Shown piece after piece: positions 1-53,203 of a stretch of DNA of 53,203 nt. Position 1 is the stretch's first letter; each line of letters opens with the position of its first letter. A model generated the notes under the pieces. It was not told the DNA's origin. It saw nothing but the letters and a program-made list of their open reading frames with translations, and searched no databases. Made by a program: the position numbers and the translations under genes. Origin of the DNA: a virus; IMG/VR virus record IMGVR_UViG_3300038360_000257, positions 1 through 53,203 of that record; one strand, 5' to 3'.

Positions 1-332
1 TTGCAATGTGTCCCCGTTAATAATATCTCAACCCGAACAAACGGGTGGGTCAGGCGGCAGAGGGTTTCTGATGCCCAACAGATGTATTTAAGTGCTTTGC
101 GTTTCATACTACCTCTCCTCCGCATGTCCCACAGATAATAATACCAGGGCTTTTCGATTTGCATCCAATGCTGGTTGCTATCGTTGTGCCACAAGTCATC
201 TTTTTTGCTAAACGTATAACCAAAATCAATCAGCCGTTGTACTGCCGCTTTCTTGGTACTGAACGCCATTTCAGGCGTTGCCAAGCTTTCACCATACACC
301 CCTTCGACAACTACCCATATGTGTGTTTTCAT
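1..332 (-). CDS. hypothetical protein, partial (runs off left edge)
   Basis: An open frame starts at ATG 332-330, preceded by a strong GGAGGAG site, and stays open to base 1, giving at least 110 residues. It overlaps the stop of the upstream 33-aa gene by ATGA. The N-terminal part (MKTHIWVVVEGVYG...) looks like a small alpha/beta domain with several Trp and Tyr residues, and I recognise no family. A second in-frame ATG at 107-105 has its own AGGAGAGGT site, so a shorter product may also be made, or the real downstream gene may begin there. It is the last visible member of a five-gene minus-strand chain. Function unknown. Confidence 0.6.
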   Translation of the reverse strand, partial: MKTHIWVVVEGVYGESLATPEMAFSTKKAAVQRLIDFGYTFSKKDDLWHNDSNQHWMQIEKPWYYYLWDMRRRGSMKRKALKYICWASETLCRLTHPFVRVEILLTGTHC

Positions 333-430
333 TTCTCCTCCTCAGTAAATGATATTTCAATATTCCACTCGGTCCCGCATGCGACGCAAGCCTTTTCACC
401 GAGTTCATCAAATGGATAACTCTTTTTCAT
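329..430 (-). CDS. 33-aa hypothetical protein with CxxC
   Basis: ATG at 430-428 overlaps the previous stop (ATGA) and the TGA at 331-329 overlaps the next start. The peptide (MKKSYPFDELGEKACVACG...) carries one CVAC pair, which could be half a zinc site. It is too short for family assignment. Support comes from the exact ATGA coupling on both sides and from a GGGG-type ribosome site upstream. Function unknown. Confidence 0.5.
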   Translation of the reverse strand: MKKSYPFDELGEKACVACGTEWNIEISFTEEEK

Positions 431-612
431 TTCTCACCCCACAATTTTAGAATCTTTCCTTTGAATTCCAGCCAGGACAAGTACCAATAAAGCCGCCGTC
501 CGATCGTTTTCTTAAGCGTAGCCTTCTGCATGTCTGGACCCCAATCGTCCCAGGATCGCCTCAACGGGTCGATGATGGGGTCCGCCTGATCTGTCGGCCA
601 GAAAGGACTCAT
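427..612 (-). CDS. 61-aa hypothetical protein
   Basis: ATG at 612-610 overlaps the TGA of the 64-aa gene upstream (ATGA), and the gene's own TGA overlaps the next ATG. An AAGG site lies about 8 nt upstream. The product is rich in Trp and basic residues (RRSWDDWGPDMQKATLKKTI) and has no recognisable domain. The longer overlapping frame at 512-763 on the same strand lacks this coupling and was left out. Function unknown. Confidence 0.55.
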   Translation of the reverse strand: MSPFWPTDQADPIIDPLRRSWDDWGPDMQKATLKKTIGRRLYWYLSWLEFKGKILKLWGEK

Positions 613-803
613 CTGAGACCTTGTTCTCTGGCCATTCGGTTAATTGCGTCATGGAAATATTCTGACTGAAAGTCCCACCTGAAATCATTGCCGTCTTTGC
701 CTGGTCGGAGTTCATTCTTTTTCCCCAACCTCTTGACTTTGGCGATAGCTTCTCTTTCTGCAAACGATATTAAGGCGTTTATGTCCTTTTGATATCTTGT
801 CAT
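609..803 (-). CDS. 64-aa hypothetical protein
   Basis: Start chosen at ATG 803-801, which overlaps the TGA of the membrane-peptide gene (ATGA). An in-frame ATG at 860 lies inside that gene and has no ribosome site. The product (MTRYQKDINALISFAEREAI...) is mostly helical and charged, ending in NRMAREQGLR. Its spacing suggests co-translation with its neighbours. No family recognised. Confidence 0.6.
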   Translation of the reverse strand: MTRYQKDINALISFAEREAIAKVKRLGKKNELRPGKDGNDFRWDFQSEYFHDAINRMAREQGLR

Positions 804-964
804 TTTAGCCCCCACTTCCGGTCGCTGGTGTTCATCTTGCTGATGTTCGATATCAACCACGGTGGTACGCTTTCAGTACGCCTGTACCGTGTCTCCCGTA
901 TAGCCATGACGATACAGAAAATAATCGCCGGTGGCCCCAACCATAATATTAACGCTAATAACAT
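800..964 (-). CDS. 54-aa small membrane protein
   Basis: Start chosen at ATG 964-962 because an AAAGGAG site lies just upstream; the alternative GTG at 1021 has none. Residues 2-21 (LLALILWLGPPAIIFCIVMA) form one hydrophobic segment, followed by Arg-rich RETRYRR. That suggests an N-out/C-in single-pass inner-membrane peptide by the positive-inside rule. It is the first clear gene of the left minus-strand operon. Small phage membrane peptides often interfere with host processes or superinfection, but nothing here shows which. Upstream, a tiny GTG/TTG frame (about 16 codons) with a strong AGGAGGT site may be a leader peptide. Confidence 0.6.
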   Translation of the reverse strand: MLLALILWLGPPAIIFCIVMAIRETRYRRTESVPPWLISNISKMNTSDRKWGLK

Positions 965-1046
965 ATCATTCTCCTTTAAATGTGGTATTATGCCCCGTTT
1001 TGTCTCCGCAGCCGGGGCCACACTGCGATCCTACTCACCAAAGCAT

Positions 1047-1150
1047 ATACGAACCTCCTTTTAGATTTTGACGTTTTAGCTTCTATCCGCATCGTCGCCG
1101 TCTGACCGACCTGCCTCATAAATGGGCGTTGGGGTGCTGCGGCGACGATT
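1047..1150 (-). promoter_or_regulatory. structured 5' leader of the left minus-strand operon
   Basis: The predicted minus-strand transcript would begin near 1150. Its first bases form one arm of a perfect 10-bp inverted repeat, ATCGTCGCCG (1091-1100 on the plus strand) with CGGCGACGAT (1140-1149), closing a 39-nt loop. The stem therefore sits at the extreme 5' end, about 45 nt before the strong AGGAGG site near 1053-1060. This could stabilise the mRNA or regulate translation. No known riboswitch is recognised. Confidence 0.45.
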
Positions 1151-1157
1151 TACAAAA

Positions 1158-1186
1158 ACTATAGGGCCAATTTATGTGAATGTCAA
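1158..1186 (-). promoter_or_regulatory. sigma70-type promoter, leftward
   Basis: Read on the minus strand, TTGACA (1186-1181) is followed after 17 bp by TATAGT (1163-1158). This is near consensus and correctly placed to drive the five small genes ending at base 1. Confidence 0.65.
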
Positions 1187-1223
1187 GCACTATTTTAATT
1201 TTATTTTTGTACTTGACATTCAC
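1176..1223. promoter_or_regulatory. operator-like 12-bp inverted repeat over two -35 boxes
   Basis: GTGAATGTCAAG (1176-1187) and CTTGACATTCAC (1212-1223) are perfect inverted copies 24 bp apart. Each contains the -35 hexamer of one of the divergent promoters. A dimeric repressor bound to either copy would block that promoter. The adjacent Xre protein is the natural candidate; this is inference. Confidence 0.5.
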
Positions 1224-1242
1224 GTTTTGTTAAGCATATTAT
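1213..1242 (+). promoter_or_regulatory. sigma70-type promoter, rightward (repressor/replication operon)
   Basis: TTGACA (1213-1218) and TATTAT (1237-1242) are separated by 18 bp. The expected start, about 7 nt after the -10 box, falls at or next to the ATG at 1250, and no ribosome site lies upstream of that ATG. The first gene is therefore predicted to be translated from a leaderless mRNA. Confidence 0.65.
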
Positions 1243-1249
1243 ACAAACC

Positions 1250-1462
1250 ATGGAAACTCAAACCACAAATATTCACGGATTGATAAAGACAATCCGTTCG
1301 GAAATGGGATTGACTCAAAAGGAGTTTGCGGACACAATTGAGTCAAATCGCAGCAATATTGCGAAATACGAAACAGGCATTATGCCCCCTGCTCATGTGT
1401 TTTTAAAGATCCTGCGCGTGGGTGGGAAAATTAAAAAAGGATCGATACCGTTAACCCTTTAA
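1250..1462 (+). CDS. Xre-family helix-turn-helix regulator (Cro/CI-like)
   Basis: This 70-aa protein is almost only a DNA-binding domain. Helix-turn-helix residues run from about 12 to 55, with the typical pattern LTQKEFADTIESNRSNIAKYE. No C-terminal dimerisation or protease domain follows, so it resembles Cro or a mini-repressor more than a full CI. The ATG at 1250 coincides with the predicted transcription start, implying a leaderless message as in lambda cI made from PRM. It sits beside divergent promoters with matching inverted half-sites and probably controls the minus-strand operon and itself. Binding is inferred, not seen. Confidence 0.85.
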   Translation: METQTTNIHGLIKTIRSEMGLTQKEFADTIESNRSNIAKYETGIMPPAHVFLKILRVGGKIKKGSIPLTL

Positions 1463-1478
1463 TAAGGAGTGTGCTATC

Positions 1479-1817
1479 ATGCTAGAAGACCGAATTCAGG
1501 AACTGAACGAAAGTATCCAGCAGTTAATCGAGAAGCTGGATGCCCAAACAACCACAAAACAAAAAGCCAAACCCAAAAACAAAGAAACCAAGAAACCAAA
1601 AGAGACAGCACCCGCCAAGGAAAAACCTGTCGAAGACAGCCCCGGACCTAACCTCACTGCCGACTACATCGGAATGTTGTGCCAGAAGAAGAATAAAGCT
1701 GCTGAGGGTAACAATCCCCTGATCAAGGCCATCATCAAGAAGCACGGTGGGCGCCTGATCAATGACCTCAAACCCGAAGTCTACGAGGCCGTTGTGGCTG
1801 ATTTGGAGGCTCTCTAA
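1479..1817 (+). CDS. hypothetical 112-aa protein, coiled coil plus Lys-rich linker
   Basis: ATG 1479 follows an AAGGAGT site. Residues 1-22 are a short heptad-like helix (LEDRIQELNESIQQLIEKL), residues 25-55 a Lys/Pro/Thr-rich linker, and residues 60-112 a compact, probably helical domain (ADYIGMLCQKKNKAAEGNNP...). It lies first in the replication cassette and overlaps the next start by one base. I do not recognise the family. Position suggests an accessory factor for recombination or replication. A minus-strand frame across it is a shadow. Confidence 0.7.
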   Translation: MLEDRIQELNESIQQLIEKLDAQTTTKQKAKPKNKETKKPKETAPAKEKPVEDSPGPNLTADYIGMLCQKKNKAAEGNNPLIKAIIKKHGGRLINDLKPEVYEAVVADLEAL

Positions 1818-3016
1818 TGGGCGAGCATTCTGTATTTGGCCCAAGTGGTGCTCACCGATGGCTGAACTGCCCTGGCAGCATCAAGGCGGAAGAGGGTATT
1901 CCCGATACGGGTAGCCCTTACGCCGCAGAGGGCACCTATGCTCATGCAGTGGCAGAACTCTGTTTAGTGACGTCACTTAAACATGTGAAATCAATAATTG
2001 GTCAACATGTTGTTATTAATGATGTGAAGCAAGAGCAAGCTGTAACAAGCGAAATGGCAGACCACGTCCGGACCTACGTCGATTACGTCCGGGCCATTGG
2101 CGGGCAGATGGAGATCGAGCAAAAAGTCTCCTACGAGAAATGGGTTCCTGGCGGTTTTGGAACGGCTGACGTCATTATAACCAGGGGCCGGACCCTGTAC
2201 GTTATTGATCTGAAATACGGTCAAGGCGTCAAGGTGTACGCGGAGCACAGCCCCCAGGGAATGCTGTACACCCTTGGAGCACTGGACGAACGCTCGGATT
2301 TTCAGGAATTCGATAAAATTGTTATCATCATACACCAACCCAGGCTCAACCATGTATCGACATGGGAGACCACACCAGACCATATGTATAAATGGGCTGC
2401 TCGGGTCAAGGTGCGAGCGGAGATGTGCCTTGAGCAAAACGCCGAACGTATTCCCGGTGAGAAGCAGTGTCAGTGGTGCAAGGCCAAGCCCACATGCCCC
2501 GCTCTTTTGGCCCAGGCCGAGACGGCTCTCATGACCCGGTTCGATGAGATGCAAAACGACACGGTGCTCCCTACGCCTGGTAATTTAACAGATCAAGCAT
2601 TGAATTCCGTGTTAGAGCACAAGAAGATGATTGAAAAATGGTTGAAGTCGGTTGAAACCCATGTGAAAGAGAGGCTTGAAAAGGGCCAGAACTTCCCTGG
2701 ATGGAAGATGGTCAACGGCAGATCGACCCGCAAGTGGACCGATGCACTGAAGGCCGAACGGCTGCTCAAGCGGTTGCTCGGCGCGGGCGACGCCTACAAG
2801 AAAACCCTATTGACCCCACCAGCAGCGGAGAAGGCGCTGGGAAAGGAGCTGAAACACAGAATAGAGAAGCTGGTTTTCAAAGCGGATGGAGCCCCGGCGC
2901 TTGTGCCGGATGATGACAAACGGCCAGCGTTAAAAATGACAACGGTTAAAGATTTTGACGCATTTGGCAAAGAAACCACAAACAAAAAACAACAGGAGAA
3001 AAAAGATGAGAATTAA
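1817..3016 (+). CDS. DUF2800 Cas4-like PD-(D/E)XK nuclease
   Basis: The start GEHSVFGPSGAHRWLNCPGS is characteristic of phage DUF2800 proteins. Nuclease residues are visible as D118 (GTAD), then D131 and K133 (VIDLKYG). Cys18 together with Cys218, Cys221 and Cys227 (CQWCKAKPTC) makes a Cas4/AddB-like four-cysteine set, expected to hold a 4Fe-4S cluster. Such proteins probably process DNA ends in phage recombination or replication. The C-terminal 170 residues are helical and lysine rich. It overlaps the DUF2815 gene by 11 nt; these families commonly occur together. Length (399 aa) is normal for the family. Confidence 0.85.
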   Translation: MGEHSVFGPSGAHRWLNCPGSIKAEEGIPDTGSPYAAEGTYAHAVAELCLVTSLKHVKSIIGQHVVINDVKQEQAVTSEMADHVRTYVDYVRAIGGQMEIEQKVSYEKWVPGGFGTADVIITRGRTLYVIDLKYGQGVKVYAEHSPQGMLYTLGALDERSDFQEFDKIVIIIHQPRLNHVSTWETTPDHMYKWAARVKVRAEMCLEQNAERIPGEKQCQWCKAKPTCPALLAQAETALMTRFDEMQNDTVLPTPGNLTDQALNSVLEHKKMIEKWLKSVETHVKERLEKGQNFPGWKMVNGRSTRKWTDALKAERLLKRLLGAGDAYKKTLLTPPAAEKALGKELKHRIEKLVFKADGAPALVPDDDKRPALKMTTVKDFDAFGKETTNKKQQEKKDEN

Positions 3017-3521
3017 TATCCCGAACGCAAGACTGAGTTTTCCCAACCTGTTCAAAACCTCTGTTTTCGGTGGAGTCGATACCGAGAAGTTCGACGCGAC
3101 CTTCATCCTGGATAAGGACGAACACGCCGATACCATCGAGGAGATTCAAAACGCCATCAAAGCCCTGGCAAAAGACAAGCTCAAGGGTAAAGTCCCCGAC
3201 GACGACCGAGTCTGCTTGAAAGACGGAGATGAGACCGAACGGAAAGAGCAGCAAGGGTGCTACGTCATTAAGGCCAGCAGCAAGAAGCGCCCGTTCGTAC
3301 TGGATAGAGACCAAACGCCGCTTGTGGCTGAGGACGACAAGCCGTACGCAGGCTCTTATGTTAACGGAATTATTACACTGTGGGTCCAGAACAACGCCTA
3401 TGGTAAACGGATAAATGCCTCGCTGGACGGTGTGCAGTTCAGCGCACACGGTGAGCCTTTTGGTCCACCGGCCCTTGGAGCGGACGCCTTTGACGTGTTT
3501 GCGACTGAAGAAGAATTCTAG
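3006..3521 (+). CDS. DUF2815 ssDNA-binding protein
   Basis: The start was placed at ATG 3006 (MRINIPNARLSFPNLF), directly after an AACAGGAG site; an in-frame ATG at 2955 would overlap the upstream gene far more. The 171-aa product matches the DUF2815 family, which has an OB fold and is regarded as a single-stranded DNA-binding protein like T7 gp2.5. The acidic tail (ADAFDVFATEEEF) ends in Phe, as is usual for SSB proteins that recruit partners through the C-terminus. It lies between the Cas4-like nuclease and the DNA polymerase. Confidence 0.85.
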   Translation: MRINIPNARLSFPNLFKTSVFGGVDTEKFDATFILDKDEHADTIEEIQNAIKALAKDKLKGKVPDDDRVCLKDGDETERKEQQGCYVIKASSKKRPFVLDRDQTPLVAEDDKPYAGSYVNGIITLWVQNNAYGKRINASLDGVQFSAHGEPFGPPALGADAFDVFATEEEF

Positions 3522-3531
3522 CCTACCCCCG

Positions 3532-3567
3532 GCCCCCAGGCATCCATTGCTGGGGGCTTTCCTTTTC
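3532..3567 (+). terminator. probable intrinsic terminator after the SSB gene
   Basis: GCCCCCAG (3532-3539) and CTGGGGGC (3550-3557) form a perfect 8-bp GC-rich stem with a 10-nt loop, followed by TTTCCTTTTC. The T run is imperfect, so termination may be partial and serve to raise SSB levels over polymerase. Confidence 0.55.
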
Positions 3568-3578
3568 TGGAGAATACC

Positions 3579-5363
3579 ATGATCGTGCTCGACATCGAAG
3601 TTTACAAAGACTATTTTCTCCTGGCGATGAAACAAATGGGTGGGACAAGAGTTGAGTTTTTTGAACTGTACGAAGGCCATGTTCCACGATACCAGGACAT
3701 ACTCAAAATAATGCTCAACCATACCACGGTCAGCTTCAATGGCATATCCTACGATCTTCCGTTGATCAAGGCCATGACCGAGGGCATGGACAACGAGACC
3801 CTCAAATCAATATCAGATGAAATCATCACATCAGACCTTCCATCCTGGACCGTCTGCAAGACCAACAACATAATCGTTCCCAAGGAGTGGGACCACATCG
3901 ATATAATAGCGGTCGCTCCGGGGATCGCATCTTTAAAGGTGTACGGCGGGAGGATCAGGGCGCCTAAAATGCAGGACCTGCCCATTGAACCCAGTGCCAG
4001 CATAGCCCCTTCCCAACACGAGCTGATGCGCCAATACTGCGTAAACGATCTCGAAACAACGGAACTCTTATATGACACGCTCACACCACAGATCGAGCTG
4101 CGTGAGTCCATGTCCGACCAATACGCCATTGATCTAAGGTCGAAATCAGACCCGCAGATTGCAGAGGCGGTTATTAAAAAGGAACTCACTGCCAAAACAG
4201 GGCGCCAGTATTACAAACCGGTGTTTGATGAGAATCTGACCATCCGCTACGACAACCCCGGCATCGTAAAATTCAACAGTCCTGCCCTTAACGAAATATT
4301 CCAGGCCGTGCTCGCCCATGAGTTCAAGGTCAAGACGAACGGGCAGTTGGTAGTCCCGGCCGTACTCAACAAGGCCAAGGTGCTTATCGACGGTAGGCAG
4401 TACAAAATGGGCGTGGGTGGATTGCACTCCATGGAAAAGAACCAGTTCGTATGGAGCCAGAGCATTCTTGGCGGTGTGCTCTGTGAGTGGGATGTCGCGT
4501 CATATTACCCGTCGATCATTATGCAGCAGGAATTGAGTCCGGATAATCTCGGAGAGGAATTCTTGAAGGTCTACCAGGACATGCTGACCCGGCGCCTGGA
4601 AGCGAAGGGTTCGGGCGACAAGGTTACGGCCGGCACACTTAAAATTTGCCTTAACGGTTCGTTTGGCAAGCTCGGCTCCCGCTACTCCGCCCTCTACGCC
4701 CCGCAGCTTTTGTTGCAGACCACGTTAACCGGGCAGTTCTGCCTTCTCATGCTCATTGAACGCATGGTGGATGCCGGGGTCAGGGTTGTCTCGGCCAACA
4801 CGGATGGCATAGTGTGCGCTACCAGTAAGCGGGAGGCCCATGTGATGGCCATGGTGGCTGAGAACTGGATGAGGTACACCACCTTTGATCTGGAGCGCAC
4901 TGACTATGAGCTGATCGCTGCTCGGGATGTCAATTCGTATTTTGCGGTCAAAGCGGACGGTAAGGTGAAAAGGAAAGGGATTTTTAACGTGGACAATCTG
5001 ATGAAGAACCCGAATCGAAATATCGTCTACACGGCCGTAATTGACTACATAAACGAGGGTGTGGGGATAGCGGATACTATCGAGGGGTGTAAGGACATTC
5101 ATCAATTTGTCACGGTCAGGAAGGTCACTGGAGGAGCATTGTGGGGCGGGATAGACCTCGGGAAGTCCATCCGGTACTACTCCTCTGTGAGTGCTGCTGA
5201 TGTCGATCCTTATATAAGGTATAAGCTGAACGGAAACAAGGTGCCCAAGTCCGACGGGTGCAGACCACTGATGGAAATGGGTGGTTTGCCGTCTGATGTG
5301 GATTACTGGGCGTATGTTCGAGACGCTGAAAAACTCTTGGGAGAGGTGGGGTATTATGCTTGA
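3579..5363 (+). CDS. family-B DNA polymerase with 3'-5' exonuclease
   Basis: The N-terminal proofreading domain shows Exo I (D5, E7 in LDIEVY), Exo II (N54, Y58, D59 in FNGISYDL) and Exo III (Y153, D157 in YCVNDLE). The polymerase domain has motif A (D305 in WDVASYYPSII), motif B (K355 and N359 in LKICLNGSFG) and motif C (ANTDGIV, D409). Motif C reads NTD rather than the usual DTD; the second, catalytic Asp is kept. At 594 aa it is short for family B but normal for phage enzymes. It replicates the phage genome with the helicase and VapE proteins downstream. The VRR-NUC start overlaps its end by 8 nt. Confidence 0.88.
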   Translation: MIVLDIEVYKDYFLLAMKQMGGTRVEFFELYEGHVPRYQDILKIMLNHTTVSFNGISYDLPLIKAMTEGMDNETLKSISDEIITSDLPSWTVCKTNNIIVPKEWDHIDIIAVAPGIASLKVYGGRIRAPKMQDLPIEPSASIAPSQHELMRQYCVNDLETTELLYDTLTPQIELRESMSDQYAIDLRSKSDPQIAEAVIKKELTAKTGRQYYKPVFDENLTIRYDNPGIVKFNSPALNEIFQAVLAHEFKVKTNGQLVVPAVLNKAKVLIDGRQYKMGVGGLHSMEKNQFVWSQSILGGVLCEWDVASYYPSIIMQQELSPDNLGEEFLKVYQDMLTRRLEAKGSGDKVTAGTLKICLNGSFGKLGSRYSALYAPQLLLQTTLTGQFCLLMLIERMVDAGVRVVSANTDGIVCATSKREAHVMAMVAENWMRYTTFDLERTDYELIAARDVNSYFAVKADGKVKRKGIFNVDNLMKNPNRNIVYTAVIDYINEGVGIADTIEGCKDIHQFVTVRKVTGGALWGGIDLGKSIRYYSSVSAADVDPYIRYKLNGNKVPKSDGCRPLMEMGGLPSDVDYWAYVRDAEKLLGEVGYYA

Positions 5364-5625
5364 AAAAGAAATCGAAAAGGCACTGGTCAAGAAGGTAAAG
5401 GCGCTTGGTGGGATTTGTGAAAAATTCACTTCACCTCAAAAGAGGTCAGTGCCGGATAGAATTTGCCTGCTCCCAGGCGGACGTGTGATCTGGGTTGAAC
5501 TCAAGGCGCCGGGCAAACGGCCGACCAACAACCAGCGTCGGGATCACCTGAAGCGTCGTATGTTGGGTGCGGATGTGCGGGTCATTGACTCATTTGAAAT
5601 GATAGACGGATTTCCTAATGAATAG
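5356..5625 (+). CDS. VRR-NUC domain nuclease
   Basis: ATG 5356 has a GAGAGGTGGGG site and overlaps the polymerase stop; an upstream in-frame GTG at 5281 lies deep in the polymerase gene. The 89-aa product is a stand-alone VRR-NUC domain. It has the helical start, the conserved SVPDRICLL motif (catalytic Asp of PD) and WVELKAPG (Glu and Lys of ExK), then the NNQRRDH helix. The family acts as a Holliday-junction or flap nuclease. It is regularly found next to SNF2 helicases in phages, as here (8-nt overlap). Confidence 0.88.
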   Translation: MLEKEIEKALVKKVKALGGICEKFTSPQKRSVPDRICLLPGGRVIWVELKAPGKRPTNNQRRDHLKRRMLGADVRVIDSFEMIDGFPNE

Positions 5626-6961
5626 ATCAGACCTCCACCCATACCAGAACCGGGCCGTCGAGTTCATCCGCGCCAAAAAGAAATGCGGTCTGTTCCTCGA
5701 CATGGGGCTCGGGAAAACAGTGTCGGCGCTCACAGCCGTATCGGACCTGATCCAGTCCTGCATGATCGAACGGGTGCTCGTAATAGCCCCCTTACGCGTC
5801 TGTAACAGCGTGTGGAGCCAGGAAGCCCGGAAATGGGACCATCTGTCACACCTGAAAGTCAACGTAGCCACAGGCCCTGCCTGGAGACGCCGGGAGGCGT
5901 TGGACACTCTGGCGGACGTCTGGGTCATCAACCGTGAGAACGTCGTGTGGCTGATCAAGGAGTATCTCAAGGGTGCCTGGCGCTATGATGCGGTGATCAT
6001 CGATGAAAGTTCGGCGTTCAAGTCGCCGTCGGCCAAGCGGTTTAAGATCCTACGCAAGGCCACGCCGTTGTGCCAGGTCGTTGTGCTGCTCACGGGTACA
6101 CCCTCGCCTAACGGGATCATGGACCTGTGGAGTCAAATGTACCTTATAGATAGTGGGGAAAGTCTCGGTAGGACCATAACTTCGTACCGGGAGCGGTTCT
6201 TTGCGCAGGATTACATGGGCTACAACTGGCTCCCAATTGACGGTTCGCATGGGGCTGTTCAGAAGCTCATTGCGCCCAAGGTGCTATCGATGCAGGCTGA
6301 GGACTACATTGACGTGCCTGATCGGATTGACCTTATCGAGAGGGTTGAAATGCCGGCGGATGTAAAATCGGATTACGACGATTTCGAGCAGGATCTGTTT
6401 TTACAATTCGATGGGGTGGAGATTGAAGCGTTGTCGGCCGGGGTCCTGGCGGGGAAATTGTTACAATTCGCCAACGGTGCCATCTATGTTGACGAGGATC
6501 ACAACTGGAAAGAATTACATACAGCGAAGCTGGACGCGCTGGCGGACATCATCTCGGAGAACGCCGGGGAAAACGTACTCTGTGCTTACAATTTCAAACA
6601 CGATCTTGCCCGGCTGCGGAAGCGGTTTCCTGATGGGGTTGTGCTGGGCACCGATCCCCGGACCATTGAGTCTTGGAACCGTGGGGAAATTAAGCTGATG
6701 CTGGCCCATCCTGGGTCGTGCGGTCATGGAATTAATTTACAAGGGGGCGGATCGATGATCGTCTTCTTCTCGCTCAACTGGAACCTTGAGTTCGATCAGC
6801 AAATCATCGCACGTTTACACAGGCAGGGGCAGACCCGGCCCGTCCGTGTGGTGCGTATCCTGAGCGCGGGGACCATAGACGAACGGGTGTTACGGGTGCT
6901 TGGAGCAAAGGGAGCTGTGCAGAGGGATCTTTTGAAAGCGTTGAGACACACTAAAGGGTAG
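5618..6961 (+). CDS. SNF2-family DEAD-like DNA helicase
   Basis: Superfamily 2 motifs are in order: Q-like HPYQNRAVEF (residues 7-16), Walker A LDMGLGKT (27-34), motif Ia APLRV, Walker B IIDESS (D129, E130), motif III LTGTPSPNG, and motifs V-VI near 370-412 (GINLQGGG; QQIIARLHRQGQ). The HRxGQ form of motif VI is typical of SNF2 translocases. At 447 aa it is a minimal enzyme without accessory domains. It probably remodels DNA or replication intermediates with the VRR-NUC protein. Start ATG 5618 overlaps the nuclease stop. Confidence 0.88.
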   Translation: MNRSDLHPYQNRAVEFIRAKKKCGLFLDMGLGKTVSALTAVSDLIQSCMIERVLVIAPLRVCNSVWSQEARKWDHLSHLKVNVATGPAWRRREALDTLADVWVINRENVVWLIKEYLKGAWRYDAVIIDESSAFKSPSAKRFKILRKATPLCQVVVLLTGTPSPNGIMDLWSQMYLIDSGESLGRTITSYRERFFAQDYMGYNWLPIDGSHGAVQKLIAPKVLSMQAEDYIDVPDRIDLIERVEMPADVKSDYDDFEQDLFLQFDGVEIEALSAGVLAGKLLQFANGAIYVDEDHNWKELHTAKLDALADIISENAGENVLCAYNFKHDLARLRKRFPDGVVLGTDPRTIESWNRGEIKLMLAHPGSCGHGINLQGGGSMIVFFSLNWNLEFDQQIIARLHRQGQTRPVRVVRILSAGTIDERVLRVLGAKGAVQRDLLKALRHTKG

Positions 6962-6968
6962 GTGGCTT

Positions 6969-9389
6969 ATGGAGCTGATTATGAAAGACGAAGACGCAGG
7001 TACGGGAACAGGCAAGGGAACAGGCAAGGGAAAGGTGGCGGCGACACTCGCGCCATTGAAGTATTCAAAGGACATAAATATCGCGACCGCTTCCTCACGC
7101 AAGGCCGTCCGCTGGAAGAACCAGGCGGTCACCATCCAACAGTTTGTGTCTAAGCTCTCCCGCACCATCCGAACCAACGAGACCATGGAAGAGTACCGCG
7201 CCATGCCCAAGAGCGAACAGGACACGATCAAGGATGTGGGGGCCTTCGTCGGGGGCACTTTGAAAGGTGGCCGACGCCGCAAGAAGGATGTTTCCAACCG
7301 TTCCTTTATAACTTTAGACCTGGATTATGCTACGAAGGAGACCCTTGGGGCGATCAAATCGGCTCTGGCGGGAGTCTGCTGGACCCTGTACTCGACCCAC
7401 AAGCACACTGTTAAGCACCCACGCTACCGCCTGCTCGTGTATGGTGACCGGGCCATGGCGGTCGGCGAGTACAAGGCGATATCGCGTAAGGTTGCTGCTT
7501 CTGTGGGCATAGAGTGGTTTGACGAGACGTCGCACGATGTTAATCGTCTGTTCTACTGGCCTTCCACGTCGTCGGATGGGGACTATGTGTTTGAGCACAA
7601 CGACGCTGAATATTTGGGGCTGAATGGGGTGCTGGCGGAGTATGGACCTGATGGGGCGTGGGCGGACGCGCTTTTGTGGCCGCAGTCGTCGCGTGAGACC
7701 CGAGTGTTTGACAGGATGGTCAAACGACAGGCCGATCCGTTAGGAAAGAAAGGGGTCGTGGGGTCCTTCTGCCGTGTTGTCCCCTTAAAAGATGCGATTG
7801 GGGAATATTTAGGGGACGTTTACAAGGCGGAATCGGGGGACCGGTACACCTTTATAGAAGGGTCGTCGACTGGGGGTCTGGTCCTGTACGATGATCGTTT
7901 TGCCTTCTCGAACCACGCTACCGACCCCTGCTGCGGGATCTTGTGCAACGCCTTTGACCTTGTCCGGATACACCGGTTCGGGCACCTGGACGAGGAGGTG
8001 CGGGCGGGTGTGTCCACGTTGCGGCTCCCATCGTATACTGAAATGATCTCGTGGGCCAGGGAGGTTGAGGGCGTAAAGGTTGACATGGTTCAGACGGGCA
8101 TAGAGATTGACGCTACGGCCTTTGACGTCTTTGATGCGCCTGGTGTTGCGGGGTCGCCTTCGGCTGGGTGGGAGGAGCTTTTGCAGCTTACTGAGGGCGG
8201 GGCGATGCGGCCGACCGTCTTTAACGCCATGACCATTGTCCAAAACGATGCCCGGCTTTCTGGTCGAATGAGATTTAATGCCTTTTCTGAGATTCTTGAA
8301 AGAGAGGATGGGACGCAGTGGGGGGAGGAAGACTACTTGAAGCTTCGCAAATACGTCGGTGGGCGTTACGGGCCTGACTTTTCGGAAAAGAATATGGAAC
8401 ACGCGATTGAAAAGCGTGGGTACGAGAACGCCTACCATCCCGTGCGGGATTTCCTGTGGGGGTTGGAATGGGATGGTGTTGGACGGCTTGCGGGGGTGTT
8501 CGTTAACTACTTTGGTTGTGCGGACAACGTCTATGTGCGTGACGCGGCGCTGTGCTGGTTTGTGGCGGCGGTGCGTCGGGTCATGACGCCGGGCTTTAAA
8601 TTCGATTTCACACCGGTTGTTTCAGGGGACCAGGGCATTGGAAAGAGTTCGTTTTTGAGAGTTTTGGGCTATGAAAAGTGGTACGGGGAGCTTTCCTCAT
8701 TCGATCCAAAGATAGCCATGGAAGAGATATCAGGCAAATGGCTGGTAGAAATAAACGAGATGGGTGCCACCAATAAACAGGCTCTGGAGACTCAGAAATC
8801 CTTCCTGTCTGCTGGTTCCACCCGGACCCGTTTGGCGTATAGGCGTAACGCTAAAAACTATATGAGGCAGTGCGTCTTTCTGGCGACAACGAACCTGCCC
8901 GAGTACCTTAAAGACGCTACGGGGAACCGTAGGTGGTGGCCGTTGGAAGCTACTGTGGGGGAGGTTAAAATTGGTCGGTTGGAGAGGGAACGTGACCAGC
9001 TATGGGCAGAGGCGATGATGATATGGGCGCAGGGGTTCGATTGTTTCCTATCGAAGGAGGCCATAGAGATAGCCATGGCGAGCCAGGAGGGGGCGCGGGA
9101 GGAGGATGAGTGGGAAGGAATGATAGGGGCGTACATCGAACGGGAGGCTTATGTGGACCGATATATGAGTTTAATTGGATCGATTAGTGGGCCTCTCGAA
9201 CCTCGGGACCGTGTCTGTTTTGCGGAAATATGGGCCGATTGCCTGGAAAGAAAGGGGAAGGCTTGGCCTGCTGACAAGACCAGAGTGCGACAAATCATGA
9301 AGAAAATGGAGGAGTGGGAGGCCGTTTCGTTAATACGATTCGGGGTAAGATTCGGTAGGCAAAGAGGGTGGAAAATCAAAAAATGTTAA
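6969..9389 (+). CDS. VapE-type primase-helicase
   Basis: This 806-aa protein has two parts. Residues about 90-260 resemble an AEP-type primase region, with the acidic motif FITLDLDYA (near 113-121) and later conserved HPRYRLLV. Residues about 490-700 form the virulence-associated E P-loop helicase: Walker A GDQGIGKSS (near 552-560), KWLVEINEMG as Walker B, and the FLATTNLPEYL and GNRRWWPLE sensor motifs. It likely primes and unwinds at the origin. Residues 11-22 contain a small Gly-Thr-Lys repeat from a duplicated 12-nt unit. Start ATG 6969 has an AGGTGG site; ATG 6981 is possible. The candidate origin follows immediately. Confidence 0.87.
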   Translation: MELIMKDEDAGTGTGKGTGKGKVAATLAPLKYSKDINIATASSRKAVRWKNQAVTIQQFVSKLSRTIRTNETMEEYRAMPKSEQDTIKDVGAFVGGTLKGGRRRKKDVSNRSFITLDLDYATKETLGAIKSALAGVCWTLYSTHKHTVKHPRYRLLVYGDRAMAVGEYKAISRKVAASVGIEWFDETSHDVNRLFYWPSTSSDGDYVFEHNDAEYLGLNGVLAEYGPDGAWADALLWPQSSRETRVFDRMVKRQADPLGKKGVVGSFCRVVPLKDAIGEYLGDVYKAESGDRYTFIEGSSTGGLVLYDDRFAFSNHATDPCCGILCNAFDLVRIHRFGHLDEEVRAGVSTLRLPSYTEMISWAREVEGVKVDMVQTGIEIDATAFDVFDAPGVAGSPSAGWEELLQLTEGGAMRPTVFNAMTIVQNDARLSGRMRFNAFSEILEREDGTQWGEEDYLKLRKYVGGRYGPDFSEKNMEHAIEKRGYENAYHPVRDFLWGLEWDGVGRLAGVFVNYFGCADNVYVRDAALCWFVAAVRRVMTPGFKFDFTPVVSGDQGIGKSSFLRVLGYEKWYGELSSFDPKIAMEEISGKWLVEINEMGATNKQALETQKSFLSAGSTRTRLAYRRNAKNYMRQCVFLATTNLPEYLKDATGNRRWWPLEATVGEVKIGRLERERDQLWAEAMMIWAQGFDCFLSKEAIEIAMASQEGAREEDEWEGMIGAYIEREAYVDRYMSLIGSISGPLEPRDRVCFAEIWADCLERKGKAWPADKTRVRQIMKKMEEWEAVSLIRFGVRFGRQRGWKIKKC

Positions 9390-9574
9390 AAATTGACATA
9401 ATAGGAAGTTGACAAAAAAAATTGTGAAAAGTCTTGGTTCAAATCTGGTATTTTTAAATGTGTAAGAAACTGACAAGTTGGAAAAAATGTGTCAACACTG
9501 TCAACAGGCTGTCAACCGTTCATGGGCAGACCATGTTGACGGAAAAAGTCAATGATTTTGTTAATCTATATTAC

Positions 9575-9784
9575 TTGTCAACAGTGTCAACACTTTTTTT
9601 ATTTAGTTATAAGGATAATATAAAGTTAATAAAAAGGGGTAAAAAGGAAGAAAAAGATGTTTTTATATTTAACTTTGTTTTCTATATAGTAAGGGGCGAA
9701 AAGTGTTGACAGGTTGACAATTGACGTAAAGTATTGAAATAATACTAAAATCGGGGAATTTGGCCGTGTTGACACTGTTGACAA
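9575..9784. repeat. 19-bp perfect inverted repeat flanking the AT-rich core
   Basis: TTGTCAACAGTGTCAACAC (9575-9593) recurs as its exact complement GTGTTGACACTGTTGACAA (9766-9784). Each arm contains two iteron units 9 bp apart. The 172-bp interval between is AT-rich with long A and T runs. Confidence 0.8.
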
Positions 9785-9821
9785 ATCGATTTAAGTGGTT
9801 GATATTACTTGAGCATCGTTG

Positions 9822-9850
9822 TTGACACTTTGGATTACTGAAATGTTAAT
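9822..9850 (+). promoter_or_regulatory. possible promoter for the 73-aa gene
   Basis: TTGACA (9822-9827) is followed after 17 bp by GTTAAT (9845-9850). The -35 box is also one of the iteron copies, so the assignment is uncertain. Confidence 0.35.
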
Positions 9851-9887
9851 TTTTAACACGTTGATTTTTTGACAAGGAGGGTGAAAA

Positions 9888-10109
9888 GTGAGTGAAGAAT
9901 TGCGTAGGGCTCGGGAAGAATTGCGTAGGGCTCGGGATGAGATGGTGGGGGACCACGCGGAATTCCTGGCGGAATTAACGGAACAGCTTGGTCATTTCTT
10001 TGAGATTGCCTCAAGTGACATTGAGCGGACCAGTGCGTTTGTCGAATGGTTTGCTGAAAAAACGATAGCCCATGGTTATAAACATGGCCGTGAGGACGCC
10101 GAGCGTTAA
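9888..10109 (+). CDS. hypothetical 73-aa helical protein
   Basis: GTG 9888 lies 6 nt after a strong AAGGAGGGTG site. The protein begins with a 21-bp tandem duplication giving EELRRAR twice, then a helical body (FLAELTEQLGHFFEIASSD...). The first 20 residues are strongly charged and coiled-coil-like. It is the only plus-strand gene between the candidate origin and the terminator at 10119-10145, so it forms a short transcription unit. No family recognised. An origin-linked role is possible from position only. Confidence 0.6.
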   Translation: MSEELRRAREELRRARDEMVGDHAEFLAELTEQLGHFFEIASSDIERTSAFVEWFAEKTIAHGYKHGREDAER

Positions 10110-10111
10110 AC

Positions 10112-10150
10112 AAAAAAAGCCGGTACGCCACTAGGGCGTACCGGCCTTTT
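10112..10150. terminator. bidirectional intrinsic terminator
   Basis: GCCGGTACGCC (10119-10129) pairs perfectly with GGCGTACCGGC (10135-10145) across a 5-nt loop. Seven A's precede the stem and CTTTT follows it, so it can stop the rightward 73-aa transcript and the leftward accessory operon. Confidence 0.85.
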
Positions 10151-10153
10151 GAT

Positions 10154-10309
10154 CTATTTTCCTTTCGCCTTGAGATAATATTCTATGGCTTTTATCATCC
10201 AGTCGGTTATCTGGATATTGTCATCCAGGGCGCATTTCTTGCACCTGATGAAGAAGTTTTCGGGTGCCCTTCGTATTGTCATTATCCGGGTGCCGTCTTT
10301 TTTTGTCAT
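10154..10309 (-). CDS. 51-aa hypothetical protein (CxxC)
   Basis: ATG 10309-10307 lies one base after the upstream stop, with GGAGG in the end of the upstream gene. The product reads MTKKDGTRIMTIRRAPENFF then IRCKKCALDDN and a C-terminal helix. One CKKC pair is present. A longer frame starting at 10579 is a shadow of the 223-aa gene. It is the last gene of the accessory operon, 9 nt before the terminator. No function assigned. Confidence 0.6.
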   Translation of the reverse strand: MTKKDGTRIMTIRRAPENFFIRCKKCALDDNIQITDWMIKAIEYYLKAKGK

Positions 10310-10310
10310 T

Positions 10311-10982
10311 TTATCCCTCCTCTTTATCCAAGTACACCGCCAGGACAACACTGAACTGGTAGCCGTGGGTGAGCAGGGGATACGCCAGCGCGCTTCCGTC
10401 CAGGCCCTTTTCTTCCATCGCGTCCAGGATGGATTCGTGGACCTGACCGAGCGAGGTGTTTCCGGGGAAGTCGGAAAATTCTGAAAATTCACCCTCCCAG
10501 AGCAGTTGTTTACCCGGCATGGCGTTGATCCTGATCCAGTCTCCCGTGTCCTCATCTTCCAGGTCTCGGAGGATATCATTCAGAGAGACCGGTGACATCA
10601 ACTCCAGGGCACACTTCTGGCAGTACATAACATCGTCCACCATGGTGTAAAGGACATCCAAGGAGTGATTGGTGACAAAGGTTTCGTCGCATCCCTCGCA
10701 GTAAAAGGTATCTTCCATCCCGTATCCCTGATCGTCGCATTCTTCGCAGATGTGACAGATTGCGTAGGCGCCTTCGACGTCCCGGACTCCGTCGGCGGGG
10801 TTGTAAATGGGGATCATCCTGGTAGCGGGTTTGTCGCAGTAATCACAGATGATCACGTCCTTTTCGTTGGCCTTGGCCCAGGAGGCGTCGTTTTCGATCT
10901 TCGCCGCCTGATCATTTATCGCGTTGTAATGTAAGTCCACTTCTTCCTGGTTCATTCTTTGCATGGTATCTGGTGAATACAT
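10311..10982 (-). CDS. multi-zinc-ribbon protein, 223 aa
   Basis: ATG 10982-10980 follows an AAAAGGAGG site. The middle of the protein (about 45-130) carries four CxxC-type knuckles: CDYC, CHICEEC, CEGC and CQKC, spaced like two treble-clef or ribbon modules. The C-terminal half is acidic with no cysteines. Such proteins may bind nucleic acid or host proteins, but the role is unknown. It is the largest but one gene of the minus-strand accessory operon and has its own structured upstream region (10990-11115). Confidence 0.7.
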   Translation of the reverse strand: MYSPDTMQRMNQEEVDLHYNAINDQAAKIENDASWAKANEKDVIICDYCDKPATRMIPIYNPADGVRDVEGAYAICHICEECDDQGYGMEDTFYCEGCDETFVTNHSLDVLYTMVDDVMYCQKCALELMSPVSLNDILRDLEDEDTGDWIRINAMPGKQLLWEGEFSEFSDFPGNTSLGQVHESILDAMEEKGLDGSALAYPLLTHGYQFSVVLAVYLDKEEG

Positions 10983-10989
10983 TTCGTTC

Positions 10990-11115
10990 CTCCTTTTGAG
11001 GTGGCCCGCCTCCTCATTTCAAGCGGCCATCGCTGTGACCTAAAGAGGAGACGGGCTTAGGCACTCAGGAGTCCCGGCATCATGCCGAGCAGACCTCCCT
11101 GCACCCTCTGAGGTT
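10990..11115 (-). promoter_or_regulatory. hairpin-rich intergenic leader before the zinc-ribbon gene
   Basis: In transcript sense, GCCCGTCTCCTC and GAGGAGGCGGGC form a 12-bp stem (one G-U pair) ending about 10 nt before the ribosome site, with an inner AGCG/CGCT hairpin. Upstream of it a second structure has CTCAG/CTGAG, GGAG/CTCC and the near-palindrome CGGCATGATGCCG (about 11073-11087). It may control translation or be an RNA-processing site. Confidence 0.45.
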
Positions 11116-11119
11116 GTTT

Positions 11120-11389
11120 CTAGTCGCCTTCCCATTCATCGATTGGTGTGAAACCTTCCATCACTCCCATGAAATCGGTGCTGTAAACGATCTCCTGGCC
11201 GATAATCTTAAATTCGAGGTCTCCTGAGCCCTCTGTGGCACCAAAAGCCGAAGCTAAGGCCCGGACCCCCATTCCTGATCCGATGTGGACTAGTGACCCA
11301 TCCTCGAAGCTCAGGGACCATAGTCCTGACATGGGATGACCTGCTATTCCACTGATGACGCCGCGCTGAAATTCCATTTCCTCTTCCAT
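11120..11389 (-). CDS. hypothetical 89-aa protein
   Basis: ATG 11389-11387 overlaps the TAA of the 53-aa gene by one base (TAATG), with AAGGAGGGGG upstream; a start at 11440 is a shadow of that gene. The product (MEEEMEFQRGVISGIAGHPM...) has beta-strand-rich, glycine-rich sequence (GLWSLSFEDGSLVHIGSG) reminiscent of a small SH3-like barrel, and an acidic tail. No family recognised. Confidence 0.6.
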   Translation of the reverse strand: MEEEMEFQRGVISGIAGHPMSGLWSLSFEDGSLVHIGSGMGVRALASAFGATEGSGDLEFKIIGQEIVYSTDFMGVMEGFTPIDEWEGD

Positions 11390-11550
11390 TATTCCCCCTC
11401 CTTTTGGTTGTCCTGGTCGATCTGAAACCATGATCGCCATTGAGATACGGTTGCATTTCTACAATCGTAAAACGTGTAGAAAGTCCTGTGGTTGGCGTGG
11501 ACCAAGTCCCCGTTTATTTTGCAAAGTGTGCCAAACCAGAGTTCAAACAT
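11389..11550 (-). CDS. hypothetical 53-aa protein
   Basis: ATG 11550-11548 lies one base after the stop of the zinc-finger gene upstream, with AAGGGG just before. The product starts MFELWFGTLCKINGDLVHAN and is rich in aromatic residues and Trp. Its stop overlaps the next start. The gene is short but fixed by tight coupling on both sides. Function unknown. Confidence 0.6.
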   Translation of the reverse strand: MFELWFGTLCKINGDLVHANHRTFYTFYDCRNATVSQWRSWFQIDQDNQKEGE

Positions 11551-11551
11551 T

Positions 11552-11746
11552 TTATCCCCTTTCCCTGTGGGAATACACTTTGTCCCGGCATTCGGCCGAG
11601 CACACGATCAGGGCGCGGTGCCCTTCGGATTGGAATATGAGGTTTGTGTCTTTTCCGCACTGTTTGCACTTTACAACGCGGTCAAAATAACCTCTTACTC
11701 CGGCCAGGTAATCCGGGTGCGTCATGTCTTTTAGCTTTTGCGTCAT
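11552..11746 (-). CDS. 64-aa zinc-finger-like protein
   Basis: Start chosen at ATG 11746-11744, which has an AAAGGAGG site 6 nt upstream; the ATG at 11776 has none. A CKQC pair (residues 37-40) and CSAEC (about 53-57) form a classic MYM/FCS-like short zinc ribbon, with basic residues around (CRDKVYSHRERG). It probably binds nucleic acid or a protein partner. It is followed by the 53-aa gene after one base. Confidence 0.65.
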   Translation of the reverse strand: MTQKLKDMTHPDYLAGVRGYFDRVVKCKQCGKDTNLIFQSEGHRALIVCSAECRDKVYSHRERG

Positions 11747-11837
11747 AAATCTCCTCCTTTGCGTCATGGTTTGCATTAAAATCGTCCATCTCTGATCCTG
11801 GTGGACCTCCGAGCCTCCAGGAGCAGGATTGATGATC

Positions 11838-12563
11838 TTAACCGAGTGCTTGTATGGCTTCGACGTAACCCTTTGCGATCTTTGTCAATTTTGGCGTCTT
11901 GGCCGCGATATTGATCAGACTATCGTTGCGGCAGAGCCTGGTCCCGGCGCCGTGCCAGGTGTAAACGGTGTCGCCGTTGAGCTTTTCCTCTTCCTTGTAC
12001 ATATCAATAAATTCATTAAATTTCGACGGGGGCACCGCGCCTTCTTTCATAGCATCGTAGGTGATCAGTTTCATGTAGCTCTTATTCAGAGGCGTTTCTT
12101 TCAAAGATTCCTGCCAGCGAGCCATTCGGGAAACACGGTCAATTGCGCTTGCCACGGCCCTGTCGGCCATTTCGTAGAGCTCTTCCAGGCTGAGACCTGA
12201 AGTGTGCTTCCTGAAGGTCAAATAGTCCCCTGAGAAGCACATATTCGAGCAGACCATCACACGGGTTCCGGCGGTCATCCCGATTGCCATTGCCTTGCTG
12301 ATGGAATTGCGTACCCCGAGCTGAAATTCCGTGCCCTGGACAACGGGAAAAGAGCCGCCGTTGTCGATGGTCAAAGTAGTGAAAAGGTTGTTACCATTTT
12401 TGGTCATCCCGTACTCTTCGGACTTGACCGCCAGATCGTTATTCCGGATCGCCGCGAAGGTCGCCCGGAGCACATCTCCGTGAGCGATCGGGTGCCAGGA
12501 ATCTGTAAATTCCGGTGCCGATACTGCCATAACTTCATCTCTATTTACCTGTAATGATCTCAT
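11838..12563 (-). CDS. DUF932-like phage/plasmid protein
   Basis: Start at ATG 12563-12561 (MRSLQVNRDEVM), placed by an AAGGAG site 6 nt upstream; an overlapping ATG at 12593 would add ten residues. The 241-aa product matches the DUF932 pattern. It has an early HPIAHGDVLRATFAAI, then FQLGVRNSISKAMAIGM followed by GTRVMVCSNMCFSGDY and a conserved RKHT. Members occur in phages and plasmids, often near DNA metabolism or anti-restriction genes; biochemical function is not established. It is the largest gene in the accessory operon. Confidence 0.75.
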   Translation of the reverse strand: MRSLQVNRDEVMAVSAPEFTDSWHPIAHGDVLRATFAAIRNNDLAVKSEEYGMTKNGNNLFTTLTIDNGGSFPVVQGTEFQLGVRNSISKAMAIGMTAGTRVMVCSNMCFSGDYLTFRKHTSGLSLEELYEMADRAVASAIDRVSRMARWQESLKETPLNKSYMKLITYDAMKEGAVPPSKFNEFIDMYKEEEKLNGDTVYTWHGAGTRLCRNDSLINIAAKTPKLTKIAKGYVEAIQALG

Positions 12564-12585
12564 TTGATTCTCCTTGTTTTGGGGT

Positions 12586-12708
12586 TTACTCATTATCGTT
12601 TACATGTTGTCCGCAACTGGAGCACAACCATAATTCTTCCCCAGTTTCTTCCTTGTAATAACAGTCTAGGTCGTGTGATTCTTTACACCTATCGCATACA
12701 CCTTCCAT
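12586..12708 (-). CDS. 40-aa zinc-ribbon peptide
   Basis: ATG 12708-12706 follows an AAAGGAGG site (about 12715-12722). The peptide has two CxxC pairs (CDRC at 5-8 and CSSC at 29-32) with an acidic linker, enough for one complete zinc ribbon. It ends just before the DUF932-like gene. Tiny phage zinc ribbons often bind RNA polymerase or other host proteins, but no target is evident here. Confidence 0.6.
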   Translation of the reverse strand: MEGVCDRCKESHDLDCYYKEETGEELWLCSSCGQHVNDNE

Positions 12709-12744
12709 GATAAATCCTCCTTTTGTTTTGATGTTTAGGTTCTC

Positions 12745-12785
12745 ATCTCTACCCGGCTTTTGGTATCTTGCCGAGCAGAAATTAA
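12745..12785 (-). promoter_or_regulatory. hairpin before the zinc-ribbon peptide gene
   Basis: In transcript sense CTCGGC and GCCGGG pair (6 bp, one G-U) around a 12-nt loop. The surrounding TCTGCTCGGCA..GAT and GCCGGG..TGAG..CCTAA pattern resembles the element upstream of the 223-aa gene (about 11055-11093). Confidence 0.35.
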
Positions 12786-12788
12786 AAT

Positions 12789-13010
12789 CTAAGCTAAGTC
12801 CACAAGATGAAGTGTGTTTTCCGTAAGGTAGTCATTGTTATACGGGCCGTATTTGAGCGGGACCTGGATTCTGTCCCGGTCCCTTTTCCATCGTTTGACC
12901 TTCCCATTTACCCGCCAGCGTTGAGGCGTCCCGTCCGCGTTTTTGTTTTCATGATGGTGTAGAATGTCGCCGCGTTGTAATGATTTTGCCTGATCCAATG
13001 TGATAGCCAT
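12789..13010 (-). CDS. hypothetical 73-aa basic protein
   Basis: ATG 13010-13008 is preceded by GGGAGGAAG, which overlaps the end of the upstream gene. The product (MAITLDQAKSLQRGDILHHH...) has the look of a small beta-barrel, with RWRVNGKVKRWKRDRDRIQV suggesting an SH3-like, nucleic-acid-binding surface. It resembles short phage proteins of unknown function. A start at 13031 is less likely. Confidence 0.65.
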   Translation of the reverse strand: MAITLDQAKSLQRGDILHHHENKNADGTPQRWRVNGKVKRWKRDRDRIQVPLKYGPYNNDYLTENTLHLVDLA

Positions 13011-13011
13011 T

Positions 13012-13113
13012 TTACTTCCTCCCGTTTTCATATTTTATCCATGCCAGAACCAGCGCCAGGAGCGCCGGGGCCTTATCCTTTATTTGAGCAATGACTTCCT
13101 GATCGTGTGTCAA
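13012..13113 (-). CDS. 33-aa (or 38-aa) peptide with hydrophobic helix
   Basis: Two starts are possible. TTG 13113-13111 has GGAGG 8 nt upstream and does not overlap the gene before it beyond its stop region; ATG 13128-13126 would give 38 aa but has no ribosome site. The peptide contains APALLALVLAWIKY, a short hydrophobic helix near the C-terminus, and ends in basic residues. It may be a membrane-associated peptide. Support is modest: good spacing and the downstream ribosome site lying at its end. Confidence 0.4.
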   Translation of the reverse strand: MTHDQEVIAQIKDKAPALLALVLAWIKYENGRK

Positions 13114-13117
13114 GGGC

Positions 13118-13324
13118 TTATCCTCCATACCAGTATTTTTTGGGGAGAATAAACGCCTTGATTGTGAAACCGTCATACGCAAAGAAGTATTCTTTCAGCA
13201 GGTAATCCCGTTCAATTTTGTCCTTTGCATAATCACAATGTTCCCACTCCCTATCCGAGTAGTGGCGACACAGAAGCTGATATTTGTATCCCTGTTCTGG
13301 TTCCAATGCTTTCGGGTTTGACAT
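13118..13324 (-). CDS. hypothetical 68-aa protein
   Basis: ATG 13324-13322 has an AAAAAGGAGG site. The product is aromatic and charged (YKYQLLCRHYSDREWEHCDY...) and ends KKYWYGG. Three Cys/His-type residues are present but not in a clear metal site. It is the second gene after the long structured leader. Family unknown. Confidence 0.6.
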   Translation of the reverse strand: MSNPKALEPEQGYKYQLLCRHYSDREWEHCDYAKDKIERDYLLKEYFFAYDGFTIKAFILPKKYWYGG

Positions 13325-13339
13325 GATTAGTCCTCCTTT

Positions 13340-13516
13340 TTAATGTGCGTCGATCAGTTCTGTTTCGACATCGTATATGCCATCTTCATCCAAAAATTCC
13401 TGAGCGTATTCTTTAATGGACCTGTCCAAACTGTAATCGTCATCAATAATGTGGACTGAGTCGTCGATTATGTCACCTTCATGATCAATAAATTTCACGC
13501 GGTATTCCTTTTCCAT
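13340..13516 (-). CDS. 58-aa acidic protein, first gene of accessory operon
   Basis: ATG 13516-13514 follows TAGGAGGG. The product MEKEYRVKFIDHEGDIIDDS continues with many Asp and Glu residues (calculated composition strongly acidic) and ends TELIDAH. Small acidic phage proteins frequently act as DNA mimics against host nucleases, but nothing beyond composition supports that here. It is separated from the promoter by a hairpin-rich leader of about 290 nt. Confidence 0.6.
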   Translation of the reverse strand: MEKEYRVKFIDHEGDIIDDSVHIIDDDYSLDRSIKEYAQEFLDEDGIYDVETELIDAH

Positions 13517-13553
13517 GATGCCCTCCTATTAGAATGATTTACAAACACATCCC

Positions 13554-13780
13554 AACGGACCGGTGAAAATGATCCGTTAGAATTCACCTATAAATCGAGC
13601 GGATGTCTCCGCACTACATTTCCTGACTTGGCATCCCGCGTCAGGTCCAATCGGTGCCGGTTCGGCTCAGTTTCTGAATTCTCCCTTGAGGTCAGAACGC
13701 TGGGGACTTTCTTGTCCCTATTGGGGCCACCCTATTTTTGTTGGTGGGCGTTGATCCCGGCTAACCTTCCGTGAATCAAC
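13554..13780 (-). promoter_or_regulatory. hairpin array: long structured leader or ncRNA
   Basis: Between the promoter at about 13825 and the first accessory gene lie eight consecutive inverted repeats of 5-6 bp. They are 13554/13573 (AACGGA), 13599/13608 (GCGGA), 13622/13640 (CCTGAC), 13649/13658 (AATCG with CGGTT), 13672/13692 (TTCTGA), 13703/13714 (GGGAC), 13727/13743 (CCACC) and 13750/13775 (GTTGAT). No frame looks coding. A series of local hairpins covering about 230 nt suggests a folded RNA. Transcription sense (minus) is inferred from the promoter. No known RNA family recognised. Confidence 0.45.
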
Positions 13781-13799
13781 CTGTTTTGAACTTGGTTTA

Positions 13800-13828
13800 A
13801 AACTAGTAACATCTTCAACAAATGTCAA
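13800..13828 (-). promoter_or_regulatory. probable promoter of the accessory operon
   Basis: On the minus strand TTGACA (13828-13823) is followed after 17 bp by TAGTTT (13805-13800). The -35 context CTTGACATT matches that of the divergent promoters at 1176-1223, but the -10 box is weak. Confidence 0.4.
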
Positions 13829-14030
13829 GCGTTTTATGCAATTAAAATGAAAGTATTTTGGATTTCTAATGATATCAACAACTTAGAGGACGTCGAGGAT
13901 GCTCCAGGATCGACGATCTCGGGTCAAGGCATAGCTAGGTATGGACTTTTCCGGTGTTTTTGGCCAAATGGTTTGGATATTGTGGTCCTGGCGCCTTGGT
14001 CCTTGACTTATATAGGAGTGAAGAAAAAGC

Positions 14031-14059
14031 TTGACAAGGTTTCTGTGGCGTGATAACCG
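14031..14059 (+). promoter_or_regulatory. possible promoter for packaging/structural genes
   Basis: TTGACA (14031-14036), 17-bp spacer, then TAACCG preceded by TG (extended -10 form). It is the best sigma70-like match ahead of the small terminase gene. The -10 box is poor. Confidence 0.3.
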
Positions 14060-14070
14060 TGAGAGGACCA

Positions 14071-14085
14071 ATCAATTTAATTGAT
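14071..14085. promoter_or_regulatory. 15-bp palindrome ahead of the small terminase gene
   Basis: ATCAATT and AATTGAT flank a single T, giving a near-perfect operator-like palindrome 28 bp before the ATG at 14113 and just downstream of the possible promoter. No matching site was found elsewhere in the window by eye. Confidence 0.35.
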
Positions 14086-14112
14086 GGATCAGTCAACCCA
14101 TAAGGTGAGCTT

Positions 14113-14637
14113 ATGAATGAAGTAGCGACACTTCCCCTCCAGCAAGATCCGACCAGTGGCAAATTCCTTCCGGGACATTGCCTATCATCAAAAAATGCGT
14201 TTTATACTGATCCTGCCATCATGGAAGCTGGGATAGATGACTACTTTTCCATCTGTGAAGGGAAGGAGAATCCGCCCCATGTTACTGGTATGGCTCTACA
14301 TTTAGGTTTTACTGGACGCCAGGCTTTATTCAATTATATGCAGAGACCTGGTAGAAATCCATTCCTTGACGTAATAAAAAGAGCGAAGGCCCGAATTGAA
14401 GATCACCGCATGACTTCCATGCTCACAAATAGGAATAATGTGATAGCGGGCATATTCGATTTAAAGAACAATCACAACTACATAGATAAACAGGTCTCCG
14501 AGAACCATACGCGAGTCGAACAGGTAATTGCTCCCGAGGACCGCGAAGCTCTTAAGGACTTGGCTCTTAAGATGATTGAAGCTCAAGAGGATGAAGCACT
14601 GCTCATAGAGCCACTCGACACATGGGAGATGGCATAG
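14113..14637 (+). CDS. terS: terminase small subunit (gp3-like DNA-packaging protein)
   Basis: The 174-aa product matches the DNA-packaging gp3/Terminase_3 pattern: PPHVTGMALHLGFTGRQALF, then RAKARIEDHRMTSMLTNRNN and GIFDLKNNHNYIDKQ. These proteins form ring oligomers that recognise the packaging site and load DNA onto the large subunit. Start ATG 14113 follows AAGGTGAG. The N-terminus (TSGKFLPGHCLSSKN) also fits the family. It is separated from the large subunit by a 415-nt gap and a 76-aa gene, which is unusual as the two subunits are often adjacent. Confidence 0.85.
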   Translation: MNEVATLPLQQDPTSGKFLPGHCLSSKNAFYTDPAIMEAGIDDYFSICEGKENPPHVTGMALHLGFTGRQALFNYMQRPGRNPFLDVIKRAKARIEDHRMTSMLTNRNNVIAGIFDLKNNHNYIDKQVSENHTRVEQVIAPEDREALKDLALKMIEAQEDEALLIEPLDTWEMA

Positions 14638-15052
14638 AGCGGCAAACCATGAGGTGTCGCCAATATTCAATGGTAGCCTAATTGGGTAAGACTATGTTCA
14701 TCAATGTGACACACACGGTTAAGCATCATACAACAATAGGACACTTAACCATACCTTATGAGATGGGCGTGGTGGTCATTGTACCCCATGTAAGTGGTTG
14801 ATATGATTGCAACGTCTGATAAAGAATATTATGATGCCTTGTCTCATACGAATGAAGGGGGGCGTACCGGTGCCCCACGAGCGATCTGGCGCGAGCGCGG
14901 GGTGCATGTATATATACCCCCACCGTCTCAAAAATTCCGGAATCACAACAACCGGGCGTTTTGAAGTTTTTAAATATTTTTTTTCTAAAAATCCCGGATT
15001 TTGAACTTTTAGCGTTTCCAAATATTTTTTTCTAAAAACAAAAAGGGGACTG
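14638..15052 (+). other. 415-nt gap between terminase genes; inverted and direct repeats
   Basis: No confident gene. GGTTAAG (14717-14723) and CTTAACC (14744-14750) form a perfect 7-bp hairpin stem, and ACCAT/ATGGT (about 14648 and 14671) another. A 53-codon frame from ATG 14803 to TGA 14964 (MIATSDKEYYDALSHTNEGG...) is open but has only a weak AAGTGG site; I rate it below 0.3. The right part is AT-rich. A packaging site or structured RNA are possible. Confidence 0.4.
14960..15040 (+). repeat. imperfect AT-rich tandem duplication
   Basis: Two related units of about 45 bp, each starting TTTTGAA and containing AAATATTTTTTTCTAAAAA (first copy near 14973, with one extra T; second near 15020). 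They lie just before the 76-aa gene upstream of the large terminase. Confidence 0.6.
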
Positions 15053-15283
15053 ATGGGCATCATAAGCTGGTTCAAGAATATTTTCAAAAAAGAACCCTTA
15101 AATGAAGCCCCAAGTCCCTCCACCTATACGGAGCCTGCTCCAGTTCAGAGTAGGGTTCCAAGCACCTTTGACTGGCAGCGGAAGGTCGTAATCTTGAGCG
15201 TGGCCCCTAACTCTTATAAGGAGTGGTTCACGGTCGAGGATCTGTACCAGGCGTTCAAAGAGAGGACGGAGGCGGAAGGGTAA
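15053..15283 (+). CDS. hypothetical 76-aa protein upstream of large terminase
   Basis: ATG 15053 follows AAAAAGGGG. The N-terminus GIISWFKNIFKK is an amphipathic, basic-aromatic helix, followed by a Pro/Ser-rich linker and a folded-looking C-terminal half (VVILSVAPNSYKEWFTVEDL...) that resembles a small winged-helix or PAS-like strand-helix pattern. Its stop abuts the ATG of the terminase (TAAATG), so the two are co-translated. Family unknown; a membrane or DNA contact at packaging is speculation. Confidence 0.65.
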   Translation: MGIISWFKNIFKKEPLNEAPSPSTYTEPAPVQSRVPSTFDWQRKVVILSVAPNSYKEWFTVEDLYQAFKERTEAEG

Positions 15284-16942
15284 ATGGCCCAACAGTCAGC
15301 CATGGTCAGGGAAGTAGCGCAATCAGGGGATTTGTCTGCCCTGTTTAACGCGGATGCGCTGGCATGGGCGGTTCTGGGCAAGGTCAAACTCCAAAGCGGA
15401 AAGACCTTCCAGACGATCGGGCATGAGTACCAGCGGGCCATTATGCAGTGTGACCACCCGAACCAGTGCGCGAAGAAAGGCGCCCAGGTGGGCATCACGG
15501 AAATTAATGTGTTAAAGACGATCCACGGTCATATCTACGGACGGTACCCGACCGGCACTCTCTACCTTTTCCCCACCTGGAACGACGTAAGCGATTTCTC
15601 AAAGGCTCGATTTAACCCACTTATTTATGATAACCCCCAGATAGCCAGCCATGTCAAGACCATCTCCTCGGGCGGGAAGACGATGGAAGCCGCGACCATT
15701 AAGAAGATCGGAAACGGTGTGCTATATCTAAGGTCTGCCAGGCAAACGGCGAAGATCGAGGGACTGAAGGCTGATTCCTCATCCCTCAAATCCATCCCGG
15801 TGGATCGGATCGTGTTCGATGAGCGCGACGTGATGTCAGATTCTATGGTGGATCTGGCCAAGGAACGTATCTCACACTCCGAAGTGGGGGAGGTGTTCCA
15901 GCTTTCGACCCCGTCAATCCCGGACTACGGGATAGATTTAGCGTACCAGAATAGTGATCAGAGGGTGTGGGAGCTGCGGTGCAATCACTGTAACGCCTAT
16001 ACTTGTTTAGAATTGGAGTTCCCCGATTGCCTGAAGACCAGACAAGATGAGACGGTTTACAGGGCCTGCAAGAAATGTGGAAAGGAGATACACCCGAAAG
16101 ACGGCCGGTGGACGGCTCAAAGGCCGGAAGAGACGGATCTGGTCGGGTGGTGGATAAGCCAGTTGAATTCAATGTACGTTTCCCCAAAGAATATTCTTGA
16201 ACAATTCCAGAACCCTAAGACCAACCTCCAGGAGTTTTACAACTCGAAGCTGGGGATGGCTTACATCGCGGCGGAGAACCGGTTGACGAAGAACGATGTG
16301 CGGGCCTGCTGCGGGAATGATGTGATGTCGGTCAGGAGCGAAGGACCGACCTCGATGGGGGCGGACATTGGTAAGCACATTCATGTGGTGATCGGTAACC
16401 GGCAGAGCGCGGGTAAGCAGTTGAAGATCATCAAGGTCGCTACTGTCTCATCATTTAATGATCTGCACGACCTGGCCTCAAGATTTGGGGTTAAATGCGC
16501 GGTCTTGGATCTGTATCCGGAGACCCGGAAAGTGAGGGAGTTCGCTGAGGCGGCAAGGTATCCCGTGTTCGGCTGCGATTACCAGGAGCGGCAGAAGGGT
16601 GCGTTCGCGTGGGATGAGCGGAACAAGGTGGTGACGTGCAACCGGACGGAAGTGTGCGACGCGACCCACGAGCTGGTGGTGAACAAAGGGCGGTTGGAGC
16701 TCCCAAGAAGGTCGGATGAGTTAGATAACTACATCAAGCACATGACGGGAATCGTTAAGGTGCTGCAAGAGGACGACATGACGGGCTCACGGGTGTACCG
16801 GTACAGAAGGATATCGGACGATCACTACCGCCATGCGACGAACTATTTCTACTTAGCTTCAACCAGGATAAGGGATGCCCGCAAGGGTGGGTTCAGGTCC
16901 ACCCAGAGGGAATCTTTTAAATATCCATACGCACCGGGGTAA
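15284..16942 (+). CDS. terL: terminase large subunit, GpA family
   Basis: The 552-aa protein matches the lambda GpA-type packaging ATPase. The deviant Walker A KKGAQVGIT lies at 64-72 (compare KSARVGYS in lambda), and Walker B is RIVFDERD (D179, E180). A zinc ribbon of CNHC (233-236) and CKKC (262-265) is followed by an RNase H-like nuclease domain starting at SMGADIGKH (D361). It pumps DNA into the procapsid through the portal and cuts it. GpA-type enzymes usually make cohesive ends or act on cos sites. The next gene is the portal, 9 nt downstream. Confidence 0.9.
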   Translation: MAQQSAMVREVAQSGDLSALFNADALAWAVLGKVKLQSGKTFQTIGHEYQRAIMQCDHPNQCAKKGAQVGITEINVLKTIHGHIYGRYPTGTLYLFPTWNDVSDFSKARFNPLIYDNPQIASHVKTISSGGKTMEAATIKKIGNGVLYLRSARQTAKIEGLKADSSSLKSIPVDRIVFDERDVMSDSMVDLAKERISHSEVGEVFQLSTPSIPDYGIDLAYQNSDQRVWELRCNHCNAYTCLELEFPDCLKTRQDETVYRACKKCGKEIHPKDGRWTAQRPEETDLVGWWISQLNSMYVSPKNILEQFQNPKTNLQEFYNSKLGMAYIAAENRLTKNDVRACCGNDVMSVRSEGPTSMGADIGKHIHVVIGNRQSAGKQLKIIKVATVSSFNDLHDLASRFGVKCAVLDLYPETRKVREFAEAARYPVFGCDYQERQKGAFAWDERNKVVTCNRTEVCDATHELVVNKGRLELPRRSDELDNYIKHMTGIVKVLQEDDMTGSRVYRYRRISDDHYRHATNYFYLASTRIRDARKGGFRSTQRESFKYPYAPG

Positions 16943-16951
16943 GGAAAACAA

Positions 16952-19060
16952 ATGGCAGAGATACGAACAATAGGGCCGAGGTTCATATCCAACCAGAAGT
17001 TGGACGAGTATGAGGCCGAGGACGCTGAAAAGACTGCGGACGAGATTCAAGCCGATCCGTTCATCACGTCTCTTGGTGGTCACATCCGGAGCTGCTGGCA
17101 GGAAGCGCGGGATAATAAGGATGAGTACCTCACCGACCGACTCCTAAAGAGCCTCCGGCTGAGAAAGGGTGAGTACAGTCCCAGTGAGAAGGCAGCAATC
17201 GATCAGATTCAAGGGGATAGCGGTCTGTTTGATCAGCTTGTCTCTGTCAAGTGCCGTGCTGCCGAAGCCTGGTTGAATGATATTCTGCTGCCGCCGGGTG
17301 AAAAGCCGTGGGGGGTCAGCACGACGCCCAATCCTCAACTGGCACCCCCAGAAATGCAGAAGCTGATTGTGGAGCTACAGGCCGAGTACGAGCGGATGTT
17401 GTTTGCCCAGAGGCAGATAACCGACCCGAACGACCCCAACGCCGTCAAGGAAGCGGAGCGGAGGATCGAGCGGGAGCTGGCTAAGTTCAGGGACGAGCTG
17501 CTGAAGGACATAAGGGAGAAGGGCGACCAGGACACCGAAGCCCTGGAGACTGATATCAATGATGGGTTGGTAGAGGGTGGTTGGTACAAGGCGATCAAGG
17601 ACGTGATCCCGGACATCGTTACGTTCCCGACGGGGTTCGTTAAAGGGCCGGTGGTGAGGATGAAGAAGACTCTCAACTGGGGGCCTGAAGGGCAACCGGT
17701 TGTCGAAACCCTCCCGACAAGGGAGTACGACCGGGTTAGCCCGTTTGATATTTATCCATCACCTACCGCCAAAACGCTCCAGGACAGTTACCTGATCCAG
17801 AAGCACCGGTTTGAAAGAAAAGACCTGAACAACTTGATCGGGGTGGACGGTTACGATGAGTTGGCGATCCGAAAGGTGCTGATAGAGCACGGCGAGGGTG
17901 GGCTCAGGGAGTGGTTGCATGAAGACGATGAGCGTTCCGAGCTTGAGGACAGGCCGGACGATGATATCTCGTCGAGCGACAACACCATTGACTGCCTGGA
18001 GTTCTGGGGGAGCGTACAGGGCCAGAAGCTGATGGAGTGGGGCCTCGAAGAGATTGAGGACGCTGAGATTGATTACGACATAGATGCCTTCATGATCGGC
18101 AGCACGGTGATTGGCGCCAGGTTGAACCCGGACCCGTTGGGCAAGAAGCCTTATTTCTCGGCATCTTTTACGAAAGTCACTGATTCTATTTGGGGGACGG
18201 GTGTTCCTGAGATACTGGAACCGAAGTTGAAGGTGGTAAACGGTTGTTTGCAGTCCATTGTCAGAAACATGAGTATGGCGTCCGGGCCGATGGTTGGGCT
18301 TGACATGAGTCAACTTGATCCGTCGAACAATCCTGATGAGATATATCCTTTAAAGGTGTGGCAATTTGACGGATCGCCGGGGAGCTCCGGGTTTCCGATC
18401 ACGTTTTTCCAACCGGACCCCATCATCGACGTTCTTTTGAAGCTTTACGACTACTTTTACAAGCAGGCTGGGGAAGATCCCGGTATTCCGAACTATATGT
18501 ACGGCGCGGCTGACCAGGGTGGGGCGGCAAAAACCGCTTCCGGTCTCAGTATGCTGATGAACGCCTCGGCGAAAGTCCTGAAAACGGTTGCGGGGAACAT
18601 TGACGAAGGGATTATTAAGCCGTCTGTGGAAGGGTACTGGCAGCACATCATGCTGAATGAGCCGGAAAAGGCCACCGGGGACATTAAGATCGTCCCGAGA
18701 GCGTCGGAATACCTTGTAATGATGGAGCAGCTCCAGATCAGGCGACAGGAGTTCCTGCAAACGACCGCCAACCAGTTTGATTTTCAGATTATGGGGCTTG
18801 AAGGGCGGGCCGAAGTGCTGAGAGAAACCCTTAAATCCCTGAAAATAAGGCCCGATAAGGTGGTTCCAAGCGGAGATTCCTTCCGGCCGAACATAAGCGA
18901 GCAGGAACTCATGATGTACGCCCAGAACTTGTCACAAATGTTCCATGTGCCCCCCGAGCAGATCCTGGCTATTGCAAAAGGTGGGGCGCCGGGTGGTCAG
19001 GCGCATGGCGGAGCGACACCGGTTGATGTTGCGGGGACGCCGCAGGGGGGTCAGCAATGA
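16952..19060 (+). CDS. portal (head-to-tail connector) protein
   Basis: Size (702 aa), position directly after the large terminase, and composition fit the long portals of podoviruses such as P22. Residues 130-180 contain a charged helix (ELQAEYERMLFAQRQITDPN...). The central part has the beta-rich wing with FDIYPSPTAKTLQDSYLIQK, and near 480-540 are the crown and channel helices (GAADQGGAAKTASGLSMLMN). The Gly/Pro-rich C-terminus (APGGQAHGGATPVDVAGTPQ) is disordered. It should form the dodecameric vertex through which DNA is packaged. The next gene begins by ATGA overlap. Confidence 0.85.
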   Translation: MAEIRTIGPRFISNQKLDEYEAEDAEKTADEIQADPFITSLGGHIRSCWQEARDNKDEYLTDRLLKSLRLRKGEYSPSEKAAIDQIQGDSGLFDQLVSVKCRAAEAWLNDILLPPGEKPWGVSTTPNPQLAPPEMQKLIVELQAEYERMLFAQRQITDPNDPNAVKEAERRIERELAKFRDELLKDIREKGDQDTEALETDINDGLVEGGWYKAIKDVIPDIVTFPTGFVKGPVVRMKKTLNWGPEGQPVVETLPTREYDRVSPFDIYPSPTAKTLQDSYLIQKHRFERKDLNNLIGVDGYDELAIRKVLIEHGEGGLREWLHEDDERSELEDRPDDDISSSDNTIDCLEFWGSVQGQKLMEWGLEEIEDAEIDYDIDAFMIGSTVIGARLNPDPLGKKPYFSASFTKVTDSIWGTGVPEILEPKLKVVNGCLQSIVRNMSMASGPMVGLDMSQLDPSNNPDEIYPLKVWQFDGSPGSSGFPITFFQPDPIIDVLLKLYDYFYKQAGEDPGIPNYMYGAADQGGAAKTASGLSMLMNASAKVLKTVAGNIDEGIIKPSVEGYWQHIMLNEPEKATGDIKIVPRASEYLVMMEQLQIRRQEFLQTTANQFDFQIMGLEGRAEVLRETLKSLKIRPDKVVPSGDSFRPNISEQELMMYAQNLSQMFHVPPEQILAIAKGGAPGGQAHGGATPVDVAGTPQGGQQ

Positions 19061-19455
19061 AAAACATGATGCCTGAGTACGTTGATGAGCTGAAGCGCTA
19101 CGACATTGACATGCTGGAGCACAATCTTGACCGTAACGCGAAGGATTACACTGCCAGCGACCCCAAGGAAGCGTTTAGTATTGTTCGGCATCTGCTTGAC
19201 AAGACCTTGAAGCGGACCGGGGTGGACATATCTAAAGACAGCTCTGAAGAGGCTGTTGACGCGCTTCTGGAGAAAACCAACGTGCGGGTCGAACACCGGT
19301 CTAATTATCAAGAGGACGATGCCTGGCGCAATGGGATCTATGTATATAAAGGAATGGACCTGGCCGGGTTTATCTCGGAACCGCTTATTAAGAGGCCCGG
19401 TGTGTTTGAACCAGGGAAACCCCCGTATGTTGTGGTGAGGGCGGCGTTGCAATGA
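19057..19455 (+). CDS. hypothetical 132-aa head-region protein
   Basis: The start overlaps the portal stop (ATGA) and its own stop overlaps the next gene (ATGA). The product is helical at the N-terminus (PEYVDELKRYDIDMLEHNLD) and ends in a strand-rich part with PGVFEPGKPPYVVV. It lies between portal and scaffold, where podovirus genomes often carry small accessory head genes. Not recognised. Confidence 0.65.
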   Translation: MKNMMPEYVDELKRYDIDMLEHNLDRNAKDYTASDPKEAFSIVRHLLDKTLKRTGVDISKDSSEEAVDALLEKTNVRVEHRSNYQEDDAWRNGIYVYKGMDLAGFISEPLIKRPGVFEPGKPPYVVVRAALQ

Positions 19456-19727
19456 TTCGATACCCTATAGATAAAGACCGGAAGATCAGGATTTTAGAAT
19501 CGCTGGCTAACCTTGAACACAACGAAGCGTTCAAGGTTGTGATTGATTGGCTGGTAGACGAAGCGGGGAGAATCGCCAAAGATAACAATTCCCTAAAGGA
19601 AGAAACGATGCTGCGATGGAGCCAAGGTCACTTCCAGCTTTTGGACGATTTATTGGGAAAGGTTGTTACAGCCAGGACGACATTAGAGAAACTGCGGAAC
19701 CAGTCTCCGCCGAAAGGCCGCGCATAG
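19452..19727 (+). CDS. hypothetical 91-aa helical protein
   Basis: ATG 19452 overlaps the previous stop (ATGA). It is all-helical in appearance (DRKIRILESLANLEHNEAFK... LLDDLLGKVVTARTTLEKLR) with a basic Pro-containing tail. Similar short helical proteins next to portals are often chaperones or structural accessories, but no family is recognised. Confidence 0.65.
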   Translation: MIRYPIDKDRKIRILESLANLEHNEAFKVVIDWLVDEAGRIAKDNNSLKEETMLRWSQGHFQLLDDLLGKVVTARTTLEKLRNQSPPKGRA

Positions 19728-19768
19728 GGCGCAGAGACTGACCGCTTCTATTATAAAGGAGTAATATC

Positions 19769-20701
19769 ATGGCATGGAGAGAGAACGCAGTTATTACGAA
19801 ATTGACAGTTGAAGAGCTGACGATGGGCGGAACCAGAGCCAACGGCGTATCGTTAGCGGGCACCCCTACCGGGAGTCAACTTTCTATTACCGGAACGTGG
19901 GGCACTGGGTTTAGTAACGCGGGCATATACATTTCCAGGACTATAGCTTCTCAGGCCGCTACATCTTGTATCGAGCGACGGGATATTACCGCTACGATTA
20001 CTGGCGGGAACTACCTGATGGGATCGTACAATACCTATGTAACCGGTGCGTCGTTTGGGGCTACTGGTTTCCTGATTGGTGAATACATCCGGATCGACTG
20101 TGCTCATCTGGTCCAGGATAGTTACGCCATTTGGGGCAAGTGTGCTATTTCGGGCGCACAGCCTGGTGACACTTCGAACCAGCATGTGGGTGTGTTTGGC
20201 TCTATGACGATTGACGGCGTAGCTTGTGCGCTTGCGGATACTGGTGGTTGCTACGCGGTGCTTGGAGTAGCCTCTATCGCCACAGGCGGTACCCTGGATC
20301 AGCCACTTTACGCCGGGTACTTTGATGCTGGCAGCGTTGACAATATTGCTGGAACGGTGTCTTGCGTCAGGACGATCATGCGGAACTACTGTGATCATGG
20401 ACTTGACGTTCATTGCTATACCAACAACAATGAAGCTGGGCTGCGGTTCATGCCAACCGATGCGGCCAGGTTGTCGAGTGGTATCAAGTTCTACGCTTCG
20501 GCCGTTGGTGGTCAGGGATACATTCACCACGCGATGGAGTTTGTCGCTGGTGATATGAAGGACGGGGCTTATGCAACGGCTGTGGCAATCACTGATGCCG
20601 ATGATGCAGATGGCGTTATTAAGATTGATGTCGCTGGAACTCATTACTATGTGCCGTTCTATGATGCAAGTGTGATTGACAAAGAATGGGCTGACCAATA
20701 G
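19769..20701 (+). CDS. putative head fiber/decoration protein, 310 aa
   Basis: ATG 19769 follows AAAGGAG. The sequence is rich in Gly, Ala, Thr and short beta segments, without charged helices, as in fiber or decoration proteins. The C-terminal element GVIKIDVAGTHYYVPFYDAS recalls the DGVIKIDVGGT..IPFY ending found in many phage structural proteins. It precedes the scaffold and capsid genes, so it probably decorates the head, although a fiber role is not excluded. Confidence 0.6.
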   Translation: MAWRENAVITKLTVEELTMGGTRANGVSLAGTPTGSQLSITGTWGTGFSNAGIYISRTIASQAATSCIERRDITATITGGNYLMGSYNTYVTGASFGATGFLIGEYIRIDCAHLVQDSYAIWGKCAISGAQPGDTSNQHVGVFGSMTIDGVACALADTGGCYAVLGVASIATGGTLDQPLYAGYFDAGSVDNIAGTVSCVRTIMRNYCDHGLDVHCYTNNNEAGLRFMPTDAARLSSGIKFYASAVGGQGYIHHAMEFVAGDMKDGAYATAVAITDADDADGVIKIDVAGTHYYVPFYDASVIDKEWADQ

Positions 20702-20711
20702 GAGGTAGCTA

Positions 20712-20810
20712 ATGGCCACGAAGAAAACACCCAAAAAAGATGTTAAAAAGGACAAGAACGAAAAGGGACAGTTTCCTAATAAGTCTGTGGAGCCGAAGGG
20801 AATTGCTTAG
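20712..20810 (+). CDS. 32-aa lysine-rich peptide
   Basis: ATG 20712 has a TAGGAGGTAGC site. The peptide MATKKTPKKDVKKDKNEKGQ is very basic and ends FPNKSVEPKGIA. Its position between virion genes and its strong ribosome site support expression. A DNA- or capsid-lumen contact is possible from charge alone. Confidence 0.5.
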   Translation: MATKKTPKKDVKKDKNEKGQFPNKSVEPKGIA

Positions 20811-20818
20811 GTGACCTT

Positions 20819-21007
20819 ATGGAACTGACAAATGACGATGTACCTGCAAAGGTACAGTATCTCGGCAATGAGATCTTTGAGCTGCCCAGTGAGAAAAGGC
20901 TGATGATTAAGCGTACTGGTGGGGCCGACATTTTAAGTGCGAAAGTGTCGGTCGGTAAGACCTGGGAAGTTCGGTTGCATATCGAGATAATTGAAACTGA
21001 CGCATGA
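20819..21007 (+). CDS. hypothetical 62-aa protein
   Basis: ATG 20819 (an in-frame GTG at 20811 is the alternative). The sequence alternates strands (KVQYLGNEIFELPSEKRLMI... TWEVRLHIEIIETDA), suggesting a small beta protein. No Shine-Dalgarno stands out for ATG 20819. It lies in the head gene region; function unknown. Confidence 0.5.
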   Translation: MELTNDDVPAKVQYLGNEIFELPSEKRLMIKRTGGADILSAKVSVGKTWEVRLHIEIIETDA

Positions 21008-21012
21008 AAAAC

Positions 21013-21069
21013 ATCCTGAGATAGGGGAAACCCGAAAAGCCAAACCATCCCGGCTGGCCTTCTCAGGAT
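21013..21069 (+). promoter_or_regulatory. structured RNA element before the 101-aa gene
   Basis: ATCCTGAGA (21013-21021) and TCTCAGGAT (21061-21069) form a perfect 9-bp outer stem. Inside it, GGG-GAAA-CCC makes a GNRA-tetraloop hairpin and AGCC/GGCT a second hairpin, giving a three-way-junction-like layout within 57 nt. It lies 27 nt before the ATG at 21096. Confidence 0.45.
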
Positions 21070-21095
21070 TTACCGCCGGGAGCCGGGAGAGTGTT

Positions 21096-21401
21096 ATGAA
21101 ATTAGACGTGTTGGAGAGAATATCGGTTATCGGCTTGCTCCCTGAAAAGGGATCTTTTACAAACCTCAAACTTGTCAGAGTCGCACGAGAATCGTTGTCG
21201 TTTACGGAAGAAGAGTCAAAGCTTTTGGATTTTCAAGAAGAAGACGGAATCACCCGATGGCAGGACGGGGTTGTTGCGGAAAAAGATATCAAGCTCGGAG
21301 AAATTGTGACCGAAATTATCAAGAAGAGTCTGAAAGAGCTGGATCAAAAAGAAGAACTGCTTCCACAGCAGGTTGAACTTTATGAAAAGTTTATGATTTA
21401 A
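21096..21401 (+). CDS. hypothetical 101-aa protein
   Basis: ATG 21096 was chosen for its GGGAGAG site; an in-frame ATG at 20991 would run through the structured element and overlap the previous gene. The protein is alpha/beta (LDVLERISVIGLLPEKGSFT...) with a charged helical C-terminus (EIVTEIIKKSLKELDQKEEL). Length and placement just before the scaffold gene recall small head proteins in related phages. Function unknown. Confidence 0.6.
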   Translation: MKLDVLERISVIGLLPEKGSFTNLKLVRVARESLSFTEEESKLLDFQEEDGITRWQDGVVAEKDIKLGEIVTEIIKKSLKELDQKEELLPQQVELYEKFMI

Positions 21402-21406
21402 CTACA

Positions 21407-21445
21407 CCTGAACCCCCACTCCTTTATATAAGGAGTGGGATCAGG
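21407..21445 (+). promoter_or_regulatory. strong intergenic hairpin between head genes
   Basis: CCCACTCCTT (21415-21424) and AAGGAGTGGG (21430-21439) form a perfect 10-bp stem with a TATAT loop, extended outside by CCTGA (21407) with TCAGG (21441). No T run follows, so it is more likely an RNA-processing or stability element, or a partial terminator, than a full terminator. Confidence 0.55.
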
Positions 21446-21492
21446 CCAACCAAAAACCGGAATCCCGCCACAGGCGGCTCCAAGGAGGCGTG

Positions 21493-22413
21493 ATGGGAAT
21501 ACCAGCGCAAGTTTTACAGCAGGAAGAGGAAGCGGAAAAGTTGATGGGGAATCCTGACCCTGAAGAGCAGGAAGCCGAAGAATCGGAAGAGGTGACCGAT
21601 GAAGATCCTGAACAACAGGAAGAATTAGCTCCCCAGGAAGAGATTACAGCGGAAGAACAAGAGGAAGACACACAAGACCGGGCGTACTGGGAACAGCGTT
21701 TTAAGGTGATGGAAGGGAAGTTTAAGTCAGAAGTCCCCCGATTGAGTGATCAAATCCGGGATTTGACTAATCAAAATGACAAACTGACCAACCTCATTGC
21801 GACAATGACCCCGACAGAACAAAAGCCCGAGATGACAGGAGGGACGTATCTGACAGCCGAGGAGCTTGAAACGCTCGAAGAAGAGGGTTTTGATAAGTCT
21901 ACGATGGATCTCATTGGAAGCATGGCCGAAAGGGTAGCTGACAAACGACTATCTCAGTATGGCCAGAAAGTTGATGCGCTTACCAATGACGTCGAGGCGT
22001 CCTCAAAGGACAGGTTTTTTTCCGAACTTGAGGGTAAGGTTTCGGATTGGAGGGCCGTTAATGAAGATAATCGATTCATTGAATGGCTTTCCGAAGCTGA
22101 CGGATACAGTGGTAGCACGAAGCAACAGTCCCTTGATAGAGCGTATGCCAACATGGATGCTGCCAGCGTAGCGGCGATATTTAACGCCTATAAAACGCCT
22201 TCGGCGCCCCCGGTTGGCGGTCTTGAGAAGCAAGTGGCCCCTGGAAAGGGTGCCGCAGCTAAAACGCCGGTTTCGCAGAATAAGAGCTGGTCTAAAAAGG
22301 AAATAACCAAGTTCTATGCTGACCAGATTAAAGGGAAGTACAGCGAAAAGAAGGCGAATCAACTTGAAAAAGACATCTTCCTTGCTCAAAAAGAAGGGAG
22401 AATAACACCATGA
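21493..22413 (+). CDS. capsid scaffolding protein
   Basis: The 306-aa protein has the standard scaffold profile. The N-terminal 60 residues are extremely acidic (Glu/Gln-rich), a coiled-coil region follows (RFKVMEGKFKSEVPRLSDQI...), and the C-terminus is basic and helical (SWSKKEITKFYADQIKGKYS), which in scaffolds contacts the coat protein. It directly precedes the major capsid gene. Start: ATG 21493 after AAGGAGG; an overlapping GTG at 21490 is equally close. It should guide procapsid assembly and exit afterwards. Confidence 0.82.
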   Translation: MGIPAQVLQQEEEAEKLMGNPDPEEQEAEESEEVTDEDPEQQEELAPQEEITAEEQEEDTQDRAYWEQRFKVMEGKFKSEVPRLSDQIRDLTNQNDKLTNLIATMTPTEQKPEMTGGTYLTAEELETLEEEGFDKSTMDLIGSMAERVADKRLSQYGQKVDALTNDVEASSKDRFFSELEGKVSDWRAVNEDNRFIEWLSEADGYSGSTKQQSLDRAYANMDAASVAAIFNAYKTPSAPPVGGLEKQVAPGKGAAAKTPVSQNKSWSKKEITKFYADQIKGKYSEKKANQLEKDIFLAQKEGRITP

Positions 22414-22429
22414 CAGAGGAGAAAATATC

Positions 22430-23668
22430 ATGGCATATCCAGTTGCAGCGGGAGTAACCACGCATAGTGGAACTTACACCCCGGAAATATGGTCAGGCAA
22501 ATGCTTGGTCAAGTTCTACAAAAGCACTGTATTCGGCGCGATTGCTAATACAGATTATGAGGGTAAGTAACATTGCTCTCACTAAACACAGTGAATTGCT
22601 GGGACACCCCAAAGCCTGATGTTGCTACAACGTGGCCGGTAACGGCGGGCGTGACAGCTCAAAAAATACTCAGGATGAAACAACGGGCAATCAGCAGCCA
22701 AGCCTCCAGGAAACTGGTGGAAGGTTCAGAGATTAGGGAAAGTAATCTAAGTCGTAAAGATATGAAGAAATCCCCACGAGCGCTGTGCTTCCCTGAATAT
22801 AAACAGGGAATGAAGATATAATCCGGTCTGTATGGAAACATGCAGGAGCCTCAGATAAAGAACTGAGGACGTAAACAAAACGGAACTGAAATCCAAGGGG
22901 GACACTGTCCAGATCCGGACCATCCCCGACATCACGATCAATGACTATGTGATTGATCAGAACCTGACCTACGAACGTCCGACCCCTGGAATCGTTGATC
23001 TGCTCATTGACAAAGGCAAGTATTACGCCATGAGCATCAACGATGTTGAGAAACTCCAGTCGGATTTGCCGTATGTTGATAAATGGACGACTGATGCGGG
23101 CCAACAGCTTGCCATCGCCATTGACAGCGATATTCTGTCGAATGTTTATTCCAATGCTGCTGCCGCCAATCAGGGAATCACGGCTGGCGCGGACAGTGGT
23201 GACATTGACCTCGGCGCGACGGGTGCTCCCGAAGCCGTTGATAAAACCAACATCCTGGATTACATCGTGGATATGGGAACGGTTCTTGACGAACAGAGCG
23301 TTCCTGATAATGCCAGATGGGTTGTGTTTCCCCCGATTTTCTGCGGCATGATCAAAATGAGTGATCTGAAGGACGCGAGTCTGGCCGGGGATGGGACCAG
23401 TATTCTCCGTAACGGCCGGGTTGGGATGATTGATACTTTCGAGATTTACAAATCTCGTCAGATTGATACCACAGTTGATGGGGCGGATACCGTCCACAAC
23501 ATCATCGCCGGTCATCCTTCCGCAATCACCTTTGCGAGTCAGTTGACCAAAACCGAAACCCTGAAGAACCCGAATGACTTTGGGGACCTGATGAGAGGTC
23601 TTCAGGTTTATGGTTACGAAGTGATCAAACCGGAAGCATTGGTTTGGTTTTATGCCAAGAAAGCGTAA
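22430..23668 (+). CDS. major capsid protein, split by a group I intron (join 22430-22564, 22883-23668)
   Basis: Exon 1 (45 codons) starts at ATG 22430 after GAGGAG and reads MAYPVAAGVTTHSGTYTPEI to ANTDYEG. Exon 2 (261 codons) begins ELKSKGDTVQIRTIPDIT and continues through DLLIDKGKYYAMSINDVEKL to FYAKKA. Joined, they give a 306-aa HK97-fold-type coat protein. NTDYEG followed by ExKxxGDTVxIR is the usual run of this family, which fixes the junction. Without splicing the message reads Lys-stop right after exon 1. The scaffold gene lies upstream and a decoration-like gene downstream. Annotating only the open frame from 22949 would miss 67 N-terminal residues. Confidence 0.85.
22565..22882 (+). 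ncRNA. group I self-splicing intron (IA-like), no ORF
   Basis: Conserved sequences: R GTTCAGAGATTA (22724-22735) and S AAGATATAATCC (22813-22824), which form P7 (GATTA/TAATC). Against the common GACTA/TAGTC this is a compensatory pair. P1 is exon GAGGGT (22559-22564) with GCTCTC (22575-22580), ending in the required U-G pair. P3 is CACAG (22587) with CTGTG (22783). P4 is GCTG (22598) with CAGC (near 22695). P6 has CCAG-GAAA-CTGG (22706-22717). P8 is TTCCCTG/CAGGGAA (22789/22804). P9 is a GAAA-capped hairpin at 22828-22845, followed by CCTCAG/CTGAGG (22849-22868). The terminal G is 22882. Extra sequence between P7 and P3 suggests the IA subgroup with P7.1/P7.2. No homing endonuclease is encoded. 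Confidence 0.9.
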
Positions 23669-23680
23669 AGGAGGAATGAC

Positions 23681-24124
23681 ATGGGAACCTATGATTATGC
23701 GATAGGGAATACTACGCCAAAGTGGGATGACCACGGAGGGTTGATCAGGATTCAGCAGGTTATGAACTCTGCGGCCATCATCGCGTCAAATGCGACGCTT
23801 ACTGCTGCGGCACAGATTACCGCAAATGACATCATCCAATGTATCAACGTGCCTGCGGGCTTTGTTATTCTGAGCGTTGGCATAAATGTTACCACGGCGG
23901 GGACTGCTGGCAGCACCATTGACATTGGCCTTGCGGGTGGCAGCGAGGTTGTTGCTGCCAAGGATGTTGTGACAACCGGTTATTCCGTTATTGAGAAGGA
24001 CGCAACCTGGGGTTGGGACAACACCTCAAAGTTGTTTACTGCGGCTGATACCATTGATGTGCAGTACCTTCAGACTGAAACGGTCGGCCAGTTCACTCTT
24101 ACGGTGGTTGGTTATCAACTGTAA
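23681..24124 (+). CDS. putative capsid decoration/stabilisation protein
   Basis: ATG 23681 follows AAAGGAGG, 10 nt after the capsid gene. The 147-aa product is beta-rich with Gly, Ala and Thr (VPAGFVILSVGINVTTAGTA... TIDIGLAGGSEVVAAKDVV), as in trimeric head-stabilising proteins encoded next to coat genes in many phages. No catalytic motifs. The assignment rests on context and composition. Confidence 0.65.
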   Translation: MGTYDYAIGNTTPKWDDHGGLIRIQQVMNSAAIIASNATLTAAAQITANDIIQCINVPAGFVILSVGINVTTAGTAGSTIDIGLAGGSEVVAAKDVVTTGYSVIEKDATWGWDNTSKLFTAADTIDVQYLQTETVGQFTLTVVGYQL

Positions 24125-24140
24125 ACCTTTTAAACTGAGT

Positions 24141-24165
24141 CGGGGAGACGTATTTCCCCGGCTTT
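24141..24165 (+). terminator. possible terminator after the capsid genes
   Basis: CGGGGA (24141-24146) pairs with TCCCCG (24155-24160) around an 8-nt loop, followed by GCTTTCC. The T run is short, so at most partial termination is expected. Confidence 0.35.
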
Positions 24166-24177
24166 CCGGGAAATAAA

Positions 24178-24489
24178 ATGCAAAAAGGGATCGTTCTTCA
24201 TAAGGGTCAAAGGTATCTTCAGAGAGCAAGAGACGGGTACGTTTATGTGTATTCTGAGGCATTGGCGAGGCAGAAGCAGATGGTTGAGATTTTTCCATTC
24301 AAGGAAGATCCGCCAATAGAACTTGTTGAGCTTGAACGTGAAAACGATGGCCTTGAAGAGAAACTCGACCTTATGACGAAACGTCAAATCAATACTTATG
24401 CAAGGCTTGAGAAATCTGATAAAGAACTTCGGCTTACAGGGAAGCCCGACATGGTGGCCCAAGCCCTTGATAAGCTGACCTGGAGGTAA
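24178..24489 (+). CDS. hypothetical 103-aa protein
   Basis: ATG 24178; no strong Shine-Dalgarno is visible. The N-terminal half is basic with strands (GIVLHKGQRYLQRARDGYVY), and the C-terminal half is helical (IELVELERENDGLEEKLDLM). It lies between the decoration-like gene and the adaptor genes, ending 2 nt before the next ATG. A head-completion role is possible but not shown. Confidence 0.6.
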   Translation: MQKGIVLHKGQRYLQRARDGYVYVYSEALARQKQMVEIFPFKEDPPIELVELERENDGLEEKLDLMTKRQINTYARLEKSDKELRLTGKPDMVAQALDKLTWR

Positions 24490-24491
24490 TT

Positions 24492-25181
24492 ATGCCAACG
24501 ATATTGGGTTCAGCGGTCTTAGACCGTGCCGGTATTATTTTACAGGATACAACGAACATCCGGTGGCCGACTGCCGAACTTCTTGGTTGGCTTAATGACG
24601 GACAACGCGAAATTGTTTTGCGAAAACCTGACGCTTATACGAAATCAGAAGCTATCGCCCTTACCGCATCCGAAACAAAGCAGTCTATCCCGGCAGCAGG
24701 CATCCAACTAATTGATGTTGTCAGGAACATGGGAACAACTGGGACTACCCCTGGTAGAGCGGTAACTAGAACTGAGAGATACATCCTTGACAGCCAAAGG
24801 CCAGATTGGAATACGGAAACAGGGTCGGCAACGGTCAAGCATTACATGTTCGATGAGCGAAACCCGAAGTATTTTTATGTGTACCCACCACAAGCGGCAA
24901 CGCCAGGATATGTAGAGGCCGTGTATTCATCTGCCCCGGCAGAGCTTGCGACTGCTGCCGCTACGCTTACCCTGGATGACGTTTATTCTTCTGCCCTCTT
25001 GGACTATGTCCTGTACCGGGCTTATAGCAAGGACTCTGATATCGCTCCAAACGCACCACAAAGAGCGGTCGGTCATTACGAGGCTTTCTTGAAGTCGCTT
25101 GGAGCTCAAGAGGCGGCTGAATCTATGTATGATCCTAATATGCCAAAACCGAGCGAGGCACCTGGCGTTCATAGGGGTTAA
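24492..25181 (+). CDS. head-tail adaptor (tail tubular A-like, DUF6682-type)
   Basis: The 229-aa product begins MPTILGSAVLDRAGIILQDT and continues WPTAELLGWLNDGQREIVLR, a start typical of podovirus adaptor proteins that bind the portal ring. A central strand-rich part and KYFYVYPPQAATPGYVEAVY also fit. The C-terminal helix (AVGHYEAFLKSLGAQEAAES) matches. ATG 24492 has GGAGG upstream. It should form the dodecameric ring between the portal and the nozzle. Confidence 0.75.
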   Translation: MPTILGSAVLDRAGIILQDTTNIRWPTAELLGWLNDGQREIVLRKPDAYTKSEAIALTASETKQSIPAAGIQLIDVVRNMGTTGTTPGRAVTRTERYILDSQRPDWNTETGSATVKHYMFDERNPKYFYVYPPQAATPGYVEAVYSSAPAELATAAATLTLDDVYSSALLDYVLYRAYSKDSDIAPNAPQRAVGHYEAFLKSLGAQEAAESMYDPNMPKPSEAPGVHRG

Positions 25182-25184
25182 GTC

Positions 25185-25892
25185 ATGAATGTTTCAATAG
25201 ACAGGTTTGTCGATAATGTGAGAGCGGATGTTCCGGGCTGTCCTGATCCGGCCATCGAAAACGCTGTCAGGGACGCTATCGTAGAGTTTTGCCACAAGAC
25301 GTGGATACTTCAGCGGGAATTTGTTTACAATTCAACCGTTATAGACGCTTACGATGAACTTTCGGACGCTCCGTACCTTGAATTTGATGGGGTTCGTCCG
25401 ATCGTTCCGGATGTTGCAATGCGCCCGGTTGTTGTCCTCGGTGTGTTTGTAACCAAAGCTGAAGATGAAGACTACGTTCCGTTGACACTTATGGATAAGC
25501 GGCATACGGCCAACAGGCCGTATGCTTATTGGGAATCCCAGACCACCACAGGTTTGCCCACTAATTATTTCGCGGTAGCGACCGATGCTATCAGGGTGTA
25601 CCCGGTCCCTTCCATTGATTATTATCTCATTCTAAGGGCCGCATTTAAGCCAAAACCGTTAGCGACGGAGTTTGATGAAAACCTTTACGACGATTGGCTT
25701 GAGGAAATATCGAGCGGCACTAAGGGTAGGTTGTTTGAAATGCCGAGCAAACCGTGGACGGATTACACCGTGGCAGCTTATGAAAAAATTAAGTTCAAGA
25801 CTGGGATTGGAAGGGCGAGAATAATGGTTAATAACGCGTTTGGTAATCCGGGTTTATCGGCAATAACAAGAAGTTTTACTTTATCGAGGTGA
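25185..25892 (+). CDS. second head-tail adaptor-like protein
   Basis: The 235-aa product has the same general build as its neighbour: an N-terminal helical part (SIDRFVDNVRADVPGCPDPA... RDAIVEFCHKTWILQREFVY), then strands with YDELSDAPYLEFDGVRPIVP, and YEKIKFKTGIGRARIMVNNA near the end. It starts 3 nt after the previous stop. This resembles the connector proteins found in tandem in several marine podoviruses. The name is inferred. Confidence 0.6.
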   Translation: MNVSIDRFVDNVRADVPGCPDPAIENAVRDAIVEFCHKTWILQREFVYNSTVIDAYDELSDAPYLEFDGVRPIVPDVAMRPVVVLGVFVTKAEDEDYVPLTLMDKRHTANRPYAYWESQTTTGLPTNYFAVATDAIRVYPVPSIDYYLILRAAFKPKPLATEFDENLYDDWLEEISSGTKGRLFEMPSKPWTDYTVAAYEKIKFKTGIGRARIMVNNAFGNPGLSAITRSFTLSR

Positions 25893-25896
25893 TGAT

Positions 25897-26433
25897 ATGA
25901 CACTTGTAGCGGGTTCTGAAATAGCTGCTGACACAATCGTTATGCGTCAATTAAAGGGGTCTCCGCTCAGTACCGCTGATTTTGATTGGGATCTTGAAAC
26001 ACTTATGGACGGAATTAATACTAACGAAACTGGTGTGACGGCGCTAGGCATTACCGTTGCTGCTATGGTCGCCATTGTTTCCGCATTAGGTGGCGCTACG
26101 TCCTACACCATGACTGCCGGACAAACTGCCTTAACGGTGGGAGTGGAATTGACAACATCGTTCCTGGAGGTGGTTTTTTTAAGTGCCACAGGCGCCGAGG
26201 AGTTACAGCACATAAACGGCTCGAATAGCGGTGACATTAAAATCTTCATAATGGTAAACGATAATGTCACGGTAGTACGGAACGATTCTTACATAAAAAC
26301 GAAAAATCCTTTGTTGAATCCGAATTTTGACATGGACACCGGGGATGTAATTGGCCTTGTTAACAATGGTGGTGTTTCTGGTACGGCCACTAATGGGACA
26401 TGGGTTGAACTGTTCAGAGGGCTTCAGGTGTAA
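25897..26433 (+). CDS. structural protein of unknown role, 178 aa
   Basis: ATG 25897 follows GAGGTGAT. Residues 1-50 are mixed; 45-70 are hydrophobic (GITVAAMVAIVSALGGATSY), followed by a beta-rich C-terminus (DIKIFIMVNDNVTVVRNDSY... WVELFRGLQV). The pattern is that of a small fiber or collar component. It lies between the adaptors and the nozzle gene. Confidence 0.55.
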   Translation: MTLVAGSEIAADTIVMRQLKGSPLSTADFDWDLETLMDGINTNETGVTALGITVAAMVAIVSALGGATSYTMTAGQTALTVGVELTTSFLEVVFLSATGAEELQHINGSNSGDIKIFIMVNDNVTVVRNDSYIKTKNPLLNPNFDMDTGDVIGLVNNGGVSGTATNGTWVELFRGLQV

Positions 26434-26438
26434 TAATT

Positions 26439-29400
26439 ATGCCGTCTATAAAGATATCCGATTTTAAGGGAAAATCTCCAAGGGTTTCAGAGAAGCTATT
26501 GCCGGGCGATTTTGCTCAAACGGCCAATAATTGTGGTCTTTTGAGAGGGAAAATAAGCGCCGTCAAAGACTTTGAGTCAGAAGTCGAAACTGGTAATCTG
26601 ATAACGGCGCCCGTCACGATTTACAAGTTTGAAGACGATTGGCTCAGTTGGGACACAGACACGGATATCGTCAGATCACCGCTGGGGACAACCACTCCAA
26701 GGATTTATATGTCCAATGGGTTGGCGTACCCGAAACAGTCCAGTTCCAGGATGACAACTTTACTGGGTGCGTATTTCACCATCAACGCTCCAACTAACGC
26801 GGCACCTGGTACAGATTTCCAAACTGAGTTCTATGTGTATATAACCGTCGGCGGTGCTGGTCCTGTCCCTCCCGTTGACGCTGGAAAGACTACGATAACC
26901 GCAGCTATTCTTGTTGGGGACACTGACGCGCAAGCCGCCACAAAGATCGCTGCTGCTATCCAGGCGAATGGGCTTTTTGTTACGGCCACAGCGGTGGGTT
27001 CGGTAATAACCATTACCAATGCAAATATCGGAAACTGCGTCCCGCCTATCTCGAACGATTGTGGTTTCACGGCTTCGACAACCACGCTTGGCGCCCTGGC
27101 AGTCGCTCAGATCACAACCATTGATGTGAACGCTGGACCTGATCCGACTTCCGGGGCTGGATACCCAAGGCTTACCTGGCGGTTGGGGGTTCCTGCGCCG
27201 GACGAAGCGCTAGCGTTAACACTCGCTGGTGAGGGTGACGGATACCCAATTAAATCAGTGAACTGGGTTTATACCTATGTCACGGCATGGGGAGAGGAGT
27301 CAAAGCCGTCCCCTGCCACAGAAACGGTCGATATCGAGGGCACAGCGCAGAAAACCAACGTGACTTGCGAAGCACCGGACATGCTTGAGCTGACAGCAGG
27401 CGGGGCAGGTAAATACTTTACTTTCACTACCACAGCAGCCACATATGATTGCTGGTACACTATTGACGGGCACGGAGTTGTGCCGCCCGCTGCTGCTGGA
27501 ACACCCATTAAGGTAGAATTGCTCGGGCTTGATAACCCGGACAATATCGCGGATAAAATAGCAGCCGCCATAACTGCGGTACCCGGCATCCTTTGTTCGG
27601 CAACGGCTGAAGGAAAACTAATTACCATCACCAATGGCGTGGTCGGAAATGTTGCTGATACTGTAGATGTTGATACCGGTTTTCCCGTAATTGTAACGCA
27701 GCAAGGTACGGGCGCTCTCCCAGAAATATCCACAGTTAACACTGAAAGGTTAATCCACGGATCGTATTTTGTTCTGCATACCTCTCTTAAAGACAGCTAT
27801 TATGTCTGGTACCAGATTGCCGCAGTGCCGTCGATTATTGTTGATTTTACTCCGCAAACCGTAATAGAGGGGGATTACTTTTACTTTTATTTACTGTTTC
27901 CGGGATTAGATCCGAATAAATTCATAAACCCAAATATTGAAAAGAAAATTGTTGTATATTTTGAAGAAAAAGCGACGGTAGAATGGACAAAAGCTGTAAC
28001 TTACGTTTTAAATGATGTTGTTTGGGATAGTGTTAACGGTACATATGTTACATATAGATGTAAAGTCGCAACCAGTAACAGCGTTTTCCCTCCGTTTATG
28101 AATACTACTGACTGGACTGAAAGCCCAGGGTACCCAGCCGATGTCGCGGGCGATAAGTTCATTAGGGCTGAGTATGACTTAGGTGCCGCGACCGATAATG
28201 AGTTTGCGGAACCCGCTTACGATGGAATGGTAAAATCAACAAACGGCCTTACCGATGTCGCGCGGTTTGATTACGACCCAGCCACTTCGGAAATAACGAT
28301 TACCAGCTTAATAATTGGCGATATTAAAGCGGACCCCGCCGCTGATAACGGTACCGCACCTAAGAGCCCGGACCTTCTGTTTACAGATGCTTACGGCAGC
28401 ACTGTTTCTGACGACCCCGGTGTTGCTGGAAAAACAGGGATTAAAGTAGACATTGTTATTGACGATCCTGTTTTAAAAATAGCCGAAAAGACTGCTGAAG
28501 CCATAAATGGGAGCGACGACTTTTCATGTGCAAAGCCATATAGCACTACAATCACCATCGTCAACGACCGAGGCGGCGTCACAGAAGACGCTGAGGACGG
28601 GAACACCGGGTTTACGATTGCGGAGCTTCAAGCGGGCGCCGTTCAAACTGCGTCTTTTGTCATGCCAGCAGTGCCCGCCGCAAACGCCGATGTCAATATC
28701 AGCCACATAAGGCTTTACCGCCTGGTTACGGCCGATAACGGGAGCGCTGAATACCAGTATGTGCCACCTTACGCTCCGTATGACGAGGATACTGTTTACG
28801 CCGTAGGGGACTATCTAAGTTATTCCGGATACGGTTATTATTGTATGGTAGTGCCTGTCGCGGGGATTTTGCCAACTGAAACAACAAATTTTTCCAAACT
28901 AGACACCCTTGATTTGCCCCTTGATGTTGCTCTTCTCGATGGGATCAATGATGGTCATCCATATGATAGCACCCTGGCGGAGATACTGCCCACCGAAGAC
29001 TGGGATATGCCGCCGGACGATCTCCACGGCTTAACCTTGTTTGATAATGGCATTATGGCGGGGTTTTCAAAGAACAGCGTTTATGTTACGGAACCCCTTC
29101 ATCCTTACGCTTTCCCGGACATTTATTCGTTGCTGTTTCCGGAAGTCATCGTGGGTCTTGGCTATATGCCTGGTACGATAATTGTCCTGACAGAAGGCGC
29201 CCCCCAGGGAATTATAGGAAATGATCCGACAACATTAAGTCAAACGCCGTTCCCCTACCCGCAGCCATGTGTTTCAAAGCGGGGCATCACTATGACCGAG
29301 AACGGGGTAATTTATCCGTGCCCGGATGGGTTTTTCATGATCTCTCAAAATGGCGGTAGTCTGATTACGAAGCCGCTTTATACTAAAACTCAATGGGTTG

Positions 29401-29927
29401 CGTTGGGGGCGGAAAACTTTATCGGAACTTATTTTGATGGGAAGGCTTTCTATTCGGTTGATGGTTCTAACACAAGCGCGTTTATAGACTTTCAGGAAAC
29501 GCTGTTTATTGTTGATTTTGATCACACCTTACCGGATACTAAAGAAAACTACACCTACGACATGGTGTCAGACGGTGACGATCTCTATTACCTTTTCAAG
29601 AAAGAGACCGCTGCAACGTATGAAATTTATAAATATCGTGGAGCGGCCACTTACAAGACGTTCACCTGGAAGTCCAAAAAGCACCAATGGCCTTACGCGA
29701 CGAATTTTGCCTGCGGAAGGGTCATAGCTGATTGGGCTACCGCGCCAACGGTTACGGTCACACTGTACGTTGACGGTGTCCTGAAGCAAACCATAGCTGT
29801 GACTGACAGCAACGTGTTCCGACTGGTATCAGGATTTATAGGCAGAATTTTTGAGATCCAGATAACTGGTGCCGTAGACGTGGATTTCTTTGGTATATCA
29901 CAGACTCCGATGGATATTTCGTTATGA
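26439..29927 (+). CDS. tail nozzle / tail tubular protein B-like
   Basis: The N-terminus MPSIKISDFKGKSPRVSEKL, followed by DFAQTANNCGLLRGKISAVK, is the usual opening of podovirus nozzle (gp12-like) proteins. At 1162 aa it is longer than T7 gp12 (about 800). The extra length comes from at least three inserted repeat-like beta modules near 125-215, 310-400 and 640-700. These share ITNxNxG...VxxDxGF-type sequence with Ala-rich helices (IAAAIxA). The C-terminal beta-propeller-like part has GLTLFDNGIMAGFSKNSVYV and TENGVIYPCPDGFFMISQNG. It forms the hexameric tube below the adaptors. Confidence 0.75.
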   Translation: MPSIKISDFKGKSPRVSEKLLPGDFAQTANNCGLLRGKISAVKDFESEVETGNLITAPVTIYKFEDDWLSWDTDTDIVRSPLGTTTPRIYMSNGLAYPKQSSSRMTTLLGAYFTINAPTNAAPGTDFQTEFYVYITVGGAGPVPPVDAGKTTITAAILVGDTDAQAATKIAAAIQANGLFVTATAVGSVITITNANIGNCVPPISNDCGFTASTTTLGALAVAQITTIDVNAGPDPTSGAGYPRLTWRLGVPAPDEALALTLAGEGDGYPIKSVNWVYTYVTAWGEESKPSPATETVDIEGTAQKTNVTCEAPDMLELTAGGAGKYFTFTTTAATYDCWYTIDGHGVVPPAAAGTPIKVELLGLDNPDNIADKIAAAITAVPGILCSATAEGKLITITNGVVGNVADTVDVDTGFPVIVTQQGTGALPEISTVNTERLIHGSYFVLHTSLKDSYYVWYQIAAVPSIIVDFTPQTVIEGDYFYFYLLFPGLDPNKFINPNIEKKIVVYFEEKATVEWTKAVTYVLNDVVWDSVNGTYVTYRCKVATSNSVFPPFMNTTDWTESPGYPADVAGDKFIRAEYDLGAATDNEFAEPAYDGMVKSTNGLTDVARFDYDPATSEITITSLIIGDIKADPAADNGTAPKSPDLLFTDAYGSTVSDDPGVAGKTGIKVDIVIDDPVLKIAEKTAEAINGSDDFSCAKPYSTTITIVNDRGGVTEDAEDGNTGFTIAELQAGAVQTASFVMPAVPAANADVNISHIRLYRLVTADNGSAEYQYVPPYAPYDEDTVYAVGDYLSYSGYGYYCMVVPVAGILPTETTNFSKLDTLDLPLDVALLDGINDGHPYDSTLAEILPTEDWDMPPDDLHGLTLFDNGIMAGFSKNSVYVTEPLHPYAFPDIYSLLFPEVIVGLGYMPGTIIVLTEGAPQGIIGNDPTTLSQTPFPYPQPCVSKRGITMTENGVIYPCPDGFFMISQNGGSLITKPLYTKTQWVALGAENFIGTYFDGKAFYSVDGSNTSAFIDFQETLFIVDFDHTLPDTKENYTYDMVSDGDDLYYLFKKETAATYEIYKYRGAATYKTFTWKSKKHQWPYATNFACGRVIADWATAPTVTVTLYVDGVLKQTIAVTDSNVFRLVSGFIGRIFEIQITGAVDVDFFGISQTPMDISL

Positions 29928-31243
29928 GTAGGACCCCTAAAACAGCAAATGTACCAAAAGTGCCTGCGGGTCTTGACAGGAGTCTCGCCCATTTTCTAAC
30001 GGCAGTTAAGGAGTCAGTTGAAGTTAGCAGAGGTCGCGCCGGAGAACAAGAATCTTTTGTCACCAAAAAGTTTCTTGAAGAGAAAGGGTATTTAACGACT
30101 GCCGAAGAATCAGGTGGCTCATCAGGTGGCTCATCAGGTGGCTCATCAGGTGGCTCATCAGGTGGCTCATCAGGTGGATCATCAGGTGGATCGTCTACGC
30201 GACAACCGTTAGGAATACATGAAGTCAAAACAGCCAATATCGCTGACGGGGCCGTAACTGAGGTTAAAATAGCAGAGGGGGCGGTTTTAACCAGACTTGA
30301 CGTGTTGGACATGTTTGATGATTACGGGGTGGCGTATTCGACGGTGGCGGTCGCTGATATAACCGCCCCTGTCGAATTAGTTGATTACAGTAGCGTGGAC
30401 GGTAGTTTGCTGATAGCCTATGAGGTAAATGCTGCTCAAGATCCTTACACAATATACGCCTATGACTCGGCAAATTCTTCCGGGGCAAGTTCCCCTTATG
30501 TCGTTGCTGGGAGTGACGGCTTCTGGGTGGCGATTGGCGGAACGTATGCTTCTGGCGTGAAAGCTGTGATCCTTGACGATGACGGAATAATCGGTCTTGG
30601 GGCAGCAAAAGGGCGGATTGAGTTTGACGACCAGGCAACCGATGAAATCAATTTGCTTGATTGTGTTGTTGGTGTCGGAACTTCGACGCCAGTAGCCAAA
30701 TTAGCTATCAATGGTGGGTTGCATGTTGGTGGAGATTCAGACCCAGGCGACGATAACCTTTTGGTTGATGGCACGATTGTAGCCACAGGCAGTGCGACGT
30801 CGAGCGCGGGATTGCTTGGTCAGGTGCTAGGTGATGGCACGGCGGGCCGAGTGCTTCGATCGCTTAGGTTACTGATCCAAGATGGCACTAATGTAAATAC
30901 CATAAAGTGTACTGTGATATCTCTTTGGAATGGTGACGCGATTGCCGCAACGGACAATATTAGCAAGGGCGCAACGACTGGGGATTTTACTTTAAATGCC
31001 GCTGGCGACTCGTTGACGATCGAGGCTAGTGGGCTTACAGGTAATTGTGTAGCGGTTTTTTCTGCGTCATTTATTTATAATGATACAGGAACAGACATTC
31101 CGATTATAAACTTTAACGTGACGGCCAACGATATATGGACAAAGTATTACACGAATTTTGGTGGGGCAACTGCTGACCTGACGGCCGTTCTGGCCGGGGC
31201 AGCTGGACTTTATATAGTTATAAACTACCTTACTGACGCTTAA
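29924..31243 (+). CDS. tail fiber-like protein with (SGGS)7 linker
   Basis: ATGA overlap with the nozzle gene. Residues 1-62 are a charged N-terminal anchor (RSLAHFLTAVKESVEVSRGR). Residues 63-90 are seven SGGS repeats, then a beta-rich body with VGTSTPVAKLAINGGLHVGG, a form common in phage fibers, and a C-terminal jelly-roll-like domain with YIVINYLTDA. It has no S74 or lyase motif. Probably a fiber or tail knob attached to the nozzle through the N-terminus. Repeat number should alter only linker length. Confidence 0.65.
   Translation: MSRTPKTANVPKVPAGLDRSLAHFLTAVKESVEVSRGRAGEQESFVTKKFLEEKGYLTTAEESGGSSGGSSGGSSGGSSGGSSGGSSGGSSTRQPLGIHEVKTANIADGAVTEVKIAEGAVLTRLDVLDMFDDYGVAYSTVAVADITAPVELVDYSSVDGSLLIAYEVNAAQDPYTIYAYDSANSSGASSPYVVAGSDGFWVAIGGTYASGVKAVILDDDGIIGLGAAKGRIEFDDQATDEINLLDCVVGVGTSTPVAKLAINGGLHVGGDSDPGDDNLLVDGTIVATGSATSSAGLLGQVLGDGTAGRVLRSLRLLIQDGTNVNTIKCTVISLWNGDAIAATDNISKGATTGDFTLNAAGDSLTIEASGLTGNCVAVFSASFIYNDTGTDIPIINFNVTANDIWTKYYTNFGGATADLTAVLAGAAGLYIVINYLTDA
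30110..30193 (+). repeat. 12-bp coding minisatellite, 7 copies
   Basis: Seven in-frame copies of TCAGGTGGCTCA (the last two with GGATCA/GGATCG) encode SGGS. The near-identity of the copies points to recent slippage or expansion. Confidence 0.95.
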
Positions 31244-31257
31244 ACTGTGTTCATTAA

Positions 31258-31797
31258 ATGGAATATAAAATAACCCCATACATCGAAATAGACGGAATTA
31301 GGACCTTCCCCGACTCCTATATTAAAGGCATTTATTCTAGGATGGTTGACGAAGGCTCCGCACCCATTGTTTTTTTTGGTGGTGAGATAAGGACTCCCGA
31401 AGCGTTTTTGACATCCATGAAGTACCGCAGTTACTTGTTTGTCATTGAAAGTGAGTCTGGGTTGGCTGCTATTTTATGGCTAAATAAAATTCTTCACAAG
31501 ACGTGCTACGCTCATTTTTGCGGGTTCAACGGGAGCTTGGGCAAGGGGTCTGTTGATATAGGACGATTCGCCATGAATCATGTATTCGGCGTGAAAGACG
31601 ATTACGATAAGCCTTGCTTTGAAACTGTTCTTGGTTTGATTCCGTCACGGAACGTCATTGGTGTCAAATGGCTTAAAAAAGTGGGCCTCGTTGAAATTGG
31701 GAAAATCCCTAACGCGCTATGGAGTGAGGATAAAAACAGGAGCGTTGAGGGTACGTTACTGCACATAACAAAGGAAATCCTCGGAGGGTTGAAATGA
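31258..31797 (+). CDS. GNAT-like acetyltransferase in the virion cassette
   Basis: The 179-aa product has a GNAT-type ending: GLIPSRNVIGVKWLKKVGLV then EIGKIPNALW, like the N..A...L.k.GF..vG.ip signature. A strand (YLFVIESESGLAAILWLNKI) precedes it. The acetyl-CoA loop is not a clear Q/RxxGxG/A. Acetyltransferase-like proteins of this kind sit among internal virion genes in several podoviruses, with unknown target. Its stop overlaps the next ATG (ATGA). Confidence 0.6.
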   Translation: MEYKITPYIEIDGIRTFPDSYIKGIYSRMVDEGSAPIVFFGGEIRTPEAFLTSMKYRSYLFVIESESGLAAILWLNKILHKTCYAHFCGFNGSLGKGSVDIGRFAMNHVFGVKDDYDKPCFETVLGLIPSRNVIGVKWLKKVGLVEIGKIPNALWSEDKNRSVEGTLLHITKEILGGLK

Positions 31798-32342
31798 AAA
31801 TATACAATTCTGTAATTATCGACATAGCAACAAATGAAATCGAGTATGAGGACTCCTTTGACTACAAAGGCCCCATTTGTAATTGCAAGGGTAGCAGCAC
31901 CACAATCAACAGCATTGATGAAGCCTACAATAATCGGATGGCGGGGATATCAGAAAAACAACTGGGCATGGCTGAGGAGTATTTCAGGTTCTGGCAAGAT
32001 TCTTACAAGCCGATGGAGCAAGCCCAGATCGACGCCAACATGGCAATTATCCCGCAAAGAACGGCTCTTCAATCAAGGATGATGGGGCAAGCTGGGAACA
32101 TCAACATAGACGACCGCATGGACGCTGCCGGGGCCAATGCCATGCAGCAGTTTGGGAACGCTCGCGGAGGCATGGAACGGAATCTTTCCAGGCAAGGCAT
32201 CCAGGTGGGGTCCGGTAGAGCAGCGGCTATGGAGCGTGACTTTGCGCTTGAACAGGCCAAAGCGACAGGCGGAGCCAGGACACAGGCTGCGAGAACAAGC
32301 AGAGAAGATAACCTACGTCAAATGGCTATGGCCCTGGGTTAA
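31794..32342 (+). CDS. internal virion-associated protein, 182 aa
   Basis: Starts MKIYNSVIIDIATNEIEYED, with CNCKG near residue 29, then a long helix (EEYFRFWQDSYKPMEQAQID) followed by Gln/Met/Arg-rich helical sequence (AMQQFGNARGGMERNLSRQG). This arrangement is common in podovirus virion proteins preceding the ejection proteins. No enzymatic motif. ATGA coupling with the GNAT gene. Confidence 0.65.
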   Translation: MKIYNSVIIDIATNEIEYEDSFDYKGPICNCKGSSTTINSIDEAYNNRMAGISEKQLGMAEEYFRFWQDSYKPMEQAQIDANMAIIPQRTALQSRMMGQAGNINIDDRMDAAGANAMQQFGNARGGMERNLSRQGIQVGSGRAAAMERDFALEQAKATGGARTQAARTSREDNLRQMAMALG

Positions 32343-32353
32343 AGGAGACGAAT

Positions 32354-33109
32354 ATGGCTGCGTTATATCAAGTTGAAAACCCATTTACGAAAGTCATGGC
32401 AGGTGTAAGAGGTGCCTCTCAGTCTTTGGCAAGCATGGGCCAGAAGAGAGATCGAAAGACAGAAACTGAAGGTGGTGCTGGTCAAGGGCTAATGGACGCC
32501 GGGAGTGTTGGCCTTGCTGGTTATCAGATGTATAAAGGCTCCGGATTGGGCGGAAGCACTGCGCCCACTACAGCCGTTAATCCCGCTTTGATGCCGCAAA
32601 CACCCGCCACTGCGAGTGCTTCTATCCCGGCATCTGCTCCAGGTGAATTGGCGTCATCGCCAGCGTTTACGACGCCTATACAATCTGCTGTTCCGGTAAC
32701 TGAGGCCATGGGGGCAGCTACTCCCCTTGCTCTTGGCGCAGAAGGCGCTACCACTGCTTTACCTGCCATGTATTCAGGGGCAGTTGGTTCGACGGCTCCC
32801 GCTGCCGCAGGTGCCGTTGGTGGCGGGATGGGTGCTGTTGGGGGTGGGGTAGGGGCCGTCGGTGGGGGGATAGGCGCAGCAGCTCCGGTTGCCACGGCTT
32901 TACCTGCCATGTATTCAGGGGCAGTTGGTTCGACGGCTGCTGCCGCCGCTCCAGTAGCTGCCACGTCATTAGCTGGTGCCGTAGCTCCAGCGGCCGCAGG
33001 TGCTACGGCAGGAGCCACAACAGGTGCCGCTACTGGTTCGGCGGCAGGACCGTATGGGGCTCTCGCTGGCGCAGTAATTGGCGGTCTCGTCGCGATGTTC
33101 GCAAGTTAA
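32354..33109 (+). CDS. Ala/Gly-rich internal virion protein, 251 aa
   Basis: ATG 32354 follows AAAGGAGACG. After a polar N-terminus the protein is mostly Ala, Gly, Pro, Thr and Val. Two copies of ALPAMYSGAVGST come from a 42-bp DNA duplication, and a glycine-rich GAVGGGMGAVGGGVGAVGGG lies between them. The C-terminus (GALAGAVIGGLVAMF) is a glycine-zipper hydrophobic segment able to enter a membrane. It is probably an ejected protein helping form the DNA channel. Confidence 0.65.
   Translation: MAALYQVENPFTKVMAGVRGASQSLASMGQKRDRKTETEGGAGQGLMDAGSVGLAGYQMYKGSGLGGSTAPTTAVNPALMPQTPATASASIPASAPGELASSPAFTTPIQSAVPVTEAMGAATPLALGAEGATTALPAMYSGAVGSTAPAAAGAVGGGMGAVGGGVGAVGGGIGAAAPVATALPAMYSGAVGSTAAAAAPVAATSLAGAVAPAAAGATAGATTGAATGSAAGPYGALAGAVIGGLVAMFAS
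32756..32938 (+). repeat. 42-bp perfect direct repeat in coding sequence
   Basis: Bases 32756-32797 and 32897-32938 are identical (beginning GCTTTACCTGCCATG), 141 bp apart, in the same frame. A recombination deletion between them would remove 47 codons without a frameshift. Confidence 0.9.
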
Positions 33110-33125
33110 TAACAGGAGAAGCATT

Positions 33126-34358
33126 ATGGCAGAAAGTATAGGAAACCAGGCGTTAAGGATGGCCAATACGGTTACACGCATTCAGAACAGCGCGGCGCTT
33201 AGAGAAAACGCGGATTTGCGTAGCCAAAGGATGATTAAGGAACAGCAAAACGAAACCTATACGAATGCGTGGGCCGATGAGTTAACTAAAAATCCGCAAG
33301 CTCAAATGCCGGATGATTTGCCGTTTAGTGTTAAGTATTCCGCGAAATTGCTTGCCGCGAAGGCTCACACAAATTTCGCAGCACTTGATCGCCAAAGGTT
33401 TGCAAAGGAAGCGGAAACGTACAAGAGGACGTTCAACGCGGCACAATCAGCGGTAGCAGCATATCCCAACGATAGGGATTATTATAAACCGGCTGTCTTG
33501 GAAGCTTTTTCGAGGGCTCGTGACGGCAGAAGTGGCTATAAAGAAATATCCCCCGGAAAGTGGTCGTATGTTAACAACTCAGACGGTAAAAGATACGAAA
33601 TAGATGAACCGAACTCAGATGAAATTACCCGTTTCCTATCTGTACATAGTGATCCAAAAGGTTATATGGCAAGAAAAGTCAAAGCCACGAATGATACGCG
33701 AACTCGCAATGACGCGATCGTGCGAAAAGGTGGAACAGATTACTACGGGGAAGACGGTAGCCAGGGAGTGGTTTACAAAAATTACAAACAGGACAATGGT
33801 GGCTATGGCGATTTTATAGTATTCCGTGACCCAGCCGGGAACGAACGTGTGCTGGAAACTCCAGAAGAAAAGAAATGGTTTCATAATAATCTCACCAGCG
33901 TTAAAGAGGTAGAGGACAGAGCCAAGATCAAGGTAGCCCGGAAAAAAGGCAATGCCCCAAAGGTTACAACAACCGTTACTGTGGGGAATAATACCCTAAA
34001 GATCCCTGCCGCGCTTTCTAAATTTAATACACTCACCAGGCAGCTAAAAGTAAGTGGCTCCGGTGCGATGGATTTTTTAGGAAGGTTAATAGCGCCAAGA
34101 GCAGAAGGTGAGATGCCTGATTTCTCAGGCATTAGCGGGCAGGATAAAGAAAGCGCCCTGGTTCAAATAGATAAGATGCGAGCCAGCGATAACCCAAAAG
34201 TGAAGGCGGCTGCTGAAACATGGTTTAGGTACTACAACGCTCTCTTTGGAGATGGTGGCGGGGGTGGAACAGGCGACGATGAGGTTGAGGACGTTATGAA
34301 TAGAGTCCTCGGCAAACCGGAAGAAGCACCGAGAACAACAGCACTACCGGGTGGTTAA
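33126..34358 (+). CDS. internal virion protein, 410 aa
   Basis: Start at ATG 33126 (MAESIGNQALRMANTVTRIQ) after AACAGGAG; an in-frame start at 33078 would overlap the previous gene. The N-terminal 130 residues are helical, Gln/Arg-rich and amphipathic, and the rest is mixed with basic patches. The C-terminus has GGGGGTGDDEVEDV. Size, order and composition match the second ejection protein of podoviruses. Its stop abuts the next ATG (TAAATG). Confidence 0.65.
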   Translation: MAESIGNQALRMANTVTRIQNSAALRENADLRSQRMIKEQQNETYTNAWADELTKNPQAQMPDDLPFSVKYSAKLLAAKAHTNFAALDRQRFAKEAETYKRTFNAAQSAVAAYPNDRDYYKPAVLEAFSRARDGRSGYKEISPGKWSYVNNSDGKRYEIDEPNSDEITRFLSVHSDPKGYMARKVKATNDTRTRNDAIVRKGGTDYYGEDGSQGVVYKNYKQDNGGYGDFIVFRDPAGNERVLETPEEKKWFHNNLTSVKEVEDRAKIKVARKKGNAPKVTTTVTVGNNTLKIPAALSKFNTLTRQLKVSGSGAMDFLGRLIAPRAEGEMPDFSGISGQDKESALVQIDKMRASDNPKVKAAAETWFRYYNALFGDGGGGGTGDDEVEDVMNRVLGKPEEAPRTTALPGG

Positions 34359-36626
34359 ATGGGCGAACCTAAAATAGCGTGGATGGAAAACGAAAGGTTT
34401 AGAAACCTTCATATCGATGACCAGCTTCGTGTCTATCGAGGTTACTTCGATGAAAAAGCCGCCACTAACGACAGGTATCAAAAACTTGATCCCGGTACGA
34501 AGGAGCGCGTTTTCAACGAATTCCTTTCCGATCAAGGGGTAGTTCGCGATGACAGTGGCAGAAGCATGGCCCCTGCGCCGCAGGCTCAACCTACCCCAGT
34601 GCCCCAACAGCAACCGATAGCCAGAGCCATTGACGTTCCTAAAGAAACACCCGCTGATATTAGGTGGACGAATCAGAATATAGACCCCAACACAGAATAT
34701 GTTTTACCAGTAAATCCTCAAGGCGCGACAGGTCCTCTAACCAGGGAAATGGATTACGCCGCCATTGAAAAGTTTGAGGAAGACAGAGATACGCCCCGAC
34801 CGTCGGCAATGGATACCGGCTTATACGCAGGGGCTGATGAGAAAAGCCGTGGTTTTGGCAAAACCTCCGCGACCGAAAGTGTAACCACGACTCCTGAATC
34901 GGCTCCGATCCCTAAGCCGATTGACCTGTTAAAAAGAAAATCGGCAACCAATAAAGGCGGACCATTTCCAACTCCGTTTGGGGATTCAAGCGAACCCATT
35001 GATATGCCCGAGAGAGGTAAGGATCACCTCGCAGGGGCTATTGTTAAAGCTGCGATAGATGTTCCAAAATTTGTTGGGTATATCCCTAAAACTATCGGGG
35101 AGCTTGGGGGGATATCCGCCAAGAGAGGAAGCGAATCAACCGAAATACCAAACCGCCGTGAGCTGAAGGCTCCGTCTACGTTGAGTGACGTTTTCAAGGC
35201 CGAAGCAGAAAAAGGCAGCAAGCTCACAGACGAAGAATATCGAAATGTTGTCCTTGAATCCCGAGCTTCCCGCGCCATAGATAAGCAAAAACCATGGGAT
35301 TGGTTTAAAGAGAAGGGGAAAGAAACCACTGATTATTACGAAGATTTAGAAAAACAATACCCGTCGGTGCAGGCATTTAACGAAGCTGCGGCAAAAGGCG
35401 AGCTGCCCATTATTACTGAGGCGATTGGGGCATCTGGAAACACCGTAGCGGCTCTTTTATCCAATATGATACCTGTTGTTGGCCCACCTATCGCGGCGAT
35501 TGGATTTCTCGGACTGAATAAAGATGAAACATATCAGACTATAAAAGATGGGCTTTTAAGGAAAGGTGTACCTGAAGCGGAGGCTGAAGAGACTGCTCAA
35601 TCTAAGGGCTGGGAGATTGGAGCTTTTAAGTCTGTCCTGGATATGACTGGTATTGGGTTATTAACGAAAGCCATAAAGCCAGCCAGTAAACTTATTAAGA
35701 AAATAGCCACCTCAGCGGCTGCGGTTGTATGGGAAGGTGGGACGGAAGGAACGCAAGGTGTTTCTGATCCGTTGGCGTTGGAATGGGAGACAAGACCAGA
35801 AGGTGAGAACCTGTCTGACTTCTCAAATCGGATGCTTGAGAAGAGTGATGAATGGTGGAAGATATTCGCACATGACTTTAAAATTGGGGCCATCATGGCT
35901 GGCGGCATGACTGCCGCTGGAATGGTTGCGGAGAAAGCACTTGAGCCTACGCAGGGTCCGCCACAAGCCATTGACCCCACCCAAACTCCAGATCAACCAG
36001 CTCAAAAAACAGGTGAGATTGACTACACGGATGCTATAGCGGCTGTTGACGAGATATTGGCATCGGGCGAAGGTACGATTGCACAGCTCGAAGAGGACCT
36101 GGCTGGTGATCCTGAGCTCATTAAGGCCCTCGGTCCCGTGATAAAGAAATATAAAGACGCTGAAATACTTAAAGTTGGTCGTGGTGAGACCCCACCCTCT
36201 CGGGGTGAGACACCGACTCCGCCGGTAGAACCTACTCCCACTCTACCAGCGGCGCCGGTCGCCCCTGATTTGGGGCTTATGGCAATGCCTGAGTTACGGG
36301 CGTTGGCCGAGAAAGAAGGTGTCGTTGAGGAAATAAAAGGGCCAAAGTCAAAACAGAAATTGATTGACGCCATTGAAGCAAAACGCCTTGAGCAAGGCAC
36401 CGAAGCCGAGATCTTGCCAGAACCGAAGGCGACTGAAGTTGTAGACGACAAATTGACTCCGGATAGTATCCTGAAAGGGATATCGAAACGTGTAAAAGCA
36501 GAAATAAAAATGGCAGACTCGGATGGGAATGTCACAACAGAGAAGGTGAACGCCAAGGCCGAACTTGAAGACTTGAACAACCGGAACGAAATCTTCAATA
36601 AAATCCTGGACTGCATGGCGGGGTAA
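34359..36626 (+). CDS. internal virion/ejection protein, 755 aa
   Basis: Starts GEPKIAWMENERFRNLHIDD. A long Pro/Gln-rich disordered part spans 65-230. Residues about 350-395 include a glycine-rich hydrophobic segment (GNTVAALLSNMIPVVGPPIA), and another follows near 515-530 (GAIMAGGMTAAGMVA), both suited to membrane insertion. Near 640-680 a SAP-like helix-loop-helix (MPELRALAEKEGVVEEIKGP) could bind DNA. It probably enters the host envelope with DNA. No catalytic site seen. Confidence 0.65.
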   Translation: MGEPKIAWMENERFRNLHIDDQLRVYRGYFDEKAATNDRYQKLDPGTKERVFNEFLSDQGVVRDDSGRSMAPAPQAQPTPVPQQQPIARAIDVPKETPADIRWTNQNIDPNTEYVLPVNPQGATGPLTREMDYAAIEKFEEDRDTPRPSAMDTGLYAGADEKSRGFGKTSATESVTTTPESAPIPKPIDLLKRKSATNKGGPFPTPFGDSSEPIDMPERGKDHLAGAIVKAAIDVPKFVGYIPKTIGELGGISAKRGSESTEIPNRRELKAPSTLSDVFKAEAEKGSKLTDEEYRNVVLESRASRAIDKQKPWDWFKEKGKETTDYYEDLEKQYPSVQAFNEAAAKGELPIITEAIGASGNTVAALLSNMIPVVGPPIAAIGFLGLNKDETYQTIKDGLLRKGVPEAEAEETAQSKGWEIGAFKSVLDMTGIGLLTKAIKPASKLIKKIATSAAAVVWEGGTEGTQGVSDPLALEWETRPEGENLSDFSNRMLEKSDEWWKIFAHDFKIGAIMAGGMTAAGMVAEKALEPTQGPPQAIDPTQTPDQPAQKTGEIDYTDAIAAVDEILASGEGTIAQLEEDLAGDPELIKALGPVIKKYKDAEILKVGRGETPPSRGETPTPPVEPTPTLPAAPVAPDLGLMAMPELRALAEKEGVVEEIKGPKSKQKLIDAIEAKRLEQGTEAEILPEPKATEVVDDKLTPDSILKGISKRVKAEIKMADSDGNVTTEKVNAKAELEDLNNRNEIFNKILDCMAG

Positions 36627-36628
36627 TA

Positions 36629-36904
36629 ATGAAATACGCTATCAAGAAAAAGGAAGCTGCCAAACCAAAGAAGGACCTGGCTAAAGGCGTCGTGAACGAT
36701 CTTTCGAGCCTACTGGTGACGGCCATAAAGCAGAATGACCAGATTGCAAAAATCCACGCTGCTCAAATTACCAAGGTGGTATCAGATATCAGTAAAATGA
36801 ACGCCAAACCGACTGTTGTAAAACCAGTAAAGCGGGTGTTTCACATGGATGTTAAACGCGGCGGAGACGGGTATATAAAGTCCGTTGAGGGGACCATAGA
36901 ATGA
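36629..36904 (+). CDS. hypothetical 91-aa basic protein
   Basis: ATG 36629 lies 3 nt after the previous stop. Lys-rich at the N-terminus (KYAIKKKEAAKPKKDLAKGV), then a helix (SSLLVTAIKQNDQIAKIHAA) and strands (RVFHMDVKRGGDGYIKSVEG). The C-terminal strand pair is like the short motif ending with a polypeptide turn often found in small virion proteins. The stop overlaps the next ATG (ATGA). Family unknown. Confidence 0.6.
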   Translation: MKYAIKKKEAAKPKKDLAKGVVNDLSSLLVTAIKQNDQIAKIHAAQITKVVSDISKMNAKPTVVKPVKRVFHMDVKRGGDGYIKSVEGTIE

Positions 36905-37095
36905 GCGTTGTACTGGCGACACAGAACTTGAGAGCGGATGGGGATATATCGGAAGAGGGTGGTGTTAAGAAGATGAATATCACCGACTCTAGCCAGAGCC
37001 AGTTATTGACCGATATTCTTAAAGAGTTGAAGAAGATTAATCTATACAATGCCATGGCGCATGATGTGGTAATTAATAACTCGGAGGTGGCGTAA
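36901..37095 (+). CDS. hypothetical 64-aa protein
   Basis: ATGA overlap with the previous gene. A central helix (QSQLLTDILKELKKINLYNA) is amphipathic and coiled-coil-like. Short helical proteins of this type often precede baseplate or fiber-attachment proteins. Function unknown. Confidence 0.6.
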   Translation: MSVVLATQNLRADGDISEEGGVKKMNITDSSQSQLLTDILKELKKINLYNAMAHDVVINNSEVA

Positions 37096-37134
37096 TGCTA
37101 ATGAAATCCATGGGAAGCATTAGGAGGACTTATT

Positions 37135-37725
37135 TTGCCTGACATGATTATTGACGGGACGGGGAAAAGGTACGGGGCATCGGTAAATTCAAAGGGCAGG
37201 TTGCAGACAAGGGCTACCAACGTTGCACAGAGGCTAAAGGCTGCCATTGATGGGGATTATTATGAAATGACAACCGGGGCTTTGACCATCACAGACGCTG
37301 CTGAGTTTTGGCCTCTGTATATGTTGAACTCAGACCAGAATAAAAGAGTGATTGTTATTGACAGGGTGTTCGTTGATTGCTGGGAAAGCACTGGCGGCGT
37401 TGGTGGAGCAATGATTGAGTATTACAAGAACCCAACGCCTACTGGCGGAACTGATATCGTCCCTGTTGATTGTAAATTTGACGATTTGGAAACACCTCCT
37501 GGTACGTTCTTGAAGAGTTGCGCGGGTCTTTCTGGGGACGAATGGTGGAAGGGCTACGTTCCTGTTGGTGATGGGATTGTCATTGAAGAAGGCCGAATCG
37601 TAATTGCTCCTGGTCGAAGTTTTGGGGTAGCGATTGTCCCCCCAACAAGTAATACGAGCATGGTGATAAACATCAACATAGCGTTCTACTACCTGGACCT
37701 GGTGGCTATAGGGGAGGACAAGTAA
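37135..37725 (+). CDS. beta-rich structural protein A (TTG start), 196 aa
   Basis: TTG 37135 has AGGAGG 7 nt upstream; the next ATG (37144) is too far from it. The start PDMIIDGTGKRYGASVNSKG then RLQTRA is shared in form with the next gene (ESGQGAPFVAGVTSENRLKT), so the two are probably paralogs. The rest is a jelly-roll-like beta domain (KRVIVIDRVFVDCW... TSMVININIAFYYLDLVAIG). Likely a virion surface or tail component. Confidence 0.6.
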   Translation: MPDMIIDGTGKRYGASVNSKGRLQTRATNVAQRLKAAIDGDYYEMTTGALTITDAAEFWPLYMLNSDQNKRVIVIDRVFVDCWESTGGVGGAMIEYYKNPTPTGGTDIVPVDCKFDDLETPPGTFLKSCAGLSGDEWWKGYVPVGDGIVIEEGRIVIAPGRSFGVAIVPPTSNTSMVININIAFYYLDLVAIGEDK

Positions 37726-38283
37726 ATGGGATTACAAATAGAATCAGGCCAAGGGGCACCATTTGTAGCAGGTGTTACAAGTGAAAATAGATTAAAAACC
37801 TCCGCCCAAATATTCACTCAGGAACATCAAACGAATCACCACGAAGGTGAATGTTACAGCATTGGTGCGGCAGTGACCCCCACAGGTGCGGGTGATTGTT
37901 TCCTGTACGTCAAGAACACCCGCGACACGGACATGGTTGTTTCAGAGGTCATGCTTAGAGCTGCATCTGATGAAACCATAACATTCAAATTGAATGACAC
38001 AGGAACGCCCATAGGTGGTACAACGGGAACACCTATAAACAGGAACGCTGGAAGTGGGAATCTAGCTGCTGTAACATCACTTTACGGGGTAGATATCACG
38101 GGGTTGAGTGGTGGTAGTGCGGTTATGTCGATGTTTTTGAAGGGAGGGGAAACCAGCGTTAGAATCGCACCGCTGTCAGGATTCATAGTTCCTAAGAATC
38201 ATGCAATTACAGGGTATGTATCGTCTGGGGCGATATTGGTTATGGTAGGCATGGGTATCTCTTTTCACGCATTAGGTGCGTAA
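37726..38283 (+). CDS. beta-rich structural protein B, 185 aa, paralog of A
   Basis: ATG 37726 directly follows the stop of gene A. The N-terminus GLQIESGQGAPFVAGVTSEN then RLKTSA parallels gene A. The body has FLYVKNTRDTDMVVSEVMLR and GAILVMVGMGISFHALGA, again a beta sandwich. Tandem duplication followed by divergence is the simplest explanation. Its stop overlaps the next start by one base (TAATG). Confidence 0.6.
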   Translation: MGLQIESGQGAPFVAGVTSENRLKTSAQIFTQEHQTNHHEGECYSIGAAVTPTGAGDCFLYVKNTRDTDMVVSEVMLRAASDETITFKLNDTGTPIGGTTGTPINRNAGSGNLAAVTSLYGVDITGLSGGSAVMSMFLKGGETSVRIAPLSGFIVPKNHAITGYVSSGAILVMVGMGISFHALGA

Positions 38284-39374
38284 TGTTAAAGTTAGCTATT
38301 ACCGATCCTGGAGATAAAATCCAAGCGTCTGTTGTCGAGAAGCATGACGAGAATGCGCTTGTCGTTGCCACTATACCATTGCAAACTTACACCAATGTGC
38401 TTCGGTTCTTCTCCAATGATGACTACGGCGTTGATATGAACCAGAACGCCGGGACTGGTGGAACGCCTGTCGAAGTCCACAACGGAATCGACACTGTGTT
38501 GTGGCTGGCGACTGACATTGTTGGTGGTGGGAAGACTACATTTGACAGCACGGACCAGGCGTACGCCGGAACAAAAAGTATCAAGATTGACAACTCCCCG
38601 GTTGATGATGTGTTTCAACTTGACAAGGGAAGTGACCTTGATTGTACTGGCTACGTAGGGATCTCGATGTGGGTCTATGTTGACAAGGATTGGAAAGTTG
38701 GTGATCAGATTGATCTTTATGGTTGGGACACAGGATTGGGGTTGCCGGTGGGCACTCCGGTTGATTTGTCAAACTACTTCACCTTCGACCAGTTCGATGT
38801 ATGGCACAAGCTGTTTATTCCGCTAACTGCGATGGGTGATCTGGCAACGTCAACGACTCTTGACGCGTTGCGATTTAGGATCGTGGCGGCTGATGGGAAA
38901 AGCCCGAAGGCTTATTTTGATGTGATTCAGTTTGAACAAACTGGAACACCGATTAAGTACACGCTTAAGCCTGATCTTGGAACATGGCTGCATGTCAACA
39001 GCTTTCAGATCTTGCTGGCCGATGCTTATGCCGGGACTTTGGCCGACTCGTCTATGCCTAGCATCCCGTATGATTCGTTTTTTGCTGTAACAAAATTGCC
39101 TGTTGGTATCATCTATAATCGCACGACAAATACTGAGGTGATTTCGGCGGCCAACATACAGCAGTTTTTGGACTTTATGGCGTTCTCAAACGCAACGATA
39201 ACTGGCAGTGGGTCTGATGGTACGAACACCTGGGTTACCGTTAATATGCAGTTCACCGAGCCAGTGATATTGAAGGCGGAAGATGAAGATGAAATGAGCC
39301 TAACTGTCAATGATGATTTATCCGGGCTACTGGTTCTGCGTGTCGGGGCAGGAAGCAAGGTGGAGACCCGATGA
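38283..39374 (+). CDS. structural protein with carbohydrate-binding-like jelly roll, 363 aa
   Basis: Residues about 70-220 resemble a CBM/galactose-binding jelly roll: AYAGTKSIKIDNSPVDDVFQ, then VGISMWVYVDKDWKVGDQID, VWHKLFIPLTAMGD, and KAYFDVIQFE at the end, a pattern of secreted sugar-binding domains. The C-terminal 120 residues are a separate beta domain. It may bind cell-surface polysaccharide from the virion. Assignment from pattern only. It overlaps the next gene by ATGA. Confidence 0.6.
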   Translation: MLKLAITDPGDKIQASVVEKHDENALVVATIPLQTYTNVLRFFSNDDYGVDMNQNAGTGGTPVEVHNGIDTVLWLATDIVGGGKTTFDSTDQAYAGTKSIKIDNSPVDDVFQLDKGSDLDCTGYVGISMWVYVDKDWKVGDQIDLYGWDTGLGLPVGTPVDLSNYFTFDQFDVWHKLFIPLTAMGDLATSTTLDALRFRIVAADGKSPKAYFDVIQFEQTGTPIKYTLKPDLGTWLHVNSFQILLADAYAGTLADSSMPSIPYDSFFAVTKLPVGIIYNRTTNTEVISAANIQQFLDFMAFSNATITGSGSDGTNTWVTVNMQFTEPVILKAEDEDEMSLTVNDDLSGLLVLRVGAGSKVETR

Positions 39375-39805
39375 AAGTTCTAGCGATTTTCACAGAATCA
39401 GCGGTAGCTAAGGAAGGATTGACGCCAACCGTCGATATTTATCGTCTTGATACCAATGTTCTTGCGGTTGATGGTGCGGCCATGACCGAGGTGGGTGATG
39501 GCCAGTACAGCTACGATTTCACTGCATGGGACTCATCCATAGACTACAGCGTGACGTGCGACAGCGTGTCTCTTACTGGATCAGAGCGGTATGCGTATTC
39601 GTCCATAAGTGCTGCCAGGGTCATTGAGGATGTTCTCAGCACTGACGATATGCTCCGGTTGATTTTATCGAAAGAGATGGGGTTGGCTACCGGCGGCGGA
39701 TCGGATTTAATTACTTTCAAGTCACTTGACGCAACCAAAGATCGCATAAGCATGAAGGTGAACAGCAATGGCGACCGTAGCACAGTGGTTCTGGATGCCG
39801 CATAA
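39371..39805 (+). CDS. hypothetical 144-aa structural protein
   Basis: ATGA start overlap. The N-terminal half (MKVLAIFTESAVAKEGLTPT) continues with VDIYRLDT, an Ig-like or BppU-like strand pattern seen in phage tail accessory proteins. A helix with LRLILSKEMGLATGGG follows, and the end contains DRISMKVNSNGDRSTVVLDA, common to small tail proteins. It overlaps the next gene (TAATG). Confidence 0.6.
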   Translation: MKVLAIFTESAVAKEGLTPTVDIYRLDTNVLAVDGAAMTEVGDGQYSYDFTAWDSSIDYSVTCDSVSLTGSERYAYSSISAARVIEDVLSTDDMLRLILSKEMGLATGGGSDLITFKSLDATKDRISMKVNSNGDRSTVVLDAA

Positions 39806-40026
39806 TGGAACGAATAGACACCCTGCGCTGGGGGGAGATCCCAGAGTTGGGGAGCCCGAGCCTTTCCTGGCCGATATACGGCCGGGTAGGTGTTCACCTC
39901 AGATCGGGCGGAGGGACACACGGCTCAGATGGCGGTTACTGGCCGGGATTCAAGACTGACACAGGGTTAAGGCGTGAGGATGACGAGATCATTTTGATAC
40001 TCAGCGCGATATTAAAGGAACTCTAA
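39805..40026 (+). CDS. hypothetical 73-aa protein
   Basis: The start and stop each overlap a neighbour in TAATG form, tying it to the giant gene downstream. The sequence is Gly/Trp-rich (MERIDTLRWGEIPELGSPSL... SDGGYWPGFKTDTG) with a C-terminal helix (DDEIILILSAILKEL). No family recognised. Confidence 0.6.
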   Translation: MERIDTLRWGEIPELGSPSLSWPIYGRVGVHLRSGGGTHGSDGGYWPGFKTDTGLRREDDEIILILSAILKEL

Positions 40027-43000
40027 TGGCGAAATCTCTAGTTGAGTGCTTTAAGCTACACGGAAAAGGGTTAAACGCTGCTGAAATGCAGGCCGTTACC
40101 GATATGGCAAACGCCATTCAAAAGGATGGCACATACAAGGATAAGGCCCCGGAGTACCCGAACGTCGTTGCTGTGACATCGCACATTGAAGAACTCCAAG
40201 CTGACCGGGATAGTATCTTAACTCAGCTTGGGGTTGCTATTCCCGCTGGAAAGAAGGCAGCACCTGTAAAGGCTGAAGCAGATACGATTGTTGAAGTTAA
40301 GCCGACTGAAAAACCCGCTCCAAAACCACGCACTGATACCTTTTTCACGCCTGAATTCGCAGAGCGGAATATCCCGAAACTCGAAGCAAAGCTGGAAGAA
40401 GTCCACAAGGCTCTTTGGGATTCGGAGGCGTTTGCTGATAGTGACTTCTATGACGGGAGTTTTCCCATACCGAAAAAGGGCGGAATCATTGCCACCAAGG
40501 GCTCTAAGAAATACAAAACGGATAAGGCGTATCGGACCAAGGTTGACTCTGCCGTAAAGAACATCACCGACACCATGGTGGACGCGAACAAGAAGCGCAT
40601 GATCCTCATTGGTCAACCCAGGGGCGGGGCCTTCGGTGTCGATTACTCCGTAACGAAGAAACGCAAAAAGGTCCGTGCCAAATACACCGTGGACGTGATC
40701 CGGGCTTGGAACAACGAGGCCCGGACAAAATATCCAAACACTGACTACCTCGGGGATATTGCGGTTAGAGAAGGGTTACAGAATAGCCTTGATGCCGTAT
40801 TGGACGCAATCGCCGCGAAGCAAATAAAAAAAGGAGACATAAACATAAGCGCCAATGCTACCAGCTACACCTTGACAGATAACGGGATCGGGATGTCGGA
40901 CACAGATATCGCCGAGAAGTTTCTGGCGCTTCATGGGACGGGAAAAGACAAGGAAGGTCGTTTCGGTGGTTTCGGTATCGCCAAGGCCGTCATCCTTGGG
41001 CCGTCAGATAGTGCCACATGGACAATGGAAACCCGTGACAATCTCTTTACCCATGAAATGGCTTCCAACAATGATGTTGTGGGAGCGTTGGATAAACCCC
41101 GCCAGGGAACTCAGATCCATGTAGAAACACAAGATGGTATTATTGGTGTGGAAGCGAAAAAATATGTCGAAACCACGGAAACCCCTAAAAATATTTCAAT
41201 CACGTTTAACGGGGAGAAGGTTAAGAGCCCGTTCGGAAAACGTAAAGCCAAGACCTTTGCAGGAACCATTGGGGATAAATCGTCATACGATATAAAATAT
41301 TACCCCAACGCCCCCGAGGGGTACGAGAATAAACTTGTCATACGGTTGGTGGATAAAAAGACCGGGGCAAAGCTGACACAAGCCATCGTCCATATTTATA
41401 ATGAGAACTTTAACGGGACCCTGGTTCAAGACATAACAACCTCAGCCGCTCCCAGCGAACACGCGTACCCTTTGACGGATTCGAGAATGGGATTGAAATG
41501 GGACGGGCGGGCAGAGGTTGATAAAATCGTAGGGGAATTCGCCGTTGACAAACAATCTGTTGCGAGATCCACGATAGAGACCAACCTGTATGGCGTGTAT
41601 GAAAGACCCGAGTGGAAAAAAACATTACGAAAAGTTAAGACGGATAAAGGTTATCAAAACTTAACCCAAACCATAAATGACATCTGGGAGGAAACTGGAA
41701 AATTCTTCGGCCACCGGCATTACGCTCCGTTCACGGCTCTGGACGATATGGACATACTGGTTGACATTGGTTACAAGGGTTCACGGGGTGGTAGTCTTTT
41801 CCAGGCAAAACATGTAGCAGCATATGAAGCCGTTGCCAGGTTGATGGCAAAAGATGCTGGAGCACTTGTTGGTGAGTTCAGCCTTATGCTTTCAAAACCC
41901 GTCAATGGGGGCATTGTCGAGTCACAATACCAAGCGGCTACCGGAAACCTGTGGATAAACCACTTATCAATTGACAAGACGAGTCTCAAGAGCCCTGTGT
42001 CGTATGCCCAATACTTGAAGGGTCTTGTAGACCATGAGCTTACGCATTTTTGGCGCGGGCCTCACGATGAGGATTTCAGTTCTGCCAGGGAATCCACGCA
42101 ACGAAGAACCGCTGAAATGTGGCCTTATATTTTAAGGATCGCCGAAGCGACGCTTGGCAAACAAGATAAATCGACAACGAGAACGAAAACCAAAACTGTC
42201 GTAAAAGAGAAAATAGTTGAAAAGACAGTAGAAGTGGATAAAATAATAGAGAGGTATCTTGACCCTCAGCAACTGGAATTCAACTTTGACAATTTTGAAA
42301 AGGAGGCTGTAGATGGGCAAATCGAGCTCTACTTACCAGAACCTAAAGGAGGTCCACGGCAAGGGAGGCTATTCGGACGAGCAGTGGACCGAAGCGATTC
42401 TGGACAGCATCGTAAGGGACGCCCTGATGGAGATCGGCGCGGCGCCAAACAGTCCGATACACAAGGCACTGCTGAAGGTGTCACGACAGACGTGGGAGAT
42501 GGCAAAGGAAGAGATGGCAAAACCTTCCTAGCGAAAGCGAGCATCGATTCTGAAGGGAATCTGCACACCAATAAAGAAGGAGACGGTGTCTTTTTTGTCG
42601 GCGCCGATATGGTTGACGTAGACTTTGAAGGCAATCGCTCACCCGAAGGTGTGAGGTATCCTGAAGTTCATTCCGCGTGGACGGTTGGTGAAAATATAGC
42701 CATCGCCATCGAAAAGAAATCGAAAGAAACTTTCAAGACAATTGCCGTCGTAGCTTATCCGCAAGTTCTCCAATCCATGCAGGTCAATCCCATTTTCCAC
42801 GCGGCGCTCATTCGAGCCTTATCCGCTTCTTACGGAAAGAAATACGCCAAGAAAATGGGGAGACAGGCGAAAGCCGCATACGCCAAGAATAAAGCCGAAT
42901 ACAAGAAAGCCCAACGACTGTACCTGCGGGAAGTAAAAAAAGGAAACAAGCCCAAGAAACCCATCCTGACAAGTTTTGCCCAACAGGTAATGCGGCTGCA

Positions 43001-46000
43001 ACCCACTAAAGCTGAAGCGAAGGCTCTCCAGAAAAATAAGATTATCCCCAAAAAGGCCACCCTTGAGCGGGTGTACATGCAGAAGGTGGCTGAAGATATC
43101 GCCGTGCGTGACCACGTTGAAATCGCCGGGAAAATCGTTGGGGTCGGGCGATACAAAAGTCGTGAAGATGTTTCGGACGCTGATATTTACGACAGCAAGA
43201 TCCTGTTCGAGAGTTACCACAAGTTTGATGAGCCGGTGTCATTCAGCGATCTTGTTAAACAACTCAAAACCATGAAAGGTGGCAAGGTAGAAGCGACAGA
43301 TAAGCGCAAAATAGGTGCCTGGCTGATGATGCGGAGCGGTGCCTTTTGGTTAAACAAACGAGACAGCCCCGTTATCCCGGCAATGGTTGAAATAGGCAAG
43401 GGCGGACCATCGGTGCTCAAATCTCTAACGGACACCGGAGAAATAGCGGACTTAAAAGATGTCACTGAAGACGCCCGAACGGTTGTGCATTACGCCAATG
43501 GGGTCTACACTTTTCTGGTTCCCGCAGAAGATATTAAGGATATCAATTCTTACACCACTGATGATTTCGTCGCACGAAGGGACGCAGGAACAAAAAAGAC
43601 CCCAGCTCAGTTTTGGACCGGGGCCTACGATACCGGCGGTGTCCGGAAAGAAGAGGTTGTAACGGGTACGCCTCACGCCACAAAGATCCAAGAAAATAAA
43701 ATTTACGACAGCACAAAAGATGCTCTTGGATATCGTGAAAAAGCCAGAAAATGGATCGCCAACGATCCTGGATTTTATGACACAAGCGTAGGGGGTAACA
43801 CCCTTAAAGATATGCGAGCCCGCAAGGGGAAGAAGCCGATAACCAAAGCTGCGGTTGATAACGCAATGGCGTTACTTCTGAAGCGAGATAAATACAAAGG
43901 CTTCTCGTACACACAGACCAACGGAAAATGGTTTGCTCTGTTTGGTAAAATACCCGCCAAAGCCGCAACCAGCGTCAAGGCCAGAATGTCCGCTGTGGTG
44001 GGTGAGGTAGAATCCCCAGGTACGGACATAGACAAAGTCGCGGCCATGGGCCATGCACGAGCAACCTTGTTGAAAACGGCTTTAGATGATCTGGCAAAGA
44101 AATATCCGGAACTGACAGTCAGGATCGAAGCAGCAAAAGTCAGCCTCGCCTCGTTCGATGCGGCAACGGAAGGCCAGGTGGAGTACGGTATTGATGTCGA
44201 TATCGCAGGCCCGATGGACGGCATCCGGGCGTTCTTGAGCGAGGGGGTTGGTTTATCCAACGACCAGCTCGGTGTGATCATAGAAAGCTCTCCGGAAGAC
44301 GCAATAAAGAACGGCGTTTCAAAAGCGGATTCCAAAAACGCCTTGACATTTAACGTCCCCATTGATAGAAAATATACAAGAGCTGACGTTCGTGACGCCA
44401 TAAAGCAGTACGGCCTCAAGAATTACAACATCCTCGAAAGCTCGACGACCGGCGCCGTAAGCATCAATATGTCCGTGGACCTGGTCAAAAAAGCCGACGG
44501 CGGATGGGTTGCCAATAAAGATCGAACGGAAGCCATCTGGGCGTTAAACGAGATATTCAAAGAAATTGGCGGAAACGGCACACTTGATATTAATGAGGTG
44601 TACTCTGAAGTTCTTGGCGACAGCAACTATAGCTCATTAAAAACCGCTCGTAAGAATTATCGTGAACACATTGAAGAATATCACGGTAAAACAAGAGGGG
44701 GCAAAATTTATGAAAAAGCAGTCGAAGCAGGAAAGACCCGAACAAACGACATCAGATCAGTCGGGCCGGAGACCTTTTACAAGGGACGACTGGCCGAAAT
44801 CTCTCCAAGACAGCCTTCCCCCGGAACTGCTGGCGGACTTGGAAAAACACGCGATGCACGCACCGATGGAGCCAGGGACCGCAAGGGCCAGGATAACGAT
44901 AAAGGACCCGGTGTAACCCTATCCATGAGTCTTGGGGGAGAAAACCCCACTCGATGGAATCCCAAAGAATTAAAACGCATAACCCAAAATATAAAGAAAC
45001 GTGTTTTACAGATCCTTCCGGAAAGTGAAGTCGATCGAGTAAAGCTCGTCCTCACCACAGCCGTTAATCTCTCCGGAAAGAATGCCAGAAAATCAAAAGA
45101 AGACTGGCAACGGATTGACCCTAAGCTGACAGACGTCACCGGTTCCGCGTCCGTCAATCTGCACGAATCAACCATCCAAGTCGCTTTAAATTTCGATAAA
45201 CCTACCATTGACAGAACCGCTCTGCATGAGCCCTTCCATGTTGTCATGGAGAATTACCTCCCCAAACGAGACTACGATTTCCTTTTAAAGAAATACGGAA
45301 ACGCGGAAACTGCCGTAGAGACGGGAGTCGATTACTTCATTGGCAAAGGTACACCCACAGGTAGAGCCAAAAGAATATTCGATTACCTGAAGCGGCTTCT
45401 CGCCTCTGTCCGGAACGGCCTCAAAGGGTTGGGGTTCACCAGCGAGAACCAAATCTTTGAAAAGGTCTGGCGTAAAGGTTATGAGAAACGCCAGTCCGAA
45501 GCTACCAGGGCCGAGAGGTTGGGCATTGAGCTTGAGAAGATTAACGAGTTTGCCCAACCTGCTGAAACGCGGTTGAGCAAAGCCATCAAGAAGATCACCG
45601 ACAACCCGGCGTTCAATAAGTGGTTCGGCAAGTCCAAGGTGGTGGATGAGAAGGGTGAGCCGTTGGTGGTTTATCATGGGACGAGATCTCAAGAAATCAC
45701 AGAATTTAATGAATCAAAATCGAGAGGCGGTGGTTTTTGGTTTACCCCTTCAAAACGATACGCCAAACAGTACACTCATGGAAATGGATCAATAGTTGAA
45801 GTGTACCTAAAAATTGAAAACCCATTAAATTTAGATTCTAAGGCAGGTTCTGCCATATCCAAAAACTTGCACAAACGTGCTGTTGAAAACGGGTCTTCTT
45901 GGGAGGAGGAGGCTATAAAAGATGGATATGACGGGTCTTTAATATTCGGTGGATTTAAAAAAGGCGGTGAAATCAAAGTCTTCAACCCCACCCAAATAAA

Positions 46001-49000
46001 ATCCATATACAACCAGGGGACGTTCTCACAAACAAGCCCCAACATCATGCTCTCCATGTCCGAGCGTCGAGCCGAAGAAGCAGGCGGGGAAGAGTACGCC
46101 ACCAACATAGGCAAGGCCATGAGTCTGCCCGACATCGTGTGGCTTGCCAAAGAGCTGATGGGTGGAAAGTACCCGGATGTCGTGAAGGGGATTGCCAGCA
46201 GAAAAGGCAAGAGCCTCGGCAATTTCACCAGGACGAGGAACGGAAGAATAAAGATCCTTGCGTCTCTTTTCAAGAACCCGCTGGAAGCCTCAAAGGTTCT
46301 GGCCCATGAGATAGGTCATTTGTCCGACTGGCTTCCTAATAAAGACATGGGTAGGGGGAATATCTTTGGGCGAATTGCCACCCTTCATAACTATTTCAAG
46401 CGGACACTTCCGAAAGGCCCGAATGAAATCGGGGAACTGTCAGACGCCGATAGGGTCAGGCTGAGAGCGGAAGCCAAAAAGGTTCTCAGCGGTGAGAAAA
46501 CCATTGATGAGGAAATCATAACTGAAACCCCAGTTACCCCGGCCCAGGTTCTTTCGATCTGGAATTCAGTTGAGAACGGTATCAGCGAAGAACTGCTTGA
46601 TTATGTTAAGCGTCTGGATGCGGCAGAGAAAAAGTCGATCATCAAAGAGGCCATGAAGGGTCAGGTTCCTGCCGAATTGCGCCGGTTCGCCACTATCGTC
46701 AAGATCAAGACCGGGAAGAAAATCAAGATCAAGCTCACTCCCTCGGAAGATCAGATCAAAACCAAGTACGAGGATCTGATCAAGGAAGAGATCAAGAAAC
46801 GCAAGCTGTTCACTTTGTCTGAAGTGATGGACGAGCTGAAAGCGTTCTCCCGCCTGTGGAGCCCGTTCGACCCTGCGGCTGACCCTGCGTACACCAAGTA
46901 CCGTTACTCGTCCAAAGAGCTTTACGCCGATGCCTTCAGTGCCATCATCATGGCGCCCAACTACGCCGAAGAGCAGATCCCTACATTCGTTGAAGGGTTC
47001 TTCAATTACCTGGAACGCAAGCCTGAATTAAAGAAGATGTACGATACGATCCAGGATCAGATTAAGCATCATGGGTCCCTTGAGGCTCTTGACAAAAGGG
47101 TTGGGGAAGGGATGAAGCGTGGGAGTGACGATTGGGTCAGCCAGGTAAGGAACCTAAAAAAGAAATTGTTCTCGAAAGAATTGTGGGGGAACACGTTCCT
47201 GGGCAGAGACTTTTCGTTATTGATGCGGGTAAAAAAGGCTCGTAATCGATCTCCCATCCTGCACGATCCGTTCAATAAGTCCATGGACCCGACGAACGCC
47301 ATTGACGATATGCGGTACACCACAACGGAAGTCAACGGTTATATCAAAGATATGTTCGCCAAGGTGGTTAAGGGATATGAAGCTATTGGAATGAACGATA
47401 TCGATTTCAGTAAATACCTGCTTTACAGAAGGATCGTAGGGGAAAAGACAGAGAAGCAGGCGTGGTCCGAAGGCGTTACAAAGAAAGAGGCCGCAGTCCT
47501 TAAAGCTCAATACGAAGAACGCTTTGGCCCCAAGCTGAAAGAGATCGCTGGCAACTTTTCTAAAGTGCGAAAAGAATGGGTTCTGGATAAGCTGAAAGCC
47601 AATAGCAAATACGCCACGGCCGATCTCGTTAAGTACATCGAAGACAATCTTGATTCATACGCCACGATCGATATCTACGATCACATGAACGAAAAGACAG
47701 GCGTGAGCTCCTCCGCCGGACTGTTCTCAACCCCCTTAAAGACAAGAGTCGGCTCACTTAAATCAACTCGGCCTGTGTTTTCAGCGACCCTTGAAAATGA
47801 CATGGCGATAATCAATGCGGTTAATAAATCTATCGCCGCGAGATCCGTTGCTGATTTCATGACAGAGTACGATCCTGATTCCATCAAGGACGCCACAACC
47901 ACATGGGATGGCAAGAAGCGCGTCATCAACCCGCCGTCAGATCGAGACATGGGGCTTATCGTTTACATGGACAACGGAAAGATGGTCGGCAAGTACGTCC
48001 CGAAGTACGTTGCTGAGTTCTTCCACGCCAACCCGGTGCAAAGCCAGTTACTGACACAAATATTCAGGTGGACGGCAACACCTTTTAAAGCGATCTTTAC
48101 CGGAAGGAACCCAGGTTTCTGGCCGTTCAATATGATCCGCGATTACCATAGAGCGGCGAGGACACTGCCAGGTAAGGGAACTTATCTGTCATTTTCAAAA
48201 TATTGGGTGAAGAATGTTAAAAAGGCCGCTAAGTCGGCATTCGATAAAGAAATGACCGACGCAGAACGGCAGATGCTGCATGATAAATCCCTGCTGTCAG
48301 TTATGAATTACCAGGGGGATGAAAGCCACGACGCCATGACCGAGCGGATTTTGTCAAGGCACGGACTCATTGAACCGAAGCACAATAATCCCATCTTCAA
48401 AGGCGTTAGGAAGTTTTTCCATGTTCTGGACGCACTCGGGATGACGTCCGAGCGGGTAACAAAATTCGCAGCAAACGAGTACCTTGAAACCAACTTCCCT
48501 GAGATGTCTCAGCAGGAACGAGCGTTCATTATAAGAAGGACGGGCTCACCGTCTTTTCTGACCCAGGGAACGGCCACCCCTTTGCTCAACAACATCCTGA
48601 TTTTCAGTAACCCAATGATCCAGGGCTATCGTGAAGACATTAACTTTGCCAAGGACAGACCCATTGAAACGCTGTTCAAGATCGGGGCCATCGTCATGCT
48701 GCCAAAGATGCTGATGATGGCGGCTGCTTCCGGATTGTTTGGCGACGATTGGGAAGAGGCTTACGCCAGGATCAGTGAATACGATAAATCGAACTACCTC
48801 TGCATTCCTTTCGGGATTACACCGAACGGCAAGGTTGCGTATCTGCGGCTACCCCAGGATGAAATGTCGAGAGTTATTGGCGGAACATTATGGAAAATGT
48901 TTTCCTCTGAGAAAAAAAGATATTTGCAGAACCTTGAAGATTACATGGGTGGCCAGGTCCCGAGCTTGTCACCGGTATGGGACATACTTTCAGGGATAAG

Positions 49001-49661
49001 CAATTATCGTAATGGGCTTAACATATATACTCCATTTCGCGGCAACTTCGTATTCACAGACCAGCTTATGAGTGCGGCAAAAGGCACTGGGATAGGCTCT
49101 AAAGAGGCTAAGGCTAAAAAGTGGGAAGTAATGCGCGGCTGGATGTCGAACACCGTGGGCGGTGGGATCTTCTATCGTTTCAATTCAAACAATGTGGAAA
49201 CAGTTAAGACCACAACCGAGAAAGTTATCGGGTACCCGGTCCTGAGTAATATTGTTGGCAGGTTCATTAAGGTTTCGGATTATGGTAAACGAGAAGAATT
49301 AAGGAAGGACAAAAGTAAAATACGGTCGAATAACGACGCTGTCACGCTGCTGGCCTATGACGCGATAACCAAGGCGATGAATAACGAGCAGCCAAACAGA
49401 AACGAGATGATAGCTCTTGTGGTCAAATACAAGTCCCTCCCGAGGATGTGGAAAAAGCTCGTATCTCAAAAGTTTACGAACGTGTATGTCCAAGAAATTA
49501 TCAACGCCAAATCAAAAGAAGAAAAAACCGCAGTAGGAATAAGGATGCAGGAAGATAAGTTTTCGCGTAGAATGCTGGATGGGGGAGATAGGAAGGGAAT
49601 TAAATTTTTAAACGCACCAGATTTTTCTAATTGGGTTCGGCCAACGGAGGAAGGAAAATGA
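40026..49661 (+). CDS. giant polyvalent ejected protein (GHKL ATPase, metallopeptidases, ART, LPD-like C-terminus), 3211 aa
   Basis: Domains in order. A GHKL/HSP90-like ATPase has REGLQNSLDA (near 247-256), TDNGIGMS (D285) and GRFGGFGIAKA (near 310). A first zinc-peptidase-like HELTH lies at 670-674. Two unrecognised regions follow (about 840-1230 and 1260-1570). A second peptidase-like HEPFH is at 1734-1738. An ADP-ribosyltransferase-like module (VYHGTRS with H1884, then GFWFTPSKRYAKQY) is followed by LSMS. A third peptidase has HEIGH (2094-2098) with a later ELYAD glutamate near 2298. A long C-terminal part has hydrophobic segment IGAIVMLPKMLMMAAASGLF (about 2885-2905), like LPD38-type domains. 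This is the polyvalent protein plan: effectors probably injected with DNA against host defences. Confidence 0.82.
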   Translation: MAKSLVECFKLHGKGLNAAEMQAVTDMANAIQKDGTYKDKAPEYPNVVAVTSHIEELQADRDSILTQLGVAIPAGKKAAPVKAEADTIVEVKPTEKPAPKPRTDTFFTPEFAERNIPKLEAKLEEVHKALWDSEAFADSDFYDGSFPIPKKGGIIATKGSKKYKTDKAYRTKVDSAVKNITDTMVDANKKRMILIGQPRGGAFGVDYSVTKKRKKVRAKYTVDVIRAWNNEARTKYPNTDYLGDIAVREGLQNSLDAVLDAIAAKQIKKGDINISANATSYTLTDNGIGMSDTDIAEKFLALHGTGKDKEGRFGGFGIAKAVILGPSDSATWTMETRDNLFTHEMASNNDVVGALDKPRQGTQIHVETQDGIIGVEAKKYVETTETPKNISITFNGEKVKSPFGKRKAKTFAGTIGDKSSYDIKYYPNAPEGYENKLVIRLVDKKTGAKLTQAIVHIYNENFNGTLVQDITTSAAPSEHAYPLTDSRMGLKWDGRAEVDKIVGEFAVDKQSVARSTIETNLYGVYERPEWKKTLRKVKTDKGYQNLTQTINDIWEETGKFFGHRHYAPFTALDDMDILVDIGYKGSRGGSLFQAKHVAAYEAVARLMAKDAGALVGEFSLMLSKPVNGGIVESQYQAATGNLWINHLSIDKTSLKSPVSYAQYLKGLVDHELTHFWRGPHDEDFSSARESTQRRTAEMWPYILRIAEATLGKQDKSTTRTKTKTVVKEKIVEKTVEVDKIIERYLDPQQLEFNFDNFEKEAVDGQIELYLPEPKGGPRQGRLFGRAVDRSDSGQHRKGRPDGDRRGAKQSDTQGTAEGVTTDVGDGKGRDGKTFLAKASIDSEGNLHTNKEGDGVFFVGADMVDVDFEGNRSPEGVRYPEVHSAWTVGENIAIAIEKKSKETFKTIAVVAYPQVLQSMQVNPIFHAALIRALSASYGKKYAKKMGRQAKAAYAKNKAEYKKAQRLYLREVKKGNKPKKPILTSFAQQVMRLQPTKAEAKALQKNKIIPKKATLERVYMQKVAEDIAVRDHVEIAGKIVGVGRYKSREDVSDADIYDSKILFESYHKFDEPVSFSDLVKQLKTMKGGKVEATDKRKIGAWLMMRSGAFWLNKRDSPVIPAMVEIGKGGPSVLKSLTDTGEIADLKDVTEDARTVVHYANGVYTFLVPAEDIKDINSYTTDDFVARRDAGTKKTPAQFWTGAYDTGGVRKEEVVTGTPHATKIQENKIYDSTKDALGYREKARKWIANDPGFYDTSVGGNTLKDMRARKGKKPITKAAVDNAMALLLKRDKYKGFSYTQTNGKWFALFGKIPAKAATSVKARMSAVVGEVESPGTDIDKVAAMGHARATLLKTALDDLAKKYPELTVRIEAAKVSLASFDAATEGQVEYGIDVDIAGPMDGIRAFLSEGVGLSNDQLGVIIESSPEDAIKNGVSKADSKNALTFNVPIDRKYTRADVRDAIKQYGLKNYNILESSTTGAVSINMSVDLVKKADGGWVANKDRTEAIWALNEIFKEIGGNGTLDINEVYSEVLGDSNYSSLKTARKNYREHIEEYHGKTRGGKIYEKAVEAGKTRTNDIRSVGPETFYKGRLAEISPRQPSPGTAGGLGKTRDARTDGARDRKGQDNDKGPGVTLSMSLGGENPTRWNPKELKRITQNIKKRVLQILPESEVDRVKLVLTTAVNLSGKNARKSKEDWQRIDPKLTDVTGSASVNLHESTIQVALNFDKPTIDRTALHEPFHVVMENYLPKRDYDFLLKKYGNAETAVETGVDYFIGKGTPTGRAKRIFDYLKRLLASVRNGLKGLGFTSENQIFEKVWRKGYEKRQSEATRAERLGIELEKINEFAQPAETRLSKAIKKITDNPAFNKWFGKSKVVDEKGEPLVVYHGTRSQEITEFNESKSRGGGFWFTPSKRYAKQYTHGNGSIVEVYLKIENPLNLDSKAGSAISKNLHKRAVENGSSWEEEAIKDGYDGSLIFGGFKKGGEIKVFNPTQIKSIYNQGTFSQTSPNIMLSMSERRAEEAGGEEYATNIGKAMSLPDIVWLAKELMGGKYPDVVKGIASRKGKSLGNFTRTRNGRIKILASLFKNPLEASKVLAHEIGHLSDWLPNKDMGRGNIFGRIATLHNYFKRTLPKGPNEIGELSDADRVRLRAEAKKVLSGEKTIDEEIITETPVTPAQVLSIWNSVENGISEELLDYVKRLDAAEKKSIIKEAMKGQVPAELRRFATIVKIKTGKKIKIKLTPSEDQIKTKYEDLIKEEIKKRKLFTLSEVMDELKAFSRLWSPFDPAADPAYTKYRYSSKELYADAFSAIIMAPNYAEEQIPTFVEGFFNYLERKPELKKMYDTIQDQIKHHGSLEALDKRVGEGMKRGSDDWVSQVRNLKKKLFSKELWGNTFLGRDFSLLMRVKKARNRSPILHDPFNKSMDPTNAIDDMRYTTTEVNGYIKDMFAKVVKGYEAIGMNDIDFSKYLLYRRIVGEKTEKQAWSEGVTKKEAAVLKAQYEERFGPKLKEIAGNFSKVRKEWVLDKLKANSKYATADLVKYIEDNLDSYATIDIYDHMNEKTGVSSSAGLFSTPLKTRVGSLKSTRPVFSATLENDMAIINAVNKSIAARSVADFMTEYDPDSIKDATTTWDGKKRVINPPSDRDMGLIVYMDNGKMVGKYVPKYVAEFFHANPVQSQLLTQIFRWTATPFKAIFTGRNPGFWPFNMIRDYHRAARTLPGKGTYLSFSKYWVKNVKKAAKSAFDKEMTDAERQMLHDKSLLSVMNYQGDESHDAMTERILSRHGLIEPKHNNPIFKGVRKFFHVLDALGMTSERVTKFAANEYLETNFPEMSQQERAFIIRRTGSPSFLTQGTATPLLNNILIFSNPMIQGYREDINFAKDRPIETLFKIGAIVMLPKMLMMAAASGLFGDDWEEAYARISEYDKSNYLCIPFGITPNGKVAYLRLPQDEMSRVIGGTLWKMFSSEKKRYLQNLEDYMGGQVPSLSPVWDILSGISNYRNGLNIYTPFRGNFVFTDQLMSAAKGTGIGSKEAKAKKWEVMRGWMSNTVGGGIFYRFNSNNVETVKTTTEKVIGYPVLSNIVGRFIKVSDYGKREELRKDKSKIRSNNDAVTLLAYDAITKAMNNEQPNRNEMIALVVKYKSLPRMWKKLVSQKFTNVYVQEIINAKSKEEKTAVGIRMQEDKFSRRMLDGGDRKGIKFLNAPDFSNWVRPTEEGK
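42313..42531 (+). CDS. 72-aa gene overprinted inside the giant gene (frame +1)
   Basis: ATG 42313 has a strong AAAAGGAGG site (42298-42306) 6 nt upstream, and frame +1 carries a stop (TAG 42310) immediately before it, as between two operon genes. The product MGKSSSTYQNLKEVHGKGGY then DEQWTEAILDSIVRDALMEI looks folded and helical. By contrast, the giant protein's own frame here is a disordered Gly/Arg/Asp linker. It lies at a domain boundary of the giant protein. Probably expressed. Role unknown. Confidence 0.55.
   Translation: MGKSSSTYQNLKEVHGKGGYSDEQWTEAILDSIVRDALMEIGAAPNSPIHKALLKVSRQTWEMAKEEMAKPS
44710..44916 (+). CDS. 68-aa gene overprinted inside the giant gene (frame +1)
   Basis: ATG 44710 has GAGGGGG 8 nt upstream. 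The product MKKQSKQERPEQTTSDQSGR continues RPFTRDDWPKSLQDSLPPEL and LADLEKHAMHAPMEPGTARA, natural-looking protein sequence. The giant frame over the same bases is a Gly/Arg/Asp-rich linker (GGLGKTRDARTDGARDRKGQ). The frame is open to 44662 with further starts. It is the second such case and in the same +1 frame as 42313. An ATG at 44925 in the main frame could then restart the next module. Confidence 0.5.
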   Translation: MKKQSKQERPEQTTSDQSGRRPFTRDDWPKSLQDSLPPELLADLEKHAMHAPMEPGTARARITIKDPV

Positions 49662-50098
49662 AAAAAGTTCTTTTGAGTATCGGGTTATTTTTCGCAATGG
49701 TGCCTATGGCCTATGGGGCCGGAACATTAACTCAAGATTACGCCACACATGGCGCCATGAAGGTCGCCACTTTGACCTGGACAACCAGCGCTGGGGGCGT
49801 GTTCACATCAACTGCCATGTCTAAAAGCATTAACGGGTTTGTCGTCTCGGTCGAAACTGACCCGGACGGAACTGCTGTTCCCACAGCGGCTTACGACATA
49901 ACGCTGCTGGATAGTGGGAGTGCTGACATTATGGGAGGGGCCTTGGCCAACAGGTCGGCAACGGCAACTGAAATTACAATGCCGCTTCTGAACGGGAATT
50001 ACACCGGCATAGCTGTTCAGGGCGCATTAACACTGACAGTTTCTGCTGCGGGAAACTCGAAAACTGGCGTAGTTAAAATATTCTACTACGCGCAGTAA
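49658..50098 (+). CDS. secreted/virion beta protein with Sec signal peptide, 146 aa
   Basis: Start at ATG 49658 after AACGGAGGAAGG, overlapping the giant gene's stop. Residues 1-20 are a standard signal peptide: MKK, hydrophobic VLLSIGLFFAMVPM, then AYGA cleavage site. The mature part is a beta sandwich (THGAMKVATLTWTTSAGGVF... GVVKIFYYA). Small proteins like this follow ejection proteins in related environmental podoviruses. Export through Sec implies a periplasmic stage or an outer-surface role. Confidence 0.65.
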   Translation: MKKVLLSIGLFFAMVPMAYGAGTLTQDYATHGAMKVATLTWTTSAGGVFTSTAMSKSINGFVVSVETDPDGTAVPTAAYDITLLDSGSADIMGGALANRSATATEITMPLLNGNYTGIAVQGALTLTVSAAGNSKTGVVKIFYYAQ

Positions 50099-50110
50099 AG
50101 GAGGAATGAA

Positions 50111-52174
50111 ATGAAAAAACTATTACTCACTCTCATCTTGTCATTGGCATTGTGGTCGCCCTCCTTTGCTGCCGATGTGATTATAATGCCATTAGGTGGA
50201 CCTAACTTAGGCGGCATAATAACGGACCTAATCCCTGGAGCAGATGATACCTATGATATTGGAGAAGGCGTTACGCCTCTTGAATGGAAGGATCTGTGGA
50301 TTGATGGAACGGCTCACGCTGACACCATTGATGCTGATTCCGTCGATATCACCACGATTACAGACGGGAATATCCCATACATGCAAGCCGCAGCGGCCGG
50401 GTTTGGCGACTCCCCATTGAGCACGGACGGGACGGCTGTAACAAGCACCGGTAACATTGGGGTCGGTGCTGCTCCGGTGTATCCTGTGGATATAACCATG
50501 AGCGCGACGGATCTCACCGGACTTTATATTGATGGCGAGACCAATGATTACGCTGGAGCAGGTGTCACTGGAACTGTGGTTATGAAGCGTGACATAGCCC
50601 AAGCTGCACTGAGCAACCATACGGGATGGTCTAATTATGTCACTTTGAAACATGCTGCTGGCCAGACTGACACAATCAACTATGTCTACGGTAATATTAA
50701 TCGTATAGACAACAACTCTACCATTATAAATAATACCGCCGATAATGACGTCTACCATGAGTACGGAACTTATTCCTGGATTGACGCTAAAGGTGGTGTT
50801 TACGACCTACAGGCTGCGGGTAACATGGAGCTGGTAGTTACTGGTGTTGAATCTTATGTTGAAACCACTGACCTGGGATCGACCGCTCGTCTTGACCTAA
50901 GCGACACCGGTGCTGGTGGGGGCGTTGGGTCTATGGAGGTAACCGGTTACCATGCTAGGATGTTTCACGGACCTGATGTACTTTCTGGTGCTTGGACTAT
51001 GACGGCCACTGGTTTTGATGCCACGATCAGGAGCGAACCCCTCTTGACTGGCGGTACAATTATCCAAAACACAAACGGATTGTTAGTTAATATTGATGCC
51101 AGTGATGTTGGAACCTCGGTGGCTAAAGGAATCAACATAGCTGCTGTTGCTGGAGCTGACACTAATTGGGCTATTCATTCGGCTACTGTTGCTCCGAGCC
51201 ATTTTGCCGGTTCACTTGAAGCGGCCACAATTACCTATGGTGGTGCCGAAGTTTATCGCGTGGGTGGAACTGATGTAGCTGATGCAGATGTTGTTGATGC
51301 GCTTACTATTTCGGGTGGTACTGTTAATGGTTCTGTTGTCGGAGGTGTAACCCCTGCGGCTGGAACATTTACCACTCTTGGGGCAACTTCTGCGGGCCAA
51401 CACTATATTGGTGGAAGTGCTGAAGCTGGAGCCGCTGTTACCATAGCTGGATCTTTTGATGCAACTGGCACAAATGCTTCAGCAACAATTCTTAATGTTG
51501 GAGGCACTGCAAATACGAAAGCGTCTTATAACGCTTATGGGGTATATATTCATCCTACATTGACAGAGGCAGCTTCTGGAAATCATGTTATAATGGCTGG
51601 GACGAGATTTAATCAGCCAGCGATAACAGTAGGAGCAGCGACAGTAACTGACGCCGTTTCTGTTTATATCTCAGGCGCACCAAGTGCAACCGTTACCGGG
51701 AAAAATTATTCTTTTTGGGTCGATTTGGGAGAAACGAGACTTGATAACCTGGTCACTATGCCGCAGGTCTACGCCCACAACATGAATGGCGAGACGATCA
51801 GGGCATTGCAGATTAATGATACTGGCGAGCTTGGCTATGATTCATCGTCAGCCAGGTTCAAAACTAACATTGTCCCAATGGAAGACACTTCGTGGATTTA
51901 CGACTTACGGCCAGTCAACTACGAACCACGAAAGAAAATAATGGTTGAGGATAAACAGGTCTATACATCTGAGTCAACTGGTGTAAAGCGTTATGGTTTG
52001 ATTGCTGAGGAAGTGGAGAAGGTAAACCCAACATTTGTTTTCTATGATGATGAAAACAGGGTTACTGGTGTTCATTATGGGGATTTGATATCGCCCTTGG
52101 TAAACGAAGTTCAGCGGTTAAAATCGCGGGTTGACGAACTGGAAAAACGATTAACAGCCTTAGAATCTAAATAG
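50111..52174 (+). CDS. tail fiber/spike with S74 intramolecular chaperone and signal peptide, 687 aa
   Basis: Residues 1-21 (MKKLLLTLILSLALWSPSFA) form a clear Sec signal peptide, unusual for a tail fiber. The middle 550 residues are repetitive beta sequence (GNIPYMQAAAAGFGDSPLST; VGAAPVYPVDITMSATD). The last 115 residues are a peptidase S74 chaperone-of-endosialidase domain. It has SSARFKTNIVPM, YDLRPVNYEP, RYGLIAEEVEKVNP and HYGDLISPLVNEVQRLKSRV, ending in a trimerising coiled coil. S74 domains cleave themselves off after helping trimer folding. It is probably a receptor-binding fiber. ATG 50111 follows AAAGGAGG. Confidence 0.8.
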   Translation: MKKLLLTLILSLALWSPSFAADVIIMPLGGPNLGGIITDLIPGADDTYDIGEGVTPLEWKDLWIDGTAHADTIDADSVDITTITDGNIPYMQAAAAGFGDSPLSTDGTAVTSTGNIGVGAAPVYPVDITMSATDLTGLYIDGETNDYAGAGVTGTVVMKRDIAQAALSNHTGWSNYVTLKHAAGQTDTINYVYGNINRIDNNSTIINNTADNDVYHEYGTYSWIDAKGGVYDLQAAGNMELVVTGVESYVETTDLGSTARLDLSDTGAGGGVGSMEVTGYHARMFHGPDVLSGAWTMTATGFDATIRSEPLLTGGTIIQNTNGLLVNIDASDVGTSVAKGINIAAVAGADTNWAIHSATVAPSHFAGSLEAATITYGGAEVYRVGGTDVADADVVDALTISGGTVNGSVVGGVTPAAGTFTTLGATSAGQHYIGGSAEAGAAVTIAGSFDATGTNASATILNVGGTANTKASYNAYGVYIHPTLTEAASGNHVIMAGTRFNQPAITVGAATVTDAVSVYISGAPSATVTGKNYSFWVDLGETRLDNLVTMPQVYAHNMNGETIRALQINDTGELGYDSSSARFKTNIVPMEDTSWIYDLRPVNYEPRKKIMVEDKQVYTSESTGVKRYGLIAEEVEKVNPTFVFYDDENRVTGVHYGDLISPLVNEVQRLKSRVDELEKRLTALESK

Positions 52175-52185
52175 GGAGACACAAA

Positions 52186-53203
52186 ATGAGAGCTGAATTT
52201 ACAAAGGACTTGGTAGTCAAAGATGGAGCGTGGGTTGATGCGAGAGCTTATGGTTCGGCTCTTAATGATACTACTATTCAGGCCGCCATCACGGCGATTA
52301 GTACCGATGATCGGATGATATTGTTGACGCCAGGTACTTGGAGCATAACCGAGAATCTGACCATTCCTGCTAATGTCGGGCTTAAGGTAATGAGTGGCGC
52401 GGTATTGGATATTACTAACGCGAAGATTTTGACCTTCCAAGGCCAGCTAGAAGCCGGGCTTTATCAGATTTTTAGTGGGCTTGGAACTGTGGTGTTTGGC
52501 CGAGATGGTGGAAACAATGTTGTGGAGGTTTTCCCGAACTGGTGGGGCGCAGTTGGTGATGGGACTACGGACGACTCGGGTGCGTTTCAAAGTGCATTGA
52601 ATTCCATTAGTACTACCCAAAGTGGTGTTTTAACTATTCCGCCGTTGGGGTGGGGTGGTCAGTGTTATTATCTTACTTCTGGTCTTACCTATGATATGCC
52701 AAGCCATACCAGGTCTTTAACAATTCGAGGTTCTGGATTGAGTTCTTACTTGTTCTTTGAAGGAGCTGGGATTGATGGAATTACTGTTGATGGGAATGTA
52801 AACAAGTCAACAATCACACTTAAAGATCTTTCTTTCGGTGGGGCAGCTGGAACTGGCGATGGGCTGGTTTTGGTCGAGATGAATCGCTCGACCTTTTATA
52901 ACGTGATTTGTCATGGGTTTGGTGGCACTGGTATATTACTCCAAGGTTCGATCTTGAACACCTTTATCGGCGGTGGTGTAACAACGAACCTTGGAAGTCC
53001 TGGCAACAAAACCCAGGCGGTTCCTACTCGTGGTGTTTTGGTAGAGCAAACAGTTGGGAGCGGCTCGAATGGTAATACCTTTGTTGGGTTCAATATTGAG
53101 GGGATTACAACCGCGCCTGGTATTGGCGTGGAGATTACCGGCAACAGCTACGGAACCACCTTTATGGGCGGCACAATCGAGAACAATACTATTGGCGTTC
53201 AGG
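52186..53203 (+). CDS. beta-helix tailspike, pectate-lyase-3 superfamily (truncated by window)
   Basis: ATG 52186 after AGGGAGAC; the frame is open for 339 codons to the window end. Residues about 118-141 show VFPNWWGAVGDGTTDDSGAF, the entry motif of right-handed beta-helix tailspikes. Residues about 60-110 (NLTIPANVGLKVMSGAVLDI...) form the preceding strands. Later repeats (GSGLSSYLFFEGAGIDGITV; GTGILLQGSILNTFIGGGVT) fit rungs of the helix. It likely degrades or binds host surface polysaccharide. The C-terminus and any active-site residues lie beyond the window. Confidence 0.78.
   Translation, partial: MRAEFTKDLVVKDGAWVDARAYGSALNDTTIQAAITAISTDDRMILLTPGTWSITENLTIPANVGLKVMSGAVLDITNAKILTFQGQLEAGLYQIFSGLGTVVFGRDGGNNVVEVFPNWWGAVGDGTTDDSGAFQSALNSISTTQSGVLTIPPLGWGGQCYYLTSGLTYDMPSHTRSLTIRGSGLSSYLFFEGAGIDGITVDGNVNKSTITLKDLSFGGAAGTGDGLVLVEMNRSTFYNVICHGFGGTGILLQGSILNTFIGGGVTTNLGSPGNKTQAVPTRGVLVEQTVGSGSNGNTFVGFNIEGITTAPGIGVEITGNSYGTTFMGGTIENNTIGVQ

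Follow-up and report, generated by a model that had tools for sequence, protein, structure and literature searches.

Introns in the major capsid protein genes of phages have been described before. In the mycobacteriophage LittleE, splicing of a capsid-gene intron was proven by RT-PCR, and the lactococcal phage Tuc2009 is cited in the same paper among the precedents for such introns (Pope et al. 2013, PMC3706429). The MCP genes of crAss-like Delta and Zeta phages also contain introns (PMC7886860). The terminase introns of Bastillevirinae are associated with phrog_559, a Vsr-type intron endonuclease family, and the word capsid is absent from the paper describing them (PMC11878797). The intron analysed here joins those of LittleE and the crAss-like phages as a further capsid-gene intron.

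The window is the whole 53,203-base stretch of the IMG/VR virus record IMGVR_UViG_3300038360_000257. It has a tailed-phage gene order, with the small and large terminase subunits, an SU10-like portal, the capsid, an SU10-like adaptor, and an internal virion protein. The unspliced capsid reading frame from 22430 meets a stop after 46 codons, at intron nucleotides 4-6. When 22565-22882 is taken out, the exons are in frame and encode a 306-aa capsid protein. The original prediction had placed a group I intron at exactly these coordinates, and the 5′ junction, G22882, and the start of exon 2 all agree with it. The gene is divided as follows.

22430..22564, plus strand: exon 1 of the major capsid protein gene, 45 codons, ending in NTDYEG with a U at the splice site
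22565..22882, plus strand: group I intron of 318 nt without an endonuclease gene, identified by RF00028, same-site introns, and covariation
22883..23668, plus strand: exon 2 of the major capsid protein gene, 261 codons plus stop, beginning with GAA CTG

The predicted joining of NTDYEG to ELKSKGDTV matches the uninterrupted homologues in an alignment. The spliced protein matches PF25209 with 35.2 bits (cut-off 27, E 2.1e-8) and the major head protein family phrog_267 with an E value of 1.7e-60. An AlphaFold model of an uninterrupted relative, L002, whose capsid protein is 90% identical to that of the window, was usable when built from 83 sequences (pLDDT 76.5) and useless when built from 11 (pLDDT 45). 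The usable model matches HK97-fold capsids, with phage Che8 as the best match (E 4.7e-19, TM 0.72/0.80). Judged from these matches, the spliced product is an HK97-fold major capsid protein, the fold being read from the modelled relative. The insertion point lies just ahead of strands 53-58 and 81-86 of the model, which would place it at the base of the E-loop. A 333-aa minus-strand frame at 22733-23734 matched nothing and was regarded as a chance frame. Elsewhere in the window, a 3211-aa ORF (40026-49661) contains an ART-PolyVal ADP-ribosyltransferase domain (E 1e-25) and is a polyvalent protein, and a small ORF between the DNA polymerase and helicase genes (5281-5625) has a weak, below-cut-off match to VRR_NUC nucleases (E 0.0045).

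The RF00028 covariance model matches 22555-22845 along its full length (1-253) with 65.2 bits and E = 2.4e-14, above the gathering score of 50. No other Rfam match exceeds the threshold in the window, and the record has no second group I match. The secondary structure was drawn by hand from P1 to P9.1. All of the predicted helices (P1, P3, P4, P6, P7, P8, and P9) are present, and the drawn structure also accommodates P5, P7.1, P7.2, and P9.1. All lie on the plus strand.

22558-22564 (exon) / 22575-22581 (internal guide), plus strand: P1, with a U22564-G22575 wobble at the junction; 95% of cells paired
22587-22592 / 22782-22787, plus strand: P3, 100% paired in 17 sequences, two-sided changes in 5 of 6 pairs
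22597-22601 / 22692-22696, plus strand: P4, from the drawn structure and pair counts (22596..22725 block)
22607-22609 / 22685-22687, plus strand: P5, from the drawn structure and pair counts
22697-22709 / 22714-22725, plus strand: P6 and P6a, with a GAAA loop on P6a
22731-22735 / 22819-22823, plus strand: P7, the guanosine-binding helix, 100% paired in 17 sequences, two-sided changes in 2 of 5 pairs
22736-22739 / 22771-22774, plus strand: P7.1, 97% paired, two-sided changes in 4 of 4 pairs
22745-22748 / 22758-22761, plus strand: P7.2, present in the window and not alignable across the family (41% of cells)
22789..22810, plus strand: P8, a plain 7-bp hairpin, the site of the HNH gene in most long relatives
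22828-22834 / 22839-22845, plus strand: P9, with a GAAA loop, 98% paired, two-sided changes
22849-22854 / 22863-22868, plus strand: P9.1, 79% paired, two-sided changes

The 5′ junction reads GAGGGU followed by AAGU and the intron ends with G22882, so that the expected U-G pair (U22564-G22575) and terminal G are both in place. The GNRA cap predicted for P9 is a GAAA loop, which is also found on P6a. The compensatory pair noticed in P7 is real; U-A replaces the common C-G, as it does in 4 of 17 related short introns. P10 is weak in the window, with 2 bp, and reaches 5-8 bp in several relatives. The presence of P7.1 and P7.2 between P7 and P3 is a mark of subgroup IA. The window intron probably belongs to this subgroup and may be IA2-like, an assignment based on its P7.1 and P7.2. 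An 82-aa open frame (22573-22821) runs across the ribozyme core and was regarded as chance, not as a gene. Inspection of the open frames within 22565-22882 revealed no endonuclease gene, as had been predicted.

The fold of the window intron stands well beyond chance, with a z value of -4.05. For covariation, 17 short introns from the same site were aligned and the pairs were counted against 500 shuffles. It was found that 87.9% of cells are paired (71.6% in shuffles), that 50 of 72 pairs have changed on both sides, and that 202 cells show two-sided changes (64.8 in shuffles). None of the 500 shuffles reached any observed value in any measure. The core pseudoknot is formed by P3 and P7, both of which are paired in all 17 introns and contain compensatory changes, and the U-G pair at the 5′ splice site is likewise present in 17 of 17. 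P8 and P7.2 cannot be aligned across the family, and their pair counts (41-58%) are uninformative either way.

Is the insert removed from the transcript? Close relatives provide both an empty and a filled allele. L002 has an empty site reading GAT TAC GAG GGC GAA CTG, while L003 has a 975-nt intron at a position identical to that of the window intron. The contigs of L002 and L003 share a sample number. The first 45 nt of the two introns match exactly and their 3′ parts are 78% identical. Between the exons of the window and L003, 22 of 135 nucleotides of exon 1 differ with only 1 of 45 residues changed, and 19 of these 22 differences are at third codon positions. Exon 2 differs at 124 of 783 nucleotides and 13 of 261 residues. 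In both exons, dN is about 0.035 and dS is above 1.1. This pattern argues that both exons are under purifying selection and that the split gene is alive. Selection of this kind implies that the capsid gene is expressed despite the insert. The simplest interpretation is that the insert is spliced out, and splicing of the window intron from the transcript is very likely. The intron is very probably self-splicing. A gene that is broken, or translated from an internal start near 22949 with the insert left in place, is scarcely credible; an open frame does run from a GTG at 22949, but the strong purifying selection on exon 1, the conservation of exon 1 residues in all homologues, and the intact ribozyme speak against it. 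Thus, the central claim of the original prediction, a group I intron in a capsid gene, is borne out by the covariance-model match, the empty site of L002, the compensatory changes in P3, P7, P7.1, P9, and other helices, and the purifying selection on the exons. In the proposed mechanism, the intron, which follows codon 45 of the major capsid gene, would fold in the transcript, guanosine bound in P7 would lead to a cut after U22564, and exon 1 would be joined to the exon 2 sequence following G22882 to give the 306-aa capsid protein.

I gathered further introns by a degenerate 5′-junction search of IMG/VR followed by capsid matching. At least 45 non-redundant introns, including that of the window, were found after the YEG codons at the same codon boundary. 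The window intron is one allele of a capsid-intron family at a conserved site. The host capsid proteins of the listed introns are 35-95% identical to references. The 3′ ends were fixed from the capsid alignment alone, and a terminal G is found in 45 of the 45 listed introns. Among the matches listed, 19 introns are short (250-497 nt) and 26 are long (848-1157 nt). All 26 listed long introns have a homing endonuclease gene, which in 25 cases belongs to one HNH family and lies in P8, 18 in the sense and 7 in the antisense orientation. One example of each orientation is given below.

L019:2337-2921, plus strand: HNH gene in P8 of a same-site intron
L091:3279-3869, minus strand: gene of the same HNH family in P8, in the opposite orientation to that of L019

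The remaining long intron is that of L003. It has an antisense gene of 215 aa in the P5 loop (L003:2074-2721, minus strand), which matches phrog_559 and phrog_9084. Because of these matches and the published description of phrog_559 (PMC11878797), the gene was classed as Vsr-type. A comparison of this gene with solved structures gave no meaningful match.

In a sample drawn without regard for introns, the site is occupied in about 5 of 80 distinct viral contigs and in none of 31 genome contigs, and thus the intron is a minority allele. No isolate phage record among the matches listed has a same-site intron, and isolate-phage DNA similarity covers at most 49% of the window intron. The capsid gene of Roseobacter phage CRP-207, suspected to be split from two tblastn pieces, is intact. 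No published account of this site family was found in the open-licence literature. The original prediction had called a capsid location uncommon. That remark has to be tempered in view of the LittleE and crAss-like precedents and of the at least 45 introns at exactly this position. The capsid location is less exceptional than first thought, and the surrounding site family is more interesting than the single window intron.

How did the window intron come to have no endonuclease? The short intron of L150 retains 54 HNH profile positions in P8 (iE 9.6e-18), and that of L162 retains a C-terminal HNH stretch (6.4e-5). Shorter HNH traces were recognized by eye in L167, L189, and L234. Deletion of the endonuclease gene is therefore a real source of short introns. 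In the window, P8 is a clean hairpin with no HNH remnant, as is P8 of L003, and for this reason loss in the window's own copy is rated as no more than likely. Overall, it is highly probable that the window intron is a group I intron of a capsid-site family that homes mostly with an HNH endonuclease, the window copy most likely being a derivative which lost its endonuclease. Points against this explanation are the lack of an HNH remnant in P8, the 2-bp P10, and the different endonuclease, elsewhere in the intron, of the nearest relative L003. It is possible, though rather unlikely, that the window intron has always been without its own endonuclease. It would then have reached the site, or keep it, through collaborative homing with an enzyme from another locus, or else through recombination with relatives that bear the intron. 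Phages are known to use collaborative homing (review PMC3984707), L003 indicates that an endonuclease gene can enter P5 separately, and the clean P8 of both introns is consistent with this history. It fits poorly with the HNH genes in most long same-site introns and the remnants in several short ones, and a search of window ORFs turned up no free-standing endonuclease, although the record may be incomplete. Among the options raised in the original prediction, a trans endonuclease found no candidate in those ORFs, and loss from an endonuclease-bearing ancestor is the best supported at the level of the family.

L162 and L222 have introns with 84% nucleotide identity and capsid proteins with only 40% identity. 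For some introns, then, the resemblance far exceeds that between the genes that host them, so these introns move horizontally. On a capsid tree of 143 tips, a quick tree in which introns are over-sampled, the intron is gained or lost at least 22 times. Intron identity tracks capsid identity to some extent (Mantel r 0.37, p 0.001). This correlation, together with the mismatch of L162 and L222, indicates that both descent and transfer occur. The intron tree (36 rows) has moderate support; trimming of the endonuclease failed for three introns, and L217 was left overlong. The family introns are presumably active in homing. Under the loss explanation, the family would have spread by homing at the conserved capsid site, mostly via the HNH gene in P8, and the window copy, having most likely lost its endonuclease, would now be passed on together with the capsid gene; with precise splicing, it would do next to no harm and hence be tolerated.

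Some capsid genes contain more than one intron. L224, L237, and L173 have a further intron of 254-320 nt upstream, whose end lies 9 nt from the main site. The mini-exon between the two introns is TAT/TAC GAG GGT, encoding Tyr-Glu-Gly. In L134, the piece between the introns is 13 nt.

L224:3053-3735: tandem introns in the capsid gene
L237:5110-6301: tandem introns in the capsid gene
L173:4935-6102: tandem introns in the capsid gene
L134:7389-8556: tandem introns in the capsid gene

Both introns exceed the Rfam threshold in L134 and L224, only the second in L237, and only the first in L173. The spliced products are open throughout. Skipping of the 9-nt mini-exon would keep the frame. L255, L266, L267, and L292 have the upstream intron alone (974-1016 nt), three codons before the main site. 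By its position, this second intron lineage targets the codon boundary 42/43. No account of 9-nt mini-exons between phage group I introns was found in the open-licence literature. Besides the main intron, the capsid genes of L163 and L239 have further breaks in exon 2, near residues 118 and 92. L004 (1928-3000; L005 is the same) has an insert near residue 27 with a LAGLIDADG gene, a U before it, and a G at its end. The L004 insert gave no Rfam group I match; the inserts of L004 and L005 are possibly divergent introns.

Phages make few proteins in larger amounts than the capsid protein, and thus an intron in its gene must splice very efficiently. The original prediction also suggested that the intron may gate capsid synthesis. 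That it is kept as a control element, with slow or condition-dependent splicing setting the timing or amount of capsid, seems very improbable. The capsid is a late and highly made product whose unspliced message would yield a 46-aa stub only, and a regulatory role has been raised as a hypothesis for phage introns (PMC11878797). Against this, most relatives have no intron, introns come and go between relatives as close as L002 and L003, and no regulatory sequence was identified. A broader form of the idea is equally far-fetched: the NTDYEG codons would be a dedicated intron niche in a large, mostly uncultivated phage group, where two lineages 9 nt apart and changing endonucleases compete, and where splicing, including mini-exon joining in some members, sets capsid timing or amount. 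The intron would then be more than a parasite, namely a control element that is retained.

A single codon boundary presents many states of the homing cycle: an empty site, introns with an endonuclease, introns that have lost it but keep remnants, one with a different endonuclease at another place in the intron, and a second intron in tandem. This allele series makes the gain-degeneration-loss model testable in phages. Gene callers will truncate such capsid genes in viral metagenomes.

The LittleE intron also interrupts a major capsid gene, is probably of group I, and has a U before it and a G at its end. In both systems some alleles carry a homing endonuclease gene (antisense in LittleE and L003) and close relatives are empty. 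However, the capsid family and the site differ, and the LittleE intron is about 820 nt with a LAGLIDADG-like gene, whereas that of the window is 318 nt without one. Spliced RNA was shown for LittleE. The crAss-like Delta and Zeta phages are likewise uncultivated and have group I introns in their MCP genes, several per gene within one genome. They belong to another phage order, and their introns were found via endonuclease domains, without an allele series at a single site. The IA introns of T4-like and Twort-like phages and Bastillevirinae probably share the P7.1/P7.2 core and have in common the HNH or Vsr-type genes in loops and the occurrence of endonuclease-free forms (PMC3984707; PMC11878797), but they sit in polymerase, reductase, terminase, and other genes, unlike the capsid-site introns described here.
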